A DNA stretch of 37,462 nt from Rikenella microfusus (lineage in GTDB: Bacteria > Bacteroidota > Bacteroidia > Bacteroidales > DYQK01): assembly GCA_020719385.1 (NCBI GenBank), contig DYQK01000018.1, positions 1 to 37,462 of the forward strand, in the 5' to 3' direction. A program made the translations under genes and the position numbers. Below are positions 1 to 37,462 of this stretch, piece by piece. Under the pieces are notes generated by a model that searched no databases, was not told the origin of the DNA, and saw only the letters and a program-made list of their open reading frames with translations. Each line of letters opens with the position of its first letter. Within the stretch, counting starts at the first letter, position 1.

Positions 1-746
1 TTATACGCATAACGGTCTGCATCATTTTCAATAATCATTCCTGCAACTGCTCCATAAATTTTCACTCCCGAAATAATTTTATACTTCGGCGGAATTTCTC
101 GCATTTTCTCTAATCGCTCAAGATGTTCCTTGACATCTTCGACAGAAAGATGCGTTTTTACCTCGACAGCAACAAGAACTTTCTCACCAAATAACAACAA
201 ATCTACCTCATAATAACTTTGTTTGTCTTTGATGCCGCGAATTCCATTGACGAGAAAATTAATTTCTATTCCGCGTTTTTGAAATAATTTAACGAGTTTT
301 GGGGCAACCATTTCCTCCACAAATCTGCCGAGAGTATTTCCAAGTTCACCGATTTTTTTATCCGAAGCAGCAATCATTTTGAAAATTTTTTTCTGCTCTT
401 TTTCCCACTTTTCGTCTGCTTCTTGTTGACGTAAAGCTGCTTCTTGTTGACGTAAAGCAGCTTCTTGTTCACGTTTTTCTCGTTCTTGACGTTCTTTTTC
501 GAGTTTCTCGTTATACTCTTTCATACGCAAAGCAGATTCTTGCTCGCGTTCTTGACGTTCTTTTTCGAGTTTCTCGTTATACTCTTTCATACGCAAAGCA
601 GATTCTTGCTCGCGTTCCTGATGTTCTTTTTCGAACTTTTCCTCGCGTTCCTGACGTTCCTTCTCTAGTTTCTCATCAAAACGTCTGTCGGATTCGGCAA
701 ATAATGCCAAAAGTTTGCGATAAGTTAATTTTTCCTTTTTTTTCAT
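1..746 (-). CDS. Coiled-coil PD-(D/E)XK nuclease-like protein (C-terminus outside window)
   Basis: The reading frame opens at the ATG at 746-744 and runs open through the left edge, so 248 codons are visible and the C-terminus is missing. Residues about 15-110 are a highly charged Glu/Lys/Arg/Gln coiled coil built from near-identical repeats (LEKERQERE and AALRQQE types). Residues about 115-248 look like a PD-(D/E)XK nuclease fold: D182 in YYEVDLLLFG and E195-V-K197 in AVEVKT give the D...ExK signature. Similar coiled-coil plus nuclease-fold proteins (DUF3782-like) are usually uncharacterised. The activity, DNA cleavage, is inferred from the fold only. It is divergent from the aminotransferase at 875 and has its own promoter-like sequence. 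The family call is moderate, the gene itself is solid. Confidence 0.8.
   Translation of the reverse strand, partial: MKKKEKLTYRKLLALFAESDRRFDEKLEKERQEREEKFEKEHQEREQESALRMKEYNEKLEKERQEREQESALRMKEYNEKLEKERQEREKREQEAALRQQEAALRQQEADEKWEKEQKKIFKMIAASDKKIGELGNTLGRFVEEMVAPKLVKLFQKRGIEINFLVNGIRGIKDKQSYYEVDLLLFGEKVLVAVEVKTHLSVEDVKEHLERLEKMREIPPKYKIISGVKIYGAVAGMIIENDADRYAY
418..665. repeat. In-frame tandem repeats (21 bp and 66 bp units) encoding the coiled coil
   Basis: Three 21-bp units start at 418, 439 and 460 (the third diverged), followed by 66-bp units starting at 481 and 547 and a partial, more diverged one at 613. Both unit lengths are multiples of three, so copy-number change keeps the minus-strand protein frame and only lengthens or shortens its coiled coil. 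The first two 66-bp units look almost identical, which suggests recent duplication. Confidence 0.9.
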
Positions 747-766
747 ATCGAAAACAAATTTTTTCG

Positions 767-797
767 CAAATTTACAAAATCTTTTGAAAAAAACAAA
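767..797 (-). promoter_or_regulatory. Bacteroidetes-type promoter for the coiled-coil nuclease gene
   Basis: On the minus strand TTTG (797-794) is followed after 19 bases by TAAATTTG (774-767), matching the Bacteroidetes consensus TTTG-N19/21-TAnnTTTG. It lies about 20 bases upstream of the ATG at 746. Confidence 0.6.
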
Positions 798-817
798 TAC
801 TTTTCGGAAAAAATTTT

Positions 818-825
818 TATATTTG
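818..825 (+). promoter_or_regulatory. -7 element upstream of the class V aminotransferase
   Basis: TATATTTG fits the Bacteroidetes -7 consensus TAnnTTTG and lies 49 bases before the ATG at 875. No good TTTG is found 19-22 bases upstream, so the promoter is only half supported. It sits back to back with the minus-strand promoter at 767-797. Confidence 0.4.
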
Positions 826-874
826 CAACGTAAAAACGATTTTTTAATTAATCTTTTTATATAACTTGTTTATT

Positions 875-2380
875 ATGACTGAATTAGAAAAATATTTCGA
901 AAATTTTCGAAAAGACATCATCGGCATTGACGCAGAATTTCTCTCTCCTTATGGAAAACAAAAAGTCATCTACGCAGACTGGATTGCCAGCGGCAGACTT
1001 TATAAACCCATAGAAAACATTTTAACCAACGTTTTTGGAGAAATGGTCGGAAATACTCACTCCGAAGCAAGCGAAACAGGACGAACCATGACGCACTGCT
1101 ATAAATTGGCTCAAAAAATTATCAAAAATCACGTACATGCCAACGAAAATGACATAATTATCGCAACAGGTTCAGGAATGACAGGTTGCATCAATAAATT
1201 GCAGCGAATTCTTGGTTTCAAAGTCCCCGAACAAGCAAAAAATTTCTGTCTCAACACAACAGGAACTGCTTATTGCAGTCAGTTGCCCGAAGAAGAACGA
1301 CCAATCGTTTTTCTCACGCACCTCGAACATCACTCAAATCATACTTCGTGGTACGAAACTATCGCTGATGTCAAAATTATTGAACCTGACGAAAATTTAA
1401 TGGTCAAACCTGAACATTTGAGGGAAGAATTGAAAAAACATTCTCATCGAAAAATGAAAATTGGTTCATTCTCGGCTTGTTCGAATGTTACGGGATATTT
1501 TCCGCCATATTATGAACTCGCAAAAGTGATGCACGAATTCGGCGGAATTTGTCTCGTAGATTTTGCCGCCTCGGCTCCGTATGAAAAAATTGATATGCAC
1601 CCAACAGACGAAAATGCTTATTTAGATGGAATATTTCTCTCGCCGCACAAATTCTTGGGCGGTCCCGGAAGTACAGGAATAATGGTTTTCAACAAAAAAT
1701 TGTACTGCAACAAAATTCCCGACCAACCAGGCGGCGGAACGGTAAATTGGACTAACCGTTGGGGAAAATATAGTTATATCACCGACATTGAGTCAAGAGA
1801 AGACGGCGGAACGCCCGCATTTCTCCAAACTATCAGAGCAGCGTTGTGTGTAAAATTGAAGGAAAAAATGAATTGCGAGAAAATACACCTTCGCGAGCAA
1901 GAACTTTTGAAAATTGCTTTCGAAGAACTCCCAAAAATCAAGGGAATGAATATTTTGGCAGAAAATATTCAACACAGACTCGGCGTTATCTCGTTTTATA
2001 TCAAAGACATACACCACAATTTAATCGTTAAAATTCTTAACGACAGATTTGGAATTCAAGTACGCGGCGGCTGCTCGTGTGCAGGAACTTATGGACATTA
2101 TCTGCTTTCTGTAAGCGAAATCTTGTCAAAAACTATCACCGACAAAATCGATTCAGGCGATTTATCCCTCAAACCAGGTTGGGTCAGACTCTCGCTTCAT
2201 CCGACAATGAGAAATCAAGAATTATTCCTCGTCGTCAATGCGTTGAGAGAAATATCGGAAAATATTGAGTCTTGGAAAAAAGATTATCAATATTGCAAAG
2301 AAACGAACGAATTTTATCACAAAAATTTTGCAGAAAAAACAGAAAATCATTTTGCAGAATGGTTTAACATTGAAATATGA
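875..2380 (+). CDS. Class V aminotransferase-fold PLP enzyme (cysteine desulfurase-like)
   Basis: A 501-residue fold-type I PLP enzyme of the class V aminotransferase/SufS-like group. The PLP lysine is K259 in LSPHKFLGGPG, preceded by the conserved Asp in CLVDFAASAP and the histidine-rich HLEHHSNHTSW stretch. Near the C-terminus RGGCSCAGTYGH carries C400 and C402, at about the position of the catalytic cysteine loop of SufS-type desulfurases. That makes cysteine or selenocysteine desulfuration possible but not proven; the protein is about 90 residues longer than SufS. I start it at the ATG at 875; an in-frame TTG at 866 adds only three residues. Its stop overlaps the next gene by four bases (ATGA), so the two are probably translationally coupled. 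No suf/isc partners are nearby. Confidence 0.85.
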   Translation: MTELEKYFENFRKDIIGIDAEFLSPYGKQKVIYADWIASGRLYKPIENILTNVFGEMVGNTHSEASETGRTMTHCYKLAQKIIKNHVHANENDIIIATGSGMTGCINKLQRILGFKVPEQAKNFCLNTTGTAYCSQLPEEERPIVFLTHLEHHSNHTSWYETIADVKIIEPDENLMVKPEHLREELKKHSHRKMKIGSFSACSNVTGYFPPYYELAKVMHEFGGICLVDFAASAPYEKIDMHPTDENAYLDGIFLSPHKFLGGPGSTGIMVFNKKLYCNKIPDQPGGGTVNWTNRWGKYSYITDIESREDGGTPAFLQTIRAALCVKLKEKMNCEKIHLREQELLKIAFEELPKIKGMNILAENIQHRLGVISFYIKDIHHNLIVKILNDRFGIQVRGGCSCAGTYGHYLLSVSEILSKTITDKIDSGDLSLKPGWVRLSLHPTMRNQELFLVVNALREISENIESWKKDYQYCKETNEFYHKNFAEKTENHFAEWFNIEI

Positions 2381-3888
2381 GACTCAAAAAATTAGATTTA
2401 TTGATCATAAAATCATATTCGGCACCGTTAATTTTAACTTTCTTCATCTCTTTGCTAACCTTGATGTTACAATTTCTGTGGAAATACATTGACGATTTAG
2501 TAGGAAAAGGGTTAGAATGGATTGTTATCGCAGAATTGTTGCTTTATACCGTTGCAAATTTGGTAATGATGGCTTTGCCGCTTGCCATTTTGCTTGCCTC
2601 TCTAATGACTTTTGGAAATCTCGGTGAACATTACGAGTTAACAGCCATTAAAGCAGCGGGAATTTCTCTTCGAAAAGTAATGAAACCGTTATTTGTTATG
2701 AATTTTTTACTCGGAATAGGTTTATTTATCTACTCAAACACCGTTGTTCCAAGTATAATGTTGAAATCGGGTGCGTTGCTCTTCGATGTTACTCATCAAA
2801 GACCAGAGTTAAACATTCAAGCAGGCGTTTTTAGCAACGACGTTGAGGATTTTACCATTCGAGTTGGGCGAAAAAATATGAAAAATAATATGATGTATGA
2901 TTTTATGATTTATGACCACACTCTCAGAATTGGTTGTCCCAATGTTACCGTCGCTGATTCAGGAAAAATGCAAATTACAGACGACAACAGATTTATGATT
3001 ATTACGCTTTATAACGGTTATAAATACGAAGAAATGTCCGAAACACGGACCAACAAACGAGTTTTCCCTCATCAAAGAACTGCTTTTGGAAAAGAAACGT
3101 TAATTTTTAAACTTCCCGAAACAGAATTGAACCGAAGTGACGAGGATTTGTTTAAACATAATTATCAAATGTTAAATATGCGTCAACTTTCGGCGGTAAC
3201 CGATTCTTTTCGCAAAGAACACAAAGAACGAATACAATTATATATCCGCGATTTGCAAAGTGTTTATTATTTTCGCAACGAAATAAAACCTTTCTCTAAC
3301 GATAAAGTCGGTCAACAATTAGATTCGGCAAAAAAATCGGTTGCTTTTCAAAAGTTATCTGTTCCAAAGAATTTAGACAGTCTTTTTTCAACATTACCTC
3401 TCAAAGAAAAAAGAGGAATTTATCTCACTGCCGTAGATTATGCTCGCGACGCCCAAACTTCAATCAATAATTCGCTTGAAGATTTAGAAAGTAAAGCAAG
3501 AATGATTCGAAAATATGATTTTGCGTGGCATTTAAAAGTCACTGTTGCGTTGTCTTGTTTTATATTTTTCCTCATTGGTGCGTCTTTGGGTGCAATTATT
3601 CGCAAAGGTGGACTCGGAACGCCTGTTGTTATCGCAGTTTTCTTGTTTATTATTTATTATATTCTCTCGTTGAGTGGGAAAAAGTTAACTATCGAAGCGG
3701 GTGTGCCTGCGTATTTGGGCATTTGGCTCTCGACATATATTTTGTTTCCGCTTGGAATATTTCTCACTTACAAAGCAACAACTGATTCTCGACTCTTGGA
3801 TGCAGATTCGTATATAAAATTTTTAAATTTCGTAAAACTTTTGCCGCAAAGAGTTAAATGGTTGCGTTTTATGGAAAAATGGTTTTAA
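2377..3888 (+). CDS. LptF/LptG family permease (YjgP/YjgQ), lipopolysaccharide export
   Basis: A 503-residue inner-membrane protein of the LptF/LptG family, which with LptB powers extraction of lipopolysaccharide toward the outer membrane. Three membrane segments lie at the N-terminus (about 17-36, 50-78 and 103-122), then a roughly 250-residue periplasmic part, then about three C-terminal membrane segments (around 380-470). The coupling-helix region GNLGEHYELTAIKAAGIS is characteristic. Bacteroidetes members are commonly longer than the roughly 360 residues of E. coli LptF/G, and this one fits. It begins inside the stop codon of the aminotransferase gene (ATGA). LptF and LptG cannot be told apart from one copy. 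Confidence 0.9.
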   Translation: MRLKKLDLLIIKSYSAPLILTFFISLLTLMLQFLWKYIDDLVGKGLEWIVIAELLLYTVANLVMMALPLAILLASLMTFGNLGEHYELTAIKAAGISLRKVMKPLFVMNFLLGIGLFIYSNTVVPSIMLKSGALLFDVTHQRPELNIQAGVFSNDVEDFTIRVGRKNMKNNMMYDFMIYDHTLRIGCPNVTVADSGKMQITDDNRFMIITLYNGYKYEEMSETRTNKRVFPHQRTAFGKETLIFKLPETELNRSDEDLFKHNYQMLNMRQLSAVTDSFRKEHKERIQLYIRDLQSVYYFRNEIKPFSNDKVGQQLDSAKKSVAFQKLSVPKNLDSLFSTLPLKEKRGIYLTAVDYARDAQTSINNSLEDLESKARMIRKYDFAWHLKVTVALSCFIFFLIGASLGAIIRKGGLGTPVVIAVFLFIIYYILSLSGKKLTIEAGVPAYLGIWLSTYILFPLGIFLTYKATTDSRLLDADSYIKFLNFVKLLPQRVKWLRFMEKWF

Positions 3889-3908
3889 ATTTGTAAAAAA
3901 ATTTTAAA

Positions 3909-3942
3909 TTTGTGAATTAAATTAATTTTTTTCTTATCTTTG
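3909..3942 (+). promoter_or_regulatory. Promoter upstream of the SpoIIE/propeller gene
   Basis: TTTG at 3909-3912 and TATCTTTG at 3935-3942 are separated by 22 bases, one longer than the usual Bacteroidetes spacing. Transcription from here would give a leader of roughly 170 bases before the ATG at 4121. The 16 bases from 3934 recur unchanged at 16933, before the alpha-2-macroglobulin gene. Confidence 0.5.
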
Positions 3943-3966
3943 TAAAAAAATTAAACTTATCATTTT

Positions 3967-4020
3967 ATGAAAAACTTTGTTAAATTGCTTGAAATTGCAC
4001 TATTTTTAAATTCTTCGTGA
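3967..4020 (+). other. Possible 17-codon leader ORF
   Basis: An ATG at 3967 opens a 17-residue frame (starting MKNFVKLLEI) that ends at a TGA at 4018-4020, inside the leader between the promoter and the SpoIIE-type gene. It is mildly hydrophobic. It could be a leader peptide or chance; there is no comparative support. The rest of 3889-4120 holds the promoter and otherwise featureless AT-rich sequence. Confidence 0.15.
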
Positions 4021-4120
4021 AAAAAATTTGCAAAAAAATGAATTTGTACTTTCAAATTAAACTAAAATTATTTTTCACAAATCAAAAGTGAAAAAACTTT
4101 TGAATTTTTTACTTGTAAAA

Positions 4121-7100
4121 ATGAGATTTTATATTTTAACTTTAATTTTCTCGTTGCTTGTCTTTTCCCTGTCGGGGCAGGTGAAGAATCTTGGTGTGCC
4201 GCAAGTGATTAATTATTCCAAAGAAATTTATTCCGCAGATGCACAAAATTGGGCAATTTTGCAGGATGAACGCGGAGTTCTCTATTTTGGGAATAATACT
4301 GCTGTTCTCGAATTTGACGGAAATCAATGGAAAAAACATTTTACCTCAAATAAATCGGCGGTAAAATCATTGGCGAGAGATAAAAATGGTCGCATTTATG
4401 TCGGTGGGAAAGCAGAATTTGGTTATCTCAAAGCAAATACAAAAGGCGAGTGGCAATATATCTCGTTAGTCGATTCGGTTGCACAGAAATATCGCAAGTT
4501 TAAAGATGTGTGGCAAATTTTTGAGACAAAAAACGGAGTTTGCTTCAAAACTCCCGAAATGGTTTATCTTTACAAAAACGGACAATTTTCAGTTTTGCCC
4601 GCAGAAACAAGTTTTAGTCTTTCATTTTTGGTCAACGGAGAATTTTATGTCAAAGAAGATGAAATAGGTATTAAAGTACTTAAAAATGGAGAATTGGTTT
4701 TGATTCCTGAAAGCGAACAATTTGCAAAAGAATCCATTCGCGGAATGATTCCTTACGGGAAGAAAATTTTAATGATTACGTGGAGTCAAGGTTTTTGGTT
4801 ATTTGACGGCGAGAAATTCGAAAAGTTAAAAACACCTATTGATGATTTTGTAGACAAAAATAAAATTTATTGTGCTATTCCGTTGAAAAACAATTACTTA
4901 GCCTTCGGCACTTTTTCAAATGGAGTATTAGTCGTTGATAATAATTTTAACCCCGTTCAATTAATTAACTCACAAAAAGGTTTACAAAACGACAAGGTTT
5001 TAAATATGTTTTTTGATAATCAAGAGAATTTGTGGCTCGCATTGGGCAACGGAATTTCTTCCATACAAATTACTTCGCCATTTTCGACTTTTGACGAGAG
5101 ATATGGACTCAATAGTGCAACTTATTCCTCAATAATTTTTCAAAATAAATTATATATCGGCAATTCTAACGGCGTTTTTTACACAAATTGGAAGAATCAA
5201 AGTGCGTTGTCAAATTTTGAGCAATTTAAACCCATTGAACATTCTGCGGGACAATTTCAGGCGTGGAATCTTGATACGGCAAACGGAGTTTTACTTTGCG
5301 GTTCAATGATAGGAATTTTCTCTATCAAAAATAATAAAACAGAAAATATCTCGAATAAAAAAGATGTTTATACTTTTTTGCCGCTGAAAAATAAACCCAA
5401 TACTTTGCTTGTCGGAGCAAGAAACGGACTCGGAATAATGATTTTTAAAAATAATAAATGGCATTATTCCCACGATATCAAAGGTTTTAACGAGACTTGC
5501 AGATATTTGCAACTCGACCAACAGCATATTTGGGTTTCTGAAAAAACAAAAGGAATTTATCGATTAAAATTAAACGCAAGTTTAGACAGCGTTGTAGAGA
5601 CAAAATTTTTTGATACTAAAAGCGGCTTGCCGACAAATTTGAAAAATACAGTTTTCAAATGGCAAAACGAGATAGTTGTTGGAACAGAAAAAGGAATTTT
5701 TAGATACGAAAAAAACAAAGATACTTTTGTGATTTTCAAAGAGTTAAGCAGATATATCGGTGATTTAACTATTCACGATTTACTTGTTGATAATTACTCA
5801 AATATTTGGTTTTGCGGCTACAAAACTCTTAATAAAGAGAAGCAAACTATTGAACTTTGCGGCAAATTTCACTATTCAAAAAATGATTCTACAAAAAATA
5901 AGCGAATCGTTTTTGGGAAATTTATCAATAAAATCAAGGCTGTTACTCCGATAGCAAAAAACGAATTGCTTTTTTACACCGATAAAGGTTTTATTCATTT
6001 CGACCAAAGTATTGAAAAGAATTTTTTGCAGTCTTATTTTGCACACATACGAAAAATTGAGTTTCTTGCGAAAGATTCTACGCTTTTTTATGGGAATTTT
6101 TATCATCCGCAAAACGATTTTTCATTAACGCAGTTGAGAAAGGAAATTCCTAAGATTGATTATGATTTTAACGGTTTATTGTTTACTTTTTCTGCGTGTT
6201 TTTATGAAGACGCCGATAGAGTGAAGTATAAATATTTTTTGGAAGGCGATGACGCAGGTTGGTCGGAATGGAAGGACAAGAATTTCAAGGAATATTCGAA
6301 TTTGCCGTCAGGAAAATATACGTTTCATCTCAAAGCGTTGAATATTTATGACAACGAAAGCGAGGAAACAAAATTTTCGTTTATCATTCTATCTCCTTGG
6401 TATTTAACGGTTTGGGCGTTTATTGGTTATATAATTATTATGGCATTTATCATTTGGGGAATTGTGAAGCTGAGTGTTAAACGTTTGGAAAAACAAAAAG
6501 AACATCTTGAGAAGGTTGTCGCACAACGAACCGAGAAAATTGCTTTTCAAAACGCAGAATTGAACCAACAGAAAGAGGAAATTATGTCGCAAAGAGACAT
6601 TCTTTTCGAGCAAAATGAAATGATTAAAGAGAAAAATAAAAGTATTACCGCAAGCATCACCTACGCAAAACGCATTCAAGAGGCAATGTTGCCCTTCGAA
6701 AAGCGAATCGCAGAGTTTATTCCCGAACATTTTATTCTTTTCAAACCGCGAGATATTGTTAGCGGCGATTTTTATTGGTTTACCGAGAAAAACGGCAAAA
6801 TTGTCTTCACAGCCGTAGACTGCACAGGACACGGCGTTCCGGGAGCATTCATGTCAATGATTGGAAGTCAGATTTTAACCAACATCATTTATGAAGGCAT
6901 TTTAGAAGCCGATGAGATTTTAAATACTCAAAGCCGCCACATCAGACACGCATTGAAGCAAGAGGAAACAGATAATCAAGACGGAATGGATATGGCTTTG
7001 TGTGTTATTGATTTGGAAAAGAAAATTTTGCAATTTGCAGGGGCAAAAAATCCGCTTATTTACATTCAAAACGGAGAATTAAACGAATGTAAGCCCGATA

Positions 7101-7465
7101 AAATCGGAATCGGAGGAAAGAAAATTGTTGAAAAAGATAAATTTACAAAACACGAAATTTCTTTCGAAACGCCGATATGTTTTTATATTTTTTCAGACGG
7201 TTACGAAGACCAATTCGGAGGTTCGCAGAAACGAAAGTTCATGGCAAAACAGTTGAAGAAAATTTTGCTTGAGATTCACACACTGCCGATGCACACGCAA
7301 AAAATGATTTTAAATTCGATTATTGAACGTTGGAAACAAGGACATGACGTAATTTTTCCTGTTGCAAATTTTTATACCGACCCAATTCTCAATAGTAAAA
7401 CGGAAACAGAAGAAAAAACCGAACAAACAGACGATATTCTCTTAATTGGTTTTAAATTATGTTAA
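4121..7465 (+). CDS. Two-component-type beta-propeller / Y_Y_Y / SpoIIE protein phosphatase
   Basis: A 1114-residue transmembrane sensor phosphatase. The order is: signal peptide (residues 1-20, ending SLSGQ), periplasmic propeller repeats (for example GLQNDKVLNMFFDNQENLWL near 285-305), a Y_Y_Y domain (about 680-755), one membrane helix (about 760-784), a coiled coil rich in Glu/Gln/Lys (about 785-850), and a cytoplasmic SpoIIE/PP2C domain from about 870. Metal-binding signatures of the phosphatase are visible: SGDFYW, DCTGHGVPGAFMS and FSDGYEDQFGG. The family dephosphorylates serine or threonine, often on an anti-sigma antagonist, but no such partner is in the window. I prefer the ATG at 4121 because it starts a clean signal peptide; an in-frame GTG at 4088 adds 11 residues. 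It overlaps the next gene by 7 bases. Confidence 0.9.
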   Translation: MRFYILTLIFSLLVFSLSGQVKNLGVPQVINYSKEIYSADAQNWAILQDERGVLYFGNNTAVLEFDGNQWKKHFTSNKSAVKSLARDKNGRIYVGGKAEFGYLKANTKGEWQYISLVDSVAQKYRKFKDVWQIFETKNGVCFKTPEMVYLYKNGQFSVLPAETSFSLSFLVNGEFYVKEDEIGIKVLKNGELVLIPESEQFAKESIRGMIPYGKKILMITWSQGFWLFDGEKFEKLKTPIDDFVDKNKIYCAIPLKNNYLAFGTFSNGVLVVDNNFNPVQLINSQKGLQNDKVLNMFFDNQENLWLALGNGISSIQITSPFSTFDERYGLNSATYSSIIFQNKLYIGNSNGVFYTNWKNQSALSNFEQFKPIEHSAGQFQAWNLDTANGVLLCGSMIGIFSIKNNKTENISNKKDVYTFLPLKNKPNTLLVGARNGLGIMIFKNNKWHYSHDIKGFNETCRYLQLDQQHIWVSEKTKGIYRLKLNASLDSVVETKFFDTKSGLPTNLKNTVFKWQNEIVVGTEKGIFRYEKNKDTFVIFKELSRYIGDLTIHDLLVDNYSNIWFCGYKTLNKEKQTIELCGKFHYSKNDSTKNKRIVFGKFINKIKAVTPIAKNELLFYTDKGFIHFDQSIEKNFLQSYFAHIRKIEFLAKDSTLFYGNFYHPQNDFSLTQLRKEIPKIDYDFNGLLFTFSACFYEDADRVKYKYFLEGDDAGWSEWKDKNFKEYSNLPSGKYTFHLKALNIYDNESEETKFSFIILSPWYLTVWAFIGYIIIMAFIIWGIVKLSVKRLEKQKEHLEKVVAQRTEKIAFQNAELNQQKEEIMSQRDILFEQNEMIKEKNKSITASITYAKRIQEAMLPFEKRIAEFIPEHFILFKPRDIVSGDFYWFTEKNGKIVFTAVDCTGHGVPGAFMSMIGSQILTNIIYEGILEADEILNTQSRHIRHALKQEETDNQDGMDMALCVIDLEKKILQFAGAKNPLIYIQNGELNECKPDKIGIGGKKIVEKDKFTKHEISFETPICFYIFSDGYEDQFGGSQKRKFMAKQLKKILLEIHTLPMHTQKMILNSIIERWKQGHDVIFPVANFYTDPILNSKTETEEKTEQTDDILLIGFKLC

Positions 7466-8049
7466 ATTTTGCAAAATTAAATTTTTCATATTCGCATTTC
7501 GATTCTGAACATTTCGAGAAATATTTGCAAACTTGTAATATTTTTTCTTTGAAAAAAGATTTTTCAGGTTTTCAATTTGAAATTTCTCATTTTATTTTAC
7601 ATTTTAATTCAAAATTTTCGATTTCTGTCACGCAAAAAAACGAAAAAAATATTTCTGTGCGATATGATTTTGAGTTGTGGAATATTTTGCAATATGAATT
7701 AATTGGTGCAGTGATTTGTTTTTTTCTATATCGTTTCTCCTCAACGGCGATATTTCTCACAACAATAATTTTTTTATTTTTTTTATTTTTTGTCTACGTA
7801 CTTCAGAATCATTTTTTTGCCCGAATTTTGCTGAAAAATTACTTTTCTCCAAACCAAGAAGGCGAATTTAACGCAGAACAAAAAAATTGGCAGCAAGATT
7901 CTAAATTATGCCCCGCTTGCGGAGCAATTTTACCTGAAGACCTAAATTGTGTTGAGTGCGGCTTGAGAATTTCCGACAAAAAAATATTTTCGCACACAAC
8001 CATCACTAAATATTCCTATTTGAAAATCGTTTATCATTATGAAAAGTAA
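7459..8049 (+). CDS. Membrane protein with C-terminal zinc ribbon, function unknown
   Basis: I do not recognise a named family. The 196 residues show a polar, Phe-rich N-terminal domain (1-75), two adjacent membrane helices (about 78-125) and a short zinc ribbon with C151-x2-C154 and C164-x2-C167 (CPAC...CVEC). The Cys pairs imply metal binding on the same side as the C-terminus, probably the cytoplasm. The gene starts inside the SpoIIE-type gene (7-base overlap) and overlaps the radical SAM gene by 11 bases, so the three very likely form one operon and the protein may serve the phosphatase or the radical SAM protein. Confidence 0.75.
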   Translation: MLNFAKLNFSYSHFDSEHFEKYLQTCNIFSLKKDFSGFQFEISHFILHFNSKFSISVTQKNEKNISVRYDFELWNILQYELIGAVICFFLYRFSSTAIFLTTIIFLFFLFFVYVLQNHFFARILLKNYFSPNQEGEFNAEQKNWQQDSKLCPACGAILPEDLNCVECGLRISDKKIFSHTTITKYSYLKIVYHYEK

Positions 8050-8962
8050 AAATCATTATGAAAAAAGTTGTGTTTCCTGTCCGCGTGAATGTTTGGTTGA
8101 CAGAAGTTCGCAAAAATTAGGTTTTTGCAAAACAGATAATTCGTTTAATATTGCTTCGATTTGTCTGCATCGCGGCGAAGAACCCGTGATTTGCGGGCAA
8201 AACGGAATTTGTAACATTTTTTTTTATAGCTGCAATTTGCAATGCGTTTATTGTCAAAATTCGCAAATTTCTTCGCACAAAAATAAATTTTCTCAAAAAT
8301 TTCAACATATTGAACAAATTTTAAACGAAATAGATATTTGTGTAAAACAAGGTGCAAAGTCGGTTGGTTTTGTTTCTCCCTCGCATCTTGCGGAGCAGGT
8401 GAAATTGATTATTGAGTCGTTGCGGGAAAATCATTTTTCTCTCACAACGGTTTATAACTCAAACGCTTATGATTCGGTGGAAACCTTGCAGAAATTAGAA
8501 AATTATATAGATGTTTATTTGCCCGATTTTAAATATATGGACAGCAATCTTGCAAAGACATACTCTCAAGTGCTTGATTACCCCGAAGTTGCGGCAAAAG
8601 CGATTCGCGAAATGTATAGACAAAAAGGTTCTTCTTTGCGTTTAGACGATGACGGAAATATTGAGTCAGGTTTAATTGTGCGTCATTTGGTTTTGCCGAA
8701 TCATATCGAAAATAGTATTTCGGTACTGAAATATTTGGCAGAGGAGATTTCTCCGTTGATTTATGTTTCGCTGATGTCTCAATATTATCCGACAGAAAAT
8801 GTGAGGAATCATTCGTTTTTAAACAGAAGAATTACAAAAGAAGAGTACGAGAAAGTAATTTCAGAGATGGAAAATCTCGGAATTTTTCGTGGTTGGGTGC
8901 AGGAGTTGGAAAGTTTTTCTCATTATCGCCCCGATTTTGACAAAAAACATCCTTTTGAGTAA
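8039..8962 (+). CDS. PflX-like radical SAM protein (pyruvate formate-lyase activase homologue)
   Basis: A 307-residue radical SAM protein. The cluster-binding motif C65-x3-C69-x2-C72 (CNLQCVYC) is intact. Extra N-terminal cysteines (C11, C14, C18, C30) match the CxxCPRxC start typical of the PflX group (COG1313), uncharacterised homologues of glycyl-radical enzyme activases. The C-terminal half has conserved-looking blocks such as DVYLPDFKYMD and the LVLPNH stretch. No glycyl radical enzyme is in the window, so its substrate is unknown. It starts at the ATG at 8039, within the preceding gene; a nearby second ATG at 8058 is out of frame. Family confident, reaction unknown. Confidence 0.85.
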   Translation: MKSKNHYEKSCVSCPRECLVDRSSQKLGFCKTDNSFNIASICLHRGEEPVICGQNGICNIFFYSCNLQCVYCQNSQISSHKNKFSQKFQHIEQILNEIDICVKQGAKSVGFVSPSHLAEQVKLIIESLRENHFSLTTVYNSNAYDSVETLQKLENYIDVYLPDFKYMDSNLAKTYSQVLDYPEVAAKAIREMYRQKGSSLRLDDDGNIESGLIVRHLVLPNHIENSISVLKYLAEEISPLIYVSLMSQYYPTENVRNHSFLNRRITKEEYEKVISEMENLGIFRGWVQELESFSHYRPDFDKKHPFE

Positions 8963-8996
8963 AATATTTTTGAAAATTTATTAAACAAATAAAATA

Positions 8997-9119
8997 ATGT
9001 TACCTCAAATTATCGAATCGAAATTTTCTGAGTTGCAAAATATTTTTATTTTGCACAAAATAAAATGCGTTTACATTTTTGGTTCTGTTTTAACAGAGAA
9101 ATTAATTTTTAATTTATGA
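8997..9119 (+). pseudogene. Truncated nucleotidyltransferase (MNT-type) stub, 40 codons
   Basis: An ATG at 8997 opens a 40-residue frame ending in TGA at 9117-9119. Its sequence (LQNIFILHKIKCVYIFGSVLT) looks like the first helix, beta strand and FGS motif of minimal nucleotidyltransferases, the DNA polymerase beta-like family that includes MntA antitoxins and KNTase-like proteins. The downstream DxD metal site expected about ten residues after FGS is missing because the frame stops. It overlaps the histidine kinase ATG by four bases (ATGA). It is best read as a decayed or truncated gene. A short functional leader that couples translation to the kinase is an alternative. Confidence 0.5.
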
Positions 9120-10216
9120 AACCTTATAATATTTTAATCGTTGACAACGACGTGAACGACCAAAATACGGTTATTGAGATTTTGGAAAAAAGTAATTCAA
9201 ATTATAATTTGTTGCGTTCTCTTTCGGCTCGTCAGGGTTTGGTTATTGCTGAGCGGATTTTGCCCGATTTAATTATTACCGATTGGTATATGCCTGAAAT
9301 TTCGGGGATAGAATTTATCAAAAATCTCAAAAGCAAAGAGACAACAAAGAATATTTTAGTCATTATGTGTACGGGCGTGATGACTTCTTCGGAGAATTTG
9401 CAACTTGCTTTCGAAGTTGGGGCAGTCGATTTTGTGAAAAAACCCATTGATAAGGTCGAGTTAGTCGCAAGAGTGCGGTCAATGTTGCAGTTGGCAGATA
9501 ATATTCGAGAGAATAAAGAGTTAATTGAGTCGAAAGATAAACTTTTTTCGATAATTGCTCATGATTTGCGAAGTCCTTTTTCTGCTTTGAAAGGTTTAAC
9601 TGAAGTTTTGCAGCAGAAATATTCCACATTTAGCAAAGAAAAGTTAGAGAATTGGTTGAAAATAATTAATCAAAGTGTAGATAAAACGTATAATTTGCTC
9701 GAAAATTTGTTGCAATGGTCTCGAACGCAGTTAAATAAAGTTATTTTTTCTCCAATTCCGTTATATTTGCACGGAATAATTCTCGAAACGGTAGAAATTT
9801 ATGAAAATATTGCATTTCGAAAAAATATTGAGATAAAAATTTCTGTCGAAAAAGATATTTATATTCTTGCTGATGAGTCAATGTTGCGAGTGGTTTTTCG
9901 AAATTTGATTTCGAATGCGTTAAAATTTACTCACAAAGGCGGCGAGATAGAAATTTCTGCGATAATAAACCTCGAAGTTGTCGAAATCTCAATAAAAGAC
10001 AACGGAATCGGAATTTCTCATTCCAATTTGACAAATTTATTTAAAATTGGCGAGATATTTTCCACCTTCGGCACAGAGGGCGAAAACGGTTCTGGACTCG
10101 GTTTAATTTTGTGTTACGAATTTTTGAAAAAACACTCAAGCGAGTTAAAAGTCAGCAGCGAGCAAAACAAAGGCAGTAAATTTTGTTTTTCTCTCCCTTT
10201 GGTGAAAAAAATCTAA
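9116..10216 (+). CDS. Receiver domain - histidine kinase protein (soluble hybrid)
   Basis: A 366-residue cytosolic signalling protein without membrane segments. Residues 1-125 are a receiver domain with acidic pocket D10/D12, phospho-acceptor D56 (IITDWYMP) and K109 before a proline. Residues about 138-205 are a HisKA domain with H149 in SIIAHDLRSPFS. Residues about 245-364 are a HATPase_c domain with N-box N263/N267, G1 box DNGIGI (295-300) and G2 box GSGLGL (325-330). This arrangement takes phosphate from another kinase and passes it on through its own kinase module. It follows the SpoIIE/zinc-ribbon/PflX genes on the same strand, so shared signalling is plausible but unproven. No cognate DNA-binding regulator is in the window. 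Confidence 0.92.
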   Translation: MKPYNILIVDNDVNDQNTVIEILEKSNSNYNLLRSLSARQGLVIAERILPDLIITDWYMPEISGIEFIKNLKSKETTKNILVIMCTGVMTSSENLQLAFEVGAVDFVKKPIDKVELVARVRSMLQLADNIRENKELIESKDKLFSIIAHDLRSPFSALKGLTEVLQQKYSTFSKEKLENWLKIINQSVDKTYNLLENLLQWSRTQLNKVIFSPIPLYLHGIILETVEIYENIAFRKNIEIKISVEKDIYILADESMLRVVFRNLISNALKFTHKGGEIEISAIINLEVVEISIKDNGIGISHSNLTNLFKIGEIFSTFGTEGENGSGLGLILCYEFLKKHSSELKVSSEQNKGSKFCFSLPLVKKI

Positions 10217-10222
10217 TTATTT

Positions 10223-10254
10223 TTTGTATTTCTCAATGAAATGTTGTATTTTTG
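10223..10254 (+). promoter_or_regulatory. Strong-looking Bacteroidetes promoter for the rel gene
   Basis: TTTG (10223-10226), a 20-base spacer and TATTTTTG (10247-10254) match the consensus exactly. The ATG at 10275 follows 20 bases after the -7 box, giving a very short leader. It separates rel from the kinase gene upstream. Confidence 0.65.
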
Positions 10255-10274
10255 TATTTTAAAAATGAAAAATT

Positions 10275-12437
10275 ATGTCTGAAAAATTTTTGCAGTTCTT
10301 AGAAAAAACGAAACCTTTTATCAATGAAAATGATGATAAAGAAATTATTCTCGCTTATAATTTGATTCGTCCTTTTTATGAAAAACGAAATAAAAATAAC
10401 ATTGATTTTGAAAAGTTTTTCATCGAACTTTCGTCTATTTTCTTTACCGAAATACATCTGAGTACGACTTCTGTTCTTGCGGCGTTGTTTTTCGATGTGG
10501 TTAAAAATCAAGATGTTAGTCCTGAAGAGATTGAGAAATCTTTTGGGAAATCAGTTTTAAATTTGGCGAAAAGTTTAGTACGAATTCCAATTTTAGATGT
10601 TAAAAAATTTCAAGAAAAGAATCAAACAGATAATTTTATTAAATTGTTATTGACTCTTTCTGACGACCCGCGTGTGGTTTTGATTTTTCTTTCTGACCGT
10701 TTGTTTCGTATGAGAAATAGTTCGTTTTTGCAGGAGACCGAGAAATTGCAAGTTGCATCTGAGGTTTCGTATCTTTTTGCACCGATTTCGCACCGTTTGG
10801 GTTTGTACGCAATAAAAACCGAGATGGAGGAGTTGTCAATGCAGTTTTTTCACACAGAAATTTTTCATTTTATTGAAAATAAACTTGCTGCAACAAAAGA
10901 AAATCGCGAGAAATACATCAATTCTTTCATTGAGCCGTTGAAGAAAAAATTAATAGAGCATCATTTTAAGTTTGAAATCAAAGGTCGGACAAAGTCTATT
11001 CCTTCGATTTGGAATAAAATGAAAACGCAAAAAGTCGATTTCGAAGAGGTTTATGATATTTTTGCGATAAGAATCATTATTGATACTTTTTTGGAAAATG
11101 AAAAATCAGATTGTTGGAAGGCATATTCTTTGGTTACCGAGAAATATACGCCGAATCCTCATCGTTTGCGTGACTGGATAACGAGTCCGAAGTCTTCGGG
11201 TTATGAGTCGTTGCACACAACGGTTTTGGGCAATGACGGCAAATGGATAGAAGTGCAGATTCGTACTTTGCGAATGGACGAAATAGCGGAAAAAGGGCAA
11301 GCCGCGCATTGGAAATACAAAGAAAAATCGACTAACAAAGAAAACGGTGATAATTGGTTAGTTAAACTTCGTGAAATTCTCGAAAAAAACGAGGAAAGCA
11401 AAAACGAAGAGCAAATAAAAGCAAAAGCGGAATTGTATAGTGACGAAATATTCCTTTTTACCCCTAAGGGCGATTTGAAAAAGTGTAGATTCGGTGCAAC
11501 AGTTTTAGATTTTGCTTTCGAGATTCACTCAAATATCGGTTTGCAATGTACAGGTGCGGTTGTGAACGGCAAGATTGTTCCGTTAAAATACGTTTTGAAA
11601 AACGGCGATATGGTTCGCATTTTAACTTCGAAGAGTCAGAAAGCAAATTATCAATGGCTTGATTTTGTAACGACTTCGAAAGCAAAAACACGAATTAAAC
11701 AAGCACTGAAGGCTCAGGAATTTAAAGAAGCCGAGATTGGAAAAGAAATTATTCGCACAAAATTTAACAGTCTCGGAATAGAGTTTTCAGAAGAGAATAT
11801 TCACATTTTAACAAGATTTTTTGAGTGCGAGAGTCCGTTAGTTTTGTATCAACAATTTGGAATCGGGAAATTAGATTTGTTAAAAGTGAAGAAAGCGTTT
11901 TCTGTTGTCGAAAAAGAAGAGATAAAACCAACTGAGATTTTTGAGGAACAAATTTTTGATTCCTCGGCCCTGAGCAAAGGCGAATGTTTAATTATTGACA
12001 ACAATTTACAAACAATAGAATTTGAGTTGTCGAAATGTTGCAGTCCCATTCCTGGTGACCCAATCTTTGGTTTCGTAACTATCAGCAAAGGCACAAAAAT
12101 TCACAAAACTTCTTGCCCAAACGCAAGAGATATGATTAGCAAATATCCTTATCGCGTAGTGAAGGCTCGTTGGAAAAAAGTTGATGAAAAAACCAGTTTC
12201 ACGGCACATTTAATCATTTCGGGGAAAGACACCATTGGTTTAGTAAACGAAATTTCAAAAGCGATTTCTCATGATTTGAAACTCAATATGCAGTCAATAA
12301 ATTTAAAATCGAAAAGCGGCGGAATGTTCGACGGCAATTTGAGCGTTTTTGTGAACGATATTTCGCAGTTAAATTCAGTGATAAATCGGCTGAAAAGCAT
12401 CAAAGGAATAACCACCGTCTCGCGGACTAACCATTAA
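10275..12437 (+). CDS. RelA/SpoT family (p)ppGpp synthetase with degenerate hydrolase domain
   Basis: A 720-residue long RSH protein. The synthetase half is intact: GRTKSIPSIWNKM (237-249), YDIFAIRII, SGYESLHTTV (308-317) and EVQIRT (326-331) carry the GTP/ATP-binding and catalytic residues. A TGS domain follows (about 397-455), then the zinc-finger region with CCSPIPGDP, and a C-terminal ACT domain. The N-terminal HD hydrolase is eroded: the HDVVEDT motif reads FDVVKNQ (73-79), the usual HP motif near residue 50 is not visible, and ADRLHNMR reads SDRLFRMR (140-147). It is therefore likely a synthetase-only, RelA-like enzyme making (p)ppGpp on ribosomes, and another hydrolase should exist elsewhere. 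A clear promoter precedes it. Confidence 0.92.
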   Translation: MSEKFLQFLEKTKPFINENDDKEIILAYNLIRPFYEKRNKNNIDFEKFFIELSSIFFTEIHLSTTSVLAALFFDVVKNQDVSPEEIEKSFGKSVLNLAKSLVRIPILDVKKFQEKNQTDNFIKLLLTLSDDPRVVLIFLSDRLFRMRNSSFLQETEKLQVASEVSYLFAPISHRLGLYAIKTEMEELSMQFFHTEIFHFIENKLAATKENREKYINSFIEPLKKKLIEHHFKFEIKGRTKSIPSIWNKMKTQKVDFEEVYDIFAIRIIIDTFLENEKSDCWKAYSLVTEKYTPNPHRLRDWITSPKSSGYESLHTTVLGNDGKWIEVQIRTLRMDEIAEKGQAAHWKYKEKSTNKENGDNWLVKLREILEKNEESKNEEQIKAKAELYSDEIFLFTPKGDLKKCRFGATVLDFAFEIHSNIGLQCTGAVVNGKIVPLKYVLKNGDMVRILTSKSQKANYQWLDFVTTSKAKTRIKQALKAQEFKEAEIGKEIIRTKFNSLGIEFSEENIHILTRFFECESPLVLYQQFGIGKLDLLKVKKAFSVVEKEEIKPTEIFEEQIFDSSALSKGECLIIDNNLQTIEFELSKCCSPIPGDPIFGFVTISKGTKIHKTSCPNARDMISKYPYRVVKARWKKVDEKTSFTAHLIISGKDTIGLVNEISKAISHDLKLNMQSINLKSKSGGMFDGNLSVFVNDISQLNSVINRLKSIKGITTVSRTNH

Positions 12438-12481
12438 AATTCATTTTTTTCAAATTTTTCGAAAGTTAAAAACTTACAATT

Positions 12482-13114
12482 ATGGAAAAATTTTTTGTTA
12501 TCATATTGAGTTTCTTGTGTTTTTCATCTTCAGCACAAGAATATATGTGGATTATTAAACCTCAATTTCAATGGGCGGGAGATTTTTCCGATAGTCTTGC
12601 TCCTGTTCAAATGGGTGAAAAATTTGGGTATATCAATAAAAGAGGAAAATTTGTTATTGATGCCCAATATGAAGATGCTCGTTCTTTTGTGAAGGGCAAA
12701 GCAGCAGTAAAGTTGAACGGAAAGTACGGTTATATTGATGTTGCGGGAAAGGTTATTTCTCCGTTTGAGATTTTAACTATTGATACAATTCCCGCACAGA
12801 CAGAAACAGATTCGATTAAATTTGAGTTTTTTGAGAATCTGGCAGGTGCATTTATCAACGGTGCCTACGGTTTTGTAAATCGAAGTGGCGAGGTTGTGAT
12901 TCAGCCGCGTTACTCCGATGTGGGAAATTTTTCGGAAGGTTTAGCGTGGGTTTGTGGTTGGGGACTTTTGCGAAAATATGGTTTTATTGATATATCGGGC
13001 AAAATTGTTATCTCGCCGCAATTTTCAGAAACAGGAAATTTCAAGGAAAATATGTGTGCGGTGAAATACAAAGGAAAATGGGGTTATATAAAAAATCCTA
13101 CTTTAAAAAAATAG
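12482..13114 (+). CDS. Secreted WG-repeat protein
   Basis: A 210-residue protein with a signal peptide (1-18, cut after SSSA) followed by about five WG-type repeats, visible as KFGYINKRGKFVI, KYGYIDVAGKVIS, AYGFVNRSGEVVI, KYGFIDISGKIVI and KWGYIKN. WG repeats form beta-rich folds, and the family has no agreed biochemical role. It lies 44 bases after rel with no clear promoter between and ends before a strong hairpin terminator, so it may be co-transcribed with rel. The family is confident, the function unknown. Confidence 0.85.
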   Translation: MEKFFVIILSFLCFSSSAQEYMWIIKPQFQWAGDFSDSLAPVQMGEKFGYINKRGKFVIDAQYEDARSFVKGKAAVKLNGKYGYIDVAGKVISPFEILTIDTIPAQTETDSIKFEFFENLAGAFINGAYGFVNRSGEVVIQPRYSDVGNFSEGLAWVCGWGLLRKYGFIDISGKIVISPQFSETGNFKENMCAVKYKGKWGYIKNPTLKK

Positions 13115-13126
13115 AGTTCTCGCAAA

Positions 13127-13168
13127 AAAACTGCCAAATTTTACAAAAAATTTAGCAGTTTTAATTTT
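13127..13168 (+). terminator. Intrinsic terminator after the WG-repeat gene
   Basis: AAAACTGC (13127-13134) pairs with GCAGTTTT (13155-13162); AT pairs inside extend the stem, and a T-rich tail follows. It sits 12 bases after the stop at 13114. Confidence 0.75.
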
Positions 13169-13252
13169 CTGTTTTGTTAAGTTGTACCAACGTTAAAACA
13201 TTTTCAAATTTTTTTTGATTTTTTGAAAAAAAATTTATGGAATTATAAAATT

Positions 13253-13286
13253 ATTGAGTCATAATAAAAAAAATAAATTAATTTTG
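13253..13286 (+). promoter_or_regulatory. Putative promoter for the FecR-like gene
   Basis: TAATTTTG at 13279-13286 fits TAnnTTTG; 22 bases upstream is ATTG (13253-13256), a one-base mismatch to TTTG. The ATG at 13316 is 29 bases downstream. The rest of 13169-13252 is AT-rich with no visible feature. Confidence 0.4.
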
Positions 13287-13315
13287 CAAAAATTTTTCAC
13301 AAAAAATCATTTCGT

Positions 13316-14059
13316 ATGAAAATAAAATTTGTTGTTCTCATTTTTTCGTTGTTTTTGGTAAACGAAATTTTCGCACAGAATTATCGAGTAGTTAAAATTC
13401 GAGGTAAAATTACTCTTAAAAATGGTACTGCTCTGAATATTGGAAGTACATTTTCTGCTGCTGACGAGGTCATTTATTCGCAAGGAGCAAAAATGAAACT
13501 TTCTTGCAGCGACGGCGGAATTTTTATTTCCCCAAAAGAATCAGTTAACACTTCAATTTATTACATAATCAAAAAACAATTACAAAGTTGTAAAAGTTAT
13601 TTTGAAGTGCGTGGTAAAATTGGAAGCAACGGTACAGAATCACCCTTAGACGCAGACAACCTTGGAACTTTGAGAGTTTATGTTGTTGGAAAAACCTACG
13701 CAGTGAACGTAAATAAACAATTAGGAGGAAAATGTTATTTTATGTTTTCTGATGGCACAAAATTACCTATTGCAAATGGCGGAAAAGGTTTTTCGATTAA
13801 TCGTACTCATCGAAGTGGCGATTTATATTTGTTCGAAAACGGAAAATCGAGAAAAGTTGGTTATCTCGACATAAAATTGGACGATGAAACGGTAAAAGCA
13901 GAAATTAAACAAATTGTTACTTTTGGGCAAAAAGAAAAACGTCCCTTCGAGGCAATTTGGAAAGATGTTTTTACATATCTGTACGATGAATCTAACGGTT
14001 ACATTCCTGACGAAAAGAATTTGCAGGAATGGATAAGAGCAAATGGTTTTAATAAGTAA
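13316..14059 (+). CDS. Secreted FecR-like protein, function unknown
   Basis: A 247-residue exported protein with a signal peptide (about 1-20, ending EIFAQ). The N-terminal domain has the feel of FecR/LysM-type beta domains: KIRGKITLKNGTALNIGSTF followed by a GAKMKLSCSDGG segment, that is, a 'role of a surface charge or threshold' type domain seen in many exported Bacteroidetes proteins. The C-terminal third (about 195-247) is alpha-rich and charged. The assignment is by resemblance only. It is followed by a hairpin and then by a CHASE2-like membrane protein, and the two probably work together at the inner membrane/periplasm. Confidence 0.7.
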   Translation: MKIKFVVLIFSLFLVNEIFAQNYRVVKIRGKITLKNGTALNIGSTFSAADEVIYSQGAKMKLSCSDGGIFISPKESVNTSIYYIIKKQLQSCKSYFEVRGKIGSNGTESPLDADNLGTLRVYVVGKTYAVNVNKQLGGKCYFMFSDGTKLPIANGGKGFSINRTHRSGDLYLFENGKSRKVGYLDIKLDDETVKAEIKQIVTFGQKEKRPFEAIWKDVFTYLYDESNGYIPDEKNLQEWIRANGFNK

Positions 14060-14070
14060 TAAATCTTTTG

Positions 14071-14108
14071 TAAAAACTTTTTCTCAATATTTTGAGAGAA
14101 AGTTTTTA
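14071..14108 (+). terminator. Hairpin between the FecR-like and CHASE2-like genes
   Basis: TAAAAACTTT (14071-14080) pairs with AAAGTTTTTA (14099-14108), and TCTCAA (14082-14087) with TTGAGA (14092-14097): 16 base pairs around a 4-base loop with a T5 run in the right arm. It ends 19 bases before the ATG at 14128, so it could be a partial terminator, an attenuator or an mRNA-stabilising element. Confidence 0.6.
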
Positions 14109-14127
14109 CTTTAAAAAATCAAATGTT

Positions 14128-15486
14128 ATGAGGTGTCTGAAAACAGGTTGCAAACGAGCAATAAAAAGTGCGTTGTTATCTGTTGTCTCTATTATTCTTA
14201 CACTTTTTTTGACGACAACAAATTTAATTCAAGATGGCGAATTGTGGTATCAAAAAGTGGTTGTCTATCTCGCAAATTTTCCCCTAACGAGTGATGTTGT
14301 AAATTATCTTCTTTCTCCAAGTAAAGAGATAAAAAAAGATAAATTTATGTTTATTGATGTTGATTATTCAGTAACATTGATGGACAAAACCGAAATAGAT
14401 ACAGCTTTTGGAGACAAAACAGTTATCGGTAAGCAAATTTTTACTGACCGCAAACAACTCAAACGTATTTTAGATACGTTAAATAAGTATGGAAATTACA
14501 AATACATTCTTTGCGATGTATTTTTTGCCGATTCCACCGAAAAAGCAGTTGATGATTCGCTTGGTGCTGCACTGCGAAGGACAAAAAGAATTGTTATTCC
14601 ATATCATTCTGACAAAGAAAACATTTTTCCTGACGTGAACAAAGGATTAAACGAGTATGAACAAATTGGTGATGGGTTTACGAAGTTTAAATTTGTTGGT
14701 GAGAAAAATAAAAAAACGATTCCGTTGGTGATGTACGAAAATATACATCAAAAAAAACTTAATACAAACGGCATTTTTTATCAACTTGACGATGACATTC
14801 GTTTTTTAAACAATTACATTTTAAATTTTTACGTTTATTCTGCAGAAGATTCAGTGAATGATTATTTTTACGCTGAACAATTTTTCGATACGCTTTATAT
14901 TCAGAATAATGAGTACAAAAAACGTTTACAAGACAGAATTGTTGTTATTGGAGGACTAAAAGACCGAGATATGCACAAAGCCTCAGGAATAAATATGTCG
15001 GGTGCGTTAATTCTTTTGAATGCTTATCTCAATTTGCGTTATTCTGATAATTTTTTATCAGGTTTGTTTTTGTTAATTTTGTTTGCCTGCTATTTTTTAA
15101 TTTGTTATCACTTCGTTATTCCTTGTTCCGTAACTTTGACAAATCAAAGCAAGGATAAGACAAAAGTGACAGGAACATCTTTGAAAGCAAAATTTCTTGA
15201 TTTTGTTGTTGATTTTTTCTACGAATCTATTGGAATGTACATTTTATTGTTGTTCTTTATTTCTATCTTTTCCTTTTTAGTTTCGAAAATCCAAATAAAT
15301 TTTGTACTACTTGGTTTTTGGTTTTATGGATGGGATAAACTTTGTATGTATTTTTGTAAAAATAAAAATGAGAGCAAAGAGGGAAAAAAAATAAAATTAA
15401 TTTTTACAATTTTGATTACATTTCTCAAAAAAATTTTTAATTTTGCCCAAAAAGTTTTTTGGAAAAATAAAATAATTTTCTTATGA
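14128..15486 (+). CDS. CHASE2-like multi-pass membrane sensor without output domain
   Basis: A 452-residue membrane protein. One N-terminal helix (about 12-31) is followed by a large extracytoplasmic domain (about 35-300) with CHASE2-like features: FMFIDVDYS early, a middle DVFFADS, and a late RIVVIGGLKDRDMHK followed by a MSGALILLNAYLNL segment. Several membrane helices follow (about 305-332 and 364-410), then a basic tail. CHASE2 domains normally sense extracellular cues for a cyclase, kinase or phosphatase on the same chain; no such domain is present here. I start at ATG 14128 rather than the in-frame TTG at 14092, which lies inside a hairpin. The stop overlaps the next aminotransferase start (ATGA). 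Confidence 0.75.
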   Translation: MRCLKTGCKRAIKSALLSVVSIILTLFLTTTNLIQDGELWYQKVVVYLANFPLTSDVVNYLLSPSKEIKKDKFMFIDVDYSVTLMDKTEIDTAFGDKTVIGKQIFTDRKQLKRILDTLNKYGNYKYILCDVFFADSTEKAVDDSLGAALRRTKRIVIPYHSDKENIFPDVNKGLNEYEQIGDGFTKFKFVGEKNKKTIPLVMYENIHQKKLNTNGIFYQLDDDIRFLNNYILNFYVYSAEDSVNDYFYAEQFFDTLYIQNNEYKKRLQDRIVVIGGLKDRDMHKASGINMSGALILLNAYLNLRYSDNFLSGLFLLILFACYFLICYHFVIPCSVTLTNQSKDKTKVTGTSLKAKFLDFVVDFFYESIGMYILLLFFISIFSFLVSKIQINFVLLGFWFYGWDKLCMYFCKNKNESKEGKKIKLIFTILITFLKKIFNFAQKVFWKNKIIFL

Positions 15487-16823
15487 GAGAAACTCCAATT
15501 CCTTTTGAAGTCGTTAGACAAAAAATTAAAAATAGCGGCATTCCTGTCATCGGCAAAGGAGCAATTCGCGAAATTGTCCGCGTGGTAAATCAAATCGAGA
15601 CCGAGACAGGACAAAAATTTATTCGTATGGAAATGGGCGTTCCTGGACTCAATCCTCCGCAAATCGGCACAGATGCCGAAATAGAAGCATTAAAAAGAGG
15701 GGTTGCCTCGAAATACCCAATGATAGAAGGTGTTGATGTGTTGAAAAAAGAATTCGCAAGATTCGTTAAACTTTTTTTGAACATCAATATTGATGAAGAG
15801 TGTTGTATTCCCACCGTTGGCTCGATGCAAGGGGCAATGATTTGCTTTCTCACCGCAAATCGAACTGACAAAGAAAAAGAAGGAACTTTGTTCATCGACC
15901 CTGGTTTTCCTGTTCAAAAACAACAAGTAAGAGTGCTGGGACATTCATATCGCACTTTTGATGTCTATGATTTTCGCGGCGAAAAACTCCGAGACAAACT
16001 TGACGAAATGCTCGCAGATGGAAAAGTCTCAACAATTCTATATTCTAACCCCAATAATCCTTCGTGGATTTGTTTTTCAGAAAAAGAATTGCAAATTATC
16101 GGCGAAATGGCAAATAAATACGACGTAATTGTCCTTGAAGACCTGGCATACTTCGGTATGGATTTTCGTAAAGATTATTCACAACCAGGAAAACCACCTT
16201 ATCAGCCAACAGTGGCAAATTACACCGATAATTATGTGCTTTTAGTTTCGAGTTCGAAATCGTTTAGTTATGCAGGACAAAGAATCGGAATGCTCGGAAT
16301 TTCTAATCAAATGTTTAATCGCACTTATCCCGATTTAAAACGATTTTACTCCTCCGACAAATTCGGCTATTGCATCATTTACGGCGCACTTTACGCACTC
16401 TCGTCAGGCGTTTCGCATTCCGCACAATACGGACTTGCCGCAATGTTCAAAGCCGCTAATGACGGAAAATTTAACTTCGTAGAAGACGTACGAGAATATG
16501 AAAGACGAGCAAAAGAAATGAAAAAAATCTTCACAGACAACGGATTCAAAATTGTCTACGACAAAGACGAAAACGTGCCAGTTGGAGACGGCTTTTATTT
16601 CACCTTCTCGTATCCAAATATTTCGGGAGTAGATTTAGTTGAAGAACTTTTGTACTACGGAGTAAGTGCTATTGCGTTGATAACGACAGGAAGCGAACGA
16701 ACCGAAGGTTTGCGGGCTTGTGTCTCGCAAACGCACCCAAATACTTTTCCTATTCTTGCAGAAAGATTGAGAAAGTTTAACGAAGACCACAAAAACGACA
16801 ATAATTTAGTTAAAAATTTGTAA
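15483..16823 (+). CDS. Class I/II pyridoxal phosphate aminotransferase
   Basis: A 446-residue fold-type I aminotransferase. The PLP lysine is K259 in SSSKSFSYAGQRIG, with SNPNNPSWICFS upstream (the conserved NPNNP substrate/cofactor loop) and the Asp/Tyr pair in VLEDLAYFGMD. The C-terminal arm contains the substrate-arginine region around SERTEGLRACVSQ. Such enzymes transfer the amino group of aspartate, aromatic or alanine-type substrates; the exact substrate cannot be read from sequence. It starts in the stop codon of the CHASE2-like gene (ATGA), so the two are probably co-translated, and it ends at a strong terminator. Confidence 0.9.
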   Translation: MRETPIPFEVVRQKIKNSGIPVIGKGAIREIVRVVNQIETETGQKFIRMEMGVPGLNPPQIGTDAEIEALKRGVASKYPMIEGVDVLKKEFARFVKLFLNINIDEECCIPTVGSMQGAMICFLTANRTDKEKEGTLFIDPGFPVQKQQVRVLGHSYRTFDVYDFRGEKLRDKLDEMLADGKVSTILYSNPNNPSWICFSEKELQIIGEMANKYDVIVLEDLAYFGMDFRKDYSQPGKPPYQPTVANYTDNYVLLVSSSKSFSYAGQRIGMLGISNQMFNRTYPDLKRFYSSDKFGYCIIYGALYALSSGVSHSAQYGLAAMFKAANDGKFNFVEDVREYERRAKEMKKIFTDNGFKIVYDKDENVPVGDGFYFTFSYPNISGVDLVEELLYYGVSAIALITTGSERTEGLRACVSQTHPNTFPILAERLRKFNEDHKNDNNLVKNL

Positions 16824-16843
16824 AAATTTTTTGCGAAACATTT

Positions 16844-16881
16844 AGCAATGCCATCACTCAACAATGATGGCATTGCTTTTT
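16844..16881 (+). terminator. Intrinsic terminator after the class I/II aminotransferase
   Basis: A perfect 13-bp stem, AGCAATGCCATCA (16844-16856) with TGATGGCATTGCT (16865-16877), an 8-base loop and a T5 tail. It is the cleanest terminator in the window. Confidence 0.9.
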
Positions 16882-16933
16882 CGAAAAAATTAAACTTTTT
16901 CCTGCAATTTTTTTTCTTTTGAGAAAATTTTTT

Positions 16934-16941
16934 TATCTTTG
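16934..16941 (+). promoter_or_regulatory. -7 element for the alpha-2-macroglobulin gene
   Basis: TATCTTTG lies 32 bases before the ATG at 16974. It is embedded in the same 16 bases seen at 3934-3949. No TTTG occurs at the expected spacing; a T-rich stretch is there instead. Confidence 0.45.
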
Positions 16942-16973
16942 TAAAAAAGTTATTCTCAAAATTTCTCTTTTTT

Positions 16974-19900
16974 ATGAATCGCAAAAAACTATTTCTTTTT
17001 GGCGGCATCAGTATTGTTGTCGTTGCTGCAACACTTCTGAGCGTACAAATGTTCTCAAAAGCCGCAGTTAACTGCCAAGACGCAGAATTTTCTAAATACA
17101 TCTCGGCTTACTCTGGCGGTTATCTCTCTAAAACTGCCTCTTTCAAAGTACGAATGTTGAGTGATTTCGCTCAAAAAATTCAGAATCGAGACGAAATTGT
17201 GAAAAAATTGTTTGACATTACCCCAAATATCAAAGGAAGTGCTTATTGGGTGGACAACACGACCGTCGAATTTAAACCCGAAGAACCTTTGAAACCGAAC
17301 ACCGAATATCGTATTGCGTTTAATCTCGGCAAACTCGGTGAAATTGATTCTAAACACAAAAATTTTGTCTTCGAGTGTAAAACTATCGCACAAAATCTCG
17401 AAGTCGAAGTTCTCGGTCAACAAACCACTTCGAAAACGTCTCTCGATTATCAGCAAATTCTCGGCGTAATTCGCACCGCAGACACCGAATCGCCCAAAAA
17501 TATTCAGAAAGTGTTAAAAGCCTCTCTCGAAGGAAAAATTTTAAACGTTAAATGGAAAGAAAATTCTAACGGCAACGAACATTTTTTCGTCATTGACAGT
17601 ATCTCTCGAAAAGCAACCTCGCAAAATGTTTCCCTCGAATGGAACGGAAATTCTATTGAAACAGAAAAAAAAGGCTCGCAAAAGGTTGAAATTCCGTCAC
17701 TTACAGATTTTAAATGTCTCGGAATAAGAGTTTTGCAACAACCCGAACAATTTGTCGAAATTCAGTTTTCAGACCCATTGAAAGAAACGCAAGACATTCA
17801 AGGACTCATAACTATCTCAAATAATTCTTCTCTGCGATATTTAATTGACGGAAATATTTTGAAAATTTATCTCCCGCAACGAATCACAGGAACGAAAAAA
17901 ATTGCCATTTTGCAAGGAATTCAGAATATTCAAGGGACAAAATTGTCGCAAAAGTCTGATTTTACCATCAATTTCGAAGACATTAAACCCGCAGTGCGTT
18001 GGACTAACAACGGCGTTATTCTGCCGACCTCCGCAAAAGGTTTAATTTATCCTTTCGAAGCAGTCAATTTGAAAGCAGTGAACGTGAAAATTGTCAAAAT
18101 TTTCGAAAATAACATTTTACAATTCCTTCAGTACAACGATTTAGGTGGAAGCGGCGAGTTAGTTCGTGTGGGAAAAGTGATTTTGAAAAAAACCATTCCG
18201 TTAAATAAAATGGGAATTACTGATTTTTCAAAATGGAATCGATTTTATCTCGACTTAAATCAATTAATTTCTACCGAACCTGGAGCAATTTATCGCGTTG
18301 TTTTGTCTTTCAAAAAAGATTTCTCAACTTATCCCTGTTCTGATTCAGATAATTCGCAGGAAAATTTGGAAAAAATTGAGGTTCAAGAGGAAATCCCGCA
18401 ACAATCTGAACCAACTTATTGGGATTCTTACGACTCCGAACCTTATAACTATGACGAATATAATTGGAATGAACGAGAAAATCCTTGTCACTCGACTTAT
18501 TTTCGCGAAAAAATTATTTCGCAAAACATCATTGCGTCAGATTTGGGTATTATCGCAAAGTTAGGAACAGATAATTCGTTGAAAATTTTTGTTACAGACC
18601 TAAAAACGACAAAGCCGCAAAAAGGAATAATGGTCGAAGTCTTTGATTATCAACAACAAAAAATTATTGAAAAAGAAACGGACAGCGACGGTGCCGTAGA
18701 TTTCCCCGAAATAAAAAACGCCTATTTTGTTGTTGCGAAGCAAAATTCTCAACGCGGTTATCTCAAAGTGAATGATGGAAGTGCCTTGCAAATGAGTATG
18801 TTTAACATTGCGGGGGCGTCTGTGAAAAAAGGTTTAAAAGGTTTTATTTACGGAGAACGCGGCGTTTGGCGTCCCGGCGATTCGATATTTCTCGCTTTCA
18901 TTTTGAAAGAAGATGCACATTTGGAAAAGTTACCGCTTGGGCATCCGATAATTTTAGAATTTCGAAATCCGCAAAATCAACTCGTTAAACGCGTTATTGA
19001 AAATAAAAATAACTCGAATTTTTATGTTTTTCCGTTAAAAACTGCCGAAAACGCACCGACAGGAAATTGGGAAGTAAAAATATCGGTTGGCGGAGCAACT
19101 TTTTACAAAAATTTGAAAATCGAAACCGTTAAACCGAATCGTTTAAAAATAAATTTCAATTTTGCAGAGAAATTTTTGCGAAAAGATAAAAATATTTCTG
19201 CCACAATGAACGTAAAATGGCTACACGGGGCAATTGCAAAGGGTTTACAAACCGACATTGATGTTGTTTTGACTCCTTCGAAAACCGAATTTGAGAATTT
19301 TAGCGAATATAATTTCGACGACCCTGCAAAACATTATTACTCCGAGCCACGAAATATTTTTTCAGGAAAAACAAATGACGATGGAAATTTAGATATGAGT
19401 TTCGAAATTCCTGTCAAAGATGAGGCACCTGGAAAAATGAACGCTTCTTTTATCACAAAAGTCTTCGAAAAAGGCGGAGATTTTAGCATCGACCAACTGA
19501 CGATTCCTTATTATCCGTACTCGTCTTTTACAGGAATCAAAGTTCCAAAAGGTGATTTTCGCGGAATGTTGACAACAGACACAAATCAAACCGTTCAATT
19601 AGTCGTTCTTGACGCAGAAGGAAAAATTGTGAACGAAAATGACGAAATCGAGATGACTTTTTACAAACTTGACTGGCGATGGTGGTGGGACAGAAACGGT
19701 GACGATTTGTCTTACATTGCTCATTCTTACATTCAGCCGCTGAAAAAAGAGAAAATCTCTACACAAAACGGCAAGGCAAATTGGAATATTCGAGTTAATT
19801 ATCCCGATTGGGGCAGATACTTAGTGCGAGCAAAAAATCTCGCAACAGGGCATTCTACCGCAAAAGTTATTTACATTGATTGGCCAGGTTGGGCAGGAAG

Positions 19901-22538
19901 ACAGGAAAAAGACCATTCGCAAGGAGCAACAATGCTTACTTTCTCCACAGATAAAGAGAAATATGCCGTTGATGACAAAGTGAAAATTACTTTTCCCTCT
20001 TCAAAAGACGGAAGAGCGTTGATAAATATCGAAAACGGCACTAAAACGTTAAAATCTTTTTGGGTCGAAACAAAAAACGGACAAACAGAATTTGAGTTTA
20101 AAGCAACCGCAGATATGTCGCCGAATGTTTACGCAACAATTACTCTTTTACAACCACATTCGCAAACTGCCAACGATTTGCCGATTCGTTTGTACGGAAC
20201 TTTGCCGATATTTGTCGAAGATGCAAAAAGTCATCTCGAACCAATTATCGAAATGCCGTCAGAATTAGAATCAGAACAAAATTATTCAGTAAAAGTTTCG
20301 GAAAAAAATAATGCCGAGATGTATTACACCATTGCCGTTGTTGATGAAGGACTTTTAGACCTCACACGTTTCAAAACGCCGCAACCTTGGAACGAGTTTT
20401 TTGCCAAAGAAGGTCTCGGAGTAAAAAGTTTCGATTTATTTGATATGGTTATCGGAGCCTTCGGCGGAGAATTAGAACGTTTATTGAACATCGGCGGCGA
20501 CGAAGGTTTGGGAAGCAAAGCAGCGAAAAAAGCTACTCGATTCAAGCCTGTTGTAAAATTCTTGGGACCATTTTATCTCAAAGGAGGAAGTGCAAAACAC
20601 GAATTAAAAATGGACAAATACATCGGTTCGGTGAAAGTAATGTTAGTCGCACAAAACCCAAAAGGTGCTTACGGCTGTGCAGAAAAAGCTGTTCCTGTGA
20701 GAAAACCTTTGATGTTGTTGGCAACTTTGCCGCGCGTTTTAGGAAATTTAGAAACGTTAAAATTACCCGTCAGCGTTTTTGCGATGGACAAAAACATTTC
20801 TTCCGCAACCGTTGAGGTAAAAACCAACGAATTTTTACAAATTACAGGTGAGAAACAAAAAACTATCGCCATCAAAGACGAAGGTGAACATTATCTCGAA
20901 TTTGATATTCAGGCAAATTTATACACAGGAATCGGTAAAGTGTCAGTTTTTGCGACAGCAGGAAGTCAAAAAGCTTCTTACGACATCGAAATTGATGTTC
21001 GAAATCCAAATCCTGCGGTAACAAAAGTTTTGTCAAAAACTTTGTCTGCCAACGAAACTTGGGAAGAGAATGTTAAACCGTTTGGAATCCTGAGCAGCAA
21101 TTCTTGCGTTTTGGAAGTTTCGAGTATTCCGCCGTTAAATTTGGAAAAACGGTTAAATGATTTAATTATGTACCCTCACGGTTGTATTGAACAAACTACG
21201 TCTGCGGCTTTTGCTCAATTATTTTTGGAAAATGTTATTGAATTGAATTCTGACCAAAAAAGTCGAATTTCTGATAACATAAAAATTGCGATTTCGAAAA
21301 TTTCAACGTTTCAACTTGCCAACGGCGGTTTGAGTTATTGGCCGGGGATGGCTGACGTTTGCGAGTGGGGAACTACGTATGCGGGGCATTTTGTCATCGA
21401 AGCAGAGAAAAAAGGGTTTGCGATTCCAAATAATTTTTTGAAAAGATGGAAAAATTATCAAATTCGAAAAGCAAATAATTGGACAGACGATGGACCAATC
21501 TCGCAATATGAACAATCTTATCGACTTTACACGCTTGCCCTGATGGGCGAGGCAGAGATAAGTGCGATGAATCGTTTGAAAGAAAATCCGAAACTGCGTC
21601 TCGAAGCAAAATGGAGACTCGCTGCGGCATATTTTCTCGCAGGAAAAGAAGAAGTCGCAAGAAATTTAACGAAAAATTTGAGTAAAAATGTTGCTCCGTA
21701 CAACGAATTGAGTTACACTTTTGGTTCGGACACGAGAGATTTGGCAATGATTCTTGAAACATTGAGTCTCTTGGGCAATCAGAAAGAATGTTTTGATATT
21801 ATTTCGCAAATTTCAGAACGTCTCGGCAGTGAAGATTGGTTAAGTACACAGACAACTGCGTATTCTTTGATAGCAATTTGTCAGTTTATTGGGAAAAATA
21901 AACCGAATAATTCACTGAAATACACTTATCAAATTGATAACGGTGCTTCGCAAAATTATGTTTCGCAAATTTCTATTTCACAAATACCTTTGAAGTACAA
22001 AGATTTGTCGAATATTTCGATTTCTGTGAAAAATACAAGCGGCGGAATGTTGTTTGCGCGCGTCTTGAATCGAGGAATTCCTGAAGTCGGCGAAGGTGTG
22101 GATGCTGAAAACAAGTTAAAAATGTCTATTGCGTATAAAACAACTGACGGAAAAGCACTTGACATTGAGAAAATTGAACAAGGAACAGATTTTCTTGCCG
22201 AAGTGACGGTAACCAACATCGGAACGAGACATTATCAGGAACTTGCTTTAACGCAAATCTTCCCTTCAGGATGGGAAATTATCAACACTCGTTTAATTGA
22301 ACAAGGAAATTTCGCCCAAGTTTCGATACCGAAATATCAAGATTTTCGCGATGACAGAGTTTACTCGTATTTTGATTTGCTGCAAAATCAGTCTCAAACT
22401 TACCGAATTATTTTGAATGCGGCTTATGTTGGAAAGTTTTTCTTGCCCGTAACTTCGGTTGAGGCAATGTATGACGGCGGCATAAATGCGAGCAAAAAAG
22501 GTCGTTGGGTTGAAGTGGTAAAAAATAGCGATTTGTAA
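16974..22538 (+). CDS. Bacterial alpha-2-macroglobulin (MG domains, intact thioester)
   Basis: A 1854-residue envelope-anchored protease trap, homologous to YfhM/ECAM. An N-terminal hydrophobic segment (about 5-25) anchors or exports it; no convincing lipobox is seen (the later Cys is preceded by VN). Tandem MG domains follow, with an MG2-like region near YGERGVWRPGDSIFL, and a bait-type region is expected in the middle. The thioester motif C1404-I-E-Q1407 in YPHGCIEQTTS is intact, followed by the alpha/alpha-toroid with NGGLSYWPG. Such proteins covalently trap proteases that breach the outer membrane. In many bacteria it is next to pbpC; here pbpC is 12 kb away on the other strand. It is a single-gene unit with its own promoter. 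Confidence 0.93.
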   Translation: MNRKKLFLFGGISIVVVAATLLSVQMFSKAAVNCQDAEFSKYISAYSGGYLSKTASFKVRMLSDFAQKIQNRDEIVKKLFDITPNIKGSAYWVDNTTVEFKPEEPLKPNTEYRIAFNLGKLGEIDSKHKNFVFECKTIAQNLEVEVLGQQTTSKTSLDYQQILGVIRTADTESPKNIQKVLKASLEGKILNVKWKENSNGNEHFFVIDSISRKATSQNVSLEWNGNSIETEKKGSQKVEIPSLTDFKCLGIRVLQQPEQFVEIQFSDPLKETQDIQGLITISNNSSLRYLIDGNILKIYLPQRITGTKKIAILQGIQNIQGTKLSQKSDFTINFEDIKPAVRWTNNGVILPTSAKGLIYPFEAVNLKAVNVKIVKIFENNILQFLQYNDLGGSGELVRVGKVILKKTIPLNKMGITDFSKWNRFYLDLNQLISTEPGAIYRVVLSFKKDFSTYPCSDSDNSQENLEKIEVQEEIPQQSEPTYWDSYDSEPYNYDEYNWNERENPCHSTYFREKIISQNIIASDLGIIAKLGTDNSLKIFVTDLKTTKPQKGIMVEVFDYQQQKIIEKETDSDGAVDFPEIKNAYFVVAKQNSQRGYLKVNDGSALQMSMFNIAGASVKKGLKGFIYGERGVWRPGDSIFLAFILKEDAHLEKLPLGHPIILEFRNPQNQLVKRVIENKNNSNFYVFPLKTAENAPTGNWEVKISVGGATFYKNLKIETVKPNRLKINFNFAEKFLRKDKNISATMNVKWLHGAIAKGLQTDIDVVLTPSKTEFENFSEYNFDDPAKHYYSEPRNIFSGKTNDDGNLDMSFEIPVKDEAPGKMNASFITKVFEKGGDFSIDQLTIPYYPYSSFTGIKVPKGDFRGMLTTDTNQTVQLVVLDAEGKIVNENDEIEMTFYKLDWRWWWDRNGDDLSYIAHSYIQPLKKEKISTQNGKANWNIRVNYPDWGRYLVRAKNLATGHSTAKVIYIDWPGWAGRQEKDHSQGATMLTFSTDKEKYAVDDKVKITFPSSKDGRALINIENGTKTLKSFWVETKNGQTEFEFKATADMSPNVYATITLLQPHSQTANDLPIRLYGTLPIFVEDAKSHLEPIIEMPSELESEQNYSVKVSEKNNAEMYYTIAVVDEGLLDLTRFKTPQPWNEFFAKEGLGVKSFDLFDMVIGAFGGELERLLNIGGDEGLGSKAAKKATRFKPVVKFLGPFYLKGGSAKHELKMDKYIGSVKVMLVAQNPKGAYGCAEKAVPVRKPLMLLATLPRVLGNLETLKLPVSVFAMDKNISSATVEVKTNEFLQITGEKQKTIAIKDEGEHYLEFDIQANLYTGIGKVSVFATAGSQKASYDIEIDVRNPNPAVTKVLSKTLSANETWEENVKPFGILSSNSCVLEVSSIPPLNLEKRLNDLIMYPHGCIEQTTSAAFAQLFLENVIELNSDQKSRISDNIKIAISKISTFQLANGGLSYWPGMADVCEWGTTYAGHFVIEAEKKGFAIPNNFLKRWKNYQIRKANNWTDDGPISQYEQSYRLYTLALMGEAEISAMNRLKENPKLRLEAKWRLAAAYFLAGKEEVARNLTKNLSKNVAPYNELSYTFGSDTRDLAMILETLSLLGNQKECFDIISQISERLGSEDWLSTQTTAYSLIAICQFIGKNKPNNSLKYTYQIDNGASQNYVSQISISQIPLKYKDLSNISISVKNTSGGMLFARVLNRGIPEVGEGVDAENKLKMSIAYKTTDGKALDIEKIEQGTDFLAEVTVTNIGTRHYQELALTQIFPSGWEIINTRLIEQGNFAQVSIPKYQDFRDDRVYSYFDLLQNQSQTYRIILNAAYVGKFFLPVTSVEAMYDGGINASKKGRWVEVVKNSDL

Positions 22539-22560
22539 AATTTCGTTTTTCTAAAATGTT

Positions 22561-22596
22561 GACCGTTGCCATTTTTCTCAAAAAATGACAACGGTT
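22561..22596. terminator. Hairpin between convergent genes (A2M and DUF2851)
   Basis: GACCGTTG then CATTTTT (22561-22576) pairs with AAAAATG then CAACGGTT (22581-22596), with one C-A mismatch and a terminal G-T pair around a short loop. It lies between the A2M stop (22538) and the convergent DUF2851 stop (22610) and likely ends transcription from either side, though there is no strong T tract beyond the stem. Confidence 0.6.
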
Positions 22597-22609
22597 AATG
22601 TTAAATAAA

Positions 22610-23881
22610 TTAAATTTTTGTTAAAATTTCTTTACCAATTTCGCAATCTAAACAGCGTTTTTGAGTGCAATATTCGTTTTTTAATTCTAAAAATGCTTGC
22701 GATTCGAAAGCGTTTCGCAAAATTATCCCTACTTTTTCCCAATCTTTCGTTATAAAATTGTCCTCTGCCTCGATTTTTTCTAAAATTTGATACGATTTTT
22801 CGACAAAATATTCGTCATCTTTAACTTTCCCATAAGTGTACAAAATTGGAGATAAAGTGTTGATAATCGAAGAATTATAAGCATCTTTTCCGAGATTTTT
22901 ATTTTTACTTTTCGATATTTTCCCAAATTGATAATGAGTTTTCCAATATTCAGAGATTTCTGTTGAAAATAAATTAAATAAATCATTTATCTCTTTGATA
23001 TTCAAAAAGTTAGAAAATAAAAAATGAGAATAATGTAACAAACTCGCAAACTGAGCAATTCTAATTGTTGGAAAATTCGCGGGACGAAGCCGCAAAAATT
23101 TCCACTCAAAAAATTCTACAGGTTTTAAATTGTATTTGTGCTGCAAAAATTTATATTCCTGCTGCAAATGCGAGAAATAGTCGTCATTATCAATGAGTTG
23201 CGATAACATTCCTGCTTGCCCAAACAAAAGTGCCTCAATTTGAAATAAATTATTTTTGTGTTTTAAAATTACGTTCAGCGGCAAGGAATTTGCCAAACGC
23301 ACAAATGTTTCAGAATTTGTTTTGAAACCAAAATTTCGCGCAAGTAGTTGATAACAAGCATCTTCCCAATGAAAATAATTTTTTTCTAAAATCTCAAGAA
23401 TATTTTTTGACTTTTTCATCAGTCTCTCGGTCAATAATTTTTTTGAAAATTGCAAAAGAAAAAATTTATTTATTTTCGAAATTTCACTTTGACAGGGAAT
23501 AATTTTTTCATTTTTTAACAAATTTTCATAATTTTTATATAAATTTTCGTTAAATTGTAAAATCAATGTAGGAATAATTTGATTTTTCGAATTCCTAACG
23601 ACAACATCGTGATTATAAACCACATGCAAAATTACATTATCATAACTTGGGTTAATCTCGTGCTTGTGAGTGTACCAATTTGACGAATTTTGATGAATTT
23701 CAACATTTCCGCACCACTCAACCTCGTTAATTTTTATTTTTGCATTGAGAAAATCTGCTCCTGCATTGAAATTTTGTTCACCAAGTTCAAGAATCTCAAT
23801 TTTTTCATTAGAAGTTGTTTGTAAATTGTTGATATTAAACAACTTATGTTTCCAAATAAATTGTAAAAACTTTTCATTCAT
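22610..23881 (-). CDS. DUF2851 family protein
   Basis: A 423-residue protein matching the Bacteroidetes DUF2851 family in its hallmark N-terminal segments: EKFLQFIWKHKLFN, ELGEQNFNAGADFLNAKI, GNVEIHQNSSNWYTHKH and YDNVILHVVYNHD. Two late cysteine-containing elements (CTQKRCLDCEIG near the C-terminus) could bind a metal. The function is unknown. It starts 8 bases inside the end of aroA, so it is co-transcribed with it; this may only be operon economy. The family call rests on recognised sequence, not on any search. Confidence 0.85.
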   Translation of the reverse strand: MNEKFLQFIWKHKLFNINNLQTTSNEKIEILELGEQNFNAGADFLNAKIKINEVEWCGNVEIHQNSSNWYTHKHEINPSYDNVILHVVYNHDVVVRNSKNQIIPTLILQFNENLYKNYENLLKNEKIIPCQSEISKINKFFLLQFSKKLLTERLMKKSKNILEILEKNYFHWEDACYQLLARNFGFKTNSETFVRLANSLPLNVILKHKNNLFQIEALLFGQAGMLSQLIDNDDYFSHLQQEYKFLQHKYNLKPVEFFEWKFLRLRPANFPTIRIAQFASLLHYSHFLFSNFLNIKEINDLFNLFSTEISEYWKTHYQFGKISKSKNKNLGKDAYNSSIINTLSPILYTYGKVKDDEYFVEKSYQILEKIEAEDNFITKDWEKVGIILRNAFESQAFLELKNEYCTQKRCLDCEIGKEILTKI

Positions 23882-25118
23882 ACATTTTGAAAATAAAATT
23901 TAACTTTTCTAATTCTTTCCAAAAATTGGGGAATGATTTTTCAACATTTTGCGGATTTTCAATTTGTATCTCATTGATTTTCAAACACATAGGTGCAAAA
24001 GACAAAGACATTCGATGGTCGTCATAAGTAGAAATTATCGAAGTAAATTTTCTTTCTGTAAAATTTCCATCGTAAATTAATTTTTTATCTTTGTAAAAAA
24101 TGCGAAAACAAATTTTTTCCAATTCATTTTTCAACGCATTGATTCGGTCTGTTTCTTTGAAACGCAAATGTTCTATCTCATTGAAAATAAACGGAATACG
24201 AAGTCCGCACAAAGTTACTGCAAAAGTTTGCACCAAATCTGGATTCGCAACAAAATTATATTCAAAAGTTTTTGGCAGCGAAGTTTTTTCATTCGAAATT
24301 CTAATTCCATTATTTTCAGAAACACTTTTCACACCTAAATTTTCAAAAATTTTGTGAATTATCGCATCTCCTTGACAAGAATTTAGCGAAAGATTTTTCA
24401 AAAAAAGATTAGATTTTTCAGAAAAAGCGGCTATTTCGAAAAAATACGAAGCCGCAGTCCAATCTGATTCTACTTCAATGTTAGTCGAAAGGTATTTTTG
24501 CTGCGAAATATGAAAAAAATTCTCGTTTTGCTGAATTTTTATTCCGCATTTTTTCATCAAATCGAGAGTCATTTTGATGTAAGAATCCGAAACAACTTTG
24601 TTTTTCAACGAAATTGACAAACCATTTTCAAAAGTCGGGGCAATTAACAAAAGTGCAGAGATAAATTGACTGCTAACATTCGCATTTATCTCGATATTTC
24701 CACCTTTTAACTTTTTCCCCGCAATTCGCAGCGGCGGCAAACCTTCGTTTTCGAGAAATTCAACATCAGCATTGAGCGTTTTAAGTGCGGTAACTAATTC
24801 ATTTATAGGACGTTGCAACATTCTGTCGTTGCCCGTGAGAATAATTTCTTGTTCAGAAATCGCAAAATAAGCGGTAAGAAAACGAAAAGCCGTCCCAGCA
24901 TTTTCAATGTTGATGATTTTTTGATGATTTTGCAGCGAATGTTGTAAAATTTTCGTATCTTGTGCATCCGAGAGATGTTTAATATTGATTTTTTCGCCTT
25001 GTTTTTTTGCAATTTTTTGAATAATCAAAAGTCGATTCGAGATACTTTTAGAACGAGGCAACTCAATTTCACCTTCGAGAAAAGTATTTTGTGGTTTTTG
25101 TATAGTTAAAAATTCCAT
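23874..25118 (-). CDS. aroA: 3-phosphoshikimate 1-carboxyvinyltransferase (EPSP synthase)
   Basis: A 414-residue EPSP synthase, the sixth shikimate-pathway enzyme, joining shikimate-3-phosphate and PEP. Key parts: PRSKSISNR (21-29, with K24, S25 and R29 at the substrate site), NAGTAFRFLTA (PEP-binding loop), RFKETDRINAL (catalytic region) and YDDHRMSLSFAP near the C-terminus. The first loop reads LPRSKS where LPGSKS is common. It is slightly shorter than the 427 residues of E. coli AroA. It starts at ATG 25118 and overlaps DUF2851 by 8 bases. No other aro genes are in the window. No promoter was found between it and the terminator at 25142-25173. Confidence 0.93.
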   Translation of the reverse strand: MEFLTIQKPQNTFLEGEIELPRSKSISNRLLIIQKIAKKQGEKINIKHLSDAQDTKILQHSLQNHQKIINIENAGTAFRFLTAYFAISEQEIILTGNDRMLQRPINELVTALKTLNADVEFLENEGLPPLRIAGKKLKGGNIEINANVSSQFISALLLIAPTFENGLSISLKNKVVSDSYIKMTLDLMKKCGIKIQQNENFFHISQQKYLSTNIEVESDWTAASYFFEIAAFSEKSNLFLKNLSLNSCQGDAIIHKIFENLGVKSVSENNGIRISNEKTSLPKTFEYNFVANPDLVQTFAVTLCGLRIPFIFNEIEHLRFKETDRINALKNELEKICFRIFYKDKKLIYDGNFTERKFTSIISTYDDHRMSLSFAPMCLKINEIQIENPQNVEKSFPNFWKELEKLNFIFKMYE

Positions 25119-25141
25119 TTTAGAAAAAATTATTAATTTAT

Positions 25142-25173
25142 GTAATGTTTAATTTGTTAAAATTAAACATTAC
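25142..25173 (-). terminator. Intrinsic terminator after the Rpn-like gene
   Basis: A perfect 14-bp palindrome, GTAATGTTTAATTT (25142-25155) and AAATTAAACATTAC (25160-25173) around GTTA, sits 8 bases beyond the Rpn-like stop on the minus strand. A TTTTTT run follows further downstream, near 25128. Confidence 0.75.
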
Positions 25174-25181
25174 TCAAAAAT

Positions 25182-26162
25182 TTAACTCAATTTTTCGATT
25201 TCAGAAATAGAAATTCCTGTCAATATTGAAATTTCGTCTTTTGATTTGCCCGAAAGCAGCAGAGTGCGAACCAAATTTTCAATAACGGAACGTTGATTTT
25301 GCAATTCTTTGTCCTTGAGTTGCAATTCTTGAGCCTGTTTTTGCGATATTTCGCGTTCCTCCTGCAATTCTCTCTCAATTCTCTCCCATTCTGTCGTATA
25401 TTCCTTCTCTAACTGTAACTTTCTCCCAAATTCATCGCTTTCCGCAGGAATATTCAAGTGAAAAACGAAATCTTTGTTCAAAGAATTCGACTCAACATTC
25501 AAAATGTAATCCTTTCCCTCAACTTGATGAGTCTGGTCGAAAAAAGTCAACAATTTCATTAAACGCGAATTCGGACGCACAGGAATACGCAAAACTTGAA
25601 TAATGTAAGTCTGATGAGTTAAAAGTTTCACAAATTCGTTTTTAACGTCAATTTTCTTTTTCGAAACGGCGTTAAACACTTGATTATCAACGAAAATCGC
25701 AGGCTCTTGATATTCTGACATCAGATAACCAAGAAAATAAATCGAAATTATCGGCAAAGAACGGAATTTCTCAACACCTTTCTCGTCAACATATTTTTCG
25801 CCTCGCAAATAATTTGCTCCGAGATATTGTCGAAAACGCTCGATTGGGTCGGGATAACGAGATTTCTGAACTTCAATTAAAATTTTCTGTTCTTTTCCGT
25901 CTTCTGTTTTCACAACTGCTTTAAAATCAAGCCGATAAATCGACAAATATTCCGAAATTGTTGTTTCAGTTTTACGTTTTCGCTTCGATTCTTTTTTAGG
26001 TTTCACTTTTGTGCGTTTCAACTCTATTGCTGTTTCTTGCGGAAAAACTTCGAGAGACAGAATTTCTTTGTCAATAATGGCGGAAATTAATTTCTTTGCT
26101 AATTTCTTGTTGTCCATCAAATATTTAAAAGCGGTATCATAAAGTGGGTTGACAATTCGCAT
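25182..26162 (-). CDS. Rpn family PD-(D/E)XK nuclease / putative transposase
   Basis: A 326-residue protein opening MRIVNPLYDTAFKYLM, the typical start of Bacteroidetes PD-(D/E)XK nuclease family 'transposases' (Rpn-like). The nuclease core shows D79 (YRLDFKAV) and E97-x-Q99 (ILIEVQKS). A coiled coil (about 255-300) follows, and the C-terminus ends with a motif, LTGISISEIEKL, very like the one in the Rpn-like gene at 33617. Rpn proteins of E. coli are DNA endonucleases that stimulate RecA-independent recombination; extension to this gene is inferred. I use the ATG at 26162 because it matches the family start; an upstream TTG at 26183 is in frame. It is isolated, with its own -7 element and terminator. 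Confidence 0.85.
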   Translation of the reverse strand: MRIVNPLYDTAFKYLMDNKKLAKKLISAIIDKEILSLEVFPQETAIELKRTKVKPKKESKRKRKTETTISEYLSIYRLDFKAVVKTEDGKEQKILIEVQKSRYPDPIERFRQYLGANYLRGEKYVDEKGVEKFRSLPIISIYFLGYLMSEYQEPAIFVDNQVFNAVSKKKIDVKNEFVKLLTHQTYIIQVLRIPVRPNSRLMKLLTFFDQTHQVEGKDYILNVESNSLNKDFVFHLNIPAESDEFGRKLQLEKEYTTEWERIERELQEEREISQKQAQELQLKDKELQNQRSVIENLVRTLLLSGKSKDEISILTGISISEIEKLS

Positions 26163-26180
26163 AAAAGTTAAAATTTTTTG

Positions 26181-26188
26181 CAAAAATA
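26181..26188 (-). promoter_or_regulatory. -7 element for the Rpn-like gene
   Basis: On the minus strand TATTTTTG (26188-26181) matches TAnnTTTG and lies 18 bases before the ATG at 26162. No TTTG is seen 19-22 bases upstream. This position supports the ATG over the TTG at 26183, which would fall inside the -7 box. Confidence 0.4.
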
Positions 26189-26227
26189 TATAAATTTTTT
26201 TGAAAATAAATAATTTTTTGAAAATAA

Positions 26228-26258
26228 TTTGATTTCTCTCAATGTTTTATTAACTTTG
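26228..26258 (+). promoter_or_regulatory. Promoter for pstA
   Basis: TTTG (26228-26231), 19 bases, TAACTTTG (26251-26258): an exact Bacteroidetes promoter. The ATG at 26288 follows 29 bases on. Confidence 0.65.
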
Positions 26259-26287
26259 CATTTGATTTTTTATAAAAACTTTGTGAA

Positions 26288-27133
26288 ATGAAAAAAATAG
26301 AGGAATATTTTTTTCGAATATTAATGGCTTTTGCCACTTTTATCATTGTTTTAGGTCTGTTTGCGATATTTTTTAGTATTCTTCGAAGAGGAATTCCTGC
26401 TCTTTCGTGGGAAATTTTGTCTCAAACCCCAAAAGGCGGATTTTATTTTGGAAAAGAAGGCGGAATATTGAACGCAATAATCGGTTCTTTGTACTTAGCA
26501 GTCGGAGCAACATTGGTTTCGCTTGTCATCAGTTTGCCTGTCGCTTTGTATATGAACGTTTTTTTGTTCAAAAGAAAAAAATTAGTCAACACAATTCGAT
26601 TTTTTCTCGATTTACTTTGGGGCGTTCCGTCAATAGTTTATGGAGCATTCGGTTTTTCGCTGATGGTTTACTTCGGAATAAAAACTTCACTTTTGGCAGG
26701 AATCATTGTCGTGACTCTTTTTATAATGCCGATAATGGTTCGAGCAATGGACGAGGCATTAAAATCTGTTCCGTCTGGACTTTTGGAAGCTTCACTTGCT
26801 TTGGGAGCAACCGAATCGGAGACGGCTTTCAGAATATTTCTCAAACAAAGTTCATCAGGAATTGTTACCGCCATTCTTTTGTCTTTTGGAAGAGCCATCG
26901 GCGATGCCGCTTCGGTGCTTTTTACCACAGGATTTACCGACCATATCCCCAATTCGATATTTCAGCCTGCCGCCACATTACCTCTTTCGATATTTTTTCA
27001 ATTAAGTTCACCGATTCAAGAGGTAAAAAACCGCGCTTACGCAGCAGCAGTTGTTTTAACGATAATGATTTTAATTATCAGTTTACTTTCTCGATATTTA
27101 TCAAGAAAATTTTACAAAAATCGTATCAAATAA
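26288..27133 (+). CDS. pstA: Phosphate ABC transporter permease PstA (orphan)
   Basis: A 281-residue inner-membrane permease with about six helices. The EAA-type cytoplasmic loop EASLALGATESETAFRIFL (about 170-188) contacts the ATPase. The N-terminal RRGIPALSWEIL and the WGVPSIVYGAFG segment are PstA-like. PstA with PstC forms the channel for periplasmic phosphate delivered by PstS and driven by PstB. None of pstS, pstC, pstB or phoU is here, and the next gene is convergent with only 2 bases between stops. It therefore either works with partners elsewhere or is a remnant, although the reading frame is intact and has its own promoter. Confidence 0.88.
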   Translation: MKKIEEYFFRILMAFATFIIVLGLFAIFFSILRRGIPALSWEILSQTPKGGFYFGKEGGILNAIIGSLYLAVGATLVSLVISLPVALYMNVFLFKRKKLVNTIRFFLDLLWGVPSIVYGAFGFSLMVYFGIKTSLLAGIIVVTLFIMPIMVRAMDEALKSVPSGLLEASLALGATESETAFRIFLKQSSSGIVTAILLSFGRAIGDAASVLFTTGFTDHIPNSIFQPAATLPLSIFFQLSSPIQEVKNRAYAAAVVLTIMILIISLLSRYLSRKFYKNRIK

Positions 27134-27135
27134 AT

Positions 27136-29284
27136 TTATTCGTTGAGAAATTGATAAGAAATTTTTAACAAAAAAGTTTCTGTTGGTTGCCCCATTCCCA
27201 ATTTGCCCATCAGACGAATGTTAGTCGATTCTTCAGGGTCGGTATATTTCATTGCTCCGAGATTATTTGCTGCCACAGTAAATGTCCAAGTTTTTGTTGG
27301 CGTGAAAGCAACGGAAAAGTTAAAATGTTGATAAGAATCGATTTTGACAATTCGATTTTCCATAAAGAATCGATTATTAGATTCTGTTTCGCTGCCAAAA
27401 TTTGTACTCGCAAAAATTTGAAGTTTATAAAAAAGTTTTAACTCAAAACCTGCATTGTAGCGAAATGTTGGAATATTTTTTAATTCGTTGTCGCCTTCTT
27501 CTTTTTGCATATATCGAATGTGAGAATTGAAAAGTGCATTTTCTTTCCATTCGAAAGTGGTCTGAAATGTCGAAGCGTTTATAAAAAAATTCAATTTTTT
27601 ATAAATAATTTGCATTGTAAACTCCATTTCGCCGCCGAAGCTAGTTGTATTTCCCATGTTTTCATAAACGCCGACTCCGCCTGTTCCGTTTGCATCATAA
27701 ATACTAATGATATTATTTGCAAAATTGTAAAAAGCATTCATTCGCAAAATATATTTTCGCTGACTAAACTCGATTCCAAATTCTGCTGATCGCACTGTTC
27801 CGGCATCTAAACTTTCATTTCCTCTTACTCCCGCAATATATTCGTTGAGATTGGTTTTATCATACAATTCTTTGAACGTTGGAGCGCGAAACGCTTGTCC
27901 GTAGAGAAGTTTAATGTAAATATTTTCGAAAGGTTGCCACCAATGCGTTTTGATATTCGAAATTCTGTACACAATTCCTAAACGCGGATTCAAAGATTGC
28001 CCGAAATCGCTATAATCATCATAACGAAAACCCATTGTTACTCCGACTTTTTTAAAATTAAAAACGCCTTGCAGATAATATGCCATAACAGTACGATTTT
28101 TTCCGCGTTGATTATACTCAATATTGTTATAATTTCCCATTTCCCCGATATATTTCGGACCAACTAAATCATAATTTTTTAAAACTTCATATTTGGGCAG
28201 CGACAAATTCTCGAAAACGTATCCTGTTGTAATGTCAAGAATATCATTGGGGAAATAATCGATTTGAATTTCACCACCGAGATTTATTCCTGTATAAGTT
28301 TCTTGCGTCAAAGCACCGTCAATAAATTTTTCACCGTTGACAACATAATTATCTGGATATTCCTGCAACAGATAATCGTGTTGAATAATCGAGGAATAAA
28401 TTTTCGGGATAATCGAAAACTTCGGGGTAATTTTCATATTATAAGACAAATCAGAGAAAGATTGCAAATTTTTAAAATCGCAGTCTGTGGTAACTTTATA
28501 CAAAGGACCAACCCAACTTCCTTGATTTCTGTAGAGATTAAAAGTCGAAAAACGAAGTTTTTTATACGAAATATTTGTCTGCAAATATGCATCTTTCAAC
28601 CAATAATTGGTTTTTTTGTCATTTTTGTCAACTGCGGCAGGGTCGTCTGAACGTGGAAAAACATTTGCTCCATTGGTTTGCGAATAACCTGTTGAAATGT
28701 TAAAATTTATTTTTCCTTTGTAAAAATAATTTGCGTTTCCTGAAAAAGTAGTGTTAGTCCCGCCGCTAATTGCGGCACTTTTTTCGTTTTTTTTCGTGAT
28801 AATATTGATGACACCCGCCAATGCGTTGCTGCCGAATAATGCAGAGCCTGGACCTCGAATGACTTCGATTTTTTCGATAAAATCCATTGGAAAATCGAAT
28901 ATTGGTCTTCCGTCATAAAAATCGTTTATTGAGTGACCGTCAATTAAAACTAAAACATTGCCGTCATAGCGCATTCCGCGAATCGAAATTCGGTAATTTC
29001 CGTTCACTCCCATCGAAGTTTCAATGCCAGGAACGTGTTTTAACACATCAATTAACGTTGTTACGCCCATTTTTTTTCAATTCATTTTTCGACAATGAAC
29101 TAATTATCGAAGGGGCTTCGCTTAAGTTTTGCGATTTTTTGGTGGCAGTAATCACTTCCACTTTCGCCAATTCCTCAAGTGTGAGTTCAAAAATATCAAT
29201 AATTGTGTCTCTTCGAGGTTCATCTTGCGAAAAAGCATTTATAAACTTGAGAAAAATCACAAAAAACAAAACAAATTTTTTCAT
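27136..29284 (-). pseudogene. TonB-dependent outer-membrane receptor, interrupted by one extra A in an A8 run
   Basis: Read across a frameshift, about 715 residues: signal peptide (starting MKKFVLFFVIF), then DIFELTLEELAKVEV-type lead and plug domain (IRGMRYDGNVLVLIDG, IEVIRGPGSALFGSNALAGV), then the beta-barrel ending in FLLKISYQF. The first frame covers 29284-29048 and stops at NNVN; the second covers 29070-27136 and opens at an internal ATG. At 29070-29077 (A8 on the minus strand) a run of seven A would join the two into a natural ELKKMGVTTLIDVLK. It may be phase-variable or slippage-restored, a real mutation, or a sequencing error. The ligand is unknown; the plug is of siderophore/vitamin B12 receptor type. 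Confidence 0.8.
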
Positions 29285-29302
29285 AATTGCAATTTTTTTA
29301 TA

Positions 29303-29346
29303 AAAAAAGAGAAAATTCCCGCAAAAAAAGAAAATTTCTGCGGGAA
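29303..29346 (-). terminator. Intrinsic terminator after the 5'-nucleotidase lipoprotein
   Basis: On the minus strand TTCCCGCA (29346-29339) pairs with TGCGGGAA (29323-29316), 8 bp with a 15-base loop, followed by a T-rich tail (about 29310-29303). It starts 8 bases after the stop at 29354 and separates this gene from the TonB receptor gene downstream. Confidence 0.75.
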
Positions 29347-29353
29347 AAATTTT

Positions 29354-30164
29354 TTATGGAAGTTTAAATTTAATTCGTCCTTCGACTGTTGGAGTAACAG
29401 GAGTGTGTTTTTTCAAATAAGCCTGCAATGCTTCACGATTCATCGGACATTTTTTGTCAGGACAACTATATAACATCTGTTTTTTGTCCGCAGGAACACT
29501 CAAAAACGCAACAAAACCATCTTCTCCTTCAGAAATCCAAGTAGGAACAACTATTTTGTATTTTGATGTTGGTTGCACTTCGACACCGTTAACTTTAATG
29601 GAAACAACCCTATTGCCGGGCGTCTTTATGACAGGTGGTTTCGCAACATTATCAATGATTTCAGCGGTTTTCGTTAAATCATATTCCACTTGTATTTCTT
29701 TGGAAACTTGCAAAAACCATCCACTTCCAGAGCCTGACGTGATGGGCAAACCGTTCACGGAATGCTCGAAAATTAACTTCAAATCAGCGCCTGTTACTTC
29801 GACTATTGACAAAACGCCGTCGCTCCAAGGGAATATTTCGTTAATAATCGCGGTATCCACTTTCATTCCTGCAGGATAAATCCCATCGGAATGTTTGGCT
29901 TCGGTAAAACGTATACTTCCTGAATTTACAGCGACAAAATCCACTGTGTCCTTTTGATTCGGCAAATTCTTTGTACGCATCGGAAATCATATTACCGAGT
30001 GGCGTTTCTGTGCTTCGCAAAATTGGTTTATTCGCATTCAAAGGAACGGTAACTATTCCAAAAACATTTGGGTCAGATGACGAAGTTGAGTCATCGCTTT
30101 TGCTGCACGAAACAAAAAAAGCAGCAAAAAATAAAACTGTTGTGAGTGAGAGTAAGAATCGCAT
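29354..30164 (-). pseudogene. 5'-nucleotidase C-terminal-domain lipoprotein, frameshifted
   Basis: Together about 269 residues of a UshA-type 5'-nucleotidase C-terminal domain. The first frame (30164-29841) has a lipoprotein signal with C20 (FFVSC, then SKSDDS, an acidic tail that may favour surface export) and the ETPLGNMISDAY segment. It loses the family sequence after EFAESK. The second frame (up to 29980, ending at 29354) continues with KDTVDFVAVNSGSIR and covers the rest. The join is at about 29950-29956: one extra base, most simply a G in AAAAGGAC. Such proteins bind the nucleotide or complete a split nucleotidase; a metallophosphatase partner is not in the window. It may be a real mutation or a read error. 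Confidence 0.78.
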
Positions 30165-30212
30165 AAAATCTTGATTTTAAAAGAGTTAAATAAAAATTGC
30201 ATAATTACAACG

Positions 30213-30220
30213 CAAATTTA
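30213..30220 (-). promoter_or_regulatory. -7 element for the 5'-nucleotidase lipoprotein
   Basis: On the minus strand TAAATTTG (30220-30213) matches TAnnTTTG and lies 48 bases before the ATG at 30164. No TTTG is placed correctly upstream. Confidence 0.35.
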
Positions 30221-30273
30221 AAAATATTTTTTCAAATATATCACATTTTTCGAAAAAAAATTTAATTTTTTTT

Positions 30274-30281
30274 TATTTTTG
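30274..30281 (+). promoter_or_regulatory. -7 element for the YwqK-repeat gene
   Basis: TATTTTTG at 30274-30281 is a consensus -7 box 73 bases before the ATG at 30355; no TTTG is seen at proper spacing. The gap 30165-30354 otherwise holds only the divergent minus-strand -7 element at 30213 and AT-rich sequence. Confidence 0.35.
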
Positions 30282-30354
30282 TGAAAAAATTTTTAGTAAA
30301 ATAAATTCTGTAAAATATTCGTTAACATTATGTATAGTTTAAAAAGAAGAATTT

Positions 30355-31611
30355 ATGAATACAAAATTTTGTGTATTTTTTTGTGTATTAATTTTGTGTT
30401 TTTCAACGATTTCTGCACAAAATAAGTGTGTTGAAAAGTTAAAAATGCTTTATGAAAAAGGACTTTTCGACGATTGTATTGAGAAAGCCCAAGAATGTAG
30501 CAAGGAAATTCCGAAATCTGCTGAGCCGTATGTTTTTATTGCGTTGTGCAATTTTCAGAAATTTCAAAAAGCAACAAAAGAATCGGAGAGGAAAAATTTT
30601 TTGCGAAAAACGATTCAAAACGTCAATTTGGCAAAACAAAAAGACAAAGAGAAAACAATTTTAAAAACTTATGAATCGCAAATTACTGAAATTCACGATT
30701 CTTTAAAATTGTTTAGTTTTCGTTTATTTTCTGCGAATAAAAGAGATGAGGCAAAAAATTTTTATGAATTGTTAGCAAAAACCTACGGCGACACAACCTC
30801 GCAATATCGGGCTTTATTGAATCCTGAATCCGACCCAATTGCTTTTTTGCCCGAATTTAAAGACGAATTGGAAAATAAAAAAGTTAACCAAGTAGACGAA
30901 AAAGGCAGAAAACAAGGAAAATGGAAAAAAGTTTATCGAAACGGCAAAACCGCTTACGAAGCAACTTTCAAAGATGACCAAATTGTCGGAACGCAAAAAA
31001 GATTTCACGAAAACGGCAATCTTGCGTCAGTTTTGCAACTCGACGCAGCAGGAAAACGCAGTGTAGTAAAATTTTTCAACGAAAGCGGCAAAATTTGGGC
31101 AACAGGTTTTTACAACGGAAAACTTCGAGACAGCGTTTGGAATTATTTCAACCCCGACAGCACTTTACTCGCCACAGAACGTTACCGCAACGGCAAAAAA
31201 AACGGCGTTTACAAAGTTTTTTTCAAAAACGGCAAATTGGCTCAAGAAAGTATTTGGGAAGACGGCGAATTAAACGGTTATGAACGAAAATATTTCGAAT
31301 CGGGCAGTTTAATGTTCGAAGCAAGTTACAAAAAAGGCAAACGACATGGAGGTTACAAAAAATATTTCGTCGAGGGCAACGTTCAATGTCAAGGTTTTTA
31401 CAAAGACGATTTACGAATCGGCAAATGGTTATTTTTCAAGCAAAACGGCAGTTTAGAGGAGGAACTCGAATATGACGAGAGCGGCAAACTCAAAAATGCC
31501 GCAGAATACGAGAAAAAAGAAAGCGACCTTTTGAAGCGTCTTGAGGAAAACAAAGGCAAACTCAAAGACCCTGCCAATTATCTCAACAACCCTGATGAAT
31601 ATTTTAAATAA
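30355..31611 (+). CDS. Secreted YwqK/MORN-like repeat protein
   Basis: A 418-residue exported protein: signal peptide (about 1-21, ending TISAQ), an alpha-helical TPR-like half (about 22-170), then about eight tandem repeats of 22-24 residues of the type GKRHGGYKKYFVEGNVQCQG, known from 'YwqK antitoxin'/MORN-type proteins. A charged, helical tail ends it. In Bacteroidetes these proteins are mostly uncharacterised, and the antitoxin label comes from one Bacillus example; no toxin is adjacent. It stands alone with a -7 element upstream and a strong terminator downstream. Within the repeat part AACGGC and GGCAAA words recur. Confidence 0.85.
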   Translation: MNTKFCVFFCVLILCFSTISAQNKCVEKLKMLYEKGLFDDCIEKAQECSKEIPKSAEPYVFIALCNFQKFQKATKESERKNFLRKTIQNVNLAKQKDKEKTILKTYESQITEIHDSLKLFSFRLFSANKRDEAKNFYELLAKTYGDTTSQYRALLNPESDPIAFLPEFKDELENKKVNQVDEKGRKQGKWKKVYRNGKTAYEATFKDDQIVGTQKRFHENGNLASVLQLDAAGKRSVVKFFNESGKIWATGFYNGKLRDSVWNYFNPDSTLLATERYRNGKKNGVYKVFFKNGKLAQESIWEDGELNGYERKYFESGSLMFEASYKKGKRHGGYKKYFVEGNVQCQGFYKDDLRIGKWLFFKQNGSLEEELEYDESGKLKNAAEYEKKESDLLKRLEENKGKLKDPANYLNNPDEYFK

Positions 31612-31619
31612 TTTTTTTC

Positions 31620-31660
31620 AAATTCTGTCAGATTTTTTCGAAAAGTCTGACAGAATTTTT
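31620..31660 (+). terminator. Intrinsic terminator after the YwqK-repeat gene
   Basis: A perfect 13-bp stem, AAATTCTGTCAGA (31620-31632) with TCTGACAGAATTT (31646-31658), then T5. It ends next to the stop of the convergent LtaS-like gene (31660), so it may also act for that gene. Confidence 0.85.
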
Positions 31661-33552
31661 CATTTTTTTTGAGAAATTTTCGAATTGTGGAGCAAAAAAT
31701 ACGCACTTTGCAACATTGAAGTTGAAAAAATATCCATAGAATCGGCTAAATTTATATTTTTGAAAATCAAATTGTTCGCAGAAAAATTTTGATAATCAAA
31801 AAGCAATTTTGTATTATCTCTCCGTTTTATAAACAAAAAATTTGTGTCCAAACAAACAATTTTATCATACGTAGAAAAAAACGTGAATCTTCTTTTTTCA
31901 CCTAACAAATTGATTCCCAAAGAATTATTTTGAAATTTTAAATTTGTTAGAGACAAAATTGTCGGCATAACATCTAATTGACTTCCTAATTTTTTAATTT
32001 TTTGCGGCTTCAAAATCTTCGGTGCAAAAATAATTAATGGGATTTTGTGATGAGTCAATGAGATTTCATAAATTGAATTTCCCTCTGTTATTCCATGGTC
32101 GGCAACAAAAACAAAAATTGTTTTCGCAAACCATTGATAATGTGAGACTTTCTCTATAAAATTTCCGATGGAAAAATCGGCAAATTCTATTCCTTTCTCT
32201 CGTTCTGTTTTATATTTTGATTTAAAATTTTGTGGAATCGTATAAGGCGGATGATTCGAAGCCGTTAAATAAACGGCAAAAAATGGTTTTTCTGAATTTT
32301 GATTTAAAATTTCAAGCGAATTTTCAAAGAGAAAATTGTCATCAACACCATAAGCACCAATAATTTTCTCGGCAGGATAATTTTTTTCACAAAAAACATT
32401 TGCAAAACCCATTTTTCGAGCGAACATTTCGGTATAATCAAAATCTCCTTTGTGAGCAATGAAAAAATAAGTTTCGTAAAAATTCTCCCGAATCATTTGT
32501 GGAAACGAATATTGGTTCAATATTGCGGCGGCATAAAGCGGATGCTCCTGAAAAATAGATGGAAAACCCGTTATTGTCGCATAAACTCCGTTTTTTGTAA
32601 AACTCCCTCCGTTAAAAATATTGCGAAAAAATATTCCTTTTTCGATTATTTTATTGAGATTTGGCGTTAATTCGCCGATTTTTTCCAACGCCATGGATTC
32701 CATTATAACTAAAATAACGTTATAACGGTCAGGTTTTTGGTTTTCGAGAAAAACTTTTACCGAATCTACCTGCGAATGCAAATTTTTTTCAACATATTTT
32801 AACGCAAAATCATTGTCGCAAAGAGAAATTTTTTGATTTTCACTATCTATTTTATCAAAAATTGAACGAATAAAATAAAAAACAGGATTCAACGAATTTT
32901 GATTTAAAAAATTTATCTTCGAAAAATAAGCATCACCAATATTTAACGGTTTTTTTGTAAAAGAAGCACGAAAACTTAAAAAATATATAATAAATGTTAA
33001 AAAAAGTAAAATAAATTTAAACTTCAATTTGATTTGAGAATTGTCTCTTTTCAAGAGAAATTTTTGATATATTTTATTGAGAAATTTATTCGCAAAAAAT
33101 ATCAAAATAATCAATAAAATCAAGGAAAATAAATACATTTTATCTTGAAAAATCATTTTGAAAATGACATCAAAAGAATTTGCCCAATCAAAAATTGTTG
33201 CATTGAGATGAGAATTAAAATACAGAAAATATGAAATATCCGCAGTGCAAAGCAGCAACGCAAAAAAGTAGAGAATTTTGAGAAAATACAAAATAACTCG
33301 CAAAAAAACTTCAGTTTTTATTGTAAAAAATTCAATAAAAAACGTCAAAATCAACGGAATAACGGTGAAATATGCGGCAATTAAATTATCAAAGAGAAAG
33401 GAAAATTTTAAGTAGACAAGAAAATCTTTCACAGGAATTTCAGAAAAATTTATCTGTGAAAAAAATATAAAAAAGTTTAAAATTTTAAAAACTTGAAATG
33501 TTATTAAAAAAACAAAATAGTTTTTTAATAAAAATGTTAAATTATGTTTCAT
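31660..33552 (-). CDS. LtaS-like sulfatase/phosphoglycerol transferase family membrane enzyme
   Basis: A 630-residue protein: about five N-terminal membrane helices (to about residue 205) followed by an extracytoplasmic sulfatase/alkaline-phosphatase-fold domain. The metal-binding elements VILVIMESM (around 281) and VFVADHGITEG (near 484) are visible, as is GSFTKNGVYATITGFPS (about 315), whose Thr is the likely nucleophile. In Gram-positive bacteria this architecture makes lipoteichoic acid. In Gram-negative bacteria it includes phosphoethanolamine and phosphoglycerol transferases and glucan modifiers, so the likely substrate is an envelope lipid or glycan. It is a single gene; no clear promoter was seen. 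Confidence 0.88.
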   Translation of the reverse strand: MKHNLTFLLKNYFVFLITFQVFKILNFFIFFSQINFSEIPVKDFLVYLKFSFLFDNLIAAYFTVIPLILTFFIEFFTIKTEVFLRVILYFLKILYFFALLLCTADISYFLYFNSHLNATIFDWANSFDVIFKMIFQDKMYLFSLILLIILIFFANKFLNKIYQKFLLKRDNSQIKLKFKFILLFLTFIIYFLSFRASFTKKPLNIGDAYFSKINFLNQNSLNPVFYFIRSIFDKIDSENQKISLCDNDFALKYVEKNLHSQVDSVKVFLENQKPDRYNVILVIMESMALEKIGELTPNLNKIIEKGIFFRNIFNGGSFTKNGVYATITGFPSIFQEHPLYAAAILNQYSFPQMIRENFYETYFFIAHKGDFDYTEMFARKMGFANVFCEKNYPAEKIIGAYGVDDNFLFENSLEILNQNSEKPFFAVYLTASNHPPYTIPQNFKSKYKTEREKGIEFADFSIGNFIEKVSHYQWFAKTIFVFVADHGITEGNSIYEISLTHHKIPLIIFAPKILKPQKIKKLGSQLDVMPTILSLTNLKFQNNSLGINLLGEKRRFTFFSTYDKIVCLDTNFLFIKRRDNTKLLFDYQNFSANNLIFKNINLADSMDIFSTSMLQSAYFLLHNSKISQKK

Positions 33553-33577
33553 AAAATAATTTTTTGCGAGAAACAGA

Positions 33578-33608
33578 AAATTTAGAGTAAAATTTTTACT
33601 CTAAATTT
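33578..33608 (-). terminator. Intrinsic terminator after the second Rpn-like gene
   Basis: AAATTTAGAGTAAAA (33578-33592) is the reverse complement of TTTTACTCTAAATTT (33594-33608): a long AT-rich stem whose innermost pairs will form the loop. It begins 8 bases beyond the Rpn-like stop at 33617 and also precedes the LtaS-like gene at 33552. Confidence 0.7.
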
Positions 33609-33616
33609 CTTTTTTC

Positions 33617-34408
33617 TCAAAGTTTTTCGATTTCCTCAAGCGAAAGTTCTGTGTATTTTGCGATAATCTCGAGATTACAACCATCTACTTTCATTTTTGT
33701 TGCAATTTCGCGCTTGATTTCTGCATCGTACACTTTTCTCGCACTCTTGGCTGCCTCGCGATTTTTCCCAAGAGTACGAATTTCAACACCGATGTTGTCC
33801 TCGATAATTGTGTTAACCGTCTCGCGAATGCCTTCATTTTTCAAGTTTACTTGATAATTCTTCGGATGATGAATCGATTCATAAATCAAATTTAACCAAT
33901 CTCGCACAGGGACAGGCGTTTTCGCAGTTATGTAATTTGGATTTAAACAAATTAATTTATGGTTGAAAAGCGGTAACTCGATTCCATCGTCTGTAAAAAA
34001 ATTTGTTTTGTGAACTAAAATGTCATTTTTCAACAACATTCCATTTTTATCTCGCACAACATACGGCTCGGTGATAACAACAATGGTATAAACCGTTTTT
34101 TCGATTTTATACTCGCGAGAATTTTTCCGCTGCTCCGCAAGAGCCATATTGTGATACAACAAAAAACGGTCTAAATTATAATCATAATCGACTTTTTGAA
34201 TCTCAATAATGATTCTTTTGTCAATTGTTTCGGCATAAATATCGTATTTGAAATTGATAAAACCAATTTTGGGTGAAAAACGTTTTTCCGTATCAATTTT
34301 CCCCACCTCAACATCGATGCCGAGAATGTCTTTCACAAAACATTTAAAAATTTTGCGTCTTGTGAAGGCTCTTTTGAAATAAACTTCGTTGTCAAGATTC
34401 AATAACAT
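33617..34408 (-). CDS. Rpn family PD-(D/E)XK nuclease / putative transposase (second copy type)
   Basis: A 263-residue protein beginning with a LDNEVYFKRAF start, a second subtype of the Bacteroidetes PD-(D/E)XK 'transposase' family. The core residues D56 (KYDIYAE) and E69-x-Q71 (IIIEIQKVDYD) are in place, followed by NLDRFLLYHNMALAEQ. The C-terminus has IAKYTELSLEEIEKL, nearly the same tail as the gene at 25182. A TATCTTTG box precedes it and a terminator follows, so it is a self-contained transcription unit between unrelated envelope genes. Its nuclease activity is inferred from homology only. Confidence 0.85.
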   Translation of the reverse strand: MLLNLDNEVYFKRAFTRRKIFKCFVKDILGIDVEVGKIDTEKRFSPKIGFINFKYDIYAETIDKRIIIEIQKVDYDYNLDRFLLYHNMALAEQRKNSREYKIEKTVYTIVVITEPYVVRDKNGMLLKNDILVHKTNFFTDDGIELPLFNHKLICLNPNYITAKTPVPVRDWLNLIYESIHHPKNYQVNLKNEGIRETVNTIIEDNIGVEIRTLGKNREAAKSARKVYDAEIKREIATKMKVDGCNLEIIAKYTELSLEEIEKL

Positions 34409-34422
34409 AGAAAAATTTTTTG

Positions 34423-34430
34423 CAAAGATA
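34423..34430 (-). promoter_or_regulatory. -7 element for the second Rpn-like gene
   Basis: TATCTTTG on the minus strand (34430-34423) lies 14 bases before the ATG at 34408 and only 5 bases beyond the pbpC stop at 34436. The -33 equivalent reads ATTG at 22 bases. Confidence 0.4.
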
Positions 34431-34435
34431 CAAAA

Positions 34436-36823
34436 TTAATTTCTTTTTTTGTCAATAATCTCGAAATATCGAGAAATTTTTTCACCAAATTCATCAATTA
34501 AGGTTAAAGTATGAACACCTTTTGGCAGTTGAACAGCAATTTGATGAAAATCTTTTGTTTCTCCAACATATTTATCATCAACATGCCAAAAAATTGTCGT
34601 ATTGGGTTTGCGATGTATTGCTTCGAAAACGGTTTTCCCCTCTCTGCCTGTCAATTCTGTCGGTAAATAAATTTGCGAATTCGATTCGGGATATAAAATA
34701 TCAATATTATGTGTTGAAATTTTCGAAGTTAAACAATCTTCACGAAACGGCGGCACAGAAACATAATTGGAATGCTTCGGTTTATAATAAAATTCCATAA
34801 CAGGCGGCAAAATAAACCAAACTTTATTTTCAATATTCTCAATATTTTCGCAATCTGAACTCACTTGAAACTTTAAACTTTTATCTAAATGAATAATTTT
34901 ATGATAAGGACACAACGCAAATTGTTCACCTGCTTGCGAAACCGTTTTTTTCACTCTTTCGGGACAAATATTGCTTGCCCTGTAACCACTTTCTTTACAA
35001 ATCTCGACATTTTTCAAATCGTCAAAAGGAATATTGAACCAATCTTGCGAAACAGGAAGGTACGAAAAAATATCAAATAAAATCGGTGCCGCAACTTTTA
35101 TTCCGACTAAATTCGGTCTTCCCTCGCCGTCTGCGTTTCCGACCCAAACGCCGACAACATATTTTGGAGTAACACCAACTGCCCAAGCATCGCGAAAACC
35201 AAAACTTGTTCCTGTTTTCCACGCAATTTTTTGCGAAGACGAAAACATCTCCCAATCGCCTTCCTCCTCAGGACGCTCAACATCAACTAACGCATTGAAA
35301 GTCAAATAAATTGCTCCTGCAGAAAAAAATGAACTTTTATTTAACTCTTTCAAAGGTTTTTTTCGTTTTACTTTTATAGAATCGAAAAAATATTGCGGAG
35401 AAAAATAATCGTTCCTGTCATACAAACCGCTATTTTGTGAGAAATGTTGCAAACTTCGCGCCATGGACGCATAAATTCCGACTAAATCCCACAATTTACA
35501 CTCGCAACCACCCAAAATCAACGACAAACCATAATGCTCCGAAGGTTTTGTTACGCTTGTTAGTCCAACTTGTTTCAAAAGATAATGAAATTTTGCGACA
35601 CCAAAATTCTGCAACATTTTTACGGCAGGCACATTCAAAGATTTCGCTAACGCTCTTTTGGCAGGCACTGCACCTTCAAAACTGCGACTAAAATTTTGCG
35701 GTCTATAACTTCCGAGATAAGTCGGCACGTCAGGAATCAACATTTCAGGCAAAATCTCTCCCGAAGAAAGCATCGCAGCGTACAAAAACGGCTTCAAAAC
35801 ACTTCCCGAACTTCTATCGGACACAATTACGTCAACATTATTGCAATGATTTCTCGCAGAATCCTCAAAATTGATATTTCCAACATAACTCAAAACATTT
35901 CCATTTTCGACTTCAACAACCAAAACGGCAGCGTTAAATATTCCATTTCCCGACAAATGGCGATAATGTTTCGAAAGTGTGTGAATAATTTGTGTTTGTA
36001 AATTTTTATCTAACGTAGTTTTTATCAATGAGTTACGTGGTTTTTCTTTTTGACTTCGAACCAAAAGATGCGAAGCAAAATTAGGAAATTCCTTCGGCGA
36101 TTCGGGCAAAGATTCAGAAATTGCCAAATCATAGGTTTCTCTGTCGAAAATTTGGTTTTCGAAAAGTTTTTTCAACAAAGAATTTCTCTTTTCAAGTAAT
36201 AAAGTACGATTTTTACTTAAATGAATCAAAGACGGACTATTCGGCAAAACCGCTAACATCGCACTTTCCGCCCAAGACAAATCCGAACTTTTTCTCCCAA
36301 AATATCGCCAAGAAGCGGTTTCGAGACCGACAATATTTCCCCCAAAAGGTGCGTAAGAAGCATAAAAACTCAAAATTTCCTGTTTCGAGTACGAAAATTC
36401 CAACCGAGATGCCAAAATTATCTCAAAAATTTTTTCCAAAAAAGTACGTTTTTGACCTCGCATCAGTCGAATGACTTGCATCGTTAAAGTGCTTCCGCCG
36501 CTAACAATTTTCCCTTCAGAAATATTTTGATAAGTTGCCCGCAAAAGTGCGAAAATATCGAAACCCAAATGCGAATAAAAACGTTTGTCTTCGAAATGAA
36601 TGATTGCCGTAGCAAATTTTGTCGGAACATTTTTGAGTTGCGGAAAACGCCATTGACCGTCTGCGGCAATGTGTGCGTCAAGCAAATCACCGTTTTTGTC
36701 CAACAAAACCGTGCTGACAGGCAAATTAAACAATTTCGAAGGCAAACAAAAAATATATGCCGCAACAAAAATCAACAAAATTGCGATAACAATTTTTTTC
36801 TTGCGGCTAAGATGAAACGACAT
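34436..36823 (-). CDS. pbpC: Penicillin-binding protein 1C
   Basis: A 795-residue class A penicillin-binding protein: N-terminal anchor helix (about 9-28), a GT51 glycosyltransferase domain (about 45-215, catalytic E78 in HFEDKRFYSHLG), a transpeptidase domain with S341-x-x-K344 (GSVLKPF), SLN (in AKSLNVPAV) and K536-T-G-T539, and a C-terminal BiPBP_C domain (about 705-790, FEAIHRKPNTTIFW). The last domain marks PbpC. It builds and cross-links peptidoglycan, with partly redundant roles. It starts 10 bases downstream of the lipoprotein gene and is probably co-transcribed. The alpha-2-macroglobulin gene, its frequent neighbour, is elsewhere in the window. Confidence 0.93.
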   Translation of the reverse strand: MSFHLSRKKKIVIAILLIFVAAYIFCLPSKLFNLPVSTVLLDKNGDLLDAHIAADGQWRFPQLKNVPTKFATAIIHFEDKRFYSHLGFDIFALLRATYQNISEGKIVSGGSTLTMQVIRLMRGQKRTFLEKIFEIILASRLEFSYSKQEILSFYASYAPFGGNIVGLETASWRYFGRKSSDLSWAESAMLAVLPNSPSLIHLSKNRTLLLEKRNSLLKKLFENQIFDRETYDLAISESLPESPKEFPNFASHLLVRSQKEKPRNSLIKTTLDKNLQTQIIHTLSKHYRHLSGNGIFNAAVLVVEVENGNVLSYVGNINFEDSARNHCNNVDVIVSDRSSGSVLKPFLYAAMLSSGEILPEMLIPDVPTYLGSYRPQNFSRSFEGAVPAKRALAKSLNVPAVKMLQNFGVAKFHYLLKQVGLTSVTKPSEHYGLSLILGGCECKLWDLVGIYASMARSLQHFSQNSGLYDRNDYFSPQYFFDSIKVKRKKPLKELNKSSFFSAGAIYLTFNALVDVERPEEEGDWEMFSSSQKIAWKTGTSFGFRDAWAVGVTPKYVVGVWVGNADGEGRPNLVGIKVAAPILFDIFSYLPVSQDWFNIPFDDLKNVEICKESGYRASNICPERVKKTVSQAGEQFALCPYHKIIHLDKSLKFQVSSDCENIENIENKVWFILPPVMEFYYKPKHSNYVSVPPFREDCLTSKISTHNIDILYPESNSQIYLPTELTGREGKTVFEAIHRKPNTTIFWHVDDKYVGETKDFHQIAVQLPKGVHTLTLIDEFGEKISRYFEIIDKKRN

Positions 36824-36832
36824 TTTGCGAGA

Positions 36833-37333
36833 TTATTGCAGTTTAAATTTATATTCGTCTGCGAATTCTTGCTGCACTTTTTTAAAATTTTCCAATTCTG
36901 CGTCCATTTTCTTTTTTGCCTCGATGTACAATTTTTCAACTTTTTTTGTATCCTCATCAGAGAGTTTATTTTCAACATACAATTTATAAAGTCGAATCAT
37001 TTCGGAATGTTCATTTTCGATGGAAGATTTATAAACGGCAAAAAGTTTCAAAGCAGCATCTTTTAACGATGAATTTCTGTCGAAATTAGACATTTTTTTC
37101 ACCGAATCGGTAGAATTTATCACTTGAGAAATAACAAGTTTATAAGACTTGTCCATCTCGGAGGGAATATATTTTGCGTAAGTATTATTTAACGCATCAA
37201 TTTTTCCAATAATCGCAACTTGTTGATTTACAATGAGATTGTTGTACGCAACGGCATCAGAAGGATTTGGTTTGCAACTCAAAAAATAAATTGCCACAAA
37301 CAAAAGAGACAAAAAAGATAAACAATTTTTCAT
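36833..37333 (-). CDS. Small lipoprotein, function unknown
   Basis: A 166-residue lipoprotein: signal peptide with lipobox ending FLSC (C20), then a mostly helical, charged mature part with a Lys/Glu-rich coiled-coil-like C-terminus (about 115-166). It may belong to the LIC11966-type surface protein group, but I recognise it only by general features and would not assign a function. It lies 9 bases upstream of pbpC on the same strand and shares the promoter-like element at 37363, so it may be linked to peptidoglycan or the outer membrane. The start ATG at 37333 is the obvious choice, because of the signal peptide. Confidence 0.8.
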   Translation of the reverse strand: MKNCLSFLSLLFVAIYFLSCKPNPSDAVAYNNLIVNQQVAIIGKIDALNNTYAKYIPSEMDKSYKLVISQVINSTDSVKKMSNFDRNSSLKDAALKLFAVYKSSIENEHSEMIRLYKLYVENKLSDEDTKKVEKLYIEAKKKMDAELENFKKVQQEFADEYKFKLQ

Positions 37334-37362
37334 ATCAAAAAAAAATTAATAAAAAAATTTCG

Positions 37363-37370
37363 CAAAGATA
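37363..37370 (-). promoter_or_regulatory. -7 element for the lipoprotein-pbpC unit
   Basis: On the minus strand TATCTTTG (37370-37363) matches TAnnTTTG and lies 29 bases before the ATG at 37333. No TTTG is seen at the expected distance upstream. Confidence 0.45.
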
Positions 37371-37389
37371 ATTCTTTTTCAGTGAATTA

Positions 37390-37462
37390 CCCCTTTGCTG
37401 CTGAGAAAGGGGCTTCTTAGCATTGTGCCAAGAACTTTTCTTGGTTCTTCGATAGTATGCTA
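37390..37462. other. Cluster of alternative hairpins at the window edge
   Basis: Several stems overlap and exclude each other: CCCCTTT (37390-37396) with AAAGGGG (37406-37412); GCTGAGAA (37400-37407) with TTCTTAGC (37414-37421, one G-T pair); CCAAGAA (37428-37434) with TTCTTGG (37438-37444); and TAGCAT (37418-37423) with ATGCTA (37457-37462). The segment is more GC-rich than the rest of the intergenic DNA and continues past the window. It has no T tract, so it is not an obvious terminator. It could be a mobile-element end, a structured RNA or a repeat. Confidence 0.45.

Follow-up and report, generated by a model that had tools for sequence, protein, structure and literature searches.

Recent gene loss or sequence error, rather than an on/off switch, most likely explains a frame break at an A8 run in a TonB-dependent receptor gene

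Homopolymeric runs that interrupt or restore reading frames are known from several bacteria. The phase-variable haemoglobin receptors HmbR and HpuAB of Neisseria carry a poly-G homopolymer in an otherwise intact outer-membrane receptor ORF (PMC3786947). In tssM1 of Citrobacter rodentium, an A11 run precedes a stop, the gene is complete in another frame, and the run functionally restores the frame by gaining A's (PMC4256274). Single-base indels in A runs also break otherwise intact frames in Blochmannia and Buchnera; the Blochmannia paper counts 153 coding poly-A tracts of at least nine in B. vafer and cites demonstrated slippage rescue in endosymbionts (PMC3017870). Homopolymers took up 151 of the 157 insertions seen in Buchnera, compared with 16 of the 57 deletions, and single-base insertions dominate in the A/T runs of both E. 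coli and Buchnera, with no frame restoration observed in that study (PMC5574713). Slippage by E. coli RNA polymerase is described as requiring at least seven T's, and even more A's (PMC6260861), and programmed frameshifts, according to a published feature table, require a conserved site, which pseudogenes lack (PMC3711429). Among the matches listed by a literature search that left most subscription papers uncovered, none reported that A runs make TonB or SusC receptors of Bacteroidota phase-variable.

The window (the whole stretch of DNA analysed, 37,462 nucleotides; GC 34%) is contig C245 of the draft genome G000, which comprises 3,657,117 bases in 288 contigs, is 98.11% complete and contains 100-N gaps. 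On the minus strand it holds a putative operon, in which a 5′-nucleotidase-C lipoprotein gene comes first and a TonB-dependent receptor gene follows (Table 1). The phosphate permease gene pstA lies nearby on the strand opposite to the receptor (26288-27133), and our guess is that the nucleotidase-like lipoprotein, the receptor and pstA together hint at nucleotide or phosphate scavenging. A further minus-strand ORF at 25182-26183 (333 aa) matches no family of Pfam or NCBIfam at a cut-off of E 0.001; by eye we take it to resemble a PD-(D/E)XK family transposase.

The receptor has both the plug (PF07715, 1.4e-19) and the beta-barrel domain (PF00593, 1.7e-30). It shares this architecture with the colicin I / BtuB / ShuA type of receptor. 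Among solved structures it best matches, in each case over the plug, the colicin I receptor (2.4e-18), BtuB (1.3e-14), PirA (2e-14) and haem receptors such as ShuA (6.8e-9). Unlike these, it is frame-broken before the plug and paired with a 5′-nucleotidase-C lipoprotein. The plug match begins only at profile position 19, and the first ATG of the frame, at 29070, lies immediately behind a run of eight A's (29077-29070 on the minus strand, T8 on the plus strand). Upstream, a leader ORF starts with MKKFVLFFVIFLKFINAFSQ, has a hydrophobic N-terminus that looks signal-peptide-like by eye, and continues through SSLSKNELKK and across the run into NGRNNVN and a stop; its translation thus runs from MKKFVLFF to SKNELKKNGRNNVN and the stop codon.

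The same genome encodes a 696-aa receptor on contig C233 (L002) that is open throughout. By tblastn, residues 1-76 of this paralogue match the leader frame at 58% identity, with the leader stretch DIFELTLEELAKVEVITATKKSQNLSEAPSIIS aligning with its N-terminus, residues 74-696 match the receptor frame at 46%, and the two alignments meet at the A run. Because an intact paralogue aligns across the junction in two different frames, the leader and receptor are one gene with a true +1 shift, and the initial annotation was right to place a receptor frame break at this run. The receptor frame (27136-29076) has no further lesion. The intact paralogue, the sole near paralogue compared (48% identity), has no A run at the junction position.

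Table 1. Coordinates of the frame-broken operon in the window and of the related features elsewhere in the genome.
Feature	Location	Strand	Remarks
5′-nucleotidase C-terminal-domain lipoprotein-like gene, frame-broken	29354..30164	-	precedes receptor; break at about 29946-29960
A8 run	29070..29077	-	frame shifts +1 (one A too many); run-by-run codon test gives frame change, phase 1
Leader ORF, 78 residues	29048..29284	-	ATG 29284-29282, TGA stop 29050-29048
TonB-dependent receptor open frame, 646 codons	27136..29076	-	plug and beta-barrel; ATG start lacks leader
Second sense A8 run	28787..28794	-	receptor frame open across it
Broken receptor	C245 (window)		A8 shift
Broken receptors, two tandem copies	C2		A9 shift and in-frame TGA
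Broken receptor	C204:8500		frame-broken
Broken receptor	C263:18526		frame-broken
Broken receptor	C216:5203		broken; ORF also spans scaffold gap
Broken receptor	C286:10986		in-frame TAG
Broken receptor	C147		short tandem duplication at about 12.25 kb, repeat insertion at about 10.8 kb
Non-TonB frame break	L214:18058		chemotaxis receptor; signalling domain out of frame with sensor and HAMP
Non-TonB frame break	L216:8172		WD40/caspase-domain protein
Non-TonB frame break	L208:14170		weak match to outer-membrane barrel family
Non-TonB frame breaks	L189:6148, L210:5685		without family match
Non-TonB frame break	C186:17080		shift at sense A8+ run
Interspersed repeat copies	window 37382-37461; C147 about 10.8 kb and about 9.5 kb; C65 end		window copy at the window's own end
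Further interspersed repeat copies	C126:3538-3658; C263:16224-16337; C182 start; C157 ends

The frames around the run limit what could be expressed from it. One added A leads into the third frame, which stops immediately (KKWA-stop), and a -1 reading at the run enters the same frame and stops at once. We therefore rejected a programmed -1 ribosomal frameshift, which would miss the downstream receptor frame; the A8 site is also not common to the paralogue, so the conserved-site feature of programmed frameshifts, as that table gives it (PMC3711429), is missing here. Translation in two steps would instead have ribosomes restart at the ATG behind the run, coupled to the leader stop 20 bases downstream, and yield a leaderless, partly functional product. 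The ATG at 29070 and the leader stop at 29050-29048 do overlap, an arrangement that a published classification assigns to translational coupling (PMC3711429, Table 1), but such a protein would be missing its leader as well as plug positions 1 to 18, and no such start occurs in the C233 paralogue. We regard this as extremely unlikely.

Phase variation, which the initial annotation put forward, would mean that slipped-strand mispairing in the A run toggles the receptor and that the consensus captured the off state. A homopolymer in an otherwise intact outer-membrane receptor ORF is the known anatomy of such switches (PMC3786947), and runs of A8 or longer (A8+) are favoured indel sites in this genome. 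However, the run is ordinary. A census of 857,740 bases, drawn from 31 contigs or stretches and with expectations from synonymous shuffles, found 141 sense A8 runs in its 409 long ORFs: 12 in the 35 TonB ORFs against 14.2 expected, and 129 in the 374 others against 164.7. The tract is thus neither longer nor commoner than background in TonB ORFs, and in the window alone open frames contain eight further A/T runs, 8 or 9 bases long, one of them within the same receptor. Longer sense runs are strongly depleted (A9, 16 versus 58.6 expected; A10 or longer, 2 versus 39.0), and long sense A runs appear to be selected against. In contrast to the poly-G of HmbR and HpuAB (PMC3786947), this is a common A8, neither above background nor kept in the paralogue. 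The partner gene is, moreover, broken separately at a different kind of site, outside any long run, and the breaks in the other TonB receptors lie at unrelated places rather than at runs in the same position. Phase variation is disfavoured because it predicts a tract of unusual length or conservation within an otherwise working operon, and neither holds; we consider it unlikely.

The codon signal flanking each run shows how often such runs are out of frame. Two sets were examined, a first set picked for its TonB genes and a second of 40 stretches (450,266 bases), 39 taken by contig number and C166 for the last TonB locus. Of the sense A8+ runs testable in this way, 133 were in frame, four were shifted (three distinct) and one was doubtful. 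The first set contributed 81 runs in frame and all four shifted ones, each of phase 1 (the window run, C186:17080 and two tandem C2 copies), and the second 52 in frame and the one doubtful flag (L191). Sense A7 runs were in frame in 468 cases and flagged in 12, all of which proved on translation to be gene boundaries, and neither set contained an internal frame shift at an A7 run. Two of the ten firm shifts called by the codon model fall in sense A8+ runs (C2 and C186), although such runs account for only 0.2% of the coding sequence (p = 0.0002); the shift in the window receptor stands outside those ten, as the ATG behind the run conceals it from the model. A8+ runs are where indels happen, yet only about 2% of them (three distinct) are out of frame.

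The initial annotation also suggested transcriptional slippage, by which a fraction of the receptor mRNA could become full-length; such rescue has been proposed for endosymbionts with AT-rich genomes. The GC content of 34%, the otherwise intact frames behind Blochmannia A-run frameshifts (PMC3017870) and the functional A11 case in Citrobacter rodentium tssM (PMC4256274) are consistent with it. Against this, A8 is short beside the A11 of tssM1, by a threshold that comes from other species (PMC4256274, PMC6260861), and where tssM1 restores its frame by gaining A's, the window run must lose one or gain two. The dominant product, with one added A, would enter the frame that stops at once, while single-base insertions dominate the published A/T-run spectrum, measured in other species (PMC5574713). 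B. vafer has its many tracts of at least nine A's (PMC3017870), whereas runs of A9 and longer are depleted here, the run is an A8 and the partner gene is broken; the depletion of A9 and A10+ runs suggests that slippage is costly to this genome rather than useful. Together with the separately broken partner gene and the unrelated break sites of the other receptors, this makes slippage very unlikely in our view.

The partner gene provides the additional lesion that a pseudogene should show in the gene or its operon, the receptor frame itself having none. PF02872 matches its second frame (2.3e-17), with no Pfam match in the first, and the paralogous lipoprotein on C233 aligns by residues 11-75 with one window frame and by residues 75-251 with the other. 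This break may be a net +1 or a net -2 shift, the paralogue alignment being compatible with both, and the longest run around 29946-29960 is four A's. The sister operon on C233 is intact in both genes, with a 254-aa lipoprotein-like protein beside the 696-aa receptor. The pairing of lipoprotein and TonB receptor was found twice in the genome, and the three occurrences of the 5′-nucleotidase C-terminal domain in it are the two operon copies and one 616-aa frame. The lipoprotein has at best a weak match in only 4 of 59 order-level relatives. No close homologue of the receptor was found in the 59 relatives (from other families of the order) or in its own genome, and none of the receptor or its paralogue in two species-collection scans with one query each; the best hits of these searches reach 29% identity (G042) and 26% (an uncultured Bacteroides MAG, L176).

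We scored divergence from the C233 paralogues by codon position on either side of each break. Differences at positions 1/2/3 were 0.348/0.174/0.522 in the leader and 0.382/0.305/0.577 in the receptor, and in the lipoprotein 0.339/0.321/0.464 before the break and 0.443/0.345/0.598 after it. Divergence is thus codon-like on both sides of both breaks, which points to breaks that are recent. Judged from these sequences, the genes were probably in frame until recently, a pattern that a recent mutation would explain just as well as an error.

What we observe directly is the two breaks, the intact sister copy and the in-frame divergence flanking both breaks. An on/off switch is less likely to apply than an ordinary, recent loss of the gene (or an error in the sequence), and we give about an even chance to the proposal that one copy of a duplicated two-gene operon recently lost function. 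We hypothesize that one A was added to a short run in the receptor gene, with replication slippage as the most likely mechanism, so that translation from the leader would now end within eight codons of the run. A start at the ATG behind the run would produce a receptor without the signal peptide and the first part of the plug, which we predict to be non-functional, and the separate frame break would inactivate the lipoprotein gene. The intact sister operon on C233 may make the window copy dispensable. The mutation is presumed to be real and fixed, with relaxed selection as the presumed cause.

Real loss is favoured by the second break in the same operon together with the intact sister operon, by the double lesions elsewhere in the genome, which are what real decay looks like, and by the lack, in 858 kb, of near-identical copies to confuse assembly at either site. 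In the 858 kb compared, the best long match to the receptor break site was 70.6% over 265 nt, short matches reached up to 81% over 58 nt, and the lipoprotein break site had no match at E 1e-5. By our arithmetic, which uses six firm non-TonB shifts in 889 kb of long-ORF coding sequence and a sensitivity of 74/120, the chance of an independent second break in the adjoining 0.8-kb gene is about 1%, and such a low chance of coincidence favours a shared cause. Against recent loss, the receptor itself has just one lesion, useful-looking genes (a chemotaxis receptor, a caspase-domain protein) are also broken, as technical indels would give, and clustered errors, for example from locally low coverage, could yield two breaks in one operon.

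The initial annotation had also named an assembly error, in which case the receptor is continuous in the real genome and the extra base and the neighbouring break are sequencing artefacts of the draft. The fragmentation of the genome into 288 contigs with 100-N gaps, the single-base shifts in unrelated genes at the rate just given and a receptor frame without any other lesion are all compatible with this. However, by the comparison with 858 kb the site is no collapsed repeat, sense A7 runs show no internal shift, two breaks would need to coincide within one operon, and other broken receptors carry double lesions and nonsense codons. We therefore consider an error possible but the less likely source of the two breaks.

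Frame breaks elsewhere provide the background to this comparison. Our first codon models over-called frame changes; the later model, which adds overlapping starts, missed both window breaks, and the lipoprotein break was flagged only by the cruder early model. With random spike-ins, sensitivity was 73/120 in TonB ORFs and 74/120 elsewhere. In the first set, the 78 kb of TonB ORFs contained four distinct internal shifts, against one firm shift in the 576 kb elsewhere, and the second gave five firm shifts in other genes (313 kb in long ORFs). Among the 14 events listed for the first set, manual inspection of translations assigned C39:19103, C39:40512, C186:24580, C157:42405 and C74:19510 to ordinary gene neighbours and C74:34831 and C216:4560 to scaffold gaps, and left C65:8040 as doubtful; of the 11 in the second set, it set aside L191:4736, L205, L208:11106 and L216:9105 as ordinary, with L191:9179 again a doubtful case.

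On these counts TonB receptors carry an excess of breaks in the first set (four distinct against one, coding share 0.119, p = 0.0009), in which, however, the idea of enrichment itself arose. With both sets combined the figure is 4/10 (share 0.081, p = 0.006), or 4/12 with doubtful rows included (p = 0.012), and against the second set alone the excess is not significant (p between 0.08 and 0.12). The denominators are ORFs of at least 750 nt, a length that the genes of half the non-TonB breaks (C186, L189 and L208, of six) do not reach, and this weakens the case for enrichment. We regard the excess as suggestive only; frame breaks are a general feature of this draft genome, with a possible extra load in receptors. 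In-frame stops were flagged 27 times in the first set. In 23 cases an ATG lies no more than 8 codons away, marking adjacent genes; the remaining four are C2 (twice), C286 and C258:15312, which is not TonB. The five flagged in the second set look like gene ends by eye. The C258:15312 stop is a TAG in a protein that looks peroxiredoxin-like by eye. At about 19.3 kb on C74, an in-frame TAA falls within a Fic-like motif, which we take to be HPx(x)DGNKR.

We translated 38 of the 39 plug-domain loci found (C166, whose frame is open, was excluded), at least one of which, C32:36023, is probably no receptor. Eight of the 38 (seven distinct) are broken, at unrelated sites and by differing kinds of lesion, and two distinct broken receptors have two lesions each; the readings for C147, C204, C216 and C263 come from manual comparison of translations with other receptors. 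The tandem C2 receptors (6.4-10.8 kb) are 98.6% identical over 2 kb, differ in their signal peptides, and have the A9 frame shift and the in-frame TGA in common. On C286, neighbouring TonB receptors (6368-6770 and 8921-9321) share a leader of 246 nt at 100% identity (95.8% over 405 nt), beyond which DNA similarity ends, and one member has the in-frame TAG; the shared leader suggests leader swapping or gene conversion. Pieces of an interspersed repeat, 88-96% identical, occur at several contig ends and beside or inside TonB receptors.

These features, namely similar leaders, exchangeable barrels, tandem copies and a repeat element beside several receptors, could be read as a modular repertoire in which many TonB receptors are silenced by frame breaks and revived by slippage or recombination, the A8 run being one such switch. 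We find this quite improbable, and return to the recent loss of one operon copy as our preferred reading. By itself the break is a routine frameshift, and homopolymer breaks of this kind need to be judged against the genome background and the adjacent gene. If the eight broken loci of 38, the shared leaders and the swapped barrels hold in reads, this would be a lineage in which to study the loss and reshuffling of a receptor repertoire.
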